Position numbers and translations under genes: made by a program
Shown: positions 1-64,000 of the stretch, piece by piece
How positions within the stretch are numbered: the stretch's first letter is position 1
Layout of the letters: every line of letters begins with the position of its first letter
Notes under the pieces: generated by a model
The model's input: only the letters and a program-made list of their open reading frames with translations
Databases searched by the model: none
Told to the model about the DNA's origin: nothing
Source of the DNA: an uncultured Lacinutrix sp.
GTDB taxonomy: Bacteria > Bacteroidota > Bacteroidia > Flavobacteriales > Flavobacteriaceae
Assembly: GCF_947500605.1 (NCBI RefSeq)
Contig: NZ_CANMSJ010000005.1
Location: 1 to 64,000 of the forward strand
Length of the DNA: 64,000 nt
Reading direction: 5' to 3'

Positions 1-640
1 GTTATAAATGATATTCAAATTAATAACCATTATATATGTCATTCAGAAGGAGGCACGACTGAAGAATCTTTTGATTTGATTGAGAGATTCTTCGCTTCGC
101 TCTGAATGACAGTTGTGCTCTGAATTACAGTTTTGTTTTGAATTGCATTTGTGTTATAAATGATATTCAAATTAATAACCATTATATATGTCATTCAGAA
201 GGAGGCACGACTGAAGAATCTTTTGATTTAATTTAGAGATTCTTCGCTTCGCTCTGAATGACAGTTGTGCTCTGAATGACAGTTTTACTCTGTATTGCAG
301 TTTTGTTTTGAATTACACTTGTATTATTAACGATATTCAAATTAATAACCATTATATATGTCATTCAGAAGGAGGCACGACTGAAGAATTTTTTGATTTG
401 ATTGAGAGATTCTTCGCTTCGCTCTGAATGACAGTTGTGCTCTGAATGACAGTTTTACTCTGTATTGAAGTTTTGTTTTGAATTGCATTTGTATTATAAA
501 TGATATTCAAATAAATGACCGTTACACATGTCATTCAGAAGGAGGCACGACTGAAGAATCTTTTTGATTATTTGATTGAGATTCTTCGCTTCGCTCTGAA
601 TGACAGTTTTACTTTTAATGGCACTTTTACTCTGTATTGT
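1..640. repeat. Tandem array of four palindromic intergenic repeats
   Basis: Four near-identical units follow each other with periods of about 152, 168 and 170 bases, starting near 1, 153, 321 and 491. Each unit holds a palindromic core of about 75 bases, at 37-111, 189-263, 359-433 and 529-605. The core begins TGTCATTCAGA and ends with the complement TCTGAATGACA; inside it GAAGAATCT faces AGATTCTTC. Each unit also carries a linker with ATAAATGATATTCAAAT. I see no open frame in it. It resembles the REP-like palindromes scattered through flavobacterial intergenic DNA, expanded here in tandem. Confidence 0.85.
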
Positions 641-656
641 AATTTATTTGAAGCAT

Positions 657-688
657 AAAAAAAACCACCTGATTTAGGTGGTTTTTAT
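657..688 (-). terminator. Intrinsic terminator of pyc
   Basis: The stem AAACCACCT / AGGTGGTTT closes a five-base loop, and on the minus strand it is followed by a run of eight T. It lies about 90 bases after the pyc stop codon and suits transcripts leaving that gene. A shorter T run on the other side could make it work in both directions. Confidence 0.8.
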
Positions 689-701
689 TGTTTGTTATTT
701 G

Positions 702-734
702 TTTGAGAGATTCTTCGCTTCGCTCTGAATGACA
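702..734. repeat. Half copy of the upstream palindromic repeat
   Basis: Only the right half of the palindrome is present here (AGAGATTCTTCGCTTCGCTC followed by TGAATGACAG), between the pyc terminator and the pyc stop codon. The left half is missing, and the linker after it (TTGTATTATAAAT) matches the linkers of the array. It is a decayed fifth copy. Confidence 0.75.
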
Positions 735-776
735 GTTGTGCTTTGAACTACATTTGTATTATAAATTAAAGCAACA

Positions 777-3700
777 CTATTCTATAGTCACAATTAAATC
801 GTCCTGTTTTACCATACTTCCTTCTTTTAGGCTCACCGATTTTACTGTTCCAGATTTAAAAGCTGTTACAGTAGTTTCCATTTTCATGGCTTCGATAATA
901 AAAAGCGGATCGTTTTCTTTTACTTCCTGTCCTTTTTTAACCAATACTTTGTAAAGTGAACCTTGTAAAGGCGCTCCAATTTGGTTAGTATCTGCTGGAT
1001 CTATTTTTGTATTGGTTTCAATTTTAATGTTTAGAGATTTGTCTAAAATTTCTACAAAACGATTTTCACCATTTACTTTAAAAAAGACGGTTCTTATGCC
1101 TTCTTCATTAGGAATACCAATAGATAGTAATTTAATAATAACAGTTTTACCAGGTTCTAATTCTATTAAAATCTCCTCGCGAAGTTTCATACCATAGAAA
1201 AAGTTTTTTGTAGGTACTAAAGCTAAATTACCATAGGTTTTATAGTTTTCGTGCGCTTGCTCAAATACTTTTGGGTATAACGTGTACGATAAGAAATCTT
1301 CCATCTCGATAGCACGTGTAAAGCCTTTTTGGAATTTCTTTTTGAAGGCTTTAAACTCTTCGTCAAAATCTATAGGTTCTAAATGCGCGTTTGGTCTGTT
1401 GGTGTATGGTTTTCTGTTTTTCAGAATTATTTTCTGAAGCTTTTTCGGGAAACCGCCAGATGGTTGTCCTAAATCGCCAACAAAGAAACTAATTACAGAA
1501 TCTGGAAACGAAATTTCTTCGCCACGTTCCATAACATCTTCTGTGGTTAGGTTATTGGTAACCATAAAAATGGCCATGTCTCCAACAACTTTAGAACTTG
1601 GTGTTACTTTTACCAAGTTACCAAAGAGTTTATTAACTGCGGCATACATTTTTTTAACCTCATCAAATCTATCTGCTAAACCTAAAGCCGTTGCTTGCGG
1701 ACGTAAATTACTATATTGTCCGCCAGGAATTTCGTGTTCGAAAACCTCAGCAGTTCCTGCTTTTAAACCAGACTCGAACGGATAATACAGTTCGCGAGTA
1801 TCTTCCCAAAAATTAGAAAACTGATTTAATTTAGGCATATCGAAATCGTGTGCTCTTGGTTGGCCTTTCATCATTTCTACAACCGCATTAAAGTTGGGTT
1901 GCGAGGTTAAACCAGATAAACCACTTAATGCTACGTCTACAACATCTACACCAGCTTCAATAGCTTTTAAATACGTTGCTGTTTGTAATGAAGAAGTATC
2001 GTGCGTATGTAAATGTATTGGCACCTTTACAGTATCTTTTAATGCTGCTACTAGTTCTGTTGCTGCATACGGTTTTAATAATCCTGCCATGTCTTTAATA
2101 GCAATCATGTGTGCACCTGCATTTTCTAAATCTTTAGCCAGTTGCGTGTAATAATTTAGGTTGTATTTTGTTTCGTTTACATCTAAAATATCTCCTGTGT
2201 AACTTAATGCTGCTTCTGCTATTCCGCCAGTTTTGTTACGTACATAACTAATGCTTGGTTCCATTGCTTTTACCCAGTTTAGGGAATCGAAAATTCTGAA
2301 AATATCGACACCATTCTCCCAAGACTTTTCTACAAATTTCTCGATTAAATTATCTGGATATGCTTTATAACCAACACCGTTAGAGCCACGCAATAACATT
2401 TGGAATAATATATTTGGTACAGCTTTACGCAATTCTCTTAATCGTGTCCACGGACTTTCGTGTAGGAAACGTAAGCAAACATCGAACGTTGCACCTCCCC
2501 AAACTTCCATACTAAAGGTGTTGGGATGGTTTTTTGCGAAGCTTTCGGCTACCTTAAGCATATCGAAAGAACGCATTCTTGTTGCTAATAACGATTGGTG
2601 CGCATCGCGCATTGTAGTATCTGTAAAATGAATTTTTTTCTCGTCTTTTAACCAAGCACAGAATTTTTCTGGACCTAATTCTGTTAGCATATCTTTTGTG
2701 CCTTTTGGATAGGCTTCAGATAAACTGAACTTTGGCACTTTAGGGTTTCTAAAGACTTTATTTTCTTCAATGTTTTTAACGTCCGAATTTCCGTTTACGG
2801 TGACTTCAGCTAAAAAGTTAACCACTTTAGAGGTTCTATCTTGTGGTAGTTTTATTTTAAATAGGGCAGGAGTATTCTGAATAAAATTAACAGTGACTTT
2901 ACCGTCTTTAAATGTTGGATGCTGAATAACATTTTGTAAAAAATGAATGTTGGTTTTTACACCTCTAATTCTAAACTCCTTTAAAGCACGCACCATTTTA
3001 CGTGTAGCTCCATCTAAAGTTCTACCATGAGAAGACACTTTTACTAACATAGAATCGAAAAACGGACTCACTTGATAGCCTTGATAAATGCTTCCGGCAT
3101 CTAAACGAATACCCATTCCAGAGGCACTTCTATACGTAGTTACGTTCCCATAATCTGGTGTGAAGTTGTTTGAAGGATCTTCGGTTGTTAATCTACATTG
3201 CAAAGCAAAACCATAGGTTGCAATAGTATCTTGACCGTATATTTTTATTTGCTCGCTGTCTAATTTGTAATTACCAGCAACAAAAATTTGTGTTTTTACC
3301 AAGTCTATTCCGGTTACCATTTCGGTAACGGTATGTTCTACTTGTATTCTTGGATTAACTTCTATAAAATAGATATTATCGTCTCCATCTACTAAAAATT
3401 CTACAGTACCAATATTATTGTAGCTTACCTCTTTTGCAATAGAAACGGCGTATTTGTATAAATCTTGTTTTACAGCATCGCTTACATTATGCGAAGGTGC
3501 AATTTCTACTACTTTTTGGTGACGACGTTGTACAGAGCAATCGCGCTCGTGTAAATGACGAATATTACCATGATTATCTGCTACAATTTGTACTTCTATA
3601 TGCTTTGGGTTTTCTACATATTTTTCTAAAAACATGGTATCATCTCCAAAGGCATTTAATGCTTCGTTTCTAGCTGAATCGAAATTGAATTCTAAGTCTT

Positions 3701-4229
3701 CATCTTTTCTAATAATTCGCATACCACGACCACCACCACCAGAAGCGGCTTTTAGCATTAGCGGATAGCCAATAGTTGCAGCTTCAGAGAGTGCAACTTT
3801 AAGAGAGGTTAGCTTTTTCTTGTTACTTTCTATAATAGGAACGTTACATTTTACGGCTACTTTTTTAGCTGTAATTTTATCGCCTAAAGCATCCATAACT
3901 TCGGGTTCTGGACCTATAAAAATAATACCGTTTGCAGCACATTGTCTAGCAAACTCAGAGTTTTCGGATAAAAAACCATAACCAGGATGTATGGCATCTA
4001 CGTTTTTAGCTTTTGCCAAATCTATAATTTGTGCAATGTCTAAATAGGGTTTTAAAGGCTGATTGTCTTCACCAATTTGGTAAGATTCATCGGCTTTATT
4101 TCTGTGTTGAGAATAACGATCTTCGTAAGTGTAAATAGCTACAGTAGTTATGTTTAACTCTGTACACGCACGTAAAACACGAATTGCAATTTCTCCTCTG
4201 TTGGCAACAAGAACCTTTTTAATTTTCAT
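777..4229 (-). CDS. pyc: Pyruvate carboxylase
   Basis: This biotin enzyme converts pyruvate, bicarbonate and ATP to oxaloacetate, replenishing the TCA cycle. At 1150 residues it is the full single-chain form. The biotin carboxylase domain starts at residue 1 (VLVANRGEIAIRV), with the glycine-rich ATP-grasp loop SGGGGRGM near 165 and the EVNPRIQVEHT signature near 295. The carboxyltransferase domain starts near 535 (TDTTMRDAHQSL) and has the metal-site stretch HLHTHDTS. The biotinyl carrier domain ends the chain with EAMKMET, putting biotin on Lys1116. The gene upstream lies only 13 bases away on the same strand and probably shares its transcript. The biotin ligase encoded at 50647-51378 is the likely modifying enzyme. 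Confidence 0.97.
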   Translation of the reverse strand: MKIKKVLVANRGEIAIRVLRACTELNITTVAIYTYEDRYSQHRNKADESYQIGEDNQPLKPYLDIAQIIDLAKAKNVDAIHPGYGFLSENSEFARQCAANGIIFIGPEPEVMDALGDKITAKKVAVKCNVPIIESNKKKLTSLKVALSEAATIGYPLMLKAASGGGGRGMRIIRKDEDLEFNFDSARNEALNAFGDDTMFLEKYVENPKHIEVQIVADNHGNIRHLHERDCSVQRRHQKVVEIAPSHNVSDAVKQDLYKYAVSIAKEVSYNNIGTVEFLVDGDDNIYFIEVNPRIQVEHTVTEMVTGIDLVKTQIFVAGNYKLDSEQIKIYGQDTIATYGFALQCRLTTEDPSNNFTPDYGNVTTYRSASGMGIRLDAGSIYQGYQVSPFFDSMLVKVSSHGRTLDGATRKMVRALKEFRIRGVKTNIHFLQNVIQHPTFKDGKVTVNFIQNTPALFKIKLPQDRTSKVVNFLAEVTVNGNSDVKNIEENKVFRNPKVPKFSLSEAYPKGTKDMLTELGPEKFCAWLKDEKKIHFTDTTMRDAHQSLLATRMRSFDMLKVAESFAKNHPNTFSMEVWGGATFDVCLRFLHESPWTRLRELRKAVPNILFQMLLRGSNGVGYKAYPDNLIEKFVEKSWENGVDIFRIFDSLNWVKAMEPSISYVRNKTGGIAEAALSYTGDILDVNETKYNLNYYTQLAKDLENAGAHMIAIKDMAGLLKPYAATELVAALKDTVKVPIHLHTHDTSSLQTATYLKAIEAGVDVVDVALSGLSGLTSQPNFNAVVEMMKGQPRAHDFDMPKLNQFSNFWEDTRELYYPFESGLKAGTAEVFEHEIPGGQYSNLRPQATALGLADRFDEVKKMYAAVNKLFGNLVKVTPSSKVVGDMAIFMVTNNLTTEDVMERGEEISFPDSVISFFVGDLGQPSGGFPKKLQKIILKNRKPYTNRPNAHLEPIDFDEEFKAFKKKFQKGFTRAIEMEDFLSYTLYPKVFEQAHENYKTYGNLALVPTKNFFYGMKLREEILIELEPGKTVIIKLLSIGIPNEEGIRTVFFKVNGENRFVEILDKSLNIKIETNTKIDPADTNQIGAPLQGSLYKVLVKKGQEVKENDPLFIIEAMKMETTVTAFKSGTVKSVSLKEGSMVKQDDLIVTIE

Positions 4230-4242
4230 TAGTAGTGGTGTG

Positions 4243-5304
4243 TTATTTAATGATATATGGATTTTCGTTTTGGTAATTACGCATTACAAAATCTAAGGCT
4301 GCTTTTAGTAATTCGCCCATGTTTCGAGCACGTTTAAATTTAACATCTCCTGTTAAATCGAACAAGCCAAGTTTTAATTGTTTAATTTTTTCGGGTGAAG
4401 AAATCTCATCTCTCTTCATACATAATATTAAATGACGTAAACGCTTTTGTTCACTTTTAGCACGCTTTGCAAGTAGTGAGCGTTCCTCTTTTTCGTATTG
4501 TTTTATAGAGCCTCTGGTTAATACCTCTGCACTCATTTCTACCAATGGATTGTTTTCTTTTAAAAACTGAGGTTTATAAACTTTAGGGTTGCCTTCGTAA
4601 CTCTGCTGATCGAAATCTACAGCACGAATACGGTATTGTTTACGGTCGAAATCGTGTGTAATTACAATAACGTAGTTGTACGAGCGCATATCGGCCAATA
4701 ACCTTACAAAACAACGTTCGTTAAACTTAACAAACTCTTTTGCTAAAGCTCTTCTGTCTTGCTCTGTAATGGTGTGTAAATGTTCTTTTATATAAATGTC
4801 TCCAGGAATTCCAGAGATGTGTTCTTCGATTAATGTGTCTTTATGAACTAAAAAATTAATGTGGTTAGGAGAAAGAATATCTTCTAGCTCTAAACCATAA
4901 ATACGTGAAGCATCGGCTTTTTTAATGTAAAGAAAGATGTAGTTATCGTTTAATACGTTTCTTACCTTAATACGAAAAGGCTTCGTGTTACCAAAGGTGC
5001 AAAAATCGATACTATCAATATTTAAATAGGGTAGAATACTATCGCTTCCATCGGAATGTAAGATGGAATACATTTGCTTTAAGCTGTTTTGTATTTCTTC
5101 GCGTTCGTGTTCTGCATAATAGCAGCTTACCCAAAGTGTATCGACGTCATTATTATCAAAAATTTCTACTGCACCTTGAAAACGCAGTAAATCGTCGTAG
5201 AAAATCGGAATTTTTATATTCCTGCCTTGAGCAGTTAAGTAGTTAGATAGTTGAGCAGTAATTGGATAGGCAGGCTTTTTTTTAGAAATTAATTTTTCGT
5301 TCAT
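4243..5304 (-). CDS. Conserved protein of unknown function upstream of pyc
   Basis: I do not recognise a named family with confidence. The 353-residue protein has no signal peptide or membrane segment and is probably cytoplasmic. The middle has kinase-like features: SGIPGDIYIKEHL, then FVRLLADMRSYNYVIVI, then RIRAVDFDQQSYEG, where D-F-D could be a metal-binding motif after a basic catalytic-loop-like segment. The C-terminal third is highly charged (KEERSLLAKRAKSEQKRLRH). It lies 13 bases before pyc on the same strand, so co-transcription and a link to pyruvate carboxylase or biotin metabolism are reasonable guesses. The kinase-like reading is inference from motif shape only. Confidence 0.7.
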   Translation of the reverse strand: MNEKLISKKKPAYPITAQLSNYLTAQGRNIKIPIFYDDLLRFQGAVEIFDNNDVDTLWVSCYYAEHEREEIQNSLKQMYSILHSDGSDSILPYLNIDSIDFCTFGNTKPFRIKVRNVLNDNYIFLYIKKADASRIYGLELEDILSPNHINFLVHKDTLIEEHISGIPGDIYIKEHLHTITEQDRRALAKEFVKFNERCFVRLLADMRSYNYVIVITHDFDRKQYRIRAVDFDQQSYEGNPKVYKPQFLKENNPLVEMSAEVLTRGSIKQYEKEERSLLAKRAKSEQKRLRHLILCMKRDEISSPEKIKQLKLGLFDLTGDVKFKRARNMGELLKAALDFVMRNYQNENPYIIK

Positions 5305-5451
5305 AGTTATATTGGAAAGTCTATAAGTTAGCTAAAAATTATGTAAAATACAATGCGTGCATAATATATTTTGAATAATAGATTTATATTAAATACGAAA
5401 CTTAATTAGAAGTGGATTTTTTACAAACGCTAATTTTCTGTCTAAGAATGA

Positions 5452-5480
5452 TTTGTTTACTAAAAATAATTATACCTTTG
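5452..5480 (+). promoter_or_regulatory. Canonical Bacteroidota promoter (TTTG-N17-TACCTTTG)
   Basis: The -33 box TTTG and the -7 box TACCTTTG (fitting TAnnTTTG) are 17 bases apart, which matches the consensus for the main Bacteroidota sigma factor. Transcription should start near 5485, only a few bases before the ATG of the first short open frame. It is one of only two promoters in the window where I find both boxes clearly. Confidence 0.75.
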
Positions 5481-5490
5481 CTTCATAATT

Positions 5491-5553
5491 ATGAAAAACA
5501 ACAATTTAAATAGTATTTGTAAACAGGCCTGGATGTCAAATTCCGGAAGCTAG
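5491..5553 (+). CDS. Putative 20-residue leader peptide 1
   Basis: A short frame opens about ten bases after a strong promoter and ends 27 bases before an intrinsic terminator. Its C-terminus reads ICKQAWMSNSGS. The frame at 5628-5723 ends MCNKSYMSNYRSV, so the two share C-x-x-[AS]-[WY]-M-S-N-x-x-S although the DNA differs at synonymous positions (TCA against TCC for Ser). This suggests selection on the peptide. It could be a leader peptide of an attenuator or a stand-alone micropeptide. I know no named family for it. Confidence 0.5.
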   Translation: MKNNNLNSICKQAWMSNSGS

Positions 5554-5580
5554 AGCGTATACTATTATTACATATTTAAT

Positions 5581-5612
5581 AAGCGTTCTATTTTTTTATA
5601 GAACGCTTTTTT
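5581..5612 (+). terminator. Intrinsic terminator after leader peptide 1
   Basis: The stem AAGCGTTCTA / TAGAACGCTT closes a short T-rich loop and is followed by a T run. The stop-codon region of the preceding frame (TAGAGCG at 5551-5557) can pair with CGTTCTA of the left arm with one G-U wobble. That would compete with the terminator, as in attenuators. Without readthrough the transcript would be about 125 nt long. Confidence 0.8.
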
Positions 5613-5627
5613 ATTACACAAAACTGA

Positions 5628-5723
5628 ATGAATATTTTAAACTTTATTTCGATTAATGCCAGTAAGATTACACGTATAAATATGTGTAATAAGTCTTATA
5701 TGTCCAATTATCGAAGCGTTTAG
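5628..5723 (+). CDS. Putative leader peptide 2 (31 residues, or 13 from an inner start)
   Basis: The frame begins MNILNFISINASKI and ends MCNKSYMSNYRSV; an inner ATG at 5682 would give only the last 13 residues. The end matches the first short peptide in its Cys, aromatic, Met-Ser-Asn and Ser positions. An intrinsic terminator follows 23 bases later. I see no promoter of its own, so it may depend on readthrough of the terminator at 5581-5612. Its position directly before the YitT gene suggests control of that gene. The function is unknown. Confidence 0.45.
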   Translation: MNILNFISINASKITRINMCNKSYMSNYRSV

Positions 5724-5746
5724 AATGAGTTAAAACTTAAATTTTT

Positions 5747-5785
5747 AATCCCTTTGATTTTATTTTAAATCAAAGGGATTTTTTT
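5747..5785 (+). terminator. Terminator or attenuator abutting the yitT start
   Basis: A perfect 14-base stem (AATCCCTTTGATTT / AAATCAAAGGGATT) with a six-base loop is followed by a T run that touches the first possible ATG of the next gene. A terminator in this place cannot serve an upstream mRNA alone. It must also decide whether transcription enters yitT, or else yitT has a promoter I do not see. Confidence 0.8.
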
Positions 5786-5797
5786 ATGTCTAGTATT

Positions 5798-6655
5798 ATG
5801 AAAAAAAGAATCACATTATTATTACAAAGAGAAGAAGTGCTTACAGAGCTTAAAAGCTATACAAACGTTTTAATAGGCTCGTTTATATTATCCATAGCCT
5901 ATGTAATATTTATTATACCACACAATATAGTGCCTGGTGGTATTTTGGGATTAAGTATTGTAATTAATAAGCTTACAGGTATGTCTATAGGTATAATTGC
6001 TATACTTATAAATATTCCTTTATTGCTTTGGGGAACAAAAGTACTTGGCGGAAAAACTGGTGTTAAAACTGCTTTTTCTATGGTATTGGTTTCTTTTTAT
6101 ATCGATGTTTTTTCTAAGATTTTTGAAAACAGAGTTTTTGTGGAAGATGTTTTAGTGTCTTCATTATTTGGAGGTGTTATTGTTGGTTTTTCTGTTTTTA
6201 TGGTAATGAAGGCAGGAGCAACAACAGGCGGAAACGATATTTTAGTTCGTATTCTAGCAACCAAAATAAAACTTCCTTTTAGTCAGCTTATTTTAATAGT
6301 TGATGGTGTCATTATTTTTCTAGGGATTTTTGTTTTTAAAGATTTTACAATGGCTGCTTATAGTATTGTTGCTATAATTGCGATTAGTAAAACGATAGGT
6401 TATTATATTAAAAAATCGACAACACACATGACCGTTTTTGTGTTCTCTAAAAAGAATTTACTTATTCAAGAAGCTTTTTTAAATTTTGAAGAGTATACCA
6501 ATACTATTTTAAAGCTGATTCATCATGACTCTCAAGGAAAGTTAATATTAATAACCAGAAACGCTAAACAGTTAGAAGCTATTAAAAGCGTTGTTTATAG
6601 CGTGGATGCCGATGCTGATATTAGTGCATTAGAATCTAGTACCGAATCTATTTAA
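5798..6655 (+). CDS. YitT family membrane protein (DUF161/DUF2179)
   Basis: This is a putative inner-membrane transporter of the YitT family, whose substrate is not established. About five to six hydrophobic segments fill the first 200 residues, including VLIGSFILSIAYVIFIIPHN and the family stretch GATTGGNDILVRILATK. A soluble DUF2179 domain follows (THMTVFVFSKKN to the end). I chose the ATG at 5798 (MKKRITLLLQ) because an alternative ATG at 5786 directly abuts a stable terminator stem; the longer form adds four residues. Two short-peptide/terminator modules lie upstream, so the gene is probably controlled by attenuation. Confidence 0.85.
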   Translation: MKKRITLLLQREEVLTELKSYTNVLIGSFILSIAYVIFIIPHNIVPGGILGLSIVINKLTGMSIGIIAILINIPLLLWGTKVLGGKTGVKTAFSMVLVSFYIDVFSKIFENRVFVEDVLVSSLFGGVIVGFSVFMVMKAGATTGGNDILVRILATKIKLPFSQLILIVDGVIIFLGIFVFKDFTMAAYSIVAIIAISKTIGYYIKKSTTHMTVFVFSKKNLLIQEAFLNFEEYTNTILKLIHHDSQGKLILITRNAKQLEAIKSVVYSVDADADISALESSTESI

Positions 6656-6668
6656 AGTACTTAGAATA

Positions 6669-6698
6669 AAAAAACCACCTCGAAAGGTGGTTTTTTTG
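6669..6698. terminator. Bidirectional terminator between yitT and imm53
   Basis: The stem AAACCACCT / AGGTGGTTT closes a CGAA loop and has T runs on both strands. It serves the convergent YitT and Imm53 genes. The same hairpin followed by a TTTCCGnGnAAGCG stretch recurs at 7257-7317, on the other side of imm53. Confidence 0.8.
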
Positions 6699-6727
6699 TT
6701 TCCGTGTAAGCGTAGAAAAAAATAGTG

Positions 6728-7027
6728 TTATGAGTTTTCGAACTTTTCTATCATCTCTTTGAATAAGCCTAGCAAAAAAGTTAGTTTACTAGAGTCGCCT
6801 GAAGCATTAAACACATGGTTTTCAATTTTTACACCATACCAATCTTGTTTACTGTTTTCATTAAGAATCCATGGTATTTCTATATTTTTTAATGAAGTAT
6901 TTGATAAATCAATTTCTACATCCCAACCTGGATTATCAAGTGTTGAAATATGTATACCTTCACCATGTTCCCAATCTCCATCACAATTGTTTTTAAACCA
7001 ATGCTGTATCCAGTCTGTAATTTCCAT
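6728..7027 (-). CDS. Imm53 family immunity protein (orphan)
   Basis: The 99-residue acidic protein matches the Imm53 pattern: a Trp-rich start (WIQHWFKNNCDGDWEHGEGI), the signature TLDNPGWDVEIDL, then DWYGVKIEN, FNASGD and a C-terminal helix. Imm53 proteins are predicted cytoplasmic antidotes to polymorphic or contact-dependent toxins. No toxin gene lies nearby, so this is an orphan that may protect against toxins of other strains. It is flanked by near-identical terminator-containing direct repeats, which suggests it was inserted or moved. The family call rests on motif memory. Confidence 0.8.
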   Translation of the reverse strand: MEITDWIQHWFKNNCDGDWEHGEGIHISTLDNPGWDVEIDLSNTSLKNIEIPWILNENSKQDWYGVKIENHVFNASGDSSKLTFLLGLFKEMIEKFENS

Positions 7028-7089
7028 TTGTATTAAGATGTTTTTATACTATTTAAGCTTAGCTGTTAAAGAATAAATGTAAAATAATT

Positions 7090-7128
7090 TTAAACGAAAT
7101 TAGCTTAAAAAAAGATAATAAAGTCAAG
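7090..7128. repeat. Degenerate dispersed repeat tail (TTAAACGAA type)
   Basis: The stretch TAAACGAAATTAGCTTA followed by an A-rich run and AAAGTCAAG matches the right end of the fuller element at 7177-7255, and also stretches at 21298-21334 and 22047-22086. Only the tail is recognisable here. Confidence 0.6.
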
Positions 7129-7157
7129 TATAAAAAAAACACCTTGAAAGGTGGTTT
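7129..7157 (-). terminator. Intrinsic terminator hairpin in the htpG-imm53 gap
   Basis: The stem AAC-ACCTT / AAGGTGGTTT has one irregular position and T runs on both sides. It is the second of two closely spaced copies of the ACCACCT/AGGTGGT hairpin between htpG and imm53. It probably backs up the terminator nearer htpG. Confidence 0.65.
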
Positions 7158-7176
7158 TTTGAAATTTCGTTTAATA

Positions 7177-7255
7177 TTTCGTTGATATAAAATCGTTTCA
7201 ATGTTTTATATCAGACGTTAAACGAAGTTAGGCTAAAAAAAAGGACAAAGTCAAG
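7177..7255. repeat. Dispersed inverted-repeat element, copy A
   Basis: The left part TTTCGTTGATATAAAATC and the right part TTTTATATCAGACGTTAAACGA form an imperfect hairpin (TTCGTT with AACGAA, GATATAAAA with TTTTATATC). A tail with AAAGTCAAG and a terminator follow. A second, almost identical copy lies at 21258-21334, 14 kb away, again next to a terminator. There is no coding capacity. Confidence 0.7.
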
Positions 7256-7257
7256 CA

Positions 7258-7288
7258 TAAAAAAACCACCTCGAAAGGTGGTTTTAGT
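7258..7288 (-). terminator. Intrinsic terminator of htpG
   Basis: The stem AAACCACCT / AGGTGGTTT with a CGAA loop carries a seven-base T run on the minus strand, about 60 bases after the htpG stop. The hairpin and the following TTTCCGCGAAAGCGAAAAAA form a direct repeat of the block at 6666-6730. Confidence 0.8.
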
Positions 7289-7347
7289 CTTTCCGCGAAA
7301 GCGAAAAAATAGTTTTATTTAAGTAGTTTCTGGTTAAACAGAATAAC

Positions 7348-9264
7348 TTACTTAATCATAGAGTAACTACGTTTTATAAAATCTGAAAGTTCTTTTCCTT
7401 TTAATAAACCTTGAGATAGTCTAGCTAAATCTAAACTTTGGTTTATTAAACGTTCTTGAATCTCTTTGTTTTCGGTATTTAAAATTTCGCCTACCAATTC
7501 AGAATTTGTGTTCACTGTTAAGTTATACATTTCTGGCATGGCACCAAACATTTGCATTCCACCTCCACCACCGGAAGCTTGCATTTCTTTCATTCTACGC
7601 ATAAATTCTGGTTGCGTAATCATAAATGGAGAAGCATCACTATCTTGAGGCTCTAATTGTACCATGAATTTTTCTGAAGGAATAACTGCTTTCAATAATT
7701 CGTCTAATACTTTAGTTTGTGCTTCGTCTAATTTAGAAATTGTTGTTTCGTCTTTCTTAATTAGCTTGTCTATAGAATCTGCATCTACACGAGCAAATGT
7801 TATGTTCTCTTTAGTGCTTTCTAATTTCTGCATTAAATGCGAAATAATAGGCGAGTCTAATAACAATACTTCGTAACCTTTAGCTTTTGCAGCTTCAATA
7901 TACGTGTGTTGTGAGTCTTGGTCGCTAGCATAAAGAATAACTAGTTTACCATCTTTATCTGTCTGGTTTGCTTTAATAGCATTTTCTAACTCTTCGTAAG
8001 TAAAATACTTGTTATCTACAGTTGGGTATAAAGTAAAGGCATCTGCTTTTTCGAAGAATTTATCTTCGCTAAGCATTCCGTATTCAATAACCACTTTAAT
8101 ATCGTTCCACTTTGCTTCAAAATCTTCACGATTTTCTTTAAATAACGATTTTAATTTATCTGCAACTTTACGTGTAATGTAAGATGAAATCTTTTTTACA
8201 GCACCATCTGCTTGTAAGTAAGAACGCGATACGTTTAATGGAATGTCTGGAGAATCGATTACACCACGTAACATTGTTAAAAATTCTGGTACAATACCTT
8301 CTACATTATCGGTTACATAAACTTGGTTTTGGTATAACTGAATCTTATCCTTTTGCATGCTCATGTCTTGAGTCATCTTTGGGAAATATAAAATTCCTGT
8401 TAAATTAAACGGATAATCTACATTTAAATGAATGTGGAATAATGGATCTTCGTGTTGTGCAGGATATAATTCTCTGTAAAAATTGGTGTAGTCGTCACCT
8501 TCTAATTCTGTTGGTTGTTTTGTCCAAGCAGGATTAGGGTTGTTGATAATGTTATCTACAGTAATTTTTTGTTGAGGCTCAGTTGTTTCTTTACCTTCAG
8601 CATCTTTTGTAGTTGCAGGTGTGTGCTCTGGATCGTTAACTTCTTTAGTTCCAAATTTAATTGGAATAGGCATAAACTTGTTATACTTATAAAGTAGCGT
8701 GCTAATACGTGCTTCTTCTAAAAACTCTGTAGAGTCTTCTGCAATATGAAGAATAATTTCTGTTCCTCTGTCTGTTTTATCTGAAGCTTCTAAAGTAAAC
8801 TCAGGAGATCCATCGCAAGTCCAATGTGCTCCAGTTGTTCCTTCTTTATGAGATTTAGTAATAATCTCTACTTTTTCTGCAACCATAAAAGCAGAATAGA
8901 AACCAAGACCAAAATGACCAATAATACCAGAATCTTTAGCAGAATCTTTATACTGATCTAAAAACTCTTCAGCACCAGAAAATGCAATTTGGTTAATGTA
9001 TTTTTCAACCTCATCTTCTGTCATTCCTAAACCTTGATCGATAATATGAAGTTTTTTACCTTCTTTATCAATTTTAATCTCGATTACAGGATTTCCGTAT
9101 TCAGATTTAGATTCGCCAATACTAGTTAAATGCTTTAACTTTAAAGTTGCATCTGTACCATTACTTATAAGCTCACGTAAAAATATTTCGTGATCACTAT
9201 ACAAGAATTTTTTAATTAATGGGAAAATGTTTTCAACCGAAACATTAATGTTTCCTTTTGCCAT
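7348..9264 (-). CDS. htpG: Molecular chaperone HtpG (Hsp90)
   Basis: This is the bacterial Hsp90, an ATP-dependent dimeric chaperone of the cytoplasm. The 638-residue length is normal. The N-terminal GHKL ATPase domain shows ELISNGTDATLKL (Glu31, Asn35, Asp38), DQGLGMTEDEV and the lid-adjacent GHFGLGFYSAFMVA. Middle and C-terminal dimerisation domains follow, ending SYSMIK. A charged insert rich in Thr and Glu (TPATTKDAEGKETTEPQQK) lies near residue 220. The start at MAKGNINVSVENIFP fits the family. The gene stands alone; I see no clear heat-shock promoter element upstream. Confidence 0.97.
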   Translation of the reverse strand: MAKGNINVSVENIFPLIKKFLYSDHEIFLRELISNGTDATLKLKHLTSIGESKSEYGNPVIEIKIDKEGKKLHIIDQGLGMTEDEVEKYINQIAFSGAEEFLDQYKDSAKDSGIIGHFGLGFYSAFMVAEKVEIITKSHKEGTTGAHWTCDGSPEFTLEASDKTDRGTEIILHIAEDSTEFLEEARISTLLYKYNKFMPIPIKFGTKEVNDPEHTPATTKDAEGKETTEPQQKITVDNIINNPNPAWTKQPTELEGDDYTNFYRELYPAQHEDPLFHIHLNVDYPFNLTGILYFPKMTQDMSMQKDKIQLYQNQVYVTDNVEGIVPEFLTMLRGVIDSPDIPLNVSRSYLQADGAVKKISSYITRKVADKLKSLFKENREDFEAKWNDIKVVIEYGMLSEDKFFEKADAFTLYPTVDNKYFTYEELENAIKANQTDKDGKLVILYASDQDSQHTYIEAAKAKGYEVLLLDSPIISHLMQKLESTKENITFARVDADSIDKLIKKDETTISKLDEAQTKVLDELLKAVIPSEKFMVQLEPQDSDASPFMITQPEFMRRMKEMQASGGGGGMQMFGAMPEMYNLTVNTNSELVGEILNTENKEIQERLINQSLDLARLSQGLLKGKELSDFIKRSYSMIK

Positions 9265-9280
9265 AATAAATTATTTTATT

Positions 9281-9306
9281 TGTCATTCCTACAAAGGCAG
9301 GAATCT
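9281..9306. repeat. Single GTCATTCCTnC palindrome upstream of htpG
   Basis: TGTCATTCCT followed by ACAAAGGCAGGAATCT is one arm of the element found in paired, inverted form four times at 10742-11810. It lies 16 bases upstream of the htpG start, inside the presumed 5' untranslated region. Confidence 0.6.
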
Positions 9307-9559
9307 TATTAATTATTGTTTTAATATACTATCGATAGAATAGACAACAAAAATGCCAATTGATTAAAAGTGACAAGATGACACTGTTATAACTATAATT
9401 TGAGAATTTCATATTTATAGCAAGTTGTTATGCATGCATAATTAATTAAAACAATTTTGAGATACATTATAGTTGAAAAACTTAAATTGCGCTTCAGATT
9501 ACTTGTAATAATACAGTCTTGAGATTTCCGTCTTCGCGGAAGAAATAAAATAGCTTTCT

Positions 9560-10570
9560 ATGTACAATTCAAAAATAATAGGACTTGGTAAATATGTCCC
9601 AGATAATGTAGTAACCAACAACGATCTATCTAAAATGATGGATACTAATGACGATTGGATTACCGAACGCACAGGTATTAAAGAACGTCGTTGGGTAAAA
9701 GAAGGTTCTGGAGATACTACAGCAACAATGGGAGTAAAGGCTGCCAAACAAGCTATTGAACGTTCTGGAATTGATAAAGATGATATCGATTTTATAATTT
9801 TTGCAACCTTAAGTCCAGATATGTATTTTCCTGGTCCAGGAGTACAAGTACAACATGCTTTAGGTATTAAAACAGTAGGTGCTTTAGATGTACGTAACCA
9901 GTGTTCTGGATTTGTATATGCAATTTCTGTAGCAGATAATTTTATTAAAACTGGAATGTATAAAAACATTTTAGTTATTGGTAGTGAATTACATTCTCGC
10001 GGATTGGATAAAACAACAAGAGGAAGAGGTGTAACTGTTATTTTTGGAGATGGAGCAGGAGCAGCTATTTTAACTAGAGAAGAAGATAACACAAAAGGAA
10101 TATTATCTACACACTTACATTCTCAAGGAGAACATGCAGAGGAGTTAGTACTTGTAGCACCAGGAATGGGAAAACGTTGGGTAAACGATATTATAGCAGA
10201 AAACGATCCTAACGATGAGAGTTATTTTCCGCATATGAATGGGCAATTTGTATTTAAAAATGCAGTGGTTCGTTTTAGTGAAGTTATAATGGAAGGTTTA
10301 GCTAAAAACAATTTAGATAAAGAGGCTATAGATATGTTAATACCGCATCAAGCGAATTTACGTATTGCACAATTTATACAGAAGAAATTTGGACTAAGTG
10401 ATGACCAGGTTTTTAATAATATTCAAAAATACGGAAACACAACAGCGGCTTCTATTCCAATAGCTTTAACCGAAGCTTGGGAAGAAGGAAAAATTAAAGA
10501 AGGAGATAATGTAGTTTTAGCTGCCTTTGGAAGTGGATTTACTTGGGGAAGTGTTATTATTAAATGGTAA
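9560..10570 (+). CDS. fabH: 3-oxoacyl-[acyl-carrier-protein] synthase III
   Basis: The enzyme condenses an acyl-CoA with malonyl-ACP to start fatty-acid synthesis. The 336-residue sequence carries the complete catalytic triad: Cys115 in VRNQCSGFVYA, His263 in IPHQANLRIA and Asn293 in YGNTTAASIPIA. It is slightly longer than the roughly 317-residue E. coli FabH because of an insert near 200-225 (GKRWVNDIIAENDPNDE). No other fatty-acid genes are adjacent, so it could be a second FabH with its own primer preference rather than the plsX-linked one; that is inference. The start ATG follows an A/T-rich leader containing a TCTTCGCGGAAG element. Confidence 0.92.
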   Translation: MYNSKIIGLGKYVPDNVVTNNDLSKMMDTNDDWITERTGIKERRWVKEGSGDTTATMGVKAAKQAIERSGIDKDDIDFIIFATLSPDMYFPGPGVQVQHALGIKTVGALDVRNQCSGFVYAISVADNFIKTGMYKNILVIGSELHSRGLDKTTRGRGVTVIFGDGAGAAILTREEDNTKGILSTHLHSQGEHAEELVLVAPGMGKRWVNDIIAENDPNDESYFPHMNGQFVFKNAVVRFSEVIMEGLAKNNLDKEAIDMLIPHQANLRIAQFIQKKFGLSDDQVFNNIQKYGNTTAASIPIALTEAWEEGKIKEGDNVVLAAFGSGFTWGSVIIKW

Positions 10571-10573
10571 CAA

Positions 10574-10594
10574 ATTCCTTTGAAAAAAGGAATC
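10574..10594 (+). repeat. Small palindrome just after the fabH stop
   Basis: ATTCCTTTGAAAAAAGGAAT forms an eight-base stem with a short A-rich loop, four bases after the stop codon. The same 20 bases recur at 20210-20230, just after the E2 gene. No T run follows, so it is a 3'-end stabiliser or mobile palindrome rather than a terminator. Confidence 0.6.
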
Positions 10595-10666
10595 TCATTA
10601 AAAAGTAATATAAAGTTATAGTTGTCACTCTATTCTTGGTATTGAATCCTTAATAAAACGGTTTGT

Positions 10667-11870
10667 CATTCTGTACTTGATATTAAACTATAATAAATGG
10701 TTTGTTATTCTGTAATTGATGTTGAACTATTATAAAAGGTTTGTCATTCCTGCGAAGGCAGGAATCCATTACAAATAGTATTTAAAATTAGATTCCTGCC
10801 TTCGCAGGAATGACAAGCATATACTAGAAATAAAAAAATCCCAATGTATCAATATTGGGATTTTTTTGTTGTTAATCATGAGAATTTAACTCATTTACAA
10901 ATTTTAAAGAGTAAGGGGTAATAAAAATCTAATCAATCATTTTTTTTTAAATTATTACGAGTCGTTTTTTAATAACGTAACAATCTCTTAATATAACTAA
11001 CAGATTACATAATAAAAAGGTTTGTCATTCTGTAATTGATGTTGAACTATAATAAATGGTTTGTCATTCTGTACTTGATACTAAACTATAATAAAAGGTT
11101 TGTCATTCCTGAGAAGGCAGGAATCCATTACAAATAGTACTTAAAATTAGATTCCTGCCTTCGCAGGAATGACAAGAGTGTACAAGGAATAAAAAATAAA
11201 AAAAATCCTAATGTATCAATATTGGGATTTTTTTGTTGTTAATCATGAGAATTTAATTCATTTACAAATTTTAAAGAGGAAGGGCTAATTAAAATCTAAT
11301 CAATCATTTTTTTTAATTATTACGAGCTGCTTTTTAATAACGTAACAATCTCTTAATATAACTAACAGACTACATAATTAAACGGTTTGTAATTCTGTAC
11401 TTGATGTTAAACTATAATAAATGGTTTGTCATTCCTGCGAAGGCAGGAATCCATTACAAATGGTACTTAAAATTAGATTCCTGCCTCGGCAGGAATGACA
11501 GAAGTATAAAAAAATCCCAATGTGAAAACATTGGTTTTTTTTTGAGGTTAATCATGAGAATTTAACTCATTTAAAAATTTTAAAGAGGAAGGGCTAATTA
11601 AAATCTAATCTATCATTTTTTTTAATTGTTACGAGCTATTTTTTAATAACGTAAGAATCTCTTAATATGAACTAACAGATTAGACAATAAAACGGTTTGT
11701 CATTCTGTAATTGATGTTGAACTATAATAAGAGGTTTGTTATTCCTGCGAAGACAGCAATCCATTACAAATAGTACTTAAAATTAGATTCCTGCCTCCGC
11801 AGGAATGACAAGAGTGTACAAGGAATAAAAAATAAAAAAAATCCCAATGTATCAACATTGGGATTTTTTG
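10667..11870. repeat. Tandem array of four ~310-360 base repeat units
   Basis: Four units start at about 10738, 11097, 11423 and 11733 (periods 359, 326, 310), preceded by partial TTTGTCATTCTG units. Each contains a 75-base inverted repeat whose arms are themselves palindromes (ATTCCTGCGAAGGCAGGAAT), at 10742-10815, 11101-11174, 11427-11500 and 11737-11810. Each also contains a terminator-like hairpin (AATCCCAAT / ATTGGGATT), at 10832-10867, 11198-11234, 11507-11543 and 11834-11869. In the first three a conserved CATGAGAATTTAACTCAT mini-hairpin and an AT-rich spacer follow; the fourth is degenerate there. No open frame of note exists on either strand. Confidence 0.85.
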
Positions 11871-12037
11871 CTATTCATCATGAAAACTAAACTTATTTAC
11901 AAATTTTAAAGTGGAAGACTAATTCAAATTTAACGATTCGTTTTTCTAAGTTGTGTTATACTTTAGATGTGTCTTTTCTATTTTAATTGCGCTCAAAATT
12001 TTACTTTAACATAGTTTAACAGTTGTTAAAAATTAAA

Positions 12038-12070
12038 TAAAAATCCCAATGCGTCAACATTGGGATTTCT
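12038..12070 (-). terminator. Fifth hairpin of the array (AAATCCCAAT type)
   Basis: AAATCCCAATGCGTCAACATTGGGATTT repeats the hairpin sequence of the four array units without the GTCATTCC element. It is followed on the plus strand by the same TTGCTATTAATCAT spacer. It looks like an older copy of the terminator module, oriented to stop minus-strand transcripts from the receptor gene. Confidence 0.6.
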
Positions 12071-12244
12071 TGCTATTAATCATATAAACTTAACGTGTTT
12101 ACGAACGTTTTTATGGAAGACTAATTCAAATAAATATTTCGTTAACTGTGTTGTGTTTCTTTATAGACGACTAAATTTCGTTTTTATTACACTGATATTC
12201 AGTATTTAACAGGTTTTTAACATTATTCAGTGTTTTTTGATAAA

Positions 12245-12277
12245 TAAAAAATCCTGAAACATAAGTTTCAGGATTTT
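12245..12277 (-). terminator. Sixth hairpin downstream of the receptor gene
   Basis: AAAATCCTGAAAC / GTTTCAGGATTTT forms a strong stem with a T run on the minus strand. The spacer beside it (CGCTATTAACCA) resembles that of the other hairpins, so it may be a diverged member of the same series. Confidence 0.65.
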
Positions 12278-12427
12278 ATCGCTATTAACCAACTCTATAT
12301 CGATTAGAAAATCGGATTAAAGAATTAATCGTAGCAAATATACAACGGTTAATTAACGTAAATAGTACGTTTTAAAATTTTAGTATATATTTAACTATTG
12401 TTGAAGGCTATTTGGGTGCTAAAAAAT

Positions 12428-12462
12428 CAAAAACCCAAAGTAGATCAAACTTTGGGTTTTCT
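12428..12462 (-). terminator. Primary terminator of the receptor gene
   Basis: AAAACCCAAAG / CTTTGGGTTTT with a nine-base loop has A/T runs on both flanks and lies about 80 bases after the receptor stop codon. It is the first of seven hairpins a minus-strand transcript would meet. Confidence 0.7.
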
Positions 12463-12543
12463 TATTTAATAACCTTGTATAACACTAACCATTAACTATT
12501 AATAAGGTTATTAAAACACTAATTAGTATTTTAAAATTATTTT

Positions 12544-15021
12544 CTATAAAAATCCGCCACCAGATTTTTCATTGTTATCTCTATTTTTTCTTGATTTTGC
12601 TTGGTATTTTCCGCCTCCAAATCTGTAAGACAATCCAGCAAAAATAGTCTGACTTTCCCAGTTAAAGGTTCCTACTTGTTTGTACGGTCTGTTTCCTGTG
12701 AAACCAAATTCTTGTGTTCCAAACACATCATTAAAGTTTAAGCTAAAAGAACCTTTACCATCTGCGAAATCATGTCTTGCTCCAAGGTTAACAAAATACA
12801 TTGGTTCACTTTTAAATTGTAAATCTTCGGCAGAACCACGGTAAAAAGCGAAAGCAGATAAGCTTATCTTTTTAGTAACTTTAAAATTATTGAATACTCT
12901 AAAGTTGTATGCAAAATTATCGACTTCAACTACATTGGTTTGGATATCGTTTAAAGTTGCCGTTTCTAAAGGCGCATCTAGTATTTCTGTAATTCCTTTT
13001 TGGGTTTGCATGTAAGCATCAAAACTAGCATTTAAACTCCACCATTTTGTTGGCCTGTAATTACTTGATAATTCTATTCCGTAAGCTGAGGTGTCATCAT
13101 AATTATTATGAGTTAAAATTTGACGACCAGAAGTAACATCTGTTCTGTCTATAGTAATACCTTGGTTAATTTCATCTTGTATTGCACGATAGAAAACACC
13201 TGCTGTAACACTTCCTGCTTTTAATTGTCTGGTATAATTTAACTCTATAGAGTTTGTAAATTGTGGCTCTAAATTTTGGTTTCCAAAAGAAGATATTAAA
13301 GGCGTACTCCATTCTCTAATAGGATTTATTTGTCCTATTCCTGGTCTATCTACACGACGACTAAAGCTTAATTGGTAAGCATTTTTTTCTGATGGAGAAT
13401 AGGTAAAGAAAGCTGAAGGATACAACTCAAAATAATCATTATCAAAAGCTATTAAGTCAGTTTCATTTGTAGCTTCAGTAGATAAAGCATCTGCATTAAC
13501 TTTTACATTCTCTGCACGTAAACCTATTTGGTAGGTCCATTTTTCAAAAGTTTTACCATAGGTAGCGTAAGCAGAATAAATATCTCTAGAATAATCGAAA
13601 ACCGTACTTGGTGTTGGTCTAAAAACACCCATATTGTTTAAAGAAATTCCTGTAGAATTATAATCTATACTTGTGCTAAATAAACGAGCTTGTACACCTA
13701 ACTCTAACTTTGCAGAATCGCTTAACGGATTCACATAGTCTAAATTAATAGTAGTTCTATCTCTATCTGTAGTTACAAAATCTAAGTAGTTATTTAAATC
13801 TGTGTTTCCAGAAAATCTAAAATCGGCATCTTCTTGTTGGTCAAAAACATTGTAATCTACCTCTAATTCTATATTAGAACCTTCTTTTGCCAATTCTAAT
13901 TTGTAATCAAAATTGTATTGCGATGAGTTATTATCGTTTTTACTATCGAAAACTTGATATTGGTTTAAGCTTGACATATTATAAAACAAAGCATCAGTTG
14001 TACCTCCGTTTTTAGCATCTGTAATATTCTGATTTGTAAAAAACGAAATGGTATTCTTATCATTTAAATAAAAATCTACACCAGCTTTAAATAAGTGATT
14101 CTTATTATTGTCTTTAAAAGCAAAAGCTTGTTCAGAGTTATTTTGTGGTCTACTTATTAAACCGCTATTATCATTTTTAGAAATATTATTACCATAATTA
14201 CCGTAGAAATTTAATTTACCATTACGGTAATTCATGTCTATAGAGCTGTTAAACTTAGCATTATCTTGATAGTTTAATCCTAAATTAATATTCCCGTTAA
14301 AACCAATTTTTATATTCTTTTTCAAGATTATATTTATAAGTCCGCTCATGCCTTCCGGATTATATTTGGCAGACGGATTGGTAATTAATTCAATACTTTT
14401 AATAGAAGTAGACGGTATTTGTTTTAATAATTGTGCAGCAGGAATGTTAGACAGTTTTCCATCTACCATAACACGCACATTGGCATTTCCTCTTAAGCTT
14501 ATAGCACCAGATTGAGAATCTACACTTACGCTTGGTAAATTGTTCATTATGTCGCTAGCTGTAGGTCCAGAAGTGGTTAAATCTTTACCAACAGTAATAA
14601 CTTTTCTATCTACCTTTTGTTGTATGGTAGAGACTTCGGCAGTAAGTTCTACTTCGTCTAAGCTAGTAGCAGCTTCGTAAATTTTGACTTCGCCAAAATC
14701 TATTTTATTGTTTTTTTTGTCTATTGTTATTTCTCTACTTACCGTTTTGTATCCTAAATACTCGATACTTACATTAGTAGTGCCTTCTGGAATATTATCC
14801 ATGTAAAAAGTACCATCATCTTTAGTAATGCTACCTGTAATAATTTTTCCGCTCAATTCGCGAATAACTATATTTACATATGGTAAGGGTTCGTTAAATA
14901 CTCCGTCTAAAATAGTACCAGTAATAATACCAGTTTTAAATGTGGGTAATTGTTTTGCTGAAGTTTGCGCTTGTACTAATGTGGTTACTAGTAACAAACA
15001 AAGGAAGATAATTTTTTTCAT
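12544..15021 (-). CDS. Outer-membrane beta-barrel receptor, TonB-dependent type
   Basis: The 825-residue protein has a signal peptide (MKKIIFLCLLLVTTLVQAQ). A CarboxypepD-regulatory-like domain spans about residues 34-115 (GIITGTILDGVFNEPLPYVN, ending with EYLGYKT). A plug domain follows near 140-230 (DIMNNLPSVSVD, LRGNANVRVMVDG), then a long barrel of the OMP_b-brl_3 type. The C-terminus after the last strand carries a basic Gly/Lys tail (GGGKYQAKSRKNRDNN). Such proteins sit in the outer membrane and import or bind a ligand that cannot be told from sequence. No SusD partner is adjacent, so a polysaccharide-utilisation locus is unlikely. Confidence 0.88.
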   Translation of the reverse strand: MKKIIFLCLLLVTTLVQAQTSAKQLPTFKTGIITGTILDGVFNEPLPYVNIVIRELSGKIITGSITKDDGTFYMDNIPEGTTNVSIEYLGYKTVSREITIDKKNNKIDFGEVKIYEAATSLDEVELTAEVSTIQQKVDRKVITVGKDLTTSGPTASDIMNNLPSVSVDSQSGAISLRGNANVRVMVDGKLSNIPAAQLLKQIPSTSIKSIELITNPSAKYNPEGMSGLINIILKKNIKIGFNGNINLGLNYQDNAKFNSSIDMNYRNGKLNFYGNYGNNISKNDNSGLISRPQNNSEQAFAFKDNNKNHLFKAGVDFYLNDKNTISFFTNQNITDAKNGGTTDALFYNMSSLNQYQVFDSKNDNNSSQYNFDYKLELAKEGSNIELEVDYNVFDQQEDADFRFSGNTDLNNYLDFVTTDRDRTTINLDYVNPLSDSAKLELGVQARLFSTSIDYNSTGISLNNMGVFRPTPSTVFDYSRDIYSAYATYGKTFEKWTYQIGLRAENVKVNADALSTEATNETDLIAFDNDYFELYPSAFFTYSPSEKNAYQLSFSRRVDRPGIGQINPIREWSTPLISSFGNQNLEPQFTNSIELNYTRQLKAGSVTAGVFYRAIQDEINQGITIDRTDVTSGRQILTHNNYDDTSAYGIELSSNYRPTKWWSLNASFDAYMQTQKGITEILDAPLETATLNDIQTNVVEVDNFAYNFRVFNNFKVTKKISLSAFAFYRGSAEDLQFKSEPMYFVNLGARHDFADGKGSFSLNFNDVFGTQEFGFTGNRPYKQVGTFNWESQTIFAGLSYRFGGGKYQAKSRKNRDNNEKSGGGFL

Positions 15022-15121
15022 TTGATTGATTGATTTTTGGTATTAATATTAAGACGACTAATTTTATATTGTGTTACTGTTTTTAATAAACGTTAACATT
15101 GTTTTAACATTAAAGGGTGTT

Positions 15122-15137
15122 TTCGCTTTCGCGGAAT
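15122..15137 (+). repeat. GCTTTCGCGGAA element upstream of a start codon
   Basis: TTTCGCTTTCGCGGAAT lies about 25 bases upstream of the next gene. Matching elements, in the same orientation relative to the gene, lie upstream of ddl (62971-62985) and, less perfectly, fabH (9527-9541). A fourth copy lies in the htpG 3' region (7290-7304). Confidence 0.5.
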
Positions 15138-15162
15138 TAACCCAGTATTAAATAAAATTTAT

Positions 15163-15525
15163 ATGAATAAAAAAACATTAGTAATAGGAGCATCTACAAA
15201 ACCGCAGCGTTATTCTAACATGGCTATGCGAAAATTAACAAACTACAATCATGAAACAGTGGCTTTTGGTTTAAGAGAAGGCGTAGAGTATGGTGTTACA
15301 ATAGATACAGAACTAAAGCCTTATAAAGATATAGATACGGTTACTTTATATCTAAACCCAAAAAGACAAGAACAGTATTACGAGTACATTGTGTCCTTAA
15401 ATCCAAAACGCGTTATTTTTAATCCAGGAACAGAGAATCCTGAATTTTATACAATTTTAAAAGAAAACGCTATTGCATTTGAAGTTGCTTGTACTTTGGT
15501 TTTATTATCTACAAATCAGTATTAA
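15163..15525 (+). CDS. CoA-binding domain protein
   Basis: This 120-residue single-domain Rossmann-fold protein starts with the nucleotide-binding segment KKTLVIGASTKPQRYSN. It continues with the typical TVTLYLNPKRQEQYYEYI and VIFNPGTENPE stretches of the CoA_binding_2 (YccU-like) family. The family binds CoA in related enzymes, but the role of the stand-alone form is not known. Its last 17 bases overlap the end of the convergent symporter gene, so neither has room for its own terminator. Confidence 0.9.
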   Translation: MNKKTLVIGASTKPQRYSNMAMRKLTNYNHETVAFGLREGVEYGVTIDTELKPYKDIDTVTLYLNPKRQEQYYEYIVSLNPKRVIFNPGTENPEFYTILKENAIAFEVACTLVLLSTNQY

Positions 15526-16966
15526 GAATTTCTTTTTTTCTAATAATTAGCAGCCCTAAAAAGGTAATGAATCCGTTTAAAATTAGGATAAAGAAACCGA
15601 ATTCAAAACCAAACCATTTTAAGCTATTTACGCTTATTATATAAGATAAGATAGGAGAAAGTATAGCGATAATTGGTACAATTTTATCTCTAACTTGCCA
15701 TTTTGTAAATAAACCAAAAGCATATAAACCTAAAAGTGGCCCATACGTATAACCTGCGAAAACAAAGAGTTTGGCTATAACGCTTGCATCTTTAATAATA
15801 TATTTAAAAGCAACAATAACAAGTATTAAGATAAAAGAGATTAAGATATGTATACGTTTTCTAATTTTTACTTGTTTTTCTGGTGTATGCTTTTTTTCGA
15901 TATCTAAAATATCAATACTAAATGAAGTGGTTAAAGAGGTTAAGGCAGAATCGGCACTACTATATGCTGCAGCAATTAAACCTAGTAAGAAAAAAGCAAA
16001 TACACCAACACCTAAATGGTTTTTTGCTAGAATAGGAAAAAGATCATCCTTATGAGCATCAATTCCATTTTTTTGAGCATAAACGGTTAGTAATAAACCA
16101 AGACTTAAAAAAACAAAGTTTACAATCGTTAATACTAAAGTAAACCAAAACATGTTTTTTTGTGCATCTTTTAATGTTTTGCAGGTTAGGTTTTTTTGCA
16201 TCATATCTTGATCTAAACCGGTCATTACTATTGCTATAAATGCACCTGAAATAAATTGTTTCCAGAAGTAGTTTCCAGATTTAAAATCATCAAAAAAGAA
16301 AGTCTTACTTAAATCACTATCTAATATAAAAGTTAAAACGTTACTTCCGTTTAAACCTAATTCATCACTCACAAAATAAATAGCTACACCAACTGCAGTA
16401 AGCATAAATAAAGTTTGTAAAGTATCTGTCCAAACAATTGTTTTTATTCCAGATTTAAAGGTGTACAACCAAATTAAAAGTACAGTAATAGTAACGGTTT
16501 GCCAAAATTCGACACCTAGCTCGTCAAACAAAATAATTTGTAAAACATTAGCAACTAAAAACAATCTAAAACTAGCTCCAATTACTCTAGAAATTAAGAA
16601 AAAGGAAGCTCCAGTTTTGTAGGAGTAGTTTCCAAAACGCTCGTCTAAATAGGTGTAGATTGAAGTTAAATTAAGTTTATAGTATAAAGGAAGTAGTACG
16701 GTACCAATTACTAAGTAACCAACAATATATCCTAAAACGACTTGCATATAACTAAAATGAGACGCTTCAATCCAACCTGGAACCGATATAAATGTAACGC
16801 CAGAAAGTGAGGCGCCTATCATTCCAAAAGCAACAACATACCACGGAGATTGTTTGTTTCCTTTAAAAAAAGCATCATTTCCAGATTTTCTTCCTGTAAA
16901 ATATGAGATTAATATAAGCACGCCAAAATAGGCTGCGATTAGTAGTAATATTTGAGTAGCTGACAT
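15509..16966 (-). CDS. Sodium:solute symporter family protein
   Basis: This inner-membrane carrier has 485 residues and about 13 hydrophobic segments, the usual SSS/SLC5 size. Recognisable stretches are SYFTGRKSGNDAFFKGNKQSPW at the end of the first helix, GASLSGVTFISVPGW in the second, and GLDQDMMQKNLTCKT, seen in Bacteroidota members. It probably couples sodium entry to uptake of a small solute; the substrate cannot be predicted. The start MSATQILLLIAAYFGV gives a proper first membrane helix. Confidence 0.92.
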   Translation of the reverse strand: MSATQILLLIAAYFGVLILISYFTGRKSGNDAFFKGNKQSPWYVVAFGMIGASLSGVTFISVPGWIEASHFSYMQVVLGYIVGYLVIGTVLLPLYYKLNLTSIYTYLDERFGNYSYKTGASFFLISRVIGASFRLFLVANVLQIILFDELGVEFWQTVTITVLLIWLYTFKSGIKTIVWTDTLQTLFMLTAVGVAIYFVSDELGLNGSNVLTFILDSDLSKTFFFDDFKSGNYFWKQFISGAFIAIVMTGLDQDMMQKNLTCKTLKDAQKNMFWFTLVLTIVNFVFLSLGLLLTVYAQKNGIDAHKDDLFPILAKNHLGVGVFAFFLLGLIAAAYSSADSALTSLTTSFSIDILDIEKKHTPEKQVKIRKRIHILISFILILVIVAFKYIIKDASVIAKLFVFAGYTYGPLLGLYAFGLFTKWQVRDKIVPIIAILSPILSYIISVNSLKWFGFEFGFFILILNGFITFLGLLIIRKKEILNTDL

Positions 16967-17050
16967 GTAGATGATTTTCTGAGAGCCAAAATACGAATTA
17001 CTTTAAAAGAAGGATTAACAAGTTGAGAATAAATATTAAATTCGCAGTCT

Positions 17051-17668
17051 ATGGAATTCTCTTCAAAACTTTTAGAAAATGCAGTTAACGAAATCTCTCA
17101 ATTACCTGGTATTGGTAAGCGTACGGCTTTGCGTTTGGCATTACATTTACTAAAACAACCTAAGGAACAAACGCTAAATTTGTCTAATGCATTATCGCAT
17201 ATGCGAGAAGATTTAAAATTCTGTAAATCGTGTCATAATATTAGTGACGTCGAGTTATGCGAAATCTGCTCAAATCCGTTAAGGAAAGACGATATTATTT
17301 GTGTGGTTGAAGATATTCGAGATGTTATGGCGATAGAAAACACAGCATCTCATAAAGGATTATATCACGTTTTAGGCGGAAAAATTAATCCTATAGAAGG
17401 TATTGGACCTCACGATTTAAATATTGTAAGTCTTGTCGAAAAAGTAAGAGCAGGAAATGTAAAAGAACTCATTTTTGCATTGAGTCCAACTATGGAAGGC
17501 GACACAACTAATTTCTATATTTTTAAACAACTTAGCGGTTTAGAAGTTGAGACCTCTACAATTGCTAGAGGAATTTCGGTTGGCGATGAATTAGAGTATG
17601 CCGATGAAATTACACTCGGCCGCAGTATATTAAACCGTATTCCGTTTGAAGCTTCATTAAAATACTAA
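17051..17668 (+). CDS. recR: Recombination protein RecR
   Basis: RecR acts with RecF and RecO to load RecA on gapped DNA. The 205-residue sequence has the helix-hairpin-helix near residues 15-32 ([18 protein letters not shown]). The zinc site is Cys58, Cys61, Cys70 and Cys73 (FCKSCHNI and LCEICSN). The Toprim domain starts near 82 ([14 protein letters not shown]). The C-terminal segment has [19 protein letters not shown]. The glycosyltransferase gene starts right after the stop codon, so the two are probably co-transcribed. Confidence 0.97.
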
Positions 17669-18772
17669 TTGCATTTGCAACTTTCAGTAATCATATTAAA
17701 CTACAACGTACACTACTTTTTACAGTTGTGCTTGCAAAGCGTGGAAGCTGCTGTTCAAGGATTAAATGCCGAAATTATTGTAATAGACAACAACTCTCAA
17801 GATAGTAGTTGTGCAATGGTAAAAGAGCAATTTCCAAATGTAAAACTTATAGAAAATAAAGAAAACTCAGGTTTTTCTAAAGGAAATAATATTGGCGTTA
17901 AACATGCCAAAGGCGAATACCTTTGCATACTAAACCCAGATACTGTTGTTGCAGAAGATACTTTTAAAACACTTTTGGCTTTCGCCGAAAAACAAAAGAA
18001 TCTCGGAATTGTTGGTTGTAAATTAATTGATGGCAATGGTAAGTATCTACCAGAAAGCAAACGTAATGTTCCTGTAACCAAAATTGCAATTAATAAAGCA
18101 TTAGGGAATTCTAAACACTATTACGCAAACCATTTAAAAGAAAACGAAATTGGTAAAGTAGATGTGTTTGTTGGAGCTTTTATGTTATTAAAACGTAGTG
18201 TTTATAGCGAGGTTAAAGGTTTCGATGAAGATTACTTTATGTATGGTGAAGACATAGATTTAAGTTATAAAATAAAAAAAGCAGGATATCAAAGTTTCTA
18301 TTTTGGAGAAACTTCTGTAATACATTACAAAGGAGAAAGCACATTAAAAGATAAAACCTATGCGAAGCGTTTTTATGGCGCCATGCAAATTTTTTATAAA
18401 AAGCATTTTAAAAGCAATCTGGTTTTCGATGCTTTGGTATTCTTCGGAATACAATCTGCAAAATTATTTGAAAGTAAAGTTTCAGCAGAGAGACTAAACT
18501 TCGAAGATTATACTTTGATTTCGAAGACTAACAATAAAGCATTAGCAAATAAATTACAAAAACCTGTAACATTCGCTTCTAATACTACCGAAGTGAAAAG
18601 TAATACTCAAATTATTTTCGATGCTAATTATATTAGTTTTCAGGAGATTATCCAGCAAATGGAAGCTTCAGAAAAAAATAAAAATTTATCATTTAAAATA
18701 CTTCCAAAAAGTGCTAATTTTATACTCGGAAGTAATTCCTCTAAAAGTAGAGGAGAAGTGATACACTTTTAA
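17669..18772 (+). CDS. Family 2 glycosyltransferase
   Basis: This cytoplasmic GT-A fold enzyme transfers a sugar from a nucleotide donor, probably in surface polysaccharide synthesis. Key stretches are LSVIILNYNVHYFLQLCLQS at the N-terminus, IVIDNNSQDSS, the DxD-like LNPDT near residue 90, and YGEDIDLSYKIKKAGY near 190. No ATG is available: TTG at 17669, touching the recR stop, or TTG at 17675 (giving MQLSVIILNYN) must start it. The last 90 residues have no recognisable domain. Neighbourhood with recR is common in Flavobacteriaceae, to my recollection. Confidence 0.9.
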   Translation: MHLQLSVIILNYNVHYFLQLCLQSVEAAVQGLNAEIIVIDNNSQDSSCAMVKEQFPNVKLIENKENSGFSKGNNIGVKHAKGEYLCILNPDTVVAEDTFKTLLAFAEKQKNLGIVGCKLIDGNGKYLPESKRNVPVTKIAINKALGNSKHYYANHLKENEIGKVDVFVGAFMLLKRSVYSEVKGFDEDYFMYGEDIDLSYKIKKAGYQSFYFGETSVIHYKGESTLKDKTYAKRFYGAMQIFYKKHFKSNLVFDALVFFGIQSAKLFESKVSAERLNFEDYTLISKTNNKALANKLQKPVTFASNTTEVKSNTQIIFDANYISFQEIIQQMEASEKNKNLSFKILPKSANFILGSNSSKSRGEVIHF

Positions 18773-18841
18773 GTATCAGAGCATTACAGAATTAGAGTTT
18801 AAAATTATATTGAATAATCAGATAAATCGACTATTTTTTAG

Positions 18842-18849
18842 TAATTTTG
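18842..18849 (+). promoter_or_regulatory. Putative -7 box (TAATTTTG) of the E2 gene
   Basis: TAATTTTG fits TAnnTTTG and lies 37 bases upstream of the E2 start codon. No good TTTG is present at the right distance upstream, so the assignment rests on one box only. Confidence 0.45.
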
Positions 18850-18886
18850 CACTCTGAAAATACAAAAAGACACATTTTTTATTAAT

Positions 18887-20203
18887 ATGGCAAGATTTGA
18901 ACTAAAATTACCGAAAATGGGAGAAAGCGTTGCAGAGGCAACGATTACTTCATGGTTAAAAGAGGTTGGTGACACTATAGAACAAGATGAAGCAATCTTA
19001 GAAATTGCAACAGATAAAGTAGATAGCGAAGTACCTAGTGAAGTAGATGGCGTTTTAGTTGAAGTGCTATTTAATGTGGATGATGTTGTGCAAGTTGGGC
19101 AAACGATAGCTATTATCGAAACAGAAGGAGAAGGTAATGCTTCTGCTCAAGCACCAAAAACACAAGAAGTTGTAGAAGAAAAAGCAGCTCCTGCAGTTGC
19201 TGAGGTTGCACAAACAGTTGTTGCAGCTAAAGAGTCTGCAGCACCAATTAGTTCTAATGGAGAGCGTTTTTACTCACCGTTAGTAAAAAATATGGCTAAA
19301 GCCGAAGGTATAGCGCAAGCTGAACTAGATGCTATTCCAGGTTCTGGAAAAGATAGTCGTGTTACCAAAGCAGATATGCAAGAGTATTTAAAAACTAGAG
19401 GTTCTCAACCAGCGAAAGCAGTTGCAGCTCCAGTAACTCAAGCGCCAGCAAAAGCAGCAGCAAAACAAGTAGCAGCTCCAGTGGTATCTGCAGGAGGAGA
19501 TGAAATTATAGAAATGACTAGAATGGGCAAGTTAATTGCACATCATATGGTTGAAAGTGTACAGAAAAGTGCACACGTACAGAGTTTTATAGAAGCAGAT
19601 GTTACAAATATCTGGAATTGGAGAAAGAAAGTAAAGAACGATTTTATGAAGCGTGAAGGCGAAAACCTTACGTTTACACCAATCTTTATGGAAGCTATTG
19701 CAAAAGCATTACGCGATTTCCCAATGATGAATATCTCTCTTCAAGGTGATACTATTATTAAGAAGAAAAATATTAATCTTGGTATGGCTGCCGCATTAGG
19801 TAACGGTGATTTAATTGTGCCTGTTATTAAAAATGCAGATCAACTTAATTTAGTTGGCATGACAAAAGCAGTAAACGATTTAGCATCTAGAGCAAGAGAT
19901 AATAAATTAAAGCCAGACGATATACAAGGTGGTACTTATACAGTAACTAACGTTGGTACTTTTGGTAGTATTATGGGAACACCAATTATTAATCAGCCAC
20001 AAGTTGGAATATTAGCTTTAGGAGCAATACGTAAAGTGCCTGCAGTTATAGAAACTCCAGATGGTGATTTTATTGGTATCCGTTACAAAATGTTCTTATC
20101 GCATTCTTACGACCATCGTGTTGTAAATGGTGCACTTGGTGGACAATTTGTTAAAGCTGTAAAAGATTATTTAGAAGCTTGGGATTCTAATCGCGAGATT
20201 TAA
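18887..20203 (+). CDS. Dihydrolipoamide acyltransferase (E2) of a 2-oxo acid dehydrogenase complex
   Basis: E2 forms the core of a 2-oxo acid dehydrogenase complex and passes an acyl group from lipoate to CoA. The lipoyl domain has the attachment Lys44 in ATDKVDSEVP. An Ala/Pro/Val-rich linker leads to a peripheral-subunit-binding domain near 130-172 (YSPLVKNMAKAEGI, SRVTKADMQEYL). After a second linker the catalytic domain ends near HSYDHRVVNGALGG, with catalytic His410. Position 414 is Asn where the family motif HxxxDG has Asp. No E1 or E3 gene is nearby, so pyruvate, branched-chain or 2-oxoglutarate specificity is open; a branched-chain or generalist role is my guess. Confidence 0.9.
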   Translation: MARFELKLPKMGESVAEATITSWLKEVGDTIEQDEAILEIATDKVDSEVPSEVDGVLVEVLFNVDDVVQVGQTIAIIETEGEGNASAQAPKTQEVVEEKAAPAVAEVAQTVVAAKESAAPISSNGERFYSPLVKNMAKAEGIAQAELDAIPGSGKDSRVTKADMQEYLKTRGSQPAKAVAAPVTQAPAKAAAKQVAAPVVSAGGDEIIEMTRMGKLIAHHMVESVQKSAHVQSFIEADVTNIWNWRKKVKNDFMKREGENLTFTPIFMEAIAKALRDFPMMNISLQGDTIIKKKNINLGMAAALGNGDLIVPVIKNADQLNLVGMTKAVNDLASRARDNKLKPDDIQGGTYTVTNVGTFGSIMGTPIINQPQVGILALGAIRKVPAVIETPDGDFIGIRYKMFLSHSYDHRVVNGALGGQFVKAVKDYLEAWDSNREI

Positions 20204-20209
20204 CAAATA

Positions 20210-20230
20210 ATTCCTTTGAAAAAAGGAATC
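20210..20230 (+). repeat. Small palindrome just after the E2 stop
   Basis: ATTCCTTTGAAAAAAGGAAT is identical to the sequence after fabH at 10574-10594 and again lies a few bases past the stop codon. Confidence 0.6.
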
Positions 20231-20269
20231 TTATATAAGTTTCTTCAAATTATAAAATTTTTGAAAAGC

Positions 20270-20301
20270 AAAAAGCACAGTTTTAAAACTGTGCTTTTTT
20301 T
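20270..20301. terminator. Bidirectional terminator between the E2 and T9SS genes
   Basis: AAAAAGCACAGTTT / AAACTGTGCTTTTT is a long perfect stem with T runs on both strands, placed between two convergent genes. A near copy lies at 21349-21379 on the other side of the secreted-protein gene. Confidence 0.85.
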
Positions 20302-20467
20302 ATGTTTATGTTTTAGGAGGTTTTCGTTTAACGTTGTTGTATGAAAAGTAGCAGATTTATTTGCGATAATTTTCCGTAAAAAACAAAGATAGCAGAAAAG
20401 AAATAAACTTTAAGTTTAGTTCTTAACTGCTATTTTTTATATGCTTTGTTATCAAACGTTATTATTA

Positions 20468-21214
20468 TTATTCCTTTAAAAATTTCAATGTATTTCCATT
20501 CTCAAATCTTAAGAAATATAATCCATTTGGAAAGTTGCTTATATCAATCTTTTCGTCATTTATTATGTTACCTTCAACAACTTCTTTTCCCAACGTGTTT
20601 AAAATACTATATTTTTCAATTTTTTCTAAATTAGAAATAACAATAAAATCGCTGGAAGGATTTGGAAATAATCGTATGTTTTTATTTTTAACAAAATCAT
20701 CTAAGGATAGAGTGAAATTTAAAATTGAAACTTCAAAAATAAAATTAATTGTAGAATATTCGACGCCATCTTGAAAAGCGCTTCCACCAGTATAACCACC
20801 ACTATAATCAGCTAAAACATCTATAGCGTTATCAACAGTAAACTCAAAAGTATACTGATTGTTTTGTGTTAAAGCTAAAGTATTAGTAATGTTAATTCTA
20901 ATTGGATCTCCAATATTATTTATTGTGATTGAAGGGTGTGATTCTGTGTAAATAGGTGTGCCTCCAACAGAATTTCCACTATACACATTGAGGGTTCCAG
21001 CAGAAATGGTACCTGTTTCATTTGAAACAAGTTGAACATATTCTAGATCTCCATCGCATTCAGCAATAAAACCTTGTCCCCAAAGAAAGGAATCTGCAGT
21101 AACATTATCTCCATTACCAACATCGCTTATTTGACATTGAGATATAGCTACTTGTGATAAAAATAAAATACTTATTATTACATAGATTTTGATTGTTTTG
21201 TAAAGTTGTTTCAT
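20468..21214 (-). CDS. Secreted protein with T9SS type A sorting domain
   Basis: The 248-residue protein starts with a signal peptide (YVIISILFLSQVAISQC). The middle is an unrecognised beta-rich domain with FLWGQGFIAECDGDLEYVQL, which resembles domains that follow a GQSFTA-like motif in flavobacterial secreted proteins. The last 75 residues are a T9SS sorting domain (IRLFPNPSSDFIVISNL, GLYFLRFENG, ending KFLKE). It should be exported across the outer membrane by the type IX system. The function is unknown. Near-identical terminators lie on both sides of the gene. Confidence 0.85.
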   Translation of the reverse strand: MKQLYKTIKIYVIISILFLSQVAISQCQISDVGNGDNVTADSFLWGQGFIAECDGDLEYVQLVSNETGTISAGTLNVYSGNSVGGTPIYTESHPSITINNIGDPIRINITNTLALTQNNQYTFEFTVDNAIDVLADYSGGYTGGSAFQDGVEYSTINFIFEVSILNFTLSLDDFVKNKNIRLFPNPSSDFIVISNLEKIEKYSILNTLGKEVVEGNIINDEKIDISNFPNGLYFLRFENGNTLKFLKE

Positions 21215-21257
21215 AGTTTAAATTATAATTATTATTTGGTTTTAATGTTTGCTAATG

Positions 21258-21334
21258 TTTCGTTGATATAAAATCATTTCAATGTTTATATCATACGTTA
21301 AACGAAGTTCGACTATTTTTTTAGAAAGTCAAGC
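21258..21334. repeat. Dispersed inverted-repeat element, copy B
   Basis: TTTCGTTGATATAAAATC, then CAATGTTTATATCA, then ACGTTAAACGAAGTTCGACT match copy A at 7177-7255 with few changes, including the AAAGTCAAG tail. The element lies upstream of the T9SS protein gene and downstream of the acetyltransferase gene. Confidence 0.7.
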
Positions 21335-21348
21335 CTTTATAAAACACA

Positions 21349-21379
21349 AAAAGCACAGTATTAAAACTGTACTTTTTTA
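21349..21379 (-). terminator. Terminator of the acetyltransferase gene
   Basis: AAAAAGCACAGTATTAAAAC followed by TGTACTTTTTTA forms a stem closely matching the one at 20270-20301, about 25 bases past the acetyltransferase stop on the minus strand. Confidence 0.75.
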
Positions 21380-21402
21380 TATGTTTAAAGAGATATGTAT
21401 TC

Positions 21403-22002
21403 TTAATAAACTAAAAACTCTGGAAAAATTTCATCTTTTAAAGCCTGCCATTCGTCTTTTATTATACTGTAATAAATATCGGTTCTGCTGTCTCCACTTG
21501 GTGCGACGTTATTGTTTCTAAAAACACCTTCTTTTTGCGCTCCTAATTTTTCTACTGCTCTTTGCGCTTTTATATTTTTACTATCGACGCAAAATTGTAT
21601 TCTTTTAAAACCAATAGTTTCGAACCCAAATTGCAATAATTCATGCTTAGCAGCCTTGTTTAATCCGGTACCTTGAAAATCTGTTCCAAACCAAGTCCAA
21701 CCAATTTCACATTTTTTGTTTGCAGCATCTACGTTACCGTATCTTGTACAGCCTGCAACTTTATTAGTTTCTTTATCGATAATTAAAAAAGGATAACAAA
21801 TACGATTGTTTTTGTCCTTAATTGTTTTTGCGATATAGTTTTTTAAACCTTGTTCGTTGTTTATGTTCGATCCCATAAACTTCCAAATTTCTCTATCGAA
21901 AATGATGTCTTTAAGCTCTTCGTTTCTTTCATCGGTAAAAGGAAGAAGTAAGACTCTGTCGTTTTCAAGTTGAATATTTGATTTTAGAATTTTTATTTTC
22001 AT
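21403..22002 (-). CDS. GNAT family N-acetyltransferase (RimJ/RimL-like)
   Basis: The 199-residue protein has the RimJ/RimL layout: an N-terminal strand LENDRVLLLPFTDERNEEL, the motif GCTRYGNVDAANKKCEIGWTW, the acetyl-CoA-binding segment FQGTGLNKAAKHELLQFGF, and the end motif RIQFCVDSKNIKAQRAVEKL. Such enzymes acetylate amino groups of proteins or small molecules, sometimes antibiotics. The acceptor cannot be predicted. A dispersed repeat fragment lies upstream. Confidence 0.88.
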   Translation of the reverse strand: MKIKILKSNIQLENDRVLLLPFTDERNEELKDIIFDREIWKFMGSNINNEQGLKNYIAKTIKDKNNRICYPFLIIDKETNKVAGCTRYGNVDAANKKCEIGWTWFGTDFQGTGLNKAAKHELLQFGFETIGFKRIQFCVDSKNIKAQRAVEKLGAQKEGVFRNNNVAPSGDSRTDIYYSIIKDEWQALKDEIFPEFLVY

Positions 22003-22046
22003 GTCTTAAAACTATTGTCAGTGTTTTTATTCCCGAAATTTCGAGA

Positions 22047-22086
22047 TTAAACGAAGGTCGGCTATTTTTTTTCGGTAAAGTGAGTC
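22047..22086. repeat. Dispersed repeat tail fragment
   Basis: ATTAAACGAAGGTCGGCTAT followed by a T run and GGTAAAGTGAG resembles the right end of the elements at 7177-7255 and 21258-21334. The left arm is missing; a different small palindrome (CCCGAAATTTCGAGA) stands in its place. Confidence 0.5.
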
Positions 22087-22137
22087 TTGTTTAAATATCT
22101 AAACTAAACGTTTCACTATTATTTAATAAATATAAAA

Positions 22138-22857
22138 TTATGGATTTGTAGACCATAATGCTACACTTTTAAGCATAGCTCTTCTTGGTAATTTTAAACC
22201 TGCAACTACAACTTCTGCAAAATCTTCTGGTTGTAAAACGCTGTCTTGAGAGTCTTTATCTGCAATTCCTAATTCTACAGACATATCCGATGCTATTGTG
22301 CTTGGTGTTAATGTGCAAACTCTAATATTGTTTTTACGTACTTCTTTCATTAAAGATTCCGACATACCAATTACTGCAAATTTAGATGCAGAATAAGCAG
22401 ATGTGCTAGCGTTACCATTTAATCCAGCAGTAGAAGATACGTTAATAATATCACCTTCATTTTTCTCTATTAAATAAGGTAAAACCTCTTTAGTTACATA
22501 ATACATTCCCATAAGATTAGTTTGTATTATTTGGCTCCATTGCTTAACATCCATATCGTTAAATGTACCAAAGGCAGCAATTCCGGCATTATTTACTAAA
22601 ATATCTATAGTGCCAAATGTGTCTATAATGCTTTTTATAGCGGTTTTAACTTCGTCATAATTACCAACATCAAAAACAGAATAGATTGCATTAACTCCTA
22701 ATGCTTCTAGTTCTAAAACTGTTTCTTTTAAAACGCTTTCATTTCTTCCTGTTATGGCTACATCAATGCCTTCTTTTGCAAAAGCAATGGCAGTAGCTTT
22801 TCCTAAACCTCTTCCACCTCCAGTAATTATTGCTTTTTTGTTTTTTAAATCTTTCAT
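22138..22857 (-). CDS. Short-chain dehydrogenase/reductase (3-ketoacyl-ACP reductase-like)
   Basis: The 239-residue SDR has the cofactor loop ITGGGRGLGKATA near residue 10, the NNAG motif near 90, and the catalytic Ser-Tyr-Lys set in INVSSTAGLNG and SAYSASKFAVIG. The basic residue in TGRNES suggests NADPH. The closest named relatives are 3-oxoacyl-ACP reductase-like enzymes; with no fatty-acid genes nearby the substrate is open. Confidence 0.9.
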   Translation of the reverse strand: MKDLKNKKAIITGGGRGLGKATAIAFAKEGIDVAITGRNESVLKETVLELEALGVNAIYSVFDVGNYDEVKTAIKSIIDTFGTIDILVNNAGIAAFGTFNDMDVKQWSQIIQTNLMGMYYVTKEVLPYLIEKNEGDIINVSSTAGLNGNASTSAYSASKFAVIGMSESLMKEVRKNNIRVCTLTPSTIASDMSVELGIADKDSQDSVLQPEDFAEVVVAGLKLPRRAMLKSVALWSTNP

Positions 22858-22916
22858 TATATTAATTTTCTATTTTAGAATGTAGTTTTTCCTGTAAATT
22901 GGTTTTTAGATTAAGC

Positions 22917-23555
22917 TTAATTAAAAGCCTTTCGCAAAGCTGCAATAAAATCTTCAACACTTTCAATATTATTAAAAACTTCTTTTTCCACTTTTAAAAG
23001 CGGAATACGGTTTTCGAAACGGTTCTTTTTATCTGCTTGAAATTCTTTAATTATTTTTAGGTAAGTTGTACTGTCTGTATCAATATTGTATTCGGTAAAA
23101 GCAATTTTGTTATCATCTAAAATGCGTTTCGTGTCTGGGCATATTGCGCAGTCGTCTTTAGTAAAAAGAGTTACTTTTTTGTCTTTAATGGCACGGTCTA
23201 GTTTAAAATCGAAACCTTCAAAATCTTTTTTAACATCTAAAGCGTAAGCAACTTCATTAACAACAAAAACAGTATCGTAGTTGCCTTCTTTTCCGGCTAA
23301 TTGAATAAGTGTCATTATTTTTATTTTACTATTAGCTGCAATGTTTCTAATAATAGGTCGGTTACTGCTACGTCTAAAATCTTTAGTGTCTACTTTTAAA
23401 AACACATCGTAAGAAATAGAATCTGTATTGGTAACGTAAAGTGTTGTGCGTTTTCCTTTTTTTTCTTCGGAAAGCTTAACGTATTTATGGTCGTTTTGAG
23501 CAAAACTGTTTAGTGTAAGTAGTAAGAAGGCTATTGCAGTAAGGTATGTCTTCAT
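22917..23555 (-). CDS. Exported thioredoxin/glutaredoxin-fold protein
   Basis: The chosen start gives a clean signal peptide (MKTYLTAIAFLLLTLNSFAQ); an upstream in-frame ATG at 23594 would only add 13 hydrophobic residues. The mature part starts with a beta-rich region and ends with a glutaredoxin-like domain, KKVTLFTKDDCAICPDTKRI, with Cys136-Ala-Ile-Cys139. It then has a cis-proline-type segment, ENRIPLLKVEK. A periplasmic thiol redox role is likely; the partner is unknown. Confidence 0.8.
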   Translation of the reverse strand: MKTYLTAIAFLLLTLNSFAQNDHKYVKLSEEKKGKRTTLYVTNTDSISYDVFLKVDTKDFRRSSNRPIIRNIAANSKIKIMTLIQLAGKEGNYDTVFVVNEVAYALDVKKDFEGFDFKLDRAIKDKKVTLFTKDDCAICPDTKRILDDNKIAFTEYNIDTDSTTYLKIIKEFQADKKNRFENRIPLLKVEKEVFNNIESVEDFIAALRKAFN

Positions 23556-23595
23556 ATTTATAATTGATATCAAAGTAAAAATAACATAATACATT

Positions 23596-23603
23596 TATAT
23601 TTG
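23596..23603 (+). promoter_or_regulatory. Putative -7 box (TATATTTG) of the exonuclease gene
   Basis: TATATTTG fits TAnnTTTG and lies 40 bases upstream of the start codon of the exonuclease gene, in the gap between divergent genes. No clear -33 box is seen. Confidence 0.5.
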
Positions 23604-23643
23604 CATAAATCGTACCAAGTTTTGGTGCAAAACTAACAATTAC

Positions 23644-24417
23644 ATGGAATTAAATCTCACAAAACCAATTTGCTTTTTCGATTTAGAAACAACAGGAATT
23701 AATATTTCTAAAGATAGAATTGTTGAAATCTCTATTTTAAAGGTTTTTCCAAACGGAAATAAAGAAAGTAAAACCTGGTTAGTAAACCCAGAAATGCCAA
23801 TTCCTGCAGAAGTTTCCCTTATTCATGGTGTAACCGATGAGCGTGTGGCTAACGAGCCAACATTTAAGGAACTTGCAAAAGAGATTAGTATAATGACTAA
23901 AGAATGTGATTTGGCAGGATTTAATTCTAATCGTTTCGATATTCCTTTATTAGCTGAAGAAATGCTTCGTGCAGAAATGGATTTTGATATGAAAGGAAGA
24001 GTGGCTGTAGATGTGCAAACTATTTTTCATAAAATGGAAAAGCGAACACTTGGTGCTGCTTACAAATTTTATTGTGATAAAAGTTTAGAAAATGCGCACA
24101 CAGCTGAAGCAGACACATTGGCAACATACGAAGTGTTAAAAGCACAATTAGACCGTTACGAAGATTTAGAAAACGATACTAAGTTTTTAGCAGAGTTTAG
24201 TGTACATAAAAAGTTTGCTGATTTTGCAGGTTTTATTAATTTTAACGAAGATGGAGAAGAGTGTTTCTCTTTTGGGAAGCATAAAAACAAAAAAGTATTA
24301 GACGTTTTAGATAAAGAACCAGGTTACTTTGGTTGGCTTTTAAATGCCGATTTCCCTTTGTATACTAAAAAGGTGTTGACAGCTATTAAGTTAAGAGCTT
24401 TTAATAATAAGATTTAA
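23644..24417 (+). CDS. DnaQ-like 3'-5' exonuclease (DEDDh)
   Basis: The 257-residue protein has an N-terminal RNase T/DnaQ exonuclease domain. Catalytic residues are visible: Asp13 and Glu15 in FFDLETTGI, Asp in SNRFDIPLL, and His and Asp in HTAEADTLATY. The C-terminal 60 residues (CFSFGKHKNKKVLDVL, GYFGWLL) resemble the small domain found at the end of exodeoxyribonuclease X-like proteins. It probably trims single-stranded DNA ends in repair or proofreading. It is not fused to a polymerase. Confidence 0.9.
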   Translation: MELNLTKPICFFDLETTGINISKDRIVEISILKVFPNGNKESKTWLVNPEMPIPAEVSLIHGVTDERVANEPTFKELAKEISIMTKECDLAGFNSNRFDIPLLAEEMLRAEMDFDMKGRVAVDVQTIFHKMEKRTLGAAYKFYCDKSLENAHTAEADTLATYEVLKAQLDRYEDLENDTKFLAEFSVHKKFADFAGFINFNEDGEECFSFGKHKNKKVLDVLDKEPGYFGWLLNADFPLYTKKVLTAIKLRAFNNKI

Positions 24418-24420
24418 AAA

Positions 24421-24530
24421 AAAGAAAAGAGAGAATAGATCTAAGAAACAAGACTTTATTCTTCTAATAATTATAATTCACAAGAGTAAAAGTCTTGTTT
24501 CTTACAGCGAAGCGATCTTTTTTCTTTATT
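24421..24530. repeat. Long inverted repeat between exonuclease and FAH genes
   Basis: TAAGAAACAAGACTTTA (24442-24458) pairs over 17 bases with TAAAAGTCTTGTTTCTTA (24487-24504), leaving one bulged A. Weaker outer pairing of AAAGAAAAGA with TCTTTTTTCTTTA extends the stem. A run of A follows, so plus-strand termination is doubtful. A regulatory RNA structure before the next operon or a palindromic repeat are both possible. Confidence 0.65.
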
Positions 24531-24540
24531 CTAAAAAAAA

Positions 24541-25152
24541 ATGAAACTAATCTGCATAGGTAGAAATTACACAGATCATATTAAGGAGTTGGAAAACGAA
24601 AAGCCAACAGATCCTGTTGTGTTTTTAAAACCAGACACGGCTATTTTATTAAAAAAACAACCTTTTTTTATACCAGAATTCTCTAACGATGTGCATCACG
24701 AAGTAGAGGTTTTGGTGAAAATAAATCGTGTAGGAAAATATATAGATAAAAAATTCGCACATAAATATTATAGTGAAATAGGACTTGGAATCGATTTTAC
24801 AGCACGCGATTTACAAGCGCAATTAAAAGCTAAAGGATTACCTTGGGAAAAAGCAAAAGCCTTTGATGGCGCAGCAGTAATAGGTAATTGGTTGCCAAAA
24901 GAAGACTTTAAAGATTTAAACAATTTAGATTTTAGCCTAAAAAAGAACGAAGAGGTTGTGCAACAAGGAAATACAGGTCTCATGCTGTGGAAAATTGACG
25001 AAATCATAGAATATGTCTCGAAATATTTTACTTTAAAGATTGGAGATGTTATATTTACGGGAACTCCAGCTGGAGTTGGTAAGGTAATTGCCAATGATAA
25101 ATTAAAAGGATACATAGAAGATAAGCAGTTGTTTTCTATAACAGTAAAATAA
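24541..25152 (+). CDS. Fumarylacetoacetate hydrolase family protein
   Basis: The 203-residue single-domain FAH protein starts with CIGRNYTDHIKELENEKP. Its metal-site acidic residues lie in HHEVEVLVKINRVGKYI, GIDFTARDLQAQLK follows, and GDVIFTGTPAGVGKV is near the end. Family members hydrolyse or decarboxylate 2-keto or acylpyruvate compounds; housekeeping members can be oxaloacetate decarboxylases or tautomerases. The next gene starts on the base after its stop codon, so translation may be coupled. Confidence 0.92.
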   Translation: MKLICIGRNYTDHIKELENEKPTDPVVFLKPDTAILLKKQPFFIPEFSNDVHHEVEVLVKINRVGKYIDKKFAHKYYSEIGLGIDFTARDLQAQLKAKGLPWEKAKAFDGAAVIGNWLPKEDFKDLNNLDFSLKKNEEVVQQGNTGLMLWKIDEIIEYVSKYFTLKIGDVIFTGTPAGVGKVIANDKLKGYIEDKQLFSITVK

Positions 25153-25494
25153 ATGGAAGAAAACTACAAACTACATAGATTAAGAGAGCTAGCAGATAAC
25201 GACGAAGAGTTTATCTTGGCTTTAGCAGAAACTTTTTTAGAAGAAGTTCCTGCAGATGCTAAAGTCTTAAAAGAAGCTGTCGAAAATGATAACTTTCTTC
25301 AAACCTACCAAACAGCACATAAAATGAAACCTACGGTCGATGTTTTCGAATTAGGTGTTCTAGATAAATTAATTGTTGTCCAAGATTGGGGGAAATTTGA
25401 AAAAGCAAACGAAGATGTTTCTGCGCAATTAAAAGACGTTTTAGAGGCAGTAGAAAATGCTGCAAACGAAATCAAGTCAGATTTTAATTTATAA
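25153..25494 (+). CDS. Hpt domain phosphotransfer protein
   Basis: The 113-residue all-helical protein matches a histidine phosphotransfer domain: FILALAETFLEEVP, then TYQTAHKMKPTVDVFEL, where His56 with Lys57 and Lys59 is the phospho-acceptor motif. The usual AHKLKG is AHKMKP here, which keeps the His and Lys. It could relay phosphate between hybrid kinases and response regulators. None is adjacent; the hybrid kinase at 59330-61510 is a candidate partner by function only. It starts immediately after the FAH stop. Confidence 0.82.
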   Translation: MEENYKLHRLRELADNDEEFILALAETFLEEVPADAKVLKEAVENDNFLQTYQTAHKMKPTVDVFELGVLDKLIVVQDWGKFEKANEDVSAQLKDVLEAVENAANEIKSDFNL

Positions 25495-25504
25495 TATATA
25501 ATTC

Positions 25505-26752
25505 ATGCAAGCCGAAATAATTACCATTGGAGACGAGATCCTCATTGGGCAAGTAGTAGACACTAATTCGGCGTTTATTGGTAAAGCACTTAATAATATA
25601 GGTGTTTCTGTTTACCAAATAACATCCGTTCAAGACGATAAGCAACACATTTTAAAAGCATTGGCTGAAGCCGAAGAAAATGCAGATATTATTATTGTTA
25701 CAGGAGGATTAGGCCCAACCAAAGACGATATAACAAAACACACCATTTGCGAATATTTTAACGATACTTTAGTTAGAAACGTATCAGTTACAGAAAATAT
25801 TGAAAAACTGTGGCGAGAACATGTAAAGCAACCTATACAACAAGTAAATTTAGATCAAGCATTTGTGCCTTCAACAGCAAAAGTGCTTATGAATTTGGTT
25901 GGTAGTGCGCCAGGTATGTGGATAGAAAAAGGAGATAAGGTATTTATATCAATGCCAGGTGTACCATTCGAAATGAAAGCATTAATGGAAGAAGAAGTAC
26001 TTCCAAGGCTAACCATAAAATACAAACGCCCATTTATTATTCATAGAACATTACTAACCTATGGCATGGGAGAAAGTAGATTAGCGACCAAGATAGAAGC
26101 TTGGGAAGATAATTTACCAAAACATATTAAATTAGCATATTTACCAAATTTAGGAAAAGTAAGACTAAGACTTTCTGGAAAAGGATTTGATGAGCAAGTG
26201 CTAATAGATGAAATAGAAGAGTTGATTAAAGTTGTTTTACCATTAATAGAAGACGTCTTTGTAGGTTTCGAAGAAGATGGAGATATCGAGGTTTTAATAG
26301 GGAAGCAGCTTACTAAAAACAATAAAACTTTAGCAGTTGTAGAAAGTTGCACAGGTGGGAAACTAGCAGAAACGTTTACAGAACATCCAGGAGCATCCTC
26401 TTTTTTTAAAGGCGGAATGATTACTTACGCAACTCAAACAAAAATAGATATTTTAGGCGTTTTGGAGCAAACAATTAAAAAGTATTCGGTTGTAAGTGAA
26501 GAGGTTGCTAAGGAGATGGCAGTGCAATGTAGACTACTATATAAAAGTGACTATGCTATTTCAACAACAGGCACTGCAGGACCAACAAAAGGCGATGCAG
26601 AAGCAGAAGTTGGGACAGTGTTTATTGCATTAGCGACAAAAGAAGGTGTTTTTTGCGAAAAATACGAACTTGGCAATAACCGCACAAGAGTAATAAACAA
26701 GGCGGTTAATAAGGCTTTAGAGCAACTTCAAAAAGAAATTTTTAAAAATTGA
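25505..26752 (+). CDS. cinA: CinA family protein (nicotinamide-nucleotide amidase type)
   Basis: The 415-residue two-domain form is complete. The N-terminal MoCF-like domain has IGDEILIGQVVDTNS and TGGLGPTKDDITK. The C-terminal CinA/PncC-type deamidase domain begins near 275 (LAVVESCTGGKLAETF) and contains STTGTAGPTKGDAEAEVGTV. The family deamidates nicotinamide mononucleotide in NAD recycling. It lies ten bases after the Hpt gene in one likely operon with the FAH gene. The ribosomal-protein genes that follow have their own promoter-like box. Confidence 0.94.
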   Translation: MQAEIITIGDEILIGQVVDTNSAFIGKALNNIGVSVYQITSVQDDKQHILKALAEAEENADIIIVTGGLGPTKDDITKHTICEYFNDTLVRNVSVTENIEKLWREHVKQPIQQVNLDQAFVPSTAKVLMNLVGSAPGMWIEKGDKVFISMPGVPFEMKALMEEEVLPRLTIKYKRPFIIHRTLLTYGMGESRLATKIEAWEDNLPKHIKLAYLPNLGKVRLRLSGKGFDEQVLIDEIEELIKVVLPLIEDVFVGFEEDGDIEVLIGKQLTKNNKTLAVVESCTGGKLAETFTEHPGASSFFKGGMITYATQTKIDILGVLEQTIKKYSVVSEEVAKEMAVQCRLLYKSDYAISTTGTAGPTKGDAEAEVGTVFIALATKEGVFCEKYELGNNRTRVINKAVNKALEQLQKEIFKN

Positions 26753-26763
26753 TAAAAAACAGA

Positions 26764-26793
26764 TTGTGAATACTAAAACATTTCCTATATTTG
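26764..26793 (+). promoter_or_regulatory. Putative promoter of rpmB-rpmG-bL38
   Basis: A TATATTTG -7 box (26786-26793) stands 37 bases before rpmB. A weak -33 match, TTGTG, lies 18-19 bases further upstream. Separate strong transcription of the ribosomal genes fits this. Confidence 0.55.
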
Positions 26794-26830
26794 CACCTCG
26801 AATTTTAATAACAATTTAAAGTTATAAGTA

Positions 26831-27067
26831 ATGTCAAGAGTTTGTGAACTTACAGGAAAGAAAGCAATGGTTGGAAACAACGTGTCGCATGCAAAGAATA
26901 GAACTAAACGTACGTTTGATGCTAATTTAATCAAAAAACGTTTCTTCATACCTGGAGAAGATAAGTGGGTAACTTTAAAAGTTTCTACGTCTGCTTTAAA
27001 AACAATCAATAAGATTGGGATCGTAGCAATGTTAAAAGATGCAAAAGCTAAAGGATTTATAAAATAA
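26831..27067 (+). CDS. rpmB: Ribosomal protein bL28
   Basis: The 78-residue sequence MSRVCELTGKKAMVGNNVSH with NRTKRTFDANL and FFIPGEDKWVTLKVS is typical bL28 of the large subunit. Only one Cys remains, so it is the zinc-free form. It opens the conserved rpmB-rpmG-bL38 cluster. Confidence 0.98.
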   Translation: MSRVCELTGKKAMVGNNVSHAKNRTKRTFDANLIKKRFFIPGEDKWVTLKVSTSALKTINKIGIVAMLKDAKAKGFIK

Positions 27068-27094
27068 TAGCCAAGCTATATAACGAATAAGAAA

Positions 27095-27277
27095 ATGGCA
27101 AAAAGAGGAAACAGAGTACAAGTAATATTAGAGTGCACAGAGCACAAAGAGTCTGGACAACCAGGAACTTCTCGTTATATTACAACTAAGAATAAAAAGA
27201 ACACACCAGATAGAATGGAGATTAAGAAATTTAATCCAATCTTGAAGAAAATGACTGTTCATAAAGAAATTAAATAA
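27095..27277 (+). CDS. rpmG: Ribosomal protein bL33
   Basis: The 60-residue protein matches bL33 ([20 protein letters not shown], then [20 protein letters not shown]). Only one of the zinc-finger Cys residues is left (ECTEH), as in Cys-minus forms. It lies 27 bases after rpmB. Confidence 0.97.
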
Positions 27278-27286
27278 TAAGGAACC

Positions 27287-27439
27287 ATGGCAAAGAAAAC
27301 CGTAGCGTCTTTACAGACATCGTCAAAAAGATTATCAAAAGCAATCAGAATGGAAAAGTCTCCAAAAACAGGAGCCTACATGTTTGTTGAAAAAATCATG
27401 GCACCAGAATTAGTAAGCGATTTCTTAAACAAGAAATAA
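27287..27439 (+). CDS. DUF4295 / ribosomal protein bL38
   Basis: This 50-residue basic protein (MAKKTVASLQTSSKRLSKAI, ending VSDFLNKK) begins nine bases after rpmG. It is the DUF4295 family, found in Bacteroidota next to rpmB and rpmG. As I recall, it was identified as bL38 in the Flavobacterium johnsoniae ribosome structure. High Lys/Ser content and the TGAYMFVEKIMAPELV core fit a small ribosomal protein. It is easy to miss because of its length. Confidence 0.9.
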   Translation: MAKKTVASLQTSSKRLSKAIRMEKSPKTGAYMFVEKIMAPELVSDFLNKK

Positions 27440-27485
27440 GTTTTACCATATAGTATTTTGTTTTTCAAAATACATAATAGTATAC

Positions 27486-27505
27486 ATCCCACGTTATAGT
27501 GGGAT
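27486..27505 (+). other. Small hairpin after the ribosomal cluster
   Basis: ATCCCAC and GTGGGAT form a seven-base stem with a six-base loop. It has no T run and precedes the likely terminator by 15 bases. It may protect the 3' end of the mRNA. Confidence 0.45.
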
Positions 27506-27520
27506 AGATTAAAATATATT

Positions 27521-27555
27521 AGCTGCTCTCTAAAAGAAAGCGGCTTTTACTTTTT
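27521..27555 (+). terminator. Terminator of the rpmB-rpmG-bL38 transcript
   Basis: AGCTGCTCTCT / AGAAAGCGGCT forms an imperfect stem with an AAA loop, followed by TTTACTTTTTA. It is the only terminator-like structure between bL38 and ftsY. Confidence 0.6.
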
Positions 27556-27734
27556 ATATAGTTTTCTCTTCCTCCTTAAAAAGAGTATACAATAAATCTA
27601 GTTTTATAACTAGTGCTTTTAGTATGCTAGAATAAATATCTTCAATAATTCCAAAATATTGCGTTACTTTACAAATATTAATGACAAAGTAGCAGTTTTA
27701 ATAAAAAAGGCTTAACAATTGTTATTATAATTTT

Positions 27735-27812
27735 GGCGTTACCTAAAGGTCGGGCTTTCCACTGTATCTTTTTGCAGAAAAACAAAAAGGATGCCGTTGC
27801 AATCCCTAACGC
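27735..27812 (+). ncRNA. Conserved flavobacterial structured repeat (GGCGTTACC...CCCTAACGC)
   Basis: The element starts GGCGTTACCTAAAGGTCGGG and ends CAATCCCTAACGC, with an inner hairpin ATCTTTTTG / CAAAAAGGAT. I recall very similar sequences repeated in many Flavobacteriaceae intergenic regions, with conserved ends and variable inner loop, which suggests a mobile palindrome or an RNA. It lies about 50 bases before ftsY, inside its presumed leader. Only one copy is in this window. Confidence 0.5.
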
Positions 27813-27864
27813 AGAAATAACGTAGAGTATCAACTTTACTACCCAACAACAAACACAAACAGTA

Positions 27865-28839
27865 ATGAGTTTTTTTAAAAAAATATTCTCTTCAGAAAAA
27901 AAAGAAACCTTAGACAAAGGTTTAGAAAAAACAAGCACAAGTTTTTTAGGTAAACTAAGTAAAGCAGTTGCAGGAAAATCTAAAGTAGATGCAGACGTAT
28001 TAGATAATCTAGAAGAGGTACTTGTCTCTAGTGATGTTGGAGTAAATACAACATTAAAAATAATAACACGTATAGAAGAGCGTGTAGCAAAAGATAAATA
28101 TTTAGGAACAGACGAGCTTAATAAAATCTTAAGAGAAGAAATTGCTGGATTATTAAGTAAAACAAATTCTGGTGAAGACACAGAATATATAATACCTAAA
28201 TTACCACCTCAAGCTAACGGAACAAAAACACCTTATGTATTAATGGTAGTTGGAGTAAACGGAGTAGGTAAAACAACAACAATAGGAAAACTAGCTTACC
28301 AATTTAAAAAGCAAGGTTTAAATATAGTTTTAGGTGCAGCAGATACTTTTAGAGCAGCTGCAATAGATCAATTACAAGTTTGGGCAGATAGAGTAGATGT
28401 GCCAATGGTAAGACAAGATATGGGAAGTGATCCGGCAAGTGTTGCTTTCGATGCTTTAGAGTCTGGAGTTACCCAAAATGCTGATGTTATTATTATTGAT
28501 ACCGCAGGACGTTTACATAATAAGATTAACTTAATGAACGAGTTAACAAAAGTAAAACGTGTTATGCAAAAAGTAATAGGAGATGCACCGCACGATGTTT
28601 TACTTGTTTTAGATGGTTCTACAGGTCAAAATGCATTCGAGCAAGCAAAACAATTTACAGCTGCAACCGAGGTTACATCTTTAGCAGTAACAAAATTAGA
28701 TGGAACAGCAAAAGGAGGAGTAGTTATTGGTATTAGTGATCAATTTCAAATTCCTGTAAAATATATTGGTGTTGGAGAAGGCATTGAAGACTTACAAGTT
28801 TTTAACAAACATGAGTTTGTAGATTCTTTCTTTAAATAA
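27865..28839 (+). CDS. ftsY: Signal recognition particle receptor FtsY
   Basis: FtsY is the membrane-associated GTPase that receives SRP-ribosome complexes for co-translational insertion. The 324-residue protein has only a short basic N-terminus (MSFFKKIFSSEKKE) instead of the long acidic A domain of E. coli. The NG domain follows: VNGVGKTTTIGKLA (G1), ADTFRAAAIDQLQVW, DTAGRLHNKINL, TKLDGTAKGG and the end helix QVFNKHEFVDSFFK. The ATG at 27865 is supported by the amphipathic N-terminal helix. It has its own terminator. Confidence 0.96.
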   Translation: MSFFKKIFSSEKKETLDKGLEKTSTSFLGKLSKAVAGKSKVDADVLDNLEEVLVSSDVGVNTTLKIITRIEERVAKDKYLGTDELNKILREEIAGLLSKTNSGEDTEYIIPKLPPQANGTKTPYVLMVVGVNGVGKTTTIGKLAYQFKKQGLNIVLGAADTFRAAAIDQLQVWADRVDVPMVRQDMGSDPASVAFDALESGVTQNADVIIIDTAGRLHNKINLMNELTKVKRVMQKVIGDAPHDVLLVLDGSTGQNAFEQAKQFTAATEVTSLAVTKLDGTAKGGVVIGISDQFQIPVKYIGVGEGIEDLQVFNKHEFVDSFFK

Positions 28840-28849
28840 TAAATAAATT

Positions 28850-28872
28850 CCTGCGAGAGCAGGTTTTTTTTT
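28850..28872 (+). terminator. Intrinsic terminator of ftsY
   Basis: CCTGC GAGA GCAGG followed by eight T lies ten bases after the ftsY stop. The stem resembles the ATTCCTGC...GCAGGAAT palindromes found elsewhere in the window and may derive from one. Confidence 0.85.
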
Positions 28873-28919
28873 GATTAAAATTTACTTGTAAAAAGGTGTT
28901 ATTCTTTTAATGAGTTCAA

Positions 28920-29996
28920 TTAATCTATTAGTAAATTAATTTTCTCCCATAAATCATTATCAAAAATTGAGAGTGCAAAATTTGAATTATCTGCTGCTTC
29001 TCCCATTCTTACAATAACTAAATCTTTACTGGGTACAACGTATATTTTTTGATCGTTCTTTCCTAGAGCAGCAAACATATCGCTAGGAGCGTTGGGAATT
29101 AATTCTCCATTAAATTCAAACTGACTTTGTGGTAAATGGTAGCTGTTTTTTCCGTTTAGCCACCATAAATAACCATAAGCTTTATTAATGTCTTGAGATG
29201 TGGAAGTTGCTTCATTTATAAAGTTTTCAGGAATAATTTGAGACGTTTCCCATTTTCCATTTACAGACATTAATAAACCAAAACGCGCCATACTTCTTGT
29301 ATTACTCCAATATACACTTAAGTCGCTAAAAGGAATCCAAACTCCTGACATACCAATTTTATCTCTAAGCTTTGTATTGAAATAATTAGACCAACTTTGG
29401 TTACTTGCTATTGCAATTACATCTTGCATTTTTACAAAAACATTATGGTAAGACCATCTTTGTCCAGCATCTTCAAGATATTGTAAATTTTCTGGTAAAA
29501 CCGAATCACCCAAGCTATCATCAAGACCTGTTGTCATGGACAATAAATTTTCACAAGTTATTAATTGTTCTTTTGCTATTGAAGCGCTCGTCCACCCGGT
29601 ACCTAAATAATCAGATACTTTATTGTTAATGTTTATTAGGTTTTCGTCTTGGGCAATTCCAGAAATGGCTGTTGTTAGTGTTTTTCCTGCACTTGCCCAA
29701 TACCAGTTAGATTCAACATCATGATTATTAAAATAGTTTTCTATAACAATTTTACCATTGTGAAGCACAATAAAACCTTTGGTGTTTTTTTCTTCTAAAT
29801 AATCTAAAAGTGGTTGTAATTGGCTTTCATTCCAATTTATACTATTTATAGATTTTGTTTCCCAGTTAGTACCGTCAATTGGTGGAAAATAAACAGATTC
29901 TATTTCTGTAACATCTTCAATTACTGTTTCATTAGTGCTACAATTACTAAATAATAAAAAGATTACTAAATAAAATGACGGTATTAAAACTTTCAT
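28920..29996 (-). CDS. Serine hydrolase, beta-lactamase class C family (lipoprotein)
   Basis: The 358-residue protein has a lipoprotein-like signal ending at Cys19 (LLFSNCST). The catalytic SxxK is Ser102-Ala-Gly-Lys105 in YWASAGKTLTTAISG, and the second motif is Tyr-x-Asn in RWSYHNVFV. Such proteins are exported penicillin-binding-protein-like esterases or peptidases; true beta-lactamase activity is rare among them. It interrupts the plus-strand ftsY-rimO run and is probably transcribed alone. Confidence 0.88.
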   Translation of the reverse strand: MKVLIPSFYLVIFLLFSNCSTNETVIEDVTEIESVYFPPIDGTNWETKSINSINWNESQLQPLLDYLEEKNTKGFIVLHNGKIVIENYFNNHDVESNWYWASAGKTLTTAISGIAQDENLININNKVSDYLGTGWTSASIAKEQLITCENLLSMTTGLDDSLGDSVLPENLQYLEDAGQRWSYHNVFVKMQDVIAIASNQSWSNYFNTKLRDKIGMSGVWIPFSDLSVYWSNTRSMARFGLLMSVNGKWETSQIIPENFINEATSTSQDINKAYGYLWWLNGKNSYHLPQSQFEFNGELIPNAPSDMFAALGKNDQKIYVVPSKDLVIVRMGEAADNSNFALSIFDNDLWEKINLLID

Positions 29997-30078
29997 GGAC
30001 AGTGGTTTTGTAATTAGACTATAAAGAAAACAAAAAGTTTAATAGTTCACTATTAATCATATATCTTAAATCATTGCG

Positions 30079-30086
30079 TATATTTG
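30079..30086 (+). promoter_or_regulatory. Putative -7 box (TATATTTG) of rimO
   Basis: TATATTTG lies 17 bases before the rimO start codon, so the leader would be only about a dozen bases. No clear -33 TTTG is present. Confidence 0.5.
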
Positions 30087-30103
30087 CAGTCCAAAATTAA
30101 GAT

Positions 30104-31411
30104 ATGCGTACTAAGTCACTTAAGAAGAACAAAATCAATGTAATAACACTAGGTTGTAGTAAAAATGTTTACGACAGCGAAGTGTTAATGGGACAACTTA
30201 AAGCCAGCGGCAAAGATGTTGTACATGAAGAAGAAGGTAATATTGTTGTGATTAATACTTGTGGTTTTATTAATAATGCCAAAGAAGAGAGTGTTAACAC
30301 GATCTTAGAGTACATGCAGAAAAAAGAAGATGGAGATGTAGACAAAGTATTTGTTACTGGTTGTCTTTCTGAAAGATACAAGCCAGACTTACAAGAACAA
30401 ATTCCTAATGTAGATCAGTATTTTGGAACTACAGAGTTACCAGGTTTATTAAAAGCTTTAGGTGCAGATTATAAACACGAACTAATAGGTGAGCGTTTAA
30501 CAACAACACCTAAAAATTATGCGTATTTAAAAATTGCTGAAGGTTGCGACAGACCTTGTAGTTTTTGTGCTATACCATTAATGCGTGGAAAACATAAAAG
30601 TACACCTATCGAGAATTTAGTTATCGAGGCCGAGAAACTTGCTGCAAACGGTGTTAAGGAATTAATACTTATTGCTCAAGATTTAACATATTACGGATTA
30701 GATATCTACAAAAAAAGAAACTTAGCCGAGCTACTTGAAAACTTAGTAAAAGTAGAAGGTATCGAGTGGATTCGTTTACATTATGCATTCCCAACAGGTT
30801 TCCCTATGGATGTGCTTGATATAATGAATCGTGAGCCTAAGATTTGTAACTATTTAGATATACCATTACAACATATTAGCGATTCAATATTAAAAAGTAT
30901 GCGTCGTGGTACTACAAAAGAAAAAACGACGAAGTTGCTTAAAGAATTTAGAGCAGCAGTTCCAGATATGACCATTAGAACAACATTAATTGTTGGTTAT
31001 CCAGGAGAAACTCAAGAGGATTTTGAAGAGCTTAGAGAATGGGTTCGCGAGATGCGTTTTGAGCGTTTAGGTTGTTTTACTTACTCTCATGAAGAAAATA
31101 CACACGCCTTTAATTTAGTAGACGATGTGCCTCAAGAAGTTAAGCAGGACCGTGCTAATGAAATTATGGAAATTCAATCTCAAATTTCTTGGGAGTTAAA
31201 TCAAGAAAAAATTGGTCAAGAATTTAAAGTAATTATTGATAGAAAAGAAGGTGAATATTTTATTGGTAGAACAGAGTTCGATTCTCCAGATGTAGATAAC
31301 GAAGTCCTAATTAATGCTACTACTACCTATTTAAAAACAGGAGAGTATACAACAGTAAAAGTTACTGAAGCAGCAGATTTCGATTTATACGCAGAACCAA
31401 TTACTAAATAG
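30104..31411 (+). CDS. rimO: Ribosomal protein S12 methylthiotransferase RimO
   Basis: RimO is a radical-SAM enzyme that methylthiolates an aspartate of ribosomal protein uS12. The 435-residue sequence has the N-terminal MTTase domain with cluster ligands Cys18, Cys53 and Cys87 (LGCSKN, NTCGF, TGCLSER). The radical-SAM motif is Cys148-x3-Cys152-x2-Cys155 in GCDRPCSFCAIP, and a C-terminal TRAM domain follows (EFKVIIDRKEGEYFIGRTE). The motif CSKNVYDSE and the short TRAM region favour RimO over MiaB. Confidence 0.96.
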   Translation: MRTKSLKKNKINVITLGCSKNVYDSEVLMGQLKASGKDVVHEEEGNIVVINTCGFINNAKEESVNTILEYMQKKEDGDVDKVFVTGCLSERYKPDLQEQIPNVDQYFGTTELPGLLKALGADYKHELIGERLTTTPKNYAYLKIAEGCDRPCSFCAIPLMRGKHKSTPIENLVIEAEKLAANGVKELILIAQDLTYYGLDIYKKRNLAELLENLVKVEGIEWIRLHYAFPTGFPMDVLDIMNREPKICNYLDIPLQHISDSILKSMRRGTTKEKTTKLLKEFRAAVPDMTIRTTLIVGYPGETQEDFEELREWVREMRFERLGCFTYSHEENTHAFNLVDDVPQEVKQDRANEIMEIQSQISWELNQEKIGQEFKVIIDRKEGEYFIGRTEFDSPDVDNEVLINATTTYLKTGEYTTVKVTEAADFDLYAEPITK

Positions 31412-31434
31412 AAAATTAATTTTTAATAATAATT

Positions 31435-31857
31435 TTACAATTGCGCTAAAGCAGTGTAAGCATCTATACTAGAGAAATTAGCTTCTTGAGAGAATACGTT
31501 GTACTCTAATATCTCAATAACTTTCATAAGCTTATTAAAGTCTTTCTTTTTGTATATATGCATTAAGCTATCATCTGCTTTAAAATACATTTGGGTAGTG
31601 TTTGTCTTTATATCGTTTCCGAAGAAAAACAAAATTTCATTTTTCTTTGGTTTAAAATAACGATAGTCTGCAGTAATGTCTCCATCTTTTAAATAATAAA
31701 TTTTAAGATTTATTTTTTCAGTTTCAACATCATTTTGAATATTTAATTCTGTGGGATGTAGCTTATAACGGGTAACTTGTAATAAGTTGTTGTTATTGTT
31801 TTGAGCTGAAATAAAAAATGACACAAAAAGGAATGCGAGTATAAGGGAATACTTCAT
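31435..31857 (-). CDS. Small exported protein of unknown function
   Basis: I do not recognise a family. The 140-residue product has a clear signal peptide (MKYSLILAFLFVSFFISAQ) and an Asn-rich mature start. The body is mixed alpha/beta (EKINLKIYYLKDGDITADYR, KNEILFFFGND). It has no Cys. It is probably periplasmic or outer-membrane associated and is transcribed convergent to rimO. Confidence 0.75.
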   Translation of the reverse strand: MKYSLILAFLFVSFFISAQNNNNNLLQVTRYKLHPTELNIQNDVETEKINLKIYYLKDGDITADYRYFKPKKNEILFFFGNDIKTNTTQMYFKADDSLMHIYKKKDFNKLMKVIEILEYNVFSQEANFSSIDAYTALAQL

Positions 31858-32043
31858 TTAAGGGATAATGTTAAGGGTTGCTATTAATCTCTGTCAAGAA
31901 AGCAATAATTTTTGAAATACTCAAGCAAATTGGTAAAAAATCGTAAAAATATTTATCAAATTGATTATTGGTGTTTACTCGTTAGTATTTAATAGTTGCT
32001 AATCTCTAACTTTTCGAGTAATTTTAAATTCAAAATAAAAAAT

Positions 32044-32598
32044 ATGGCATTAACAGAATCTAATAGTTTCGAAAACGGAACACTTGCACCTCAATTTTCT
32101 TTACAAGATGTTGTAACAGGTAAGTTGGTAAACCTCCACGAGCTTAAAGGAGATAAAGGAACTGTAATAATGTTTATATGTAATCACTGCCCATTTGTAG
32201 TACATGTAAACACACAATTGGTAAAAGTGGCTAACTATTACATGTCTAAAGGTATTGGGTTTGTGGCAATAAGTAGTAATGATGCCGATAGTTATCCTCA
32301 AGACAGACCAGAACTAATGAAACAGGTTGCTACAAATTTAAAATATCCTTTTCCTTATTTATACGACGAAACTCAAGAGGTGGCCAAAACATATGATGCC
32401 GCTTGTACTCCAGATTTTTATGTGTTTGATGCTAATTTAAAAGCAACATATCATGGACAATTAGATAATTCTAGACCTGGAAATGGTATTGCTGTAACTG
32501 GAGATGCATTAAGAAAAGCTATAGATGCTGTATTAAATAATGAAGCACCCTTAGAAAATCAAAAGCCAAGTATAGGTTGTAATATTAAGTGGAAGTAA
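32044..32598 (+). CDS. Thioredoxin-like peroxiredoxin family protein
   Basis: The start at MALTESNSFENGTLAPQFSL was chosen because the 16 residues upstream in frame look non-coding. The 184-residue protein is of the AhpC/TSA type: LHELKGDKGTVIMFICNHCP with Cys46-Asn-His-Cys49 at the redox position, YPFPYLYDETQEVAKTYDAA, and the cis-Pro segment CTPDFYVFDANLKATYHGQ. It is predicted cytoplasmic and probably reduces peroxides or protein disulfides. The CNHC form replaces the usual single peroxidatic Cys. Confidence 0.88.
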   Translation: MALTESNSFENGTLAPQFSLQDVVTGKLVNLHELKGDKGTVIMFICNHCPFVVHVNTQLVKVANYYMSKGIGFVAISSNDADSYPQDRPELMKQVATNLKYPFPYLYDETQEVAKTYDAACTPDFYVFDANLKATYHGQLDNSRPGNGIAVTGDALRKAIDAVLNNEAPLENQKPSIGCNIKWK

Positions 32599-32605
32599 TA
32601 TTAGT

Positions 32606-33094
32606 TTATAGTGCTTTTGTTATTTCCTTTTTATAAATTTTGGTGTAGCGTTCTCCAAAAGTATCTATAATAGTGGCCATTGCAAAATGAATCATTAAAG
32701 CTGTTAAAATTCCAAAAGTTATAGATTTTATATCTGTTTTAGACAAAACAATAGCTAAAACTAAGAAAAGTGTAGCGTAAGTACATTTTAGAATAAAGAA
32801 GAGTTTTAAGTTTCTTTCTACTATTATTTTATCTTTTTCAAGGTAGTCTTTAGGCGATTCTTGATACGCTTCTAGTTTACTATGTACCTTGTTCGCATTG
32901 TTTACCAGAAAGTATCCTGTAATAAACATGCCAGCTTCTATAGCGCCAAGTATAAGCATGGTAATAGCAAACACCTTAAATTGAGGTTTAGATATTAAAA
33001 AGAATATTCCTAAAGAAATAGAAAATAGACCAAAAATCCCTGTACTTAAGCCTAACAAGCGTTCGCTTTGCAAATAATGAGATACAAATTCCAT
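32606..33094 (-). CDS. Four-helix integral membrane protein of unknown function
   Basis: The 162-residue protein has hydrophobic segments near 14-35, 40-62, 98-117 and 125-147. A soluble charged loop (VHSKLEAYQESPKDYLEKDK) lies between the second and third. I do not recognise a family. It is transcribed convergent to the peroxiredoxin gene with a seven-base gap. Confidence 0.75.
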   Translation of the reverse strand: MEFVSHYLQSERLLGLSTGIFGLFSISLGIFFLISKPQFKVFAITMLILGAIEAGMFITGYFLVNNANKVHSKLEAYQESPKDYLEKDKIIVERNLKLFFILKCTYATLFLVLAIVLSKTDIKSITFGILTALMIHFAMATIIDTFGERYTKIYKKEITKAL

Positions 33095-33269
33095 AGTTAT
33101 TAAGTTTTATTTTTTTTGATTGTATTTTACTGTTACGAAGTTAGTTATTTGCTAATTGTTTTATTTTTTGCAAGTAAACATTTTTAAAAATATGTAATGC
33201 ATAATTTTGTGAAAAATTGAATATATCATTTACATATTCTCTATTTTTACACTCTAAAAATTACAGATA

Positions 33270-34202
33270 ATGCAACAAACAACAAATACAATATTAATGA
33301 TTCGTCCAGTTCATTTTAGAATGAACGAACAAACAGCAATTAATAATTACTTTCAAGAAGACTTAGATATTAAAAATGCTGATATTAATGCAAAAGCACA
33401 AGAAGAATTTGATGCTTATGTAGAAAAATTAAGAGCTGTAGGAATTAATGTAATTGTTGAAGAAGATGATAAGTTGTTGGATACTCCAGATTCAATTTTT
33501 CCTAACAATTGGGTAAGTTTTCATGAGAATGGAAATGTAGGTTTATATCCTATGTTTGCAGAAAACAGAAGAAAAGAGCGTCGTGAAGAAATATTTACAC
33601 GTTTAGAAAAAGAAGGTTTTAAGATTAATAATATAGTAGATTATACAGCTGCAGAAACCGAAGGTGTCTTTTTAGAAGGAACCGGTAGTTTACTTTTAGA
33701 TCGTGTAAATGATAAAGCCTATTGCGCATTATCTCCTAGAGCAGACGAAGGTTTGTTTATAGAATTCTGCGAAGATTTTGAGTATACACCAGTTGTTTTT
33801 ACAGCATTTCAAACGGTAGATGGTAAACGTATGCCAATTTATCATACAAATGTAGTGATGTGTTTAGCAGAAACATTTGCTGTGATTTGTTTAGATACTA
33901 TAGACGATAAAAAAGAACGCAAAAGCGTAATTAAAAGTCTTAAAGAAGATGGTAAAGAGATAATTAATATTACCGAAGATCAAGTTGCCAATTTTGCTGG
34001 TAACATGTTACAAGTAAAAGGAAAAGACGATAAGTTATATTTAATAATGAGTCAAGCAGCTTTCGATTCTTTATCAGCAGAGCAAATAAAAGCAATAGAA
34101 AAGCATTGTGATATATTGTCTAGTTCTTTAGAGACAATAGAAACTTGTGGAGGAGGAAGTGCACGCTGTATGATGGCAGAGGTGTTTTTACCAAAAGGGT
34201 AG
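33270..34202 (+). CDS. ctlX: Citrulline utilization hydrolase CtlX type / arginine deiminase-related
   Basis: The 310-residue protein belongs to the guanidine-modifying (amidinotransferase) superfamily. It has LMIRPVHFRMNEQTAINNYF at the start, the substrate-binding segment DSIFPNNWVSFHENGNVGLYPM, an acidic GVFLEGTGSLLLDR, His in PIYHTNVVMCL, and catalytic Cys300 in TCGGGSARCMMAEVF. The CtlX group is proposed to act in citrulline use. Its neighbours give no arginine pathway, and it converges with the sensor kinase gene with one base between the stops. Confidence 0.88.
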   Translation: MQQTTNTILMIRPVHFRMNEQTAINNYFQEDLDIKNADINAKAQEEFDAYVEKLRAVGINVIVEEDDKLLDTPDSIFPNNWVSFHENGNVGLYPMFAENRRKERREEIFTRLEKEGFKINNIVDYTAAETEGVFLEGTGSLLLDRVNDKAYCALSPRADEGLFIEFCEDFEYTPVVFTAFQTVDGKRMPIYHTNVVMCLAETFAVICLDTIDDKKERKSVIKSLKEDGKEIINITEDQVANFAGNMLQVKGKDDKLYLIMSQAAFDSLSAEQIKAIEKHCDILSSSLETIETCGGGSARCMMAEVFLPKG

Positions 34203-34203
34203 T

Positions 34204-36276
34204 TTAAGTAATTACAAGTTCTTCAACTTTAGTTTTAGGCAGCTCTACAAAAAAGGTGCTGCCTACATTTAGTTCGCTGTCTACCCAAATACGGCCTTGG
34301 TTTAGTTCTACTAATTCTTTACAAATAGTTAAGCCTAGACCTGTACCTTTTTCATTTTCGGTTCCAATAGTTGTAAACGTATTATTATTAAATAGTTTAT
34401 GTTGATTCTCTACAGAGATACCAACACCAGAATCCGTAACACTAATTATACTATTGCCATTATTTACACTATTGGCTATAGTAATGTTGTCGTCTTTTTT
34501 ACAAAACTTAACGGCATTTGCTAGTAGGTTTTGAATAATAATTTCGACCATACTTCTATCTGCATAAACAAAATCGCGTACCGTATTATCTATTAAGAGA
34601 ATACCTTTTTTCTGCATCTTCTGTTCTACTAATTTTACTTTTTCGTTGAAAACTTCTTGTACATCAAATAAAGAAGGTTTCGGGTTTAAAGACTGCATTT
34701 GCGACTTAGACCAGTTTAGTAAGTTAAAAAGTAGCAGTGAAGCATTATTAGCATTTTCACTCAATTCCGGCAATAAACTATGAAATTCTTCATGAGACAA
34801 TTGTCCATCTTTTAATAAATCGATAAAACCTTTTGTAGAAGTTAGCGAATCTTTTAAATCATGAGAAACAATAGAGAACAGCTTGTCTTTAACTTTATTT
34901 ATGCTTTCTAAATGCTTACTTTGTTCTAAAATAGCTTCATTTTGTAATTCTATTTTTTGATTTTTTTCTTCTAAATCTCTTGTGTATTTAGCACTATTTC
35001 CACGTTTTATATAAAATAAAACAAAGAATATTAATAAAATAGCAAATGCAGCTAATACCGTATAGAATACAAGTTTTAAGCGGTCTAATTTTTTTTGACT
35101 ATCATTATTTTCTACATTAACTGGAGCGATGTTGCTTAATGCAACTATAGGCTCTTTTTCAATTTCAACTATAGAATCTTCTTTAAAAACAGGTTCTATC
35201 TCTTTTTGTTTTTTAGCGTCAAGACTCGTTTTTATTTTAAAGTATTCTCTTTGCCAAGCAAAAGCTCTTTCAAAATCACCTTTTGTAGAATCTAAGGTTT
35301 TCATAAGCTTGTAGTTTTTTAATAACTCAAGTTTATTGTTATTTTGTCTGCCCATATTACCAGCCTCTAAAAGCTGTAACTCTGCAGTTTTGTAGTGTTT
35401 TTTTAGGATATTTAATTCTCCTAAATTATTGAGCGATTTTAAAATGCCTTTTTCATTTTTTACAGATCTATTTAGTTTTATGCTTTCAGCTAAATAATCC
35501 GACGCCGTTTTTAAGTCTTCATTTTTTATATAAGCAGCTCCTAAATCTGGAAGAATACTTGCTTTTAATTTCTCTTTGTTATTTTTTACATGTTTAAGTG
35601 CATTCTCGTAATACTGTATTGTTTTTTTAAAATCGTTCTGCTCAAGATATAATTGAGCTAAGCTTACATTACTGGTTACAATGCCTTCAATGTTACTAAT
35701 GCGTTCTTGGATTTCTAAGCTTTTTAAGTTATAATCGATCGCTTTTTCTGTAGCTCCAGTTTTTTGATAAGCTTTCGCTAAACTTTGGTAAGCGATTGCT
35801 AAATCGTCGAAGAGTTCTCTTTTTTCTAACTCGTCAATCCCTTCGTGAGCATATTTTAGTCCTCTTTTATAATTACCACGTTCTATTTCTAAAATACCTA
35901 ATTGGTTTTTTGTTCTAGCTAAGGATAATGTATCTTTTAATGCTGTAAATAACAGCTCCGCTTTAGTAAATTGATTAGAAGCATTAATATAATCGTTTTC
36001 TTTATTATAAATTAATGCCTTATAAAAAGTAATCTCTGCAATACCTTTTTTGTATTTTAAATTTTCAGATAGTTTTTCGGCTCCATTAATATACTTTAAA
36101 GCGCTATCGTAGTCTTTAGTGTTATATAGTAATTTTATTATTTTAAGAGAAGTTTCAATTTTTGTAGTATCAGGATTCTGAAAAGTTAATTCTATGCGTA
36201 AACTTTCTAACTCTTCATCTTGTGAAAAAGCAGTTAGAGAAAATAAAAAGCAAAAAAGAACAATTAGTCTTATCAT
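34204..36276 (-). CDS. TPR-repeat sensor histidine kinase
   Basis: I chose the inner ATG because it gives a proper signal peptide (MIRLIVLFCFLFSLTAFSQ); the frame extends five codons further up. An exported N-terminal part holds about seven tetratricopeptide repeats. One membrane helix follows (VFYTVLAAFAILLIFFVLFY), then a coiled coil and a kinase core. The phospho-acceptor His, about residue 472 here, lies in FSIVSHDLKDSLTSTKGF. The ATPase boxes are NLLANAVKF, DSGVGIS and GTGLGLTI. There is no receiver or output domain and no adjacent regulator, so it must signal to a partner elsewhere. Confidence 0.88.
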   Translation of the reverse strand: MIRLIVLFCFLFSLTAFSQDEELESLRIELTFQNPDTTKIETSLKIIKLLYNTKDYDSALKYINGAEKLSENLKYKKGIAEITFYKALIYNKENDYINASNQFTKAELLFTALKDTLSLARTKNQLGILEIERGNYKRGLKYAHEGIDELEKRELFDDLAIAYQSLAKAYQKTGATEKAIDYNLKSLEIQERISNIEGIVTSNVSLAQLYLEQNDFKKTIQYYENALKHVKNNKEKLKASILPDLGAAYIKNEDLKTASDYLAESIKLNRSVKNEKGILKSLNNLGELNILKKHYKTAELQLLEAGNMGRQNNNKLELLKNYKLMKTLDSTKGDFERAFAWQREYFKIKTSLDAKKQKEIEPVFKEDSIVEIEKEPIVALSNIAPVNVENNDSQKKLDRLKLVFYTVLAAFAILLIFFVLFYIKRGNSAKYTRDLEEKNQKIELQNEAILEQSKHLESINKVKDKLFSIVSHDLKDSLTSTKGFIDLLKDGQLSHEEFHSLLPELSENANNASLLLFNLLNWSKSQMQSLNPKPSLFDVQEVFNEKVKLVEQKMQKKGILLIDNTVRDFVYADRSMVEIIIQNLLANAVKFCKKDDNITIANSVNNGNSIISVTDSGVGISVENQHKLFNNNTFTTIGTENEKGTGLGLTICKELVELNQGRIWVDSELNVGSTFFVELPKTKVEELVIT

Positions 36277-36291
36277 AGGTACTTGCAGCAA

Positions 36292-36684
36292 TGCAACGAA
36301 AATTAGCTAAAGGTTTTTAATGTTTTATAAAAAGTATTTATAAAAGACATAAACATTAGTTGGTTAAGGGTTTAATAGCCTACCAAAAATCAAAAAAAGC
36401 CATCTATTATACTAATTTATAGGTTTTAAAGCCAATATATTAGTTTAAGTGAGCTTGTTAATAAAAGACTCTTGCAATTTGTCGATGAATAGGAAATTTA
36501 AGACAAATATGTTCGGTTTTTCGTTGAAATGCATCATGTTGTCTTTTTGGTAATTACACAAGAAATGCCATCATATAGTAAGATGTTGCAACAGTAATTT
36601 TTAATATAAAACATAAGATTAGTATTGCGTTTAAATCAAATATAGAAATCAATAGATAATAAATTATGTTTAGGCAATAAATGC
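36292..36684. other. Non-coding gap upstream of argS
   Basis: This AT-rich stretch between the divergent sensor-kinase and argS genes holds no convincing frame, tRNA or strong hairpin. The only signal I can support is the -7 box at its right end. It is long enough to hold promoters for both genes. Confidence 0.5.
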
Positions 36685-36692
36685 TATATTTG
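36685..36692 (+). promoter_or_regulatory. Putative -7 box (TATATTTG) of argS
   Basis: TATATTTG lies 22 bases upstream of the argS ATG. No TTTG is found at the standard distance upstream. Confidence 0.5.
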
Positions 36693-36714
36693 TCGGTCTA
36701 AAATTACAACTAAA

Positions 36715-38517
36715 ATGAACCTTCAAGTAACATTAACGCAAGCAGTAAAACAAGCTGTTAATACAGTTTATAAAGCCGAATTAGAAACCGTAGAATTTCA
36801 AGCTACTCGTAAAGAGTTTGCAGGAGATATTACAGTAGTTGTGTTTCCAATGTTGCGCGTGGTTAAAGGGAATCCAGTACAAATAGGAGAAGCTATTGGT
36901 GCATTTTTAGTAGATAATGTTGATGAAGTAAAAGCATTTAACGTAGTAAAAGGCTTTTTAAATATTGAAATTGTAGATGCACATTATGTTTCATTTTTTA
37001 ATACAATTAAAGATGACGCTACTTTTGGGTTTACAACACCTAAAGCAGACGATAAAGCTGTAATGGTAGAATATTCTTCGCCAAATACTAACAAACCTTT
37101 ACACTTAGGGCACATACGTAATAACTTATTAGGTTATAGTGTTGCCGAGATTATTAAAGCTTCTGGAAAGAAAGTTTACAAAACACAGATAATTAACGAT
37201 CGTGGTATTCATATTTGTAAGAGTATGTTAGCTTGGCAGCGTTTTGGTAATGCCGAAACACCTGAGTCTACAGGATTAAAAGGAGATAAACTGGTTGGTA
37301 ATTACTATGTAAAGTTCGATCAAGAGTATAAAAAAGAAATAGCAGCTTTAATTGCTGAAGGTAAAACTGAAGACGAAGCAAAAAAACAATCACAACTTTT
37401 ACAAGATGCACAACAAATGCTTCAAAAATGGGAAGCTGGTGATAAAGAAGTTGTAGCACTTTGGAAAACGATGAACCAATGGGTTTATGCAGGTTTCGAT
37501 GTTACTTACAAAAACCTTGGTGTCGATTTCGATAAATTATATTATGAAAGTCAAACTTACTTATTAGGAAAAGAATTTGTTGACGAAGGATTAAAAACTG
37601 GTGTTTTCTTTAAAAAAGAAGATGGTTCTGTTTGGTGCGATTTAACCGAAGATGGCTTAGACGAAAAAATAGTACTTCGTAGTGATGGTACAGCTGTTTA
37701 CATGACACAAGATATTGGAACAGCAATACAACGTTTAAAAGATTTTCCAGATGTTGGCGGTATGGTTTATACTGTTGGTAACGAACAAGATTATCACTTT
37801 CAAGTCTTATTTTTAATTCTGAAAAAATTAGGATTCGATTGGGCTAAAAACCTATTTCATTTAAGTTACGGAATGGTAGATTTACCTAGCGGAAAAATGA
37901 AAAGTAGAGAAGGTACTGTTGTAGATGCCGATGATTTAATTGGTGATATGGCTACTACAGCACAAGAAATCTCTGAAGAATTAGGAAAACTTGATGGCTA
38001 TACAGAACAAGAAAAATTAGAATTATATAGTACAATAGGCTTAGGCGCTTTAAAATATTATATACTTAAAGTAGATCCTAAAAAGAGAATTTTATTCGAC
38101 CCAAAAGAGTCTATAGATTTTCAAGGAAATACAGGGCCTTTTATACAATATACTTACGCTAGAATACAATCTATTTTACGTAAAGCAGAGGCAACTTTAA
38201 AGAACGATAATATTACATTAAGTACAATTAATGCCGACTATGCGTTAGAAGATAAGGAGAAAGCAGTATTAAAACATTTACAGCTTTTTCCAGAAGTAAT
38301 ACAAAGTGCTGCACAAAATTATAGTCCAGCTTTAATAGCAAACTATATTTACGAATTGGTGAAAGAATACAACTCATTCTTTCAAAACTTGCCAATTGTA
38401 ATGGGTAACGACGATAAAGATTCTATTGCATTTAGAGTGCAGTTATCTAAAGCAGTAGGAAATACAATTAAAAATGCTTTTGGATTGTTAGGTATTAGTG
38501 TACCTGAGAGAATGTAA
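36715..38517 (+). CDS. argS: Arginyl-tRNA synthetase
   Basis: This class I enzyme charges tRNA-Arg. The 600-residue chain has the N-terminal Add-1 domain and the HIGH-type motif in SSPNTNKPLHLGHIRNN near residue 130. The KMSKS position is occupied by LPSGKMKSREGTV, as in many ArgRS. The DALR anticodon-binding domain follows with FIQYTYARIQSILRKAE and ends LLGISVPERM. It ends at its own terminator. Confidence 0.97.
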   Translation: MNLQVTLTQAVKQAVNTVYKAELETVEFQATRKEFAGDITVVVFPMLRVVKGNPVQIGEAIGAFLVDNVDEVKAFNVVKGFLNIEIVDAHYVSFFNTIKDDATFGFTTPKADDKAVMVEYSSPNTNKPLHLGHIRNNLLGYSVAEIIKASGKKVYKTQIINDRGIHICKSMLAWQRFGNAETPESTGLKGDKLVGNYYVKFDQEYKKEIAALIAEGKTEDEAKKQSQLLQDAQQMLQKWEAGDKEVVALWKTMNQWVYAGFDVTYKNLGVDFDKLYYESQTYLLGKEFVDEGLKTGVFFKKEDGSVWCDLTEDGLDEKIVLRSDGTAVYMTQDIGTAIQRLKDFPDVGGMVYTVGNEQDYHFQVLFLILKKLGFDWAKNLFHLSYGMVDLPSGKMKSREGTVVDADDLIGDMATTAQEISEELGKLDGYTEQEKLELYSTIGLGALKYYILKVDPKKRILFDPKESIDFQGNTGPFIQYTYARIQSILRKAEATLKNDNITLSTINADYALEDKEKAVLKHLQLFPEVIQSAAQNYSPALIANYIYELVKEYNSFFQNLPIVMGNDDKDSIAFRVQLSKAVGNTIKNAFGLLGISVPERM

Positions 38518-38539
38518 AATAAACATTTATTAAAATTTA

Positions 38540-38573
38540 AAAATCCCAAAACTATTAAGTTTTGGGATTTTTT
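38540..38573 (+). terminator. Intrinsic terminator of argS
   Basis: AAATCCCAAAACT ATTA AGTTTTGGGATTT followed by T lies 23 bases after the argS stop. The stem is 13 bases and perfect. Confidence 0.88.
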
Positions 38574-38634
38574 ATGCTATTTAACTAATTAAGGTTATGG
38601 TATAAAAATTATATAAAACTAATTCCCTTTTTCT

Positions 38635-38642
38635 TATTTTTG
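38635..38642 (+). promoter_or_regulatory. Putative -7 box (TATTTTTG) five bases before the sprT-like ATG
   Basis: TATTTTTG fits TAnnTTTG and ends only five bases before the start codon. Transcription would begin at or next to the A of ATG, giving a leaderless mRNA. The -33 region has no clear TTTG. Confidence 0.45.
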
Positions 38643-38647
38643 TTACA

Positions 38648-39247
38648 ATGCAAAATACCATAATAAGCCACATTCCAAAGCAAGCTATCCCTAAGGTTTT
38701 AGAACTTTTAGAACATGATAATTTAACTGTTTTAGTAAAAAACGAAAGAAAGACTAGGCATGGCGATTATAGGAAATTACCAAACGGGAAACACCAAATA
38801 ACAATAAATAATAATTTAAATAAATACCGTTTTCTAATTACGCTTGTACATGAAGTTGCTCATTTTGAAGCTTATAAAAACTACGGACGGCTTATTAAAC
38901 CACACGGGTTAGAGTGGAAGCGTACGTTTCAACATTTAATGTTACCATTTATAAATCCAGAAGTTTTTCCATTAAATTTATTGCCTTTATTGGCAAGACA
39001 CTTCAAAAATCCAAAAGCAAGTAGTGATACAGATTCTGATTTAGCTTATGCATTAAAGCAATTTGATGACTCTAGTAGCAACAAAACCTATGTTTTTGAG
39101 GTGCCTTTTGGAACTGTTTTTAAATTTAGAGATAAAAAAACTTTTAAAAAGGTTAGCAAACGTGTAAAACGTTTTGAATGTGTTGAAATTAGTACAGGAA
39201 AAGTGTATCTTTTCAGTCCCAATGCAGAAATAGATATTATAGAATAA
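38648..39247 (+). CDS. SprT-like zinc metalloprotease domain protein
   Basis: The 199-residue protein has the HExxH zinc motif His68-Glu69-x-x-His72 in LITLVHEVAHFEAYKNYGR and a third ligand candidate, His86, in KPHGLEWKRTF. These fit the SprT/SPRTN family. The C-terminal part (VFEVPFGTVFKFRDKKTF, ending NAEIDIIE) replaces the usual zinc ribbon and lacks its Cys set. SprT-like proteases can cut DNA-protein crosslinks in eukaryotes; the bacterial role is unclear. The stop codon overlaps the next ATG by one base. Confidence 0.85.
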   Translation: MQNTIISHIPKQAIPKVLELLEHDNLTVLVKNERKTRHGDYRKLPNGKHQITINNNLNKYRFLITLVHEVAHFEAYKNYGRLIKPHGLEWKRTFQHLMLPFINPEVFPLNLLPLLARHFKNPKASSDTDSDLAYALKQFDDSSSNKTYVFEVPFGTVFKFRDKKTFKKVSKRVKRFECVEISTGKVYLFSPNAEIDIIE

Positions 39248-40338
39248 TGAGAGAAGAAAAGAATAAAAATTATTATGCCATATTAATGGCCGGAGGAGTA
39301 GGTTCAAGATTTTGGCCAGTGAGTACAACAGATTTTCCAAAGCAATTTCACGATATGTTAGGAACTGGAGATACGCTTATTCAAAAAACGTTTAATCGTT
39401 TAGCAACTTTAATTCCGAAGGAAAATATTTTTATTCTAACTAATGAGATCTATAACGATTTAGTTTTAGAGCAACTACCAGAGGTAACTAAAAGACAAGT
39501 TGTTTTAGAACCAGCAATGCGAAACACTGCACCTTGTATTTTATATGCTTCTTTAAAAATTCAAAAAGAAAATAAAGATGCAGTAATGATAGTTGCACCA
39601 AGCGATCATTGGATTGAAGATGAAAAAGCTTTTGTGGACAACGTGCAGCAAGCATTTAATTTTTGCGAAGGAAATAATGCATTAATGACTTTAGGTATCA
39701 AGCCAACGTTCCCAAATACAGGTTATGGTTACATAGAATACAATAAGGTTTCTAAGGACCCTATTAAATCTGTAAATCAATTTAGAGAAAAGCCAGATTA
39801 CGAAACAGCTAAAAGCTTTATCGCTCAGGGTAATTTTTTATGGAATGCGGGAATTTTTATATGGAGTGCTAAAAGTGTAGTGGAAGCCTTTAAAAATAAT
39901 CAACCAGAATTATTTCAACTCTTCGAAAACGGAATCAATACATATAATACAGATTTAGAAGACGATTTTATAAAAGATAATTATGGTAAAGCTGAAAATA
40001 TTTCGGTAGACTACGCTATTATGGAAAAATCTGAAAACGTATTTGTTTTGCCTGCTACTTTCGATTGGAACGATCTTGGAACTTGGGGAAGTTTATACGA
40101 CAAGTTAGAAAAAGATGAAGACAATAACGCTGTAGTAAATGCAAGAACATTAACCGAGGATGCCTCGGGAAACATGATACGTACCAAGACAAATAAAGTG
40201 GTGGTGGTAGATGGTTTAAAAGATTATATAATTGTGGATAAAGATGAAGTTTTACTTATTTATCCAAAGAAAAAAGAACAAGATATTAAAAAAGTGCTTC
40301 AAAAAGTGAAAGCTAAATTTGGAGACCATTTAGGATAA
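39247..40338 (+). CDS. Mannose-1-phosphate guanylyltransferase
   Basis: The enzyme makes GDP-mannose from mannose-1-phosphate and GTP for surface polysaccharides and fucose synthesis. The 363 residues are the short, GT-A-only form. It has the pyrophosphorylase signature MAGGVGSRFWPVSTTDFPKQ, LVLEPAMRNTAPC, IVAPSDHWI, TFPNTGYGYIEYN, GNFLWNAGIFIW and DWNDLGTWGSLY. It lacks the C-terminal isomerase domain of AlgA/ManC. Its ATG overlaps the SprT-like stop as TAATG, so translation is coupled. Confidence 0.94.
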   Translation: MREEKNKNYYAILMAGGVGSRFWPVSTTDFPKQFHDMLGTGDTLIQKTFNRLATLIPKENIFILTNEIYNDLVLEQLPEVTKRQVVLEPAMRNTAPCILYASLKIQKENKDAVMIVAPSDHWIEDEKAFVDNVQQAFNFCEGNNALMTLGIKPTFPNTGYGYIEYNKVSKDPIKSVNQFREKPDYETAKSFIAQGNFLWNAGIFIWSAKSVVEAFKNNQPELFQLFENGINTYNTDLEDDFIKDNYGKAENISVDYAIMEKSENVFVLPATFDWNDLGTWGSLYDKLEKDEDNNAVVNARTLTEDASGNMIRTKTNKVVVVDGLKDYIIVDKDEVLLIYPKKKEQDIKKVLQKVKAKFGDHLG

Positions 40339-40341
40339 TAT

Positions 40342-41829
40342 ATGAGTGACGAAAATAAATTTAATTTTGCTGAAGACTCTAAAAAAGATGAAGCAGAAAT
40401 AATAAAAGAAGTAGCAGATAAAAAAGACGAAGCTGTACAGCAGTCTAAAGAAACGGTAAAGAAAGATGCAAAAAGTTTTTTTGAAAGCATAAAAAAATTC
40501 TTTATCGAACTTCTTGATTTTAGAGAAGACACAGATAGAGATGCTACAATAGAGGCAATTAAGGCAGATATTCCTTTTAAAGGAGCAACTGCATGGATTT
40601 TAATTTGTTCTATTTTTGTGGCCTCCATAGGCTTAAATGCTAATTCAACTGCAGTTGTAATTGGAGCCATGTTAATTTCTCCGCTAATGGGACCAATATT
40701 AGGTATTGGTTTAGCTATTGCAATTAACGATATCGATACTCTAAAACGATCGTTAATAAATTTAGCAACTATGATTGTGTTAAGTTTATTAACCGCTTTT
40801 CTATTCTTTTATTTCTTTCCATTAAGTGAAGATACCTCAGAACTTTTGGGGCGTGTAAGTCCAGATATTCGAGATGTATTAATAGCCTTTTTTGGTGGTT
40901 TAGCATTAATTATTGCGCGTACTAAAAAAGGAACAATTGCTTCTGTTATTTTTGGTGTAGCCATTGCAACAGCATTAATGCCGCCACTTTGTACAGCGGG
41001 TTATGGTCTGGCAAAAGGTAATTGGGTCTATTTTGGAGGAGCAATGAACCTGTTTACTATTAATACCATTTTTATTGCTTTGGCAACTTTTATAGTTTTA
41101 AAAGTATTGCGTTTTCCAATGCTTAAATATGCTAATTCGGCTAAGCGAAAAAGAATTGCACAATTTGCTGCACTTGTAGCAATTATTGTCATGATTTATC
41201 CAACTATTACTTTTGTAAAAGTTCTTAGAGAGAGTCAGTTAGAGATTAATTACGACAATTTTATTAAAAATGAAATTGCTCCTAATAGCGAACTTTGGTT
41301 TCAAAAAGGAATTCCTAATTATGAAGAAAAATTAATAACACTTTATTTTAATGGTGAAATTACTGAAGCTACAGAAGTAGATTTACGAAATGAGCTTAAA
41401 GGTTATGATAAAATAGGGGATTTTGAATTGAAAATTAATGGAAACAAAAATAGAAGTTTCGATAAAATTTCTGATGCTTATGATAGAGCAATAAGAATCT
41501 TAGATGAGAAAGATAATATTATTTTAGGCTTGCAAACAGAAGTCGGTAATTTAAGAAATGAACTGCAAAGAATTAATAACAGTAATAATACTATTTCATT
41601 CTCGATCTTGTCTAAAGATGCTAAAATAAAATTTAACGATTTACAGTATTTTGGTTATTCTAAAATGTTAGTATCTAATAATTTTACAACGGTAGATACC
41701 ATAGATGTTGCAACTGCAAAATGGAATACAGGTATAAACGATAGTATCGCAAAAATTAAAGATGAAGAGTTAGTTAAATGGCTTAAAACAAAAATTAAAA
41801 CAGATACAATTGTTTTAAAAAGAGAATAA
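40342..41829 (+). CDS. DUF389 domain membrane protein
   Basis: The 495-residue protein has an acidic/basic soluble N-terminus rich in Lys and Glu, then a DUF389 membrane block starting ATAWILICSIFVASIGLNAN. The hallmark IGAMLISPLMGPILGIGLA follows, and six or so helices reach SAKRKRIAQFAALVAI near 270. The last 200 residues are a soluble domain with coiled coil (IILGLQTEVGNLRNELQRIN). The family function is unknown. It starts four bases after the guanylyltransferase stop, so the three genes 38648-41829 form one operon. Confidence 0.88.
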   Translation: MSDENKFNFAEDSKKDEAEIIKEVADKKDEAVQQSKETVKKDAKSFFESIKKFFIELLDFREDTDRDATIEAIKADIPFKGATAWILICSIFVASIGLNANSTAVVIGAMLISPLMGPILGIGLAIAINDIDTLKRSLINLATMIVLSLLTAFLFFYFFPLSEDTSELLGRVSPDIRDVLIAFFGGLALIIARTKKGTIASVIFGVAIATALMPPLCTAGYGLAKGNWVYFGGAMNLFTINTIFIALATFIVLKVLRFPMLKYANSAKRKRIAQFAALVAIIVMIYPTITFVKVLRESQLEINYDNFIKNEIAPNSELWFQKGIPNYEEKLITLYFNGEITEATEVDLRNELKGYDKIGDFELKINGNKNRSFDKISDAYDRAIRILDEKDNIILGLQTEVGNLRNELQRINNSNNTISFSILSKDAKIKFNDLQYFGYSKMLVSNNFTTVDTIDVATAKWNTGINDSIAKIKDEELVKWLKTKIKTDTIVLKRE

Positions 41830-41882
41830 TCAAGACGTTATAGACTATGTTTTAAACGTATTTAAAAAGTTATAAATAAGTT

Positions 41883-42650
41883 TTATTTATTTTCTTTAAT
41901 AATAGCTTCTCTTACTTTTTTAAATAAGTTCGAAGAATAAACAAAGTCTGTAACAACTTCATTATCTGTTCTAAAGATTGTGTCTTTACTACCTTCCCAG
42001 GCTTTTAATCCATCTTTTAGAAACATAATATGATCTCCAATTTCCATAACAGAGTTCATATCGTGAGTATTAATTACAGTTGTTATTTTATACTCTTCTG
42101 TAATTTCATGAATTAAATTATCTATTACAATTGCCGTTTTAGGATCTAAGCCAGAGTTAGGCTCATCGCAGAATAAGTATTTTGGATTGTTTACAATTGC
42201 TCTTGCAATGGCAACACGTTTTTGCATACCACCGGAAGCTTCACTAGGCATTTTGTTGTGAGCATCTTCAAGGTTTACACGCTTTAAAACAATGTTTGCA
42301 CGATCTCGCATTTCGTCCTTTTTAAGCTTGGTAAACATACGTAATGGGAACATTACGTTTTCTTCAATAGTTAAAGAATCAAACAAAGCACTACCTTGAA
42401 ATACCATGCCTATCTTTGCACGCATATCTCTTTTTTTGTCTTCAGATAAATCAGCGAAAATTTCACCATTGTATTCTATACTACCTTGCTCATAAGAGTA
42501 TAAACCTAATAAGCATTTCAAAAACACAGATTTACCAGAACCACTTTGTCCAATAATTAAATTGGTTTGTCCTTGATGAAATGTTGCGCTAATACCTTTT
42601 AAAATATGAGCTTCTCCAAACGATTTATGTAAATTTTTTACTTCTATCAT
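41883..42650 (-). CDS. Mla-type ABC transporter ATP-binding protein
   Basis: The 255-residue ATPase has Walker A GQSGSGKSVFLKCLLG, the Q-loop GMVFQGSALFDSL, the signature ASGGMQKRVAIARAI, Walker B YLFCDEPNSGLDP and the switch His in NTHDMNSVM. The sequence matches MlaF-like subunits that move phospholipids between the membranes. Its ATG overlaps the permease stop by one base (TAATG). The MlaD substrate-binding partner is not adjacent. Confidence 0.92.
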   Translation of the reverse strand: MIEVKNLHKSFGEAHILKGISATFHQGQTNLIIGQSGSGKSVFLKCLLGLYSYEQGSIEYNGEIFADLSEDKKRDMRAKIGMVFQGSALFDSLTIEENVMFPLRMFTKLKKDEMRDRANIVLKRVNLEDAHNKMPSEASGGMQKRVAIARAIVNNPKYLFCDEPNSGLDPKTAIVIDNLIHEITEEYKITTVINTHDMNSVMEIGDHIMFLKDGLKAWEGSKDTIFRTDNEVVTDFVYSSNLFKKVREAIIKENK

Positions 42651-43387
42651 TAGCTTAGTAATAATTGAGTTGCTAAATAATTTATAATAATAATAGCGAC
42701 ACTAGTCCAAACAAAAGACGTCGTACTTGCTTTTCCAACTTCTAATGCACCACCTTTCATATAATACCCATGAAAAGAAGGGATTGTAGCTAATACAAAG
42801 GCAAATAAGAATGTTTTAATAAAAGCATAAACAATATGAAAAGGTTCAAACTCTTGTTGTATGCCAGTTATAAAATCATCTACAGATGCATAACCTCCAT
42901 AAATACATGCCATTAATCCACCAATAACACCTAAGAACATAGCTATCGATATTACAAAAGGATAAAATGCCATTGCAACCAATTTTGGAAAAACAAGGTA
43001 GTTTAATGAGTTTATACCCATAACTTCTAAAGCATCAATTTGCTCTGTAACACGCATAGTTCCTATGCTAGAAGTAATAAATGAGCCTACTTTTCCTGCC
43101 ATAATAATAGACATAAAGGTGGGAGCAAATTCTAATAGAATAGATTGCCTTGTGGCAAAACCAATTAATTCTTTCGGGATTAGAGGATTATCAATATTTA
43201 ATGCTGTTTGAATGGTTACTACACCACCAACAAAAAAAGCAATAAACGCAACAATACCTATAGAACCAATTATTAAATCGTCTATATCTTTAAGTATAAG
43301 TTCTCTCATTACAGACCATTTCGTTGGTTTACGAAATAGCTCTATAATCATTAAAAAGTAAGTGCCAATATTATGTAGATACTGCAT
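42650..43387 (-). CDS. MlaE family ABC transporter permease
   Basis: The 245-residue inner-membrane protein has the MlaE layout: VAFIAFFVGGVVTIQTALNI, FAPTFMSIIMAGKVGSFITS, the hallmark GTMRVTEQIDALEVMGINSL, and further helices up to AIIIINYLATQLLLS. With the downstream ATPase it forms the core of a lipid transporter that keeps outer-membrane lipid asymmetry. MlaD-like genes often follow in related genomes but are absent at this position. Confidence 0.93.
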   Translation of the reverse strand: MQYLHNIGTYFLMIIELFRKPTKWSVMRELILKDIDDLIIGSIGIVAFIAFFVGGVVTIQTALNIDNPLIPKELIGFATRQSILLEFAPTFMSIIMAGKVGSFITSSIGTMRVTEQIDALEVMGINSLNYLVFPKLVAMAFYPFVISIAMFLGVIGGLMACIYGGYASVDDFITGIQQEFEPFHIVYAFIKTFLFAFVLATIPSFHGYYMKGGALEVGKASTTSFVWTSVAIIIINYLATQLLLS

Positions 43388-43554
43388 ATAAGTATTGAAA
43401 CGATTTTTGTTTCATTTTTAGTTTAAAAACCGAATTGTATTAATTGCTAAAGTATAAAAATCTAAAACCAATGTTCTATAAAATGTTATAATATATTCAG
43501 ATAATTATAACAGGTATTTAACGCTATTTTTAAATTAGAATATTTTAAATAGTT

Positions 43555-43562
43555 TATTTTTG
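43555..43562 (+). promoter_or_regulatory. Putative -7 box (TATTTTTG) of the pafA-like gene
   Basis: TATTTTTG lies 24 bases before the chosen ATG and contains the TTG that a longer frame would use as start codon. This argues for the inner ATG at 43587. Confidence 0.5.
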
Positions 43563-43586
43563 TCTTGTAAAACTAAAGCTTATAAC

Positions 43587-45248
43587 ATGAAATTTTTATC
43601 ACGTATTTTTATATTACTATTCTTTTTTAACTGTACAGCACAGAATAAAGTATTGCAAACTAATGTAGAAAAAGAAGTGTCTCTACATGCTAAACCTAAA
43701 TTAGTTATTGGTATTGTGGTTGACCAAATGAGATACGACTATTTAACGCGTTTTTATAGTAAGTTTGGAGACGATGGATTTAAACGCTTAATAAATGATG
43801 GTTTTAATTGTAAAAATAACCATTACAATTATGTGCCTACTTATACAGGACCAGGACATGCTTCAATTTTTACTGGAACGTCTCCAAAAAATCATGGAAT
43901 AATTGCTAATTACTGGTATAATAAATTTAGTAAGAAAACCATGTATTGTGCAGACGACTCTACTGTTGTTGCTGTAGGTAGTACTACAGATGCAGATCGT
44001 ATGTCTCCTCGTAACATGAAAACAACAACCTTTGCAGATGAGAATAGATTATTTACTCAAATGCGAGGAAAAACTATAGGGATATCTGTTAAAGATCGTG
44101 GTGCAATTTTACCAGCTGGTCACTCTGCAAATGCTGCTTATTGGTTTAGAGGTAAAGATGAAGGTAACTTTATTACTTCTAGTTATTATATGGATAATCT
44201 TCCAGAATGGGTAAAAGCTTTTAATGCAACTAATACTGCCGAAAACTATTTACGCGAATGGAATACATTATATGATATTAATACATATACAGAAAGTGGA
44301 AGTGATTTAAATACGTTTGAAGGCGGATTTAAAGGGAAAGAAAATGCTACTTTTCCTTATGATTTAGCAGTTTTAAAAGACGACAATAAAGGATTTGATA
44401 TTATTAAAGCAACACCTTTTGGAAATAGTATAGTAGCAGATTTTGCAATCGAAGCACTTGCAGGAGAGCAATTAGGAAAAGATGATATTACAGATGTTTT
44501 AACGGTTAGTTTTTCTAGTACAGATTATGTTGGTCATAATTTTGGCGTTAACTCTAAAGAGGTTGAAGATACTTACATTAGATTAGATAAAGATTTAGAT
44601 CGTTTATTTAAAGCTTTAGATGCCCAAGTAGGAGTAGGTGAGTATACTTTGTTTTTAACTTCAGATCATGGAGCAGTAGAAGTACCTGCATATTTGCAGA
44701 GCGCAAAAATACCTGCTGGATATTTTAATAAAAAAGAATTTAGAAAAAATCTAGATGCATTTTTATTAAAAAAATATGCTGCTTCAGATTTAATTGAGAG
44801 TTTTAGTAACGATCAAATATTTTTAAACAAAACACGATTAAAAACATTGAACTTAGACTTAAGAGAAGTACAATATGCTATTGTAAACGAAGTAATAAAT
44901 TACAAAGATATTGATAAGGTGTATTCTTCTGAAACGATGCAGAATGCAACATTCTCTAATGGAATTGAAGCTTTAATTCAAAATGGTTACCACCAAAAGC
45001 GTTCTGGAGATATTATTATTATTAAAGATCCTGCTGTAATTAGTTATAGCGAAACTGGTTCTACTCATGGTTCTGGCTCTACTTTCGATACGCATGTACC
45101 ATTATTATTTTACGGAAATGGTATTAAAAAAGGAAGCACATTAGCCAAAACTGAAATTATTGATATTGCTCCAACAATCTCTGCATTACTAGGAATAAGC
45201 TATCCTACAGGCACTACAGGTAGTGTGTTAGATTTTGTAATAGATTAA
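43587..45248 (+). CDS. Alkaline phosphatase, PafA-like
   Basis: The start at MKFLSRIFILLFFFNCTAQ gives a signal or lipoprotein-like peptide. The 553-residue protein matches PafA of flavobacteria, an exported phosphate-irrepressible phosphomonoesterase. Visible are IGIVVDQMRYDYLTRFY (metal Asp), the nucleophile Thr in YVPTYTGPGHASIFTG, NHGIIANYWY, the Lys-x-Arg pair in SVKDRGAILPAGH, SFSSTDYVGHNFG, TSDHGAVEVP and STHGSGSTFDTHVPLLFYG for the second zinc site. It should release phosphate from organic phosphates in the periplasm. Confidence 0.93.
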   Translation: MKFLSRIFILLFFFNCTAQNKVLQTNVEKEVSLHAKPKLVIGIVVDQMRYDYLTRFYSKFGDDGFKRLINDGFNCKNNHYNYVPTYTGPGHASIFTGTSPKNHGIIANYWYNKFSKKTMYCADDSTVVAVGSTTDADRMSPRNMKTTTFADENRLFTQMRGKTIGISVKDRGAILPAGHSANAAYWFRGKDEGNFITSSYYMDNLPEWVKAFNATNTAENYLREWNTLYDINTYTESGSDLNTFEGGFKGKENATFPYDLAVLKDDNKGFDIIKATPFGNSIVADFAIEALAGEQLGKDDITDVLTVSFSSTDYVGHNFGVNSKEVEDTYIRLDKDLDRLFKALDAQVGVGEYTLFLTSDHGAVEVPAYLQSAKIPAGYFNKKEFRKNLDAFLLKKYAASDLIESFSNDQIFLNKTRLKTLNLDLREVQYAIVNEVINYKDIDKVYSSETMQNATFSNGIEALIQNGYHQKRSGDIIIIKDPAVISYSETGSTHGSGSTFDTHVPLLFYGNGIKKGSTLAKTEIIDIAPTISALLGISYPTGTTGSVLDFVID

Positions 45249-45272
45249 GGAGTAGTTCTTTTTTATAGTGGG

Positions 45273-45292
45273 TTTCTGCTAAGGCAGAAACT
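45273..45292. repeat. Small palindrome after the pafA-like gene
   Basis: GTTTCTGC TAAG GCAGAAAC is an eight-base stem resembling the ATTCCTGC...GCAGGAAT palindromes. No T run follows, so termination is doubtful. Confidence 0.5.
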
Positions 45293-45363
45293 CATACTTA
45301 TAAGTATTGTTAGGTAAAGTAAATAAATATTAAAGTATAGTATTTTAGTTCTTTTAAAACAGC

Positions 45364-45714
45364 TTAATGATCTTTAGAGTTTATTCTAATAGCATTTTCT
45401 GTCTTTAAAAATAAATATAGTACACTAAATAGAATTATAATAAGACCAATAATTAGTATTTGATTGGCACTAAAATCTATTACAATAAAGTTGATGCTTA
45501 TAAGAAGCATTATAAATCCTATTAGCATCATTTTTTTAGCAGAATAAACTTGAGCAAAATCCCAATTTTGTTGGTTTTTCATGGATGCCGCAGTTCTGTA
45601 ACCGTAAAGAGAATTTATTTTCTTTGGAGGAAATTTATACATTATAAATCCAACAATAATAAATACAATACCGCTTAAAGATAATGGATTAATTAAATGT
45701 TCTAGGAGTTCCAA
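45364..45714 (-). CDS. SdpI family protein
   Basis: The 116-residue protein has three hydrophobic segments. Between the first and second lies the family hallmark FPPKKINSLYGYRTAASMKN followed by NWDFAQVYSAKK. SdpI of Bacillus is immunity to a killing factor, but most homologues have no known role. It lies 18 bases after the acyl-CoA-binding gene and probably ends that operon. Confidence 0.85.
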   Translation of the reverse strand: MELLEHLINPLSLSGIVFIIVGFIMYKFPPKKINSLYGYRTAASMKNQQNWDFAQVYSAKKMMLIGFIMLLISINFIVIDFSANQILIIGLIIILFSVLYLFLKTENAIRINSKDH

Positions 45715-45732
45715 AATCTACTTGTGTTTAGT

Positions 45733-46017
45733 TTACTTTCTGTAGATAAAGTAATTGTTAACCAATTCTATATAGGTTTGCTTAGCTTCATCATTAGTAA
45801 TACCCTGAATTTGAAAAAGCGCATTGGTTTTAAAAGCATTAATAATAGGAGTACGACTACTTGGCCTTTCGTAGTTATTAGTAGCCTTTTTATAATAAGC
45901 ATATAAACGTAGAAGGAAATCTGCAGGGAAAGGTTCTGTATGAGCGTTTATACGTTCTACAGCTTCATTAAATGCGATATCTATTTCTTCAGAAGTCATT
46001 TTCTTATAATTCGGCAA
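45733..46017 (-). CDS. Acyl-CoA-binding protein
   Basis: The 94-residue helical protein follows the ACBP fold: FNEAVERINAHTEPFPADFL, then the binding-site segment LRLYAYYKKATNNYERPSSR with its Tyr and Lys residues, and NAFKTNALFQIQGITNDEAKQ. It carries long-chain acyl-CoA in the cytoplasm. ACBPs are uncommon in bacteria but frequent in Bacteroidota. Its start overlaps the end of psd by 14 bases, linking it to phospholipid synthesis. Confidence 0.9.
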   Translation of the reverse strand: MPNYKKMTSEEIDIAFNEAVERINAHTEPFPADFLLRLYAYYKKATNNYERPSSRTPIINAFKTNALFQIQGITNDEAKQTYIELVNNYFIYRK

Positions 46018-46651
46018 TAATACTTTCGCCTCCTTTTACTTTTTCGTTTAGTTTTACTTTAATTTTCGTGTCTAAAGGTAAGTATAAATCTACTCTAGAA
46101 CCAAATTTAATAAAACCAGAGTCACTACCTTGAACAGCAGTGTCATCTACTTTTGCATAATTTACAATACGTTTTGCAAGGGCTCCTGCAATTTGTCTGT
46201 ATAATACTTTACCGTAAGTTTCATTCTCTACAACTACAGTTGTGCGTTCATTTTCTTCACTTGCTTTTGGATGCCAAGCGACTAAATATTTACCTGGATG
46301 GTATTTACTAAATAATACTTTTCCATTAATAGGGTAGCGTGTTACGTGCACATTTAAAGGAGACATAAAAACACTAACTTGTAATCTCTTTTCTTTAAAA
46401 TATTCTTTTTCAAAGACTTCTTCAATTACAACAACTTTACCATCAACAGGTGATAATACATGGTTGTTATTGTTTACTGTGTTCCTTTTTGGGTTTCTAA
46501 AAAACTGAAGGATTAAATATAGAAATACTGCTAATGTTGCAAATACTAAATATTTAAGCCATGCAATATTTATGAAATCTGCAGCTAAATAAGATGCAAT
46601 GACAATAATAAAAGTAATGACAATAATTTTATGGCCTTCTTTATGAAACAT
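46004..46651 (-). CDS. psd: Phosphatidylserine decarboxylase family protein
   Basis: The enzyme makes phosphatidylethanolamine from phosphatidylserine. The 215-residue chain is the short type. Two N-terminal membrane helices lie near 10-47, then SPVDGKVVVIEEVFEKEYF and VSVFMSPLNVHVTRYPINGK. The self-cleavage site Gly-Ser that makes the pyruvoyl group lies in SGFIKFGSRVDLYLPL. It overlaps cdsA by 11 bases and the ACBP gene by 14, a tight translational operon. Confidence 0.92.
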   Translation of the reverse strand: MFHKEGHKIIVITFIIVIASYLAADFINIAWLKYLVFATLAVFLYLILQFFRNPKRNTVNNNNHVLSPVDGKVVVIEEVFEKEYFKEKRLQVSVFMSPLNVHVTRYPINGKVLFSKYHPGKYLVAWHPKASEENERTTVVVENETYGKVLYRQIAGALAKRIVNYAKVDDTAVQGSDSGFIKFGSRVDLYLPLDTKIKVKLNEKVKGGESIIAEL

Positions 46652-47462
46652 AGTGTAGAATTCTTAAAAATAAATATATAAATGGTGCGGCAAATATAAT
46701 ACTATCAAAACGGTCCAACAAACCACCATGACCTGGCATAATTACACCACTATCTTTTACGTTTGCTTGACGTTTAAATTTTGATTCGATTAAATCTCCA
46801 ATAGTACCAATAACACTAATAATAACGGCTAAAATTAACCAGTTATTAAAGTTTAAAGTTTCGGTATAAGTGGCAATAAAATAACTTGCAATACATGAGA
46901 ATAATAAGCCTCCAAGAAAGCCTTCTACTGTTTTTTTAGGCGAAATACTTGGAAACAGTTTTTGTTTACCAAAATTTTTACCAACTAAGTAAGCAAAAGA
47001 ATCATTAACCCAAACAATAATAAAAGAACCTAATAAAAGTTTAGGAGTAAAGGTGTGATTAAAATTAGCTATTAATATTAAAAATACAAATGCACTAGAA
47101 ACATAAAATGTAGTTAGTATAAAGCGCTTTGTTATAAATAAAGGTATTACTTTTTCTGAAAATAAATCTTTAATAAGTAGCAGCTGAACAAATATAGTTA
47201 TGACTTGTAATATCTGTGTCGCTTCGTCTAATCCTTCTGAAGAATTCATAAGTAGCTGCCAATATCCAAATATAAAGTACAATATTGTAAATACAACGTA
47301 AGGTGCAAAGCTCTTTAAACCAATTAGTTTTTTAAACTCTGCAATAGCAATAATTCCAAAAACAAAAAACAGAATGATTAGTGCGTGCTGATTTAATAAC
47401 GATGCTACAAGCAACGAAACAAATAGGATACCTGAAAGTGCTCTAGTAATGGTTTCTTTCAT
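46641..47462 (-). CDS. cdsA: Phosphatidate cytidylyltransferase
   Basis: CdsA makes CDP-diacylglycerol, the precursor of all phospholipids, in the inner membrane. The 273-residue protein has about eight helices. Conserved stretches are VWVNDSFAYLVGKNFGKQK, SPKKTVEGFLGGLL, GDLIESKFKRQANVKDSG and the signature PGHGGLLDRFDSIIFAAP. It lies three bases after the LUD-domain gene and runs into psd. Confidence 0.95.
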   Translation of the reverse strand: MKETITRALSGILFVSLLVASLLNQHALIILFFVFGIIAIAEFKKLIGLKSFAPYVVFTILYFIFGYWQLLMNSSEGLDEATQILQVITIFVQLLLIKDLFSEKVIPLFITKRFILTTFYVSSAFVFLILIANFNHTFTPKLLLGSFIIVWVNDSFAYLVGKNFGKQKLFPSISPKKTVEGFLGGLLFSCIASYFIATYTETLNFNNWLILAVIISVIGTIGDLIESKFKRQANVKDSGVIMPGHGGLLDRFDSIIFAAPFIYLFLRILHYVS

Positions 47463-47465
47463 TAA

Positions 47466-48071
47466 TTATAAATCTTCAAGAAGCAACAAATATAGGTTTT
47501 TTGAAGCACTACCATAGGTTAAAAAGTCTTTTTCATCAAGATCTTTAAAGTGCTTTATTGTAGTAATATTTGTTGGTATTTTCTGCGCGTTTTTGTTTTT
47601 TATTTGGCGTAATCCTTCGCCTATATTTGTAACAATCTGGCTTGTAGTTGCAAAGACTATAAAGTTGTTAGGGAACTCTATTAGTTTAGATTCTGCTATT
47701 TGATGAGAAGATATAAGTATAGAGCCATCGTCTGCAATTAAGTTTTCGCAAGTTGTAAAAAAATAGGTAGCATCTTTAAGCGAATCTATTTTTAGGTCTA
47801 AACTTTCGAAACGTTCTTTTAAATTTTTATCGTAAAAATAACCGGATTTATCTACCCAATTATTTTCTTGAAAAATAAGGTTAGTATTCTCAAATACTTC
47901 GTTTAAATTCTCGCAATACAAGAATTTACCACCATTAGCTTTAAAGTTTATTGTGAAACTTTCGTCTATTGGTAGTTTAACTTGAGGCATATATTTACCT
48001 CTATTATCGTTACTAATCTCCTCCTTCTTATTGTTAGATTTAGAACGGAAAAAGTTTTTAAAAATGCTCAT
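47466..48071 (-). CDS. LUD domain protein (LutC-like)
   Basis: The 201-residue cytoplasmic protein has the LUD fold found in LutB and LutC. It has a lysine-rich start, a Rossmann-like core (FITTCENLIADDGSILISSH-like stretch), ESKLIEFPNNFIVFATTSQI and the end NLYLLLLED. Lut proteins serve lactate oxidation, but no lutA or lutB is here. In this gene order it precedes cdsA; why is unknown. Confidence 0.8.
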   Translation of the reverse strand: MSIFKNFFRSKSNNKKEEISNDNRGKYMPQVKLPIDESFTINFKANGGKFLYCENLNEVFENTNLIFQENNWVDKSGYFYDKNLKERFESLDLKIDSLKDATYFFTTCENLIADDGSILISSHQIAESKLIEFPNNFIVFATTSQIVTNIGEGLRQIKNKNAQKIPTNITTIKHFKDLDEKDFLTYGSASKNLYLLLLEDL

Positions 48072-48117
48072 TTATCTATTGCTATTAACCTAAGCCATTA
48101 ACCTAATTATCAAATAT

Positions 48118-48157
48118 AAAAAATCTCAAACTAACATAAGGGTTAATTTGAGATTTT
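48118..48157 (-). terminator. Terminator between ftsH and the LUD gene
   Basis: AAATCTCAAA / TTTGAGATTT with a 16-base loop that may pair further is followed by TTTTTA on the minus strand, 27 bases after the ftsH stop. It divides rsfS-ftsH from the phospholipid genes, or attenuates entry into them. Confidence 0.7.
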
Positions 48158-48183
48158 AAGACTATTTTATTATTAAGTAGTAC

Positions 48184-50160
48184 TTATTCTTCGTCTGCTT
48201 TCGTTTCTTTATTCTCTGTTAGGAGTTTTTCAGATGGTTTTTCTCCAGCAGTATCAAAAGGACGTTTTCCTAAAATTTCTTCTAGATCATCTTTAAAGAT
48301 AACTTCTCTTTCCATAAGTCTTTGAGCTAATTTTTCTAACACATCACGTTTAGAAGTTAATAATTCTAAAGCACGATCGTATTGTGTTTCAACAATGTTT
48401 TTTATTTCATTATCAATAAGCTCAGCAGTACTTTCGCTATAAGGTTTTACAAAACCGCTTTCTCCAGCAGGATCGTAATATGTAATATTTCCAACCTTTT
48501 CGTTTAAGCCATATATCATAACCATAGCTTTTGCTTTTTTGGTTACATTTTCTAAATCGCTAAGTGCACCTGTAGAAATCTCGTTAAAAATTATTTTTTC
48601 GGCAGCACGTCCACCCATAGTAACACAAATTTCGTCTAAAAACTTGCTAGTTCTTGTAATGTATGCTTCTTGTGGTAAATACCATGCAGCACCTAAAGAA
48701 CGTCCACGAGGAACAATAGTTACTTTAACTAACGGATCTGCGTGCTCTAAGAACCAACTTACAGTTGCATGTCCTGCTTCGTGATATGCTATTGTTCTTT
48801 TCTCTTCAACAGAGAAAAGGTGACTTCTTTTTTCTAATCCACCAATAATACGGTCTACAGCATCTAAGAAGTCTTGTTTATCAACTGCTTTTTTATTGTT
48901 TCTTGCTGCAATTAAGGCTGCTTCATTACATAGGTTAGCAATATCTGCACCAGAAAAACCAGGAGTCTGCTTTGCTAAGAAATCTAAATCTAAACCTTCA
49001 ACCTTTTTTAATGGTCTTAAGTGTACATCAAAAATAGCACGTCTTTCAGTTAAATTAGGTAAGTCTACATGTATCTGTCTATCAAAACGTCCAGCACGCA
49101 TTAAGGCTTTATCTAAAATATCGGCTCTGTTGGTTGCAGCTAATACAATAACATTTGTATTAGTACCAAATCCATCCATTTCTGTAAGTAATTGGTTTAA
49201 TGTATTCTCACGCTCGTCGTTACTTCCGGACATTGCATTTTTACCTCTTGCTCTACCAATAGCATCAATTTCATCTATAAAAATAATAGCCGGAGATTTT
49301 TCTTTAGCTTGCTTAAATAAGTCTCTTACACGAGAGGCACCAACACCAACAAACATCTCAACAAAATCTGATCCAGATAATGAGAAGAATGGCACTTTTG
49401 CTTCACCAGCAACAGCTTTAGCTAATAAAGTTTTACCTGTTCCTGGAGGGCCTACTAGTAGAGCTCCTTTTGGAATTTTACCACCTAAAGAAGTGTACTT
49501 CTCTGGGTTTTTAAGGAAGTCTACAATCTCTTGTACTTCTTCTTTTGCTCCTTCTAAACCTGCAACATCTTTAAAAGTTGTTTTAACTTTAGTGTTTTCA
49601 TCGAATAATTTGGCTTTAGATTTTCCAATGTTAAAAATCTGTCCACCAGCACCTCCGCCAGCTCCGCCAGACATACGACGCATAATAAAGATCCAAACAC
49701 CAATTAATAGAATAAATGGTAACAGACTAAATAGTAAATCTGCTAGAACATTTTCTTCTCTGTCGTTATCGTACTTTGTAGTAAGATTGTTTTCGTCTAT
49801 AATTTGAGTATACTTATCTTCAAAATTACTTAAGTCACCATATTGAAAAACATAGTTAGGTAATTCTGTAGATCCAAGTTTAAAACCTGTAGATACAGTT
49901 TTTGCGTGCTTTTTTAATTTTGCTGCATCGTCTGTAAGGTATACTTTTACATATCCTGTATTTTTAATAATATCAAAATGATCTATTTCACCAGCTTTTA
50001 AAGTTTCAAAAAACTCTATTGGTGTTATTTTTTTATTATCATTAGTATCACTAGTGCCAAAAACTTGAAATGCAATTAATGCAATTAAAAGCGCTCCAGA
50101 AATCCAATACGGATTAAACTTAGGTTTTTTAGGAGCTTGTGGTTTTTTATTTTCTGCCAT
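48184..50160 (-). CDS. ftsH: ATP-dependent zinc metalloprotease FtsH
   Basis: FtsH is the membrane-anchored AAA+ protease for quality control. The 658-residue protein has one N-terminal helix (NPYWISGALLIALIAFQVFG), a periplasmic domain and a second helix (LLFSLLPFILLIGVWIFIMR), then a Gly-rich linker. The AAA domain shows GPPGTGKTLLAKAVAGEA, IIFIDEIDAIGRARG and NRADILDKALMRAGRFDRQ. The protease domain has the zinc motif HEAGH in IAYHEAGHATVSW. It starts eight bases after rsfS. Confidence 0.97.
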   Translation of the reverse strand: MAENKKPQAPKKPKFNPYWISGALLIALIAFQVFGTSDTNDNKKITPIEFFETLKAGEIDHFDIIKNTGYVKVYLTDDAAKLKKHAKTVSTGFKLGSTELPNYVFQYGDLSNFEDKYTQIIDENNLTTKYDNDREENVLADLLFSLLPFILLIGVWIFIMRRMSGGAGGGAGGQIFNIGKSKAKLFDENTKVKTTFKDVAGLEGAKEEVQEIVDFLKNPEKYTSLGGKIPKGALLVGPPGTGKTLLAKAVAGEAKVPFFSLSGSDFVEMFVGVGASRVRDLFKQAKEKSPAIIFIDEIDAIGRARGKNAMSGSNDERENTLNQLLTEMDGFGTNTNVIVLAATNRADILDKALMRAGRFDRQIHVDLPNLTERRAIFDVHLRPLKKVEGLDLDFLAKQTPGFSGADIANLCNEAALIAARNNKKAVDKQDFLDAVDRIIGGLEKRSHLFSVEEKRTIAYHEAGHATVSWFLEHADPLVKVTIVPRGRSLGAAWYLPQEAYITRTSKFLDEICVTMGGRAAEKIIFNEISTGALSDLENVTKKAKAMVMIYGLNEKVGNITYYDPAGESGFVKPYSESTAELIDNEIKNIVETQYDRALELLTSKRDVLEKLAQRLMEREVIFKDDLEEILGKRPFDTAGEKPSEKLLTENKETKADEE

Positions 50161-50168
50161 GTATGGGT

Positions 50169-50540
50169 TTAAAATTTAGATTCGATAACTGTAGTCTTGG
50201 CATCACCCCAAAGACTTTCAATATCATAATATTCGCGAATATGCTTTTGGAAAACATGTACTACAACATTTACGTAATCCATTAAAATCCATTCAGCATT
50301 GTCTTCTCCTTCAATATGCCAAGGCTTATCTTTAAGTTCTTTGCTTACCTTTTTTTGTATTGAGCTAACAATGGCGTTAACTTGAGTGTTAGAAGTTCCT
50401 TCGCAAATTATAAAATAATCGCAAACAGTATTATCAATCTCTCTTAGGTCTAGAATAATTGTTTCTTTTCCTTTTACATCTTCAATGCCACTAATAATTG
50501 TTGCTATTAGTGTATCTACATTTGCTTGTTTTTTAGTCAT
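50169..50540 (-). CDS. rsfS: Ribosome silencing factor RsfS
   Basis: RsfS binds ribosomal protein uL14 and blocks subunit joining under starvation. The 123-residue sequence has the family stretches IISGIEDVKGKETIILDLRE, DYFIICEGTSNTQVNAIV, GEDNAEWILMDYVNVVVHVF and EYYDIESLWGDAK. It is the first gene of the rsfS-ftsH unit. Confidence 0.95.
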   Translation of the reverse strand: MTKKQANVDTLIATIISGIEDVKGKETIILDLREIDNTVCDYFIICEGTSNTQVNAIVSSIQKKVSKELKDKPWHIEGEDNAEWILMDYVNVVVHVFQKHIREYYDIESLWGDAKTTVIESKF

Positions 50541-50559
50541 TAATGAAATTTAATTTGTG

Positions 50560-50567
50560 CAAAGTTA
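50560..50567 (-). promoter_or_regulatory. Putative -7 box (TAACTTTG) of rsfS-ftsH
   Basis: On the minus strand TAACTTTG fits TAnnTTTG and lies 19 bases before the rsfS start. No -33 match is evident. Confidence 0.45.
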
Positions 50568-50646
50568 TTATTTTTTGGTTCTTTATACTTTAAAATTATT
50601 ATAAACATTTGTTATAAAAATTTAATCACGAAGATAACCAATTTAT

Positions 50647-51378
50647 ATGCGTATAATCAAACTTGATGCCATCGATTCTACAAATACTTTTCTTAAAGAG
50701 ATTAGTAGTGCAGAAACACTTGAAGATTATACAGTTGTTGTTGCAAAACAACAGACCAACGGGCGTGGACAAATGGGTAAGTTGTGGGAAGCGAAAGCAG
50801 GTGAGAACCTTACGTTTAGTATGTTTAAAGGTGTTAGAGGTTTAACCTTTTCTAATCAGTTTTATCTTAGTGTTGTTACTTCTCTTGCATTGTATAACAC
50901 GTTAAAAGTGTATAATGTGCCTAATTTATTTGTAAAATGGCCTAACGACATTTTGTCAGCGAATAAGAAAATAGCTGGTGTTTTAATTGAGAATGTTGTA
51001 AAACAAAACAGATTAGAGTATTCTATTATTGGTATTGGCTTAAATGTTAACCAAACTGAGTTTAATAATTTAACAAGTGCTACTTCTTTAAAAGAATGTT
51101 GTGGTAAATATTTCGATTTAGATGAAATACTCTATAAATTTTTAATTGAGTTTAAAAGCGCTTACAAAAGGCTAGAGTCTAAATCTTTTGAGTCGCTAAA
51201 GGCAGATTATGAGTCTAAACTCTTTAGAAAAAATAAACCTTCAACATTTAAAAATATTGAAGGCGATTTATTTTCAGGTTTCATAAAAGGTATTTCTTCT
51301 AATGGAAATTTAGTCGTCTTATTAGAAGATGAAATTATTAAAGAATTTACTTTAAATGAAATTACTTTATTGTATTAA
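50647..51378 (+). CDS. birA: Biotin-[acetyl-CoA-carboxylase] ligase
   Basis: The ligase attaches biotin to carrier domains such as that of pyruvate carboxylase at the start of this window. The 243 residues lack the N-terminal DNA-binding domain, so it is a non-regulatory type. Key stretches are LDAIDSTNTFLKE, the biotinyl-AMP loop NGRGQMGKLWEA, VKWPNDILSANKKIAGVLIE and IIGIGLNVNQ. It is divergent from rsfS. Confidence 0.93.
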   Translation: MRIIKLDAIDSTNTFLKEISSAETLEDYTVVVAKQQTNGRGQMGKLWEAKAGENLTFSMFKGVRGLTFSNQFYLSVVTSLALYNTLKVYNVPNLFVKWPNDILSANKKIAGVLIENVVKQNRLEYSIIGIGLNVNQTEFNNLTSATSLKECCGKYFDLDEILYKFLIEFKSAYKRLESKSFESLKADYESKLFRKNKPSTFKNIEGDLFSGFIKGISSNGNLVVLLEDEIIKEFTLNEITLLY

Positions 51379-51391
51379 GTAGTCTGTGTTT

Positions 51392-51787
51392 TTATACAGC
51401 AGCTACCATATTTGTTGCTAATGTGTCTATGAAATTACTTATTGGTCTTTTAATCATCATAGCCATCATAGCATTAAATTCACCATCAAAGTTAAGTTTT
51501 ACTTCACTTTTGTTACTGTCTATTTCTGTAATGGTCGCTATTAAAGAAAAATCTAATTTACCACCAGCAGCACCAAGTACTATTTTATTGTTAGGTACTG
51601 TCTCTTTCTTTTTAAGCACAATCTCTGGCATTCCTTTTAATGCGAATAGAAATTTGTCTTCACCAAGAAGTTCAAACTTACTTATAGTATCTGGCATAAG
51701 TGTTTCAAAGTTTTTAACATCGCTTAAAAAATTGAAAGTCTCTTCTGCAGATTTTTCTATTGTTACTTTTTGTGATTCTAAATTCAT
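51392..51787 (-). CDS. SRPBCC family protein
   Basis: The 131-residue protein has the START-like ligand-binding fold: VTIEKSAEETFNFLSDVKNFE at the start, a central sheet (EIVLKKKETVPNNKIVLGA, LIATITEIDSNKSEVKLNF) and the long C-terminal helix MIKRPISNFIDTLATNM. The ligand is unknown. It lies between birA (convergent) and pyrE on the same strand as pyrE, 64 bases downstream, so co-transcription with pyrE is likely. Confidence 0.85.
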   Translation of the reverse strand: MNLESQKVTIEKSAEETFNFLSDVKNFETLMPDTISKFELLGEDKFLFALKGMPEIVLKKKETVPNNKIVLGAAGGKLDFSLIATITEIDSNKSEVKLNFDGEFNAMMAMMIKRPISNFIDTLATNMVAAV

Positions 51788-51851
51788 ATTAGGTAGTGTA
51801 ATTATTAATTCTTTATAATAGCTAAAATAGCCTTTTTCATGTATTTAGATA

Positions 51852-52496
51852 TCAAGAAGCATTCCATTCGCTTGGATTACTGTTCCAGGCAGACAAAGTT
51901 TCTAATTGTTCTTCTTTAATGTAGTTAGTTTCGGCAGCTTCAATAAGCAGGTTGTCATAGTTACTTAAAGTTTGCAAGTCTATGTTTTCTGCTTCAAAGT
52001 TAGCTTTGGCAACATCAAAACCATAAGTAAATATGGCAACCATACCCTTTACGTTTACATTTGCTTCTTTTAAAGCTCTTACAGCATTAAGACTACTCTT
52101 ACCTGTACTAATAAGATCTTCTACAACAACAACATTTTGTCCGCTTTCAATAAAACCTTCAATTTGGTTTTGGCGACCATGTCCTTTTGCTTCAGGTCTT
52201 ACATATATAAAAGGTAATCCTAAATATTCAGCTACTAGTATACCAATACCTATTGCTCCGGTTGCAACACCAGCAATAGCATCTGGTTTTCCATAATGCT
52301 GTTCTATAAATTTAGCCATTTCCTCTCGAACATAATTTCTTACGGGAGGGAATGATAAAATAATACGGTTGTCGCAATAAATAGGAGATTTCCATCCAGA
52401 AGCCCATGTAAATGGCTCTTTAGGACTTAATTTTATAGCGTTAATTTGTAATAATACCTTAGCGGCTTGCCTTGCAATGTGTTTGTCGAAAATCAT
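51852..52496 (-). CDS. pyrE: Orotate phosphoribosyltransferase
   Basis: PyrE makes OMP from orotate and PRPP in pyrimidine synthesis. The chosen start MIFDKHIARQAAKVLLQINA gives 214 residues; six more in-frame codons upstream overlap the promoter box. Substrate residues lie in FTWASGWKSPIYCDNRIILS. The PRPP loop is FIYVRPEAKGHGRQNQIEG and the PRPP-binding motif is NVVVVEDLISTGKSSLNAV. Confidence 0.95.
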   Translation of the reverse strand: MIFDKHIARQAAKVLLQINAIKLSPKEPFTWASGWKSPIYCDNRIILSFPPVRNYVREEMAKFIEQHYGKPDAIAGVATGAIGIGILVAEYLGLPFIYVRPEAKGHGRQNQIEGFIESGQNVVVVEDLISTGKSSLNAVRALKEANVNVKGMVAIFTYGFDVAKANFEAENIDLQTLSNYDNLLIEAAETNYIKEEQLETLSAWNSNPSEWNAS

Positions 52497-52501
52497 AGGA
52501 G

Positions 52502-52509
52502 CAAAAATA
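52502..52509 (-). promoter_or_regulatory. Putative -7 box (TATTTTTG) abutting the pyrE start
   Basis: On the minus strand TATTTTTG ends five bases before the pyrE ATG, the same arrangement as before the SprT-like gene. A leaderless or nearly leaderless mRNA would result. No -33 TTTG is visible. Confidence 0.45.
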
Positions 52510-52628
52510 AACAATAATTTAAATTTATTGGCTTAGATATAAAGCTAAAAAATAATTTTTTAAGAGGTGCTTAACTAAAATAAAAATAATATTTTTACAA
52601 AAGTTAACTATTAGCTAGATCCCAAATT

Positions 52629-53210
52629 ATGCATTACATTTTTGTAAACGATAAACCAATCATTCTAACAACTTTAGTTGAGAAGGAAACAGACTTTAAA
52701 AATTTCCTTTTAAAAGATGTTGATATTGAACAGGCTTTAAAAGTGTTAAAAAAGAAAAGAATAAAATCTATTAGATTTATTCATCATAATGAAGACACAA
52801 TTCTAAAAAAGTTTCTAAAAAAATTACCAAATGTTATTGCAGGTGGAGGTAAGGTGTATAATAAGAATAATGAAATCTTATTTATTTACAGAAACAATAA
52901 GTGGGATTTACCAAAAGGTAAAGCCGAAAAAAGAGAGTCTATTGAAGCTACTGCAATTCGTGAAGTAGAAGAAGAGACAGGTGTTTCGGGATTAAAAATA
53001 GATAAGCCTTTAGAGACAACCTATCATATTTTTAAAAGAAATGATAAGTTGAAAATAAAAATCACTTATTGGTTTAAAATGACAACCAATTTTGAAGGAG
53101 AATTATTTCCTCAAGAAGAAGAAGGTATTACTAAAGTACAGTGGCTTAATAGCGAAGAATCTGCTCAAGCATTAACAAACTCTTATGCAAATATTAGGCG
53201 ATTGGTTTAA
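52629..53210 (+). CDS. NUDIX hydrolase
   Basis: The 193-residue protein has an N-terminal region of about 70 residues of unknown role (MHYIFVNDKPIILTT). A NUDIX domain follows, whose box reads GKAEKRESIEATAIREVEEE followed by TGV, with all the Gly and Glu positions of Gx5Ex7REUxEExGU. WDLPKGKAE before it is typical. It hydrolyses a nucleoside diphosphate linked to another group; the substrate is not predictable. Confidence 0.9.
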   Translation: MHYIFVNDKPIILTTLVEKETDFKNFLLKDVDIEQALKVLKKKRIKSIRFIHHNEDTILKKFLKKLPNVIAGGGKVYNKNNEILFIYRNNKWDLPKGKAEKRESIEATAIREVEEETGVSGLKIDKPLETTYHIFKRNDKLKIKITYWFKMTTNFEGELFPQEEEGITKVQWLNSEESAQALTNSYANIRRLV

Positions 53211-53383
53211 GTCTTTTTTTTTAGAAATAACGTTTTAAAAATCCCCTAAAGTATCTTAAAAAATAGTTAAATATGGTTTTTTACACCCTTTAAAGGGATT
53301 AATTGTATTATGACTAAAATATTATACAGTTAAATATTGTTTTTTTATTTTTCCGCGTTATTACTAATTAAAATTAATTAATC

Positions 53384-55678
53384 ATGGAAAAAAAATTACC
53401 TATTTACTTCCCTCAGGTTAAAAGGTTGCAGAACTTTTTAATGCTCTTTGTATTGTGCTTTTCAATACAATCTTACGCAACAACTATAGAAACATTTGAA
53501 TCTAGCGAAGACACTTATTGTGGGTCTATTTCTGGTTTTGAGTTTTCTAATGGGAATTCATCTACACCAATTCAATATGGTGGAGAGTATATATTGTCAG
53601 AATTACCAAGTAATTTTTATGTAAACTTAAAAGTTAATGGCTATTTAAGAAGTGCAAACTTTAGATTAGTAAATTTAGATACTGGTCAATATTACAATAT
53701 TAACGAAAGTTCATTACCTTATACGTTTCCAGGAGGAAATGGAGCATGGTCTTATGGAACAGGTAGATTTAAGGTTGTAGCAAAAGTATATAAGTATAAT
53801 AATTGTAATGGATGGTATTGTGATAAAGAAGTAACTAAATTCACAATAACAAATAATCCTTCTTGTGGTACTATTTCTGGATTCGAATTCACAAATGGAA
53901 ATTCTTCAGTAACAATAGAGGACAATGGAGAATATTCTTTAGATCAATTGCCAAATAATTTTTATGCTGATATTATTGTAGATGGTTTTTCTGAAAGTGC
54001 AAGTATTAAAGTTAAGAACAAAAATACTGGTCAACAATATACAATAGGTGAAAACTATTTACCATATACATTCCCTGGAGGAAACGGAGCTTGGAATTTA
54101 CCAGCTGCAGAATATGAAATTGAAGCTAAAATATTTAAATACGCTAATTGTGCTGGTTCATATTGTGACAGAGAAAAAATTAGTTTCACACTAACAAATT
54201 CATCGTCTTGTGGTGAAATTGATGGTTTAGTATTCTCTAATGGAACAAATACAATTGCTATTGCTAATGGTGGTAGTTACGATGTTGCTTCGTTACCATA
54301 TAACTTTTATGTAGATGTTGTAGTGTCTGGAATGACAGAAAGTGCTTCTCATAAAATAACAAACTTAGATACTGGAGAGGTATTTAATAATGGGACTAAT
54401 TCTTTTCCTTATACTTACCCAAGTGGAAACCAAGCGTGGAATTTAGGAACAGGAACTTTTCAATTTTATTCAGAGATATTTAAGTACGACAATTGCGTAG
54501 GTACAAGATGCGATCACATTTGTTACACTTTTACTATTTACGAGCAAAATTGTGGAGACATAGCAGAGCTGCAATTCTCTAATGGTACAGATACTCTTAC
54601 CATTGAAGATGGAGAAGCTTATAATATTAATAACTTACCATCTAACTTTTATATAGATGCAATTGTAAGTGGAGCATCAGAAAGTGTTAGACTTGAGGTT
54701 GAAAATCTAGAGACAAACGAAGAGTACTCTATAATAGAGAACTATATACCATATACTTTTCCAGCAGGAAACGGTGCTTGGAATTTAGGATTAGGTACTT
54801 TTGAGGTTAAAGCATCAATGTATAGCGGTAATTATTGTAATAGTACACTTTGCGATGAAAAGACACTTACATTTACAATTACAGATGAAAATACATTATG
54901 TGAAGTAAATACAGGTACTATAACATTAGATAATAGTATTATTTCTATTCTTAATTTAAGTTCGCCAGTAACAGTTAATATAGTTTCAAATGGAGACGCA
55001 GTTGTGCCACAAGGATACAATACTGCAATTCTTTTATCTAGAACAAATTCAAGTAACAATACTGTAATTGAGGAGTATAAGTTGTCTAGTAACTTTTTCT
55101 TCTTTGCTAATGGGTATAATTCTATAGGTGATTATAAAATACATTCATTAGTTTACAATCCAACATCTTTAGATTTAAGTTCTATTTCTGTTGGTAACAC
55201 TACAATTACAGATGTAGCAAATACAATAAGTGGTAATGATGTTTGTGCATCGTTTGATGAAGTTGGTGTACCATTCTCTATTATGGCACCTCCACCTAGA
55301 ATTGCAGAAGAAACATCAACAGAAGGAACCCCAATAAAAGGAGAAACTCTTGTTAGTGAAGAAGTAGATGAGACGGTTGAGATAGAGCCTGTTGTTGAAG
55401 TGGAAGTACTACCAAGCACAAAAAATAACGTAGATATTAAATTATATCCTAATCCAGTAGTAGATAACTTAAATGTTGAGTTATTATTATTAGATGCAGA
55501 GGTAATGAAATATAATATGGTAGATTTAAATGGAAGACAGGTGCTTCAAGGTTCTTTCGATAACTCTACTTTTGGTAAAACAAGCGTAGATGTTAACGGG
55601 TTATCTAATGGGGTATATATAATAACTTTTAGATCTAACTTTAGAACATTTAGTAAAAAGATTCAAGTTAATCACTAA
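53384..55678 (+). CDS. Secreted T9SS protein with four Cys-containing tandem repeats
   Basis: The 764-residue protein has a signal peptide (FLMLFVLCFSIQSYATT). Four homologous repeats start at Cys46, Cys161, Cys276 and Cys390, with periods of 115, 115 and 114. Each has LPxNFYxxxxV, an NLxTG-like turn, PYTFPGGNGAWNLG and NCxGxxCD, giving three conserved Cys. A unique region follows (505-640), then an acidic linker (SEEVDETVEIEPVVEVEV). A T9SS type A sorting domain ends the chain (IKLYPNPVVDNLNVEL to IQVNH). It is probably cell-surface attached or secreted. I do not recognise the repeat family; adhesin is only a guess. Confidence 0.85.
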   Translation: MEKKLPIYFPQVKRLQNFLMLFVLCFSIQSYATTIETFESSEDTYCGSISGFEFSNGNSSTPIQYGGEYILSELPSNFYVNLKVNGYLRSANFRLVNLDTGQYYNINESSLPYTFPGGNGAWSYGTGRFKVVAKVYKYNNCNGWYCDKEVTKFTITNNPSCGTISGFEFTNGNSSVTIEDNGEYSLDQLPNNFYADIIVDGFSESASIKVKNKNTGQQYTIGENYLPYTFPGGNGAWNLPAAEYEIEAKIFKYANCAGSYCDREKISFTLTNSSSCGEIDGLVFSNGTNTIAIANGGSYDVASLPYNFYVDVVVSGMTESASHKITNLDTGEVFNNGTNSFPYTYPSGNQAWNLGTGTFQFYSEIFKYDNCVGTRCDHICYTFTIYEQNCGDIAELQFSNGTDTLTIEDGEAYNINNLPSNFYIDAIVSGASESVRLEVENLETNEEYSIIENYIPYTFPAGNGAWNLGLGTFEVKASMYSGNYCNSTLCDEKTLTFTITDENTLCEVNTGTITLDNSIISILNLSSPVTVNIVSNGDAVVPQGYNTAILLSRTNSSNNTVIEEYKLSSNFFFFANGYNSIGDYKIHSLVYNPTSLDLSSISVGNTTITDVANTISGNDVCASFDEVGVPFSIMAPPPRIAEETSTEGTPIKGETLVSEEVDETVEIEPVVEVEVLPSTKNNVDIKLYPNPVVDNLNVELLLLDAEVMKYNMVDLNGRQVLQGSFDNSTFGKTSVDVNGLSNGVYIITFRSNFRTFSKKIQVNH

Positions 55679-55700
55679 TGTAATTAACGAGTTAAATTTT

Positions 55701-55733
55701 AAAAGGCCACTACAACTGTAGTGGCCTTTTTTA
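55701..55733. terminator. Bidirectional terminator between T9SS and M14 genes
   Basis: AAAAGGCCACTAC AACT GTAGTGGCCTTTT is a perfect 13-base stem with a T run on both strands, placed between two convergent genes. Confidence 0.88.
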
Positions 55734-55740
55734 TTTGTTA

Positions 55741-57474
55741 TTAATGTAATACTCTATAAACAGGATATTGTAAATGAGCTTTTTCGTAGTTTTTACTGTG
55801 TTTATGAAGCCAATCTAACTGTGCATACCAACTTTTGGCAAAGTCTAAATTAGCACTTTTTTTTACTTCAAATTTAGCTTTTAATACATAGTCTTTATTT
55901 AAAATCTCCAAGGCTTTGTCTTCCCAAACATAGGCAGAAAAACCTTCTTTTTGCTGTAAAATAGTATCGAAAAAATTCCAATTAAAAAAGGAGTCTGGAG
56001 CCTGAGGTTCTAATGTCTCTATAATGTATCTAAAACTTGGTTGATTTGTTTTAATAACATAATCTCCTTCTTTAAAAGTTATTGTTTTTTCTTTAGACGA
56101 AATAGAGGTGTCAAAATGGAGGTAGTGTCCTTCGTATGGTGTTTTCTTACTTTTGTAATCTTCAATCCTATAGCTTTCTACAGTTAATGTAGAATCTTTT
56201 TTTAGCTGAAACATATTAGTATTGTTCAGCTTTAATAATTCGATAACAGTATACCAACCTTGTGGAATAATATAAGCCTTCGGGATTGTTACTTCAATAT
56301 TTGGTTTAAAGTAATTCTGATAATTTACCTCTTTTTCAAATGGCTTTTGTCTATTGTATTTTAGGCGATTTTTTCCAGTAACTTTACTAGTTATAACTTC
56401 GCCTTCAAAACCTTTAAAGTTTAGGGTAGACTGTTTTAACGTGTCTATTTCCCAATTTAAGGTGTAAGTTTTTTGCGTAATAAAATTGGTGTTAGCATCT
56501 TTACGTAGTTGCTTTATTTTTTTACCATCATTTTCGGTTATCTCAATCATACTTTTCATTAACTCATAAGTCCCTTCAACACGTTGTTTGTATGGTTTTA
56601 GCATGTGTGTTTCTACCATCATCCCTAAAGTATTAAAGAGTGTTGTGTAACCTGTAGAGTAACGAGGAGAATCTTTAAATTGAGAAAAACCATTATCGGG
56701 AACTCTGTTGTAAACATTAACATAAGGAGTAATGTCCCATTCTTTATCTGCTAGTTTTTGCTCTAAATTTGGCATCATTTCAGTATGTATATAGTTGCCT
56801 AAATCTCCACCAAGTTTATTGTGTTGTGTAAATAAATGAGTTAAAGTGTATTGGTAATCTGCACCATTACTAACATGGTTGTCTATAAATACATCTGGTT
56901 GCACTAAGTGAAATATCTCTGCAAAAGATTTAGCATTTTTAGTATCACATTTAATGAAATCTCTGTTTAAATCGTAATTTCTAGCATTTCCTCTAAAACC
57001 ATATTCTTTAGGTCCGTTTTGGTTTGTTCTAGAAGTAGAGTTTCTATTTAAACTACCTCCAATATTATAAATAGGTATAGTAACAATTACGGTGCTATCT
57101 GGCATTGCTATTTTGCCTTCAGCAAGATCGCGATATAGCATCATGGTTGCATCTATTCCATCGCTTTCTCCAGGATGAATGCCATTATTTATTAAAAGAA
57201 TGCGTTTGTTTTTTCTTATCTCCGAAAAATCAAAGTTTTTGCCTTTATTAAGTGTAATAATATGAAGCGGTTTCCCGGAATCTGTTTCTCCTATAGAATC
57301 GATAGCTATAGAAGTGTATTCTTTAGATAGAGCTCTGTAATATGTAATAGTTTCGGCATAAGTTGCAGTTTCTAAGCCGTTCGATTTTTCGAAAACTGTT
57401 GTAAAATCGAAATTAGTTTTAGTCTCGCAGCTAAAACTAATAATAACAAGTAAGAGTATAAGTATTTTCTTCAT
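55741..57474 (-). CDS. M14 family zinc carboxypeptidase (lipoprotein)
   Basis: The 577-residue protein has a lipoprotein signal ending at Cys17 (VIISFSCET). The M14 zinc site is visible as His-Pro-Gly-Glu in NNGIHPGESDGIDATMML and the third ligand His in FIDNHVSNGADYQYTLTH. An arginine site lies in RNYDLNRDFIKCD. The catalytic domain fills the first 310 residues; the rest is beta-rich and unassigned. It should remove C-terminal residues from peptides outside the cytoplasm. Confidence 0.88.
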   Translation of the reverse strand: MKKILILLLVIISFSCETKTNFDFTTVFEKSNGLETATYAETITYYRALSKEYTSIAIDSIGETDSGKPLHIITLNKGKNFDFSEIRKNKRILLINNGIHPGESDGIDATMMLYRDLAEGKIAMPDSTVIVTIPIYNIGGSLNRNSTSRTNQNGPKEYGFRGNARNYDLNRDFIKCDTKNAKSFAEIFHLVQPDVFIDNHVSNGADYQYTLTHLFTQHNKLGGDLGNYIHTEMMPNLEQKLADKEWDITPYVNVYNRVPDNGFSQFKDSPRYSTGYTTLFNTLGMMVETHMLKPYKQRVEGTYELMKSMIEITENDGKKIKQLRKDANTNFITQKTYTLNWEIDTLKQSTLNFKGFEGEVITSKVTGKNRLKYNRQKPFEKEVNYQNYFKPNIEVTIPKAYIIPQGWYTVIELLKLNNTNMFQLKKDSTLTVESYRIEDYKSKKTPYEGHYLHFDTSISSKEKTITFKEGDYVIKTNQPSFRYIIETLEPQAPDSFFNWNFFDTILQQKEGFSAYVWEDKALEILNKDYVLKAKFEVKKSANLDFAKSWYAQLDWLHKHSKNYEKAHLQYPVYRVLH

Positions 57475-57522
57475 TTTAAATTATTTAATAATAGAGAATG
57501 AAACAAATATAGGAATTGCAAG

Positions 57523-57553
57523 TTTGTGTATCTATTAATTAAACGTACTTTTG
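57523..57553 (+). promoter_or_regulatory. Canonical promoter of the SulP gene (TTTG-N19-TACTTTTG)
   Basis: TTTG at 57523-57526 and TACTTTTG at 57546-57553 are 19 bases apart and match the Bacteroidota consensus in both boxes. The leader to the ATG would be about 15 bases. Confidence 0.7.
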
Positions 57554-57572
57554 CAGCTTCAAAAATTAGATT

Positions 57573-59234
57573 ATGACTGAGTTTATAAGAAAGATAGTGC
57601 CAAATGCAAAAGATGATGTTTTAGCCGGAATAACCGTGTCTTTAGCAATGATACCAGAGGTTGTTGCTTTTGCCTTTGTTGCGCAAATAGATCCATTAAT
57701 GGCTTTATCTGGAGCATTTATTATAGGATTAATAACTGCTATTTTTGGAGGTAGACCAGGTTTAATTTCTGGTGCCGCAGGAGCTGTTGCTGTAATTTTT
57801 GTTACCATGATTGCAGATGGGCATACTAAAGGCATGTTAATGGATATTCCAATTGAGAATATGGGTTTTTTCTACCTTATGGCTTGTGTGGTGCTAATGG
57901 GAATCATTCAAATTTTTGCAGGAGTTTTTAAATTAGGTCGTTTTGTTCGTTTAATTCCGCATCCAGTAATGATGGGTTTTGTAAACGGTTTATCTATCGT
58001 CATATTTATGGCACAGGTAAAAATGTTTTCGCATAAATCTTTACAAGTGTCAGATGCAGGAGTAAAAGAGTATATAGGTACTTATATGCAAGGTTCAGAA
58101 TTATATATCATGATTGGTTTAGTTCTATTTACCATGGGAATAATTTGGGGATTGCCAAAAATAACGAAAAAAATACCTGCTGCATTAACTGCTATTTTAA
58201 TAACGAGCCTTATTGTAATAGGTTTTAATATGGATGTTTCTACCGTTGGATCTTATATTATAGAAGGAGGAGGAACAGGTTTAAAAGGTGAGTTTCCAAC
58301 GCCAAATATGGAGCTTTGGGAAAAATTACCATTTAATTTAGATACACTTAAATTTATCGCATTACCTGCATTTTTAGCCGCTTCGGTAGGTTTAATAGAA
58401 TCGTTAATGACTATGAATTTAGTCGATGAGTTAACCGATACAAGAGGAAATGGAAATAGAGAATGTGTTGCACAAGGAGCCGGAAACATTGTTTCTGGTT
58501 TATTTGGTGGAACAGGTGGTTGTGGTATGATTGGTCAAACAGTAATTAATGTTAATGCTGGTGGACGTGGACGTTTATCTGGAATAATGATGGCTGTTAC
58601 TTTGTTATCTTTTATTCTGTTTGCAGATAAGTTAATAGAAATGGTACCAATTGCAGCTTTAGTAGGTGTAATGTTTATGATGGTTATTGAAACTTTCGCA
58701 TGGTCTAGTTTTAGAATTTTAAAGAAAATACCAATGTCTGATGCTATTGTACTTATTACAGTGTCTTTAGTTACAGTATTTGTAGATTTAGCAGTTGCTG
58801 TTTTTGTAGGTGTAATAATTTCGGCTTTAGTATTTGCTTGGGAAAATGCTAAGAAAATTAGAGCTAGAAAACGTGTGAAAGAAGATGGGACTAAGGTTTA
58901 TGAAATTTGGGGACCATTATTTTTTGGAAGTATTCAAGCCTTTAACGATAAGTTTGATGTTAAAACAGATCCAGAAAATGTAGAGATTGATTTTGTAGAA
59001 TCTCGTATAAGCGATCATTCTGCAATTGAAGCTATCTTTAATTTAGTAGGAAAATACGAAGCAGAAGGTAAAAACATAAAACTTAAGCACTTAAGCGAAG
59101 ATTGTAAAATATTACTATACAAGTCTAGTCCTAAGTTTAGAGAGGTGATCGTAGAGGCTATAGACGACCCAAGGTATCATTTAGCTGCTAATCCAGAGCA
59201 ATTCCCTAAGCCTTTATCTGAGTACAAATTATAG
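57573..59234 (+). CDS. SulP family inorganic anion transporter
   Basis: The 553-residue inner-membrane protein has the SLC26/SulP layout. It starts DDVLAGITVSLAMIPEVVAF, followed by GLITAIFGGRPGLISGAAGA, FVRLIPHPVMMGFVNGLSI and the conserved GGTGGCGMIGQTVINVNAGG. A C-terminal STAS domain begins near 435 (KVYEIWGPLFFGSIQAF). Substrates of the family include sulfate, bicarbonate and dicarboxylates. No carbonic anhydrase is adjacent, so the anion is undetermined. Confidence 0.93.
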   Translation: MTEFIRKIVPNAKDDVLAGITVSLAMIPEVVAFAFVAQIDPLMALSGAFIIGLITAIFGGRPGLISGAAGAVAVIFVTMIADGHTKGMLMDIPIENMGFFYLMACVVLMGIIQIFAGVFKLGRFVRLIPHPVMMGFVNGLSIVIFMAQVKMFSHKSLQVSDAGVKEYIGTYMQGSELYIMIGLVLFTMGIIWGLPKITKKIPAALTAILITSLIVIGFNMDVSTVGSYIIEGGGTGLKGEFPTPNMELWEKLPFNLDTLKFIALPAFLAASVGLIESLMTMNLVDELTDTRGNGNRECVAQGAGNIVSGLFGGTGGCGMIGQTVINVNAGGRGRLSGIMMAVTLLSFILFADKLIEMVPIAALVGVMFMMVIETFAWSSFRILKKIPMSDAIVLITVSLVTVFVDLAVAVFVGVIISALVFAWENAKKIRARKRVKEDGTKVYEIWGPLFFGSIQAFNDKFDVKTDPENVEIDFVESRISDHSAIEAIFNLVGKYEAEGKNIKLKHLSEDCKILLYKSSPKFREVIVEAIDDPRYHLAANPEQFPKPLSEYKL

Positions 59235-59266
59235 ATGAACAGTCTTAAAAGAGTGTTAAAATACGA

Positions 59267-59301
59267 TAAAAAGTGATTTAATACCGATTAAGCGCTTTTT
59301 T
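59267..59301 (+). terminator. Weak terminator after the SulP gene
   Basis: AAAAAGTG / CGCTTTTT with one G-U pair and a 17-base loop is followed by a T. It lies 33 bases past the SulP stop, just before the hybrid kinase gene, and would separate the two. Confidence 0.45.
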
Positions 59302-59329
59302 GTTATGTTGTTTTTTTATCTTGCGCGAT

Positions 59330-61510
59330 ATGAAAACTTACCTAAAAAAGTGTTACTATTTTGGTTTGGTTGCTGTCTTTTGTTTAGTATGCCCAGTGTA
59401 TGCTCAACAAGAGCCTGACCTTACTAAATTTATGTATGCAGAAGTTGATAGAGCTTATGAGCTTAATCAGCGCACTAAATATGGTGAAGCCATTGAGGTT
59501 ACTACTAAAGTATTAAAATTTGCTAATAAGGTTAATGACGATTATCTTAAAGCTAAAGCTTATAATAACTTAGGGACTTCTCATTATTATGTAAATAATG
59601 AGGATTTAAGTTTTGATTATTTGTTTAAGTCCAAGGATATATCTGTAAAGTTAAAAGATACTTCTAGAATAATAATAGCTTATAACAACTTAGGTGTTAA
59701 CTATAGGGCTTATGGAAAATTAAGTGAGTCTAATATTTTTTTTAAAAAATCTTTAAACCTAGCAGAAGTTAGTAAAGCTCAAAAAGAATTAGTATTTCCT
59801 CTATTTAATATAGGTGTTAACTTAATTGAAAAAGAAGAGCCAACGCTTGACGATTACAAGGAAAGCTACAAAACACTTAAAAGAGCAGAGGTACTAGCAC
59901 ATAAGTATTATAATGAAGAAGCCATTGTAGGAGAGGTTTTTGAAGTTTTAAGTTATGTCCACCATAGACTTGGAGATAAGCAAGAATCTTTAGAATATTA
60001 TAATAAAGTTCTAGAGTATACTCAAAAGCACAATTATTTAGAAGTTAAAGCCGAAGCACATTCAGTTAGAGCTAGCATATACGTTGAAGAGAATGATTTT
60101 GAAAAAGCTTATTACGCACTAGAGGATTATGTTACAACCATTGACTCAGTCTATTCACTAAAGGAATTTGAAAAAGCTAAACAAATTGAAGCTAATAATT
60201 TCTTAAAAGAGAATGACCTTAAGCTAAAACTTGTAGAAAAAGAAAAGAGACTACAAGCTCTAGATATAGAAAGGACAAGAACTTTTAATGGCGTTTTAAT
60301 ATTTTTTACTGTAATTTTATTACTCTTAGGTTTTTGGATTCATAAAAAAAATACACAATTAAAATTAGCTAAGGATAAAGCCGAAAACCTATCTAAGGTA
60401 AAAAGTGATTTTTATTCTGAAATTAGCCACGAACTCCGTACACCACTCTATGCAGTTATTGAGCTGTCTGGCTTATTGTTAAAAGAAAATGTAAGTGTAA
60501 AGCATAAAGAATATATAGAATCTCTTCGATTTTCTGGAAACCACTTAATGTCTTTAATAAATAATGTATTAGAGCTTAATAAAGTGGAGTCTGGTAAAAT
60601 GAAAATACAACAAATAGATTTTGACTTAAAAAATCTAGTATCCAATATTATTGAGAGTTTAGAATATGCATTAAGAGATAGTAATAATACAATAAGCTTT
60701 AAGTACGACGATAGTATTCCTAAATCATTAACAGGTGACTCTTTAAAAGTATCTCAAATACTTATAAATTTAATTTCAAATGCTATTAAATTTACTAATA
60801 ATGGGCATATAGAAATTGAAATAAATAAATTAAAAGATATTGATGAGGACGAAGTTGTATTAGCTTTTAAAATTGTAGATAATGGTTCTGGTATTTCTGA
60901 AGAAATGCAAAGTCAAGTATTTGAAGATTTTTATCAAGAACATTCCAAAAATGGAAGGTCGTATAAAGGAACAGGCTTAGGTTTATCTATTGTTAAGCGC
61001 CTATTAGTAGTAATGGGAAGCGATATCAATGTTATAAGTAAAGAAAATGAAGGTTCTACTTTCTTTTTTGAGCTTAATTTTAGAGTTACTGAAATTGATA
61101 GCTTACCTATTATTATATATAAAAGTCAACTAGAATATATTAAAAACAAGAATTTTTTAATTGTAGACGATAATAAAATCAATCAATTAGTAACACGCAA
61201 AGTGCTTGATAATTTAGATATAAAATCTAAAGCAGTAGACTCGGGTGCTAAAGCGATAGCAATTGTTAAAGAAGAAGAGTTTGACTGTATCTTAATGGAT
61301 ATACATATGCCAGAGCTAGATGGTTATGAAACTACAGAGCTTATTAGAGAGTTTAATAGAGATGTGGCAATTGTGGCTTTAACGGCTGCTACAAAAAATG
61401 AAGTCGAAGTAAAAGCTAGTATGCATGGTATGGACGACTATATATTGAAGCCTTTTATAACTAAAGATTTTGTAGAAACCATTACAAAAGCAATGCATAG
61501 AAGGCAGTAA
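59330..61510 (+). CDS. TPR-containing hybrid histidine kinase / response regulator
   Basis: The ATG used here gives a good signal peptide (CYYFGLVAVFCLVCPVYAQ); the frame extends ten codons upstream. The periplasmic part holds about six tetratricopeptide repeats. One membrane helix lies near 320-337 (VLIFFTVILLLLGFWIH). The kinase core has His367 in FYSEISHELRTPLYAV, and NLISNAIKF, DNGSGISEE and GTGLGLSI. A receiver domain ends the chain with Asp657 in CILMDIHMPELDGYE. It should sense through the TPR region and pass phosphate through its own receiver, then to an Hpt protein. No DNA-binding output is present. Confidence 0.92.
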   Translation: MKTYLKKCYYFGLVAVFCLVCPVYAQQEPDLTKFMYAEVDRAYELNQRTKYGEAIEVTTKVLKFANKVNDDYLKAKAYNNLGTSHYYVNNEDLSFDYLFKSKDISVKLKDTSRIIIAYNNLGVNYRAYGKLSESNIFFKKSLNLAEVSKAQKELVFPLFNIGVNLIEKEEPTLDDYKESYKTLKRAEVLAHKYYNEEAIVGEVFEVLSYVHHRLGDKQESLEYYNKVLEYTQKHNYLEVKAEAHSVRASIYVEENDFEKAYYALEDYVTTIDSVYSLKEFEKAKQIEANNFLKENDLKLKLVEKEKRLQALDIERTRTFNGVLIFFTVILLLLGFWIHKKNTQLKLAKDKAENLSKVKSDFYSEISHELRTPLYAVIELSGLLLKENVSVKHKEYIESLRFSGNHLMSLINNVLELNKVESGKMKIQQIDFDLKNLVSNIIESLEYALRDSNNTISFKYDDSIPKSLTGDSLKVSQILINLISNAIKFTNNGHIEIEINKLKDIDEDEVVLAFKIVDNGSGISEEMQSQVFEDFYQEHSKNGRSYKGTGLGLSIVKRLLVVMGSDINVISKENEGSTFFFELNFRVTEIDSLPIIIYKSQLEYIKNKNFLIVDDNKINQLVTRKVLDNLDIKSKAVDSGAKAIAIVKEEEFDCILMDIHMPELDGYETTELIREFNRDVAIVALTAATKNEVEVKASMHGMDDYILKPFITKDFVETITKAMHRRQ

Positions 61511-61512
61511 AT

Positions 61513-61971
61513 TTACTTTTTAACTCTTACACTATTTGGAACTAACTTAGTATAATCTCCATTATTTCTTATTACTTCTCTAACAATAGAAGAGGAGATG
61601 TAGCTAGTGCTCGCGGCAGTTAATAGAAATACTGTTTCTATTGGAGCTAAATCTCTATTGGTGTGTGCAATAGCTTTTTCAAACTCGAAATCGGCAGGGT
61701 TTCTAAGTCCACGAAGAATAAATTCTATTCCTAATTTTTGACAAAAATGTACAGTTAAGCCTTCGTAGCTTACTACTTTTATTTTTGGTTCGTCTTTAAA
61801 GGCTTCTTTTATAAAATTCATACGTTCTTCTAAAGAGAACATATATTTTTTTGCAGAATTTACACCTATAGCAACTATAACTTCATCAAACAAAGTAACG
61901 CCTCGTTTAATAATATCATAATGTCCAGAAGTTATAGGATCGAAAGATCCTGGGAATAGTGCTTTTCTCAT
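61513..61971 (-). CDS. coaD: Phosphopantetheine adenylyltransferase
   Basis: CoaD makes dephospho-CoA from phosphopantetheine and ATP. The 152-residue sequence has the TxGH motif in FPGSFDPITSGHYDIIKRG, then GLRNPADFEFEKAIAHTN and the second signature YISSSIVREVIRNNGD. It lies 18 bases after ddl on the same strand, and its stop is two bases from the convergent kinase stop. Confidence 0.97.
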   Translation of the reverse strand: MRKALFPGSFDPITSGHYDIIKRGVTLFDEVIVAIGVNSAKKYMFSLEERMNFIKEAFKDEPKIKVVSYEGLTVHFCQKLGIEFILRGLRNPADFEFEKAIAHTNRDLAPIETVFLLTAASTSYISSSIVREVIRNNGDYTKLVPNSVRVKK

Positions 61972-61989
61972 ACTATAAAATTACAATTT

Positions 61990-62964
61990 TTATTTCAAAG
62001 CCTCGTTAATAGCGCTCTCAAATAATTCAGACATTATAATTCCTGCCTTTGCTGCTTGTTGTGGTAAAATGCTTTCGTTAGTTAAACCTGGTATAGTATT
62101 TATTTCTAATAAATGCGGTTCTCCGTCTTTAAAAATAAATTCACTTCTCGAGAAACCTTTCATTTTTAAGATGTTATACACTTTTTTAGCAAGGGTGTTT
62201 ACTTTGTCTTCTTGAGTTTTAGATAATCTTGCAGGTGTGATTTCTTGAGATTTCCCAAGGTATTTGGCTTCATAATCAAAAAAATCGTTCTCACTTACAA
62301 TTTCTGTTATTGGTAATACTGTAGTTTCACCTTTATAAGTAATTACACCAACAGAAACTTCTATGCCATCAAGAAAAGATTCTATTATAATTTCGTCGTC
62401 TTCTTTAAAAGAGTTGTCTATTGCTGCTTGTAGTGCTTCTTTTTTATGAACTTTCGAAATACCAAAACTACTACCAGCCTTATTAGCTTTTACAAAACAA
62501 GGCAATCCTACTTTAGCAATAATCTCATCTTCATTTACGGTATCTCCTAAATTAAGATAATAACTTTCGGCAGTTAAAATACCATAAGGTTTTAGCACAC
62601 TTAAGCAATCACGCTTATTAAATGTTAAAGCGGCTTGATAGGCATTACAACTTGTTTGTGGCATGCCAATAAGCTCGAAGTAAGCCTGCATAAAGCCATC
62701 TTCTCCGGGAGAACCGTGAATAGCATTAAAAACACAGTCGAAAGTAATTTTTGTTTCGTTAACTAAAACGGAAAAATCGTTTTTATCAACAGGAAATTCC
62801 GTATCAAAAGCGTCTACATATACCCATTTGTTTTCAAATATGTGTATGCGGTATGCGTTATACTTATTTTTGTCTAAATTATTATAAACAACGTTACCGC
62901 TTTTTAGAGAAATTTGGTATTCGCTAGAATAACCACCCATTATTATGGCAATATTTTTTTTCAT
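61990..62964 (-). CDS. ddl: D-alanine--D-alanine ligase
   Basis: Ddl makes the D-Ala-D-Ala dipeptide for peptidoglycan. The 324-residue ATP-grasp enzyme has IIMGGYSSEYQISLKSG at the start, NAIHGSPGEDGFMQAYFEL, PCFVKANKAGSSFGISKVHK, and the metal-binding end HLLEINTIPGLTNESILPQQ. It is followed by coaD, and the divergent PASTA protein upstream also fits cell-wall work. A GCTTTCGCGGAA element lies just upstream of its start. Confidence 0.96.
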   Translation of the reverse strand: MKKNIAIIMGGYSSEYQISLKSGNVVYNNLDKNKYNAYRIHIFENKWVYVDAFDTEFPVDKNDFSVLVNETKITFDCVFNAIHGSPGEDGFMQAYFELIGMPQTSCNAYQAALTFNKRDCLSVLKPYGILTAESYYLNLGDTVNEDEIIAKVGLPCFVKANKAGSSFGISKVHKKEALQAAIDNSFKEDDEIIIESFLDGIEVSVGVITYKGETTVLPITEIVSENDFFDYEAKYLGKSQEITPARLSKTQEDKVNTLAKKVYNILKMKGFSRSEFIFKDGEPHLLEINTIPGLTNESILPQQAAKAGIIMSELFESAINEALK

Positions 62965-62970
62965 CTTTAA

Positions 62971-62985
62971 TTTCCGCGAAAGCGG
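62971..62985 (-). repeat. GCTTTCGCGGAA element in the ddl leader
   Basis: Read on the minus strand, CCGCTTTCGCGGAAA ends six bases before the ddl ATG. It is a near-perfect palindrome (CCGC...GCGG). Similar elements lie at 15122-15137, 9527-9541 and 7290-7304. Confidence 0.5.
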
Positions 62986-63103
62986 TAGTCTTAAAACCGT
63001 TAAATTTCGTATAAATTATAAGAAGCAAACCATAAGCTTCAAATTTATTTATAAAGCTAAAATATCATTTATTTTATAGCAAACGAAAACCTTTTTGTTT
63101 TTA

Positions 63104-63111
63104 TATATTTG
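63104..63111 (+). promoter_or_regulatory. Putative -7 box (TATATTTG) of the PASTA gene
   Basis: TATATTTG lies 63 bases upstream of the start codon. A TTTG occurs upstream but only six bases away, which is too close for a -33 box. Confidence 0.4.
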
Positions 63112-63174
63112 CATACCTTTTTAGTTGTGAAAATAACGATAAGGCTTTTAATCTTTTTTAATTAAAATTAACCA

Positions 63175-63732
63175 ATGAGTATTATTAAATTTCTAACAAG
63201 TAAAACGTTTTTTAAGCAGCTTGCCTTAGCTTTAATTGCACTATTAGTTTTATGCTTTATTATTATTAAGTGGTTAAATATTACCACTAATCATGGTAAC
63301 TTTGAAGTTGTTCCAAATTTAACAGGAAAGTCTATAGATGTTGCTAAAATAGAATTAGACGAAAATAATCTAGTTATGGAAATTCAGGATTCTGCTAATT
63401 TTAATCCAGACTATCCTAGATACTCTGTAATAGAGCAAGAGCCTCCAGCAGGAGAAAATGTAAAAGAAAATAGAAAAATATACCTAACACTTAATCCTTC
63501 AGGATATAGAAAAATACCTGTACCAAATATTCTTAATCGTACTTTTCGTCAAGCAAGACCTACTTTAGAGGCTTTAAATTTTGAAATAGGTAAGAAAACA
63601 TATGTAGATAATATAGGTAAAGACGAAGTGTTAAACTTACGTTTTGAAGGCAAGGTTTTAAAACCTGGGACTTTACTACCAAAACACTCTAAAATAGATG
63701 TTGTTTTAGGAAATGGTAACCGTCCTAACTAA
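63175..63732 (+). CDS. PASTA domain membrane protein
   Basis: The 185-residue protein has one N-terminal membrane helix (QLALALIALLVLCFIIIKWL). Two to three periplasmic PASTA repeats follow: FEVVPNLTGKSIDVAKIELD, YSVIEQEPPAGENVKENRKI, and KIPVPNILNRTFRQARPTLE with the final LPKHSKIDVVLGNG. PASTA domains bind peptidoglycan fragments in other bacteria. There is no kinase or transpeptidase part. It lies seven bases before the pseudouridine synthase gene and divergent from ddl. Confidence 0.9.
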   Translation: MSIIKFLTSKTFFKQLALALIALLVLCFIIIKWLNITTNHGNFEVVPNLTGKSIDVAKIELDENNLVMEIQDSANFNPDYPRYSVIEQEPPAGENVKENRKIYLTLNPSGYRKIPVPNILNRTFRQARPTLEALNFEIGKKTYVDNIGKDEVLNLRFEGKVLKPGTLLPKHSKIDVVLGNGNRPN

Positions 63733-63739
63733 ATTTTAA

Positions 63740-64000
63740 ATGGATAAATATACACCACAATTACCAGAGCAAAACGAAGCTGGAGAAACAGTTTACGAGC
63801 ACCACGCATTTATTGCAGATAAAGGGCAATCTCCTTTACGTATAGATAAATGGCTTATGAATAAAGTCGAAAATGCAACTAGAAGTAAAATTCAAGCTGC
63901 AGCTAAAGACGGTCATATATATGTAAACGACATCGCAGTTAAATCGAACTATAAGGTTAAGCCAGAAGATAAAATAAGAGTACTATTATCGCATCCACCT
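63740..64000 (+). CDS. RluD-type 23S rRNA pseudouridine synthase, N-terminal part
   Basis: The gene runs off the window; 87 codons are visible. The start MDKYTPQLPEQNEAGETVYE is followed by an S4 RNA-binding domain, LRIDKWLMNKVENATRSKIQ, AAAKDGHIYVNDIAVKSNYK and KVKPEDKIRVLLSHP. This order is typical of RluA/RluD-family synthases, which modify 23S rRNA. The catalytic Asp motif lies beyond the end. It follows the PASTA gene closely and is probably co-transcribed. Confidence 0.85.
   Translation, partial: MDKYTPQLPEQNEAGETVYEHHAFIADKGQSPLRIDKWLMNKVENATRSKIQAAAKDGHIYVNDIAVKSNYKVKPEDKIRVLLSHPP

Follow-up and report, generated by a model that had tools for sequence, protein, structure and literature searches.

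The 5' leader of yitT in an uncultured Lacinutrix sp. very probably consists of two ribosome-mediated transcription attenuators set in series behind one promoter, a reading drawn from a 64,000-nucleotide stretch of DNA (herein referred to as the window) and from related loci. The first-pass annotation had offered a tandem translational attenuator for YitT as one possibility; comparison upholds the tandem attenuator, but the kind that it points to is transcription attenuation, in which the position of the ribosome would choose between terminator and antiterminator; for the translational kind, no alternative structure masking the yitT start, which lies 3' of terminator 2, was noticed. By comparison among relatives, the order of the parts, the reading frames, the terminators, the antiterminator complementarity and its position with respect to a ribosome at the stop codon are conserved, and we infer the transcription, translation, read-through and signal of the leader as set out here and below. 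RNA polymerase would start a few bases 5' of ORF1, at the usual distance from the -7 box, and a ribosome would load on the near-leaderless ORF1. On reaching the ORF1 stop, the ribosome would cover the stop region, so that terminator 1 forms and transcription ends; if stalled or lagging some 9–13 codons upstream, it would leave the stop region free to form the antiterminator with terminator 1's 5' arm, and the polymerase would continue. ORF2 and terminator 2 would make the same choice again just 5' of yitT, and YitT would thus be made only if ribosomes are slow on both ORFs.

Table 1. Parts of the yitT leader and its flanking reading frames, in positions of the window
Feature	Position	Strand	Description
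Promoter	5452..5480	+	TTTG 5452-5455, 17-nt spacer, -7 box TACCTTTG 5473-5480; basis: sequence
Leader ORF1	5491-5553	+	MKNNNLNSICKQAWMSNSGS, 20 codons, UAG stop; Cys codon UGU 5518-5520
Protector pairing	5509-5520 with 5555-5566 (span 5509..5566)	+	Encloses ORF1 hairpin 5529-5546; basis: MFE
Antiterminator 1	5551-5558 with 5583-5590	+	ORF1 stop codon onward, predicted to pair with terminator 1 5' arm
Intrinsic terminator 1	5581..5613	+	Stem-loop 5581-5608, then U tract; 97.9% of cells paired
Leader ORF2	5628-5723	+	MNILNFISINASKITRINMCNKSYMSNYRSV, 31 codons and stop; Cys codon UGU 5685-5687; internal hairpin 5668-5689
Antiterminator 2	5710-5716 with 5752-5758	+	Last ORF2 codons, predicted to pair with terminator 2 5' arm
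Intrinsic terminator 2	5747..5785	+	Stem-loop 5747-5780, then U tract; 95.1% of cells paired
yitT	5798..6655	+	YitT-family membrane protein, presumed regulated gene; Pfam PF02588, E=1.1e-46
353-aa ORF adjoining leader	4243-5304	-	Begins at 5304; upstream neighbour of leader

The two short ORFs ahead of yitT, each followed within 30 bases by a terminator, had been noticed in the first-pass annotation and are borne out (table 1): terminators 1 and 2 start 28 and 24 bases 3' of the ORF1 and ORF2 stops, and 1.5 kb searched on both strands holds three terminator-like sites (two in the leader and one on the minus strand), with 0.6 expected by shuffling. The same annotation had terminator 2 touching the start region of yitT. 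The terminator does run to 5785, but ATG 5798 is the more likely start, because ATG 5786, at which the mechanical yitT ORF begins, is missing from all four aligned relatives. Upstream, the 353-aa ORF matched nothing in either Pfam or NCBIfam.

An orthologous leader is found in four further genomes of the same genus, and a YitT alignment and two peptide patterns, run against species-representative genomes, yielded at least 30 loci. Both modules, each an ORF with its terminator, are present at all 22 scan loci whose YitT is at least 63% identical and, among four Flavobacteriales loci with 48–52% identity, at L086 and L089; no such leader was seen at L087 (Tenacibaculum, YitT 49% identical), nor, by eye, at four loci from other phyla (L090-L093). 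The set of 27 leaders analysed here comprises the 22 loci, L086, L089, the window, L036 and L062, leaving out L063 (the same as L078 in the stretch shown), L085 (75 nt of upstream sequence only), L087 and L090-L093; all of its rows are related, ORF ends were chosen via a hand-made list of C-termini and nine clades were assigned by hand. Every leader in the set has the order promoter box, ORF1, terminator 1, ORF2, terminator 2, yitT, an architecture kept across at least seven named genera (Lacinutrix, Oceanihabitans, Xanthomarina, Bizionia, Formosa, Ulvibacter and Aequorivita) and two Flavobacteriales MAGs. YitT of this subtype is itself patchy, occurring in 4 of 199 family genomes (a sample with nearly one per genus; E<=1e-60) and in 5 of 13 genus genomes (E<=1e-80), and no YitT relative was confirmed in the viral contigs scanned.

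The promoter that the first-pass annotation had placed 5' of ORF1 stands, with its TTTG, 17-nt spacer and -7 box, which ends 10 nt 5' of the ORF1 ATG in the window; the TTTG at 5452-5455 we take to be the upstream element of a Bacteroidetes-type promoter. The -7 box of such promoters is TAnnTTTG, according to passages of PMC9723704. This box ends 8–12 nt before the ORF1 ATG in 27/27 leaders and is absent from both downstream intervals (ORF1 to ORF2, ORF2 to yitT) in all of them, so that a single promoter for the whole leader and a nearly leaderless ORF1 are both probable; a TTTG at 17–18 nt spacing from the -7 box is present in only 11 of the 27. Frame 0 of both ORFs is open in all 27 leaders, while frames +1 and +2 are each stopped at least once in every one of them, and the shuffle probabilities of such open frames, multiplied over the nine clades as if these were independent, come to 9e-8 for ORF1 and 3e-11 for ORF2. 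ORF1 has 19 or 20 codons and ends on UAG in 26 of 27 leaders; ORF2 has 26–34 codons and ends on UAA (18), UGA (5) or UAG (4).

Both terminators are conserved with compensatory changes, at the paired proportions given in table 1. In both modules of all 27 leaders, the segment at the end of the ORF complements the 5' arm of the next terminator better than does any non-overlapping window between the ORF start and that arm. Antiterminator 1 pairs in 85.2% of alignment cells, and slides of 1–3 columns reach no more than 59.3%; for antiterminator 2 the figures are 92.5% in place and no more than 57.1% slid, and two of its rows replace A-U by G-C. This signal is mostly conserved complementarity and not covariation, because shuffling partners among rows barely alters the paired percentages: antiterminator 1 still pairs at 85.0%, and antiterminator 2 exceeds its shuffles narrowly (92.5% versus 91.4%; 19 of 500). 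The fixed alignment of antiterminator 1 contains no compensatory double change, and a slide of +3 gives it a higher covariation score. When duplex energies were compared among nine representatives, however, the leaders' own antiterminator 1 pairs beat pairs swapped between clades (p=0.0017), and terminator 1 and its partner are seen to change together (UAGAACG/CGUUCUA in L062 versus GAGGUG-AAC/GUUCACCUU in L089). The equivalent comparison for antiterminator 2 gave no significant gain (p=0.21), because its arm hardly varies.

The location of the antiterminator strand was related to ribosome position by folding each leader up to the terminator 5' arm while masking 29 nt as the ribosome footprint, the stalled ribosome having its A site on a Cys codon 24–45 nt before the stop (27–39 in practice) or, failing that, 30 nt before it. 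In these folds, the expected number of antiterminator pairs is at least four in both modules of all 27 leaders with a ribosome stalled upstream, and in none of the 27, for either module, with its A site on the stop. The latter follows from the masking, which covers the antiterminator strand at that position, so that the informative part is where the strand lies. Without a ribosome the antiterminator also forms, in 22 (module 1) and 24 (module 2) of the 27 folded leaders; stalling raises its expected pairing in 25/27 and 20/27, respectively. A protector helix, which would favour termination without translation, is lineage-specific, being strong, for example, in L081 (UCGCUC with GAGCGA) and weak or absent in several lineages. 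In module 1, matched protector partners did not outdo swapped ones with fixed windows (p=0.51), and narrower windows, a second choice, gave p=0.013, a value to be discounted for that reason; module 2 gave p=0.24. Computationally, each module thus has a short ORF between promoter and terminator and an antiterminator that a ribosome at the ORF end would block, with little covariation in the fixed alignments, and in 27/27 leaders two such putative attenuators, each with its own ORF, share one leader and one promoter box. Against this reading, the leaders have no run of codons for a single amino acid, in contrast to ilv, trp or poly-Asn leaders.

In design, the leader appears closest to amino-acid leaders. 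A covariance model of module 1, searched over the 199 family and 13 genus genomes, places the yitT leaders at the top (E 1e-17 to 1e-13), and the ten best non-yitT matches (E 7e-8 to 8e-5), of which seven lie before ilvD, one lies before ilvE and two encode poly-Asn, all resemble amino-acid leaders; a leader with Trp-Trp-Trp before trpE (L109) follows at E 3e-4. Weak matches occur in 155 of the 199 family genomes at E<=0.5, and many of the weaker ones that we read are not leaders. These next-best matches imply that the yitT leader follows the Flavobacteriaceae design of amino-acid attenuation, doubled and stripped of its codon run: the ilvD, ilvE and trpE leaders found by the same model likewise place a short ORF and a terminator before the gene, but Flavobacteriaceae amino-acid leaders carry runs of Ile/Val, Trp or Asn codons and the yitT leader, which is double, carries none. 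Strong clues for amino-acid leader-peptide attenuators in F. psychrophilum are mentioned in passages of PMC9723704.

Two described systems share other properties of this arrangement. The leader of the Salmonella membrane-protein operon mgtCBR also has two short ORFs, mgtM and mgtP, both of which belong to attenuators; as described in the portions of PMC3641672 consulted, mgtP is rich in proline codons and adenines make mgtM responsive to ATP, whereas the yitT leader has no codon run, gives each ORF its own intrinsic terminator and precedes yitT in Flavobacteriaceae. Bacillus subtilis bmrB, in the portions of PMC4191407 consulted, likewise places a membrane-protein gene (bmrCD) under ribosome-mediated transcription attenuation, in which rare codons matter, and its antibiotic-responsive leader is described there without an amino-acid codon run, unlike the leaders of amino-acid operons. 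Its single leader ORF contains the terminator, and experiments have established an antibiotic as its signal; the yitT leader has two ORFs. Among the open-licence literature matches listed, no title concerns a yitT leader, and tandem attenuators are named in the title of the mgtCBR paper alone. The nearest described case found is mgtCBR; the yitT leader is ordinary in principle and unusual in arrangement.

The codon content of the ORFs bears on the signal that such attenuators might sense. Among 1279 leader codons, 58 encode Cys (55 UGU and 3 UGC); weighted by clade, Cys is 2.1 times as frequent as in base-shuffled leaders and makes up 4.9% of codons versus 0.2% in yitT. At least one Cys codon, and at most four, is present in 26 of 27 leaders, the exception being L077; in 22/27 a UGU precedes the ORF1 stop by 30–33 nt, the other five ORF1 having no Cys, and ORF2 contains a Cys codon in 25/27, placed 27–42 nt before its stop in 19/27. 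With base-shuffled leaders as the reference, Met, Cys, Asn, Lys and Ser are over-represented in the ORFs and Leu, Val and Asp under-represented, with UGU, CGC, CGU, AAG and UCC the enriched codons; Lys occurs in both ORFs of every leader. Only 1 of the 1279 codons in the 27 loci encodes Asp, and UUC, UAC and UGC occur 0, 2 and 3 times where UUU, UAU and UGU occur 55, 38 and 55 times. The leaders also favour codons that yitT uses little (CGU/CGC, AAG, UCC and U-ending NNY).

Our best guess for the signal is a low level of cysteinyl-tRNA read through the UGU codons, with a general slow-down of translation about equally likely. Under the first of these refinements, which we put forward tentatively, UGU is the control codon, the attenuators sense charged tRNA-Cys and YitT serves the uptake or balance of cysteine or sulfur. 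The position of UGU before the ORF1 stop, the near-universal presence of Cys codons and their enrichment over shuffled leaders and over yitT all speak for it, and of the motif seen in the first-pass annotation only the shared Cys persists. Against it, Cys codons number only one to four per leader and are missing from L077 and from five ORF1, Lys is even more constant (though common anyway), UGU may be kept for the RNA sequence UGUAAG, and seven cysK/M upstream stretches inspected by eye in the genus, six of them directly behind a reading frame, have no such leader. Under the second refinement, which may hold with no greater and no lesser probability, the leaders respond to a general slowing of translation (through ribosome-targeting antibiotics, several amino acids or cold), like bmrB for bmrCD, with less-used codons and basic residues tuning the speed. 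We know of no resistance role for YitT, and codon bias can stem from RNA structure too; both weigh against this idea. It is favoured by the lack of a codon run, by the preference for codons little used in yitT and the avoidance of Asp, Leu and Val, by the near-neutral rate at which the ORF amino-acid sequences change, and by the description of a transporter under such a leader, with rare codons mattering, in parts of PMC4191407. Combining both attenuators with the first refinement gives a two-step gate, itself somewhat doubtful, in which both ORFs must be read slowly, at their UGU codons, before the polymerase gets to yitT; if true, it would be a regulatory clue to this YitT clade as a cysteine- or sulfur-responsive transporter and an instance of tandem ribosome-mediated attenuators outside enterobacteria.

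An alternative is a riboswitch-like element that would bind a metabolite or protein, with the ORFs incidental. Synonymous divergence is lower in the leader ORFs (0.05–0.35) than in yitT (0.19–0.63) in each of four groups, and therefore the RNA sequence is constrained too; hairpins also recur inside the ORFs despite changed sequence. In most single sequences, however, the ORF1 hairpin does not outperform shuffles. Aequorivita has it in a different register, for which reason sliding the alignment by one column raises the score, and we regard this hairpin as modestly supported. A riboswitch-like element is nonetheless very improbable: no Rfam family comes near its gathering score in the leader region, the alignments have no large invariant core, such an element would not need its frames kept open, and the antiterminator strands sit at the ORF ends.

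A selected peptide is not supported by how the ORFs have evolved. The first-pass annotation had described a C-terminal motif common to both ORFs (a hydrophobic residue, then C-x-x-[AS]-[WY]-M-S-N-x-x-S) and, from similarity at the peptide level with different synonymous codons, had proposed a translated, selected peptide. The motif is real in the window ORFs but is not conserved: its strict form occurs in ORF1 of 2/27 and ORF2 of 1/27 leaders, the window leader alone having it in both, and a strict DNA pattern of it found the two window copies and nothing else in 149 family genomes. (A degenerate Cys-Lys/Met pattern was discarded, with 24 true versus 34 control matches in the 13 genus genomes.) Nor does the resemblance lie in the peptides rather than in the DNA: 23 of the 33 bases in the two motif stretches are identical (counted by eye) and the sole synonymous difference at residues common to both is TCA/TCC; the DNA similarity of ORF1 and ORF2 exceeds all 300 shuffles in the window and L071, and does not in the other seven of nine leaders tested. 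Codon counts over four groups, which take in 22 of the 27 leaders (without L074, L078, L083, L086 and L089), give a pN/pS of 0.51–1.02 for ORF1 and 0.79–1.05 for ORF2, versus 0.09–0.21 for yitT by the same method in the same groups. The excess of synonymous change looked for in a selected peptide is thus not seen, though the frames are kept: the comparison indicates that the reading frame is retained and the peptide sequence hardly. That the ORFs are functional micropeptides of an undescribed family, whose mRNAs the terminators merely end, is therefore the least credible reading, since conserved frames and a terminator for each ORF are set against near-neutral peptides, a motif absent from both ORFs together in all but the window leader, complementarity that ties the ORF ends to the terminators and the lack of a TAnnTTTG box 5' of ORF2.

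What the leader might control is a protein of an uncharacterised family (YitT/DUF161; Pfam and passages of PMC4944035). The literature passages on YitT give no function; for the related YczE proteins, amino-acid transport is hypothesised in parts of PMC4944035. The sequence of the window's YitT had no PDB match at E<=0.01, and a fold model of it (mean pLDDT 78.7) had none at E<=0.001, its C-terminal part weakly resembling the DUF2179 entry 3hlu (TM 0.74 by target length, E 0.36). Leader codons may report the signal to which such a gene responds, which would make the physiology of YitT/DUF161 proteins testable.

Several other leaders came to light in these genomes. Poly-Asn leader peptides (e.g., MKNNNNNNNFNNPKF) precede an ORF of 88–89 aa in L143, L146, L106 and L107, with a terminator between the two in L143 and L146; the ORFs behind these last two leaders have no Pfam match, the one tried in NCBIfam had none there, and the poly-Asn leader looks like an asparagine-sensing attenuator. 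In L110 (1501-2882), the leader MKNRTYIIKQTCSVSQSKHRRCMYHL is followed by a GC-rich terminator, identified by eye, and then by an MFS gene with efflux-family similarity below the cut-off; this peptide is rich in K, R, H and C without a codon run, and in this resembles some yitT leaders. The window's own genome has an Ile/Val leader, MKKQVINIISIIRIVIISRSQGML, before ilvD (L148; G000:C4:229641-229787, minus strand), and the window itself contains a Flavo-1 RNA (Rfam RF01705, 54.3 bits) at 27744-27820 on the minus strand, its sole Rfam match at gathering score.
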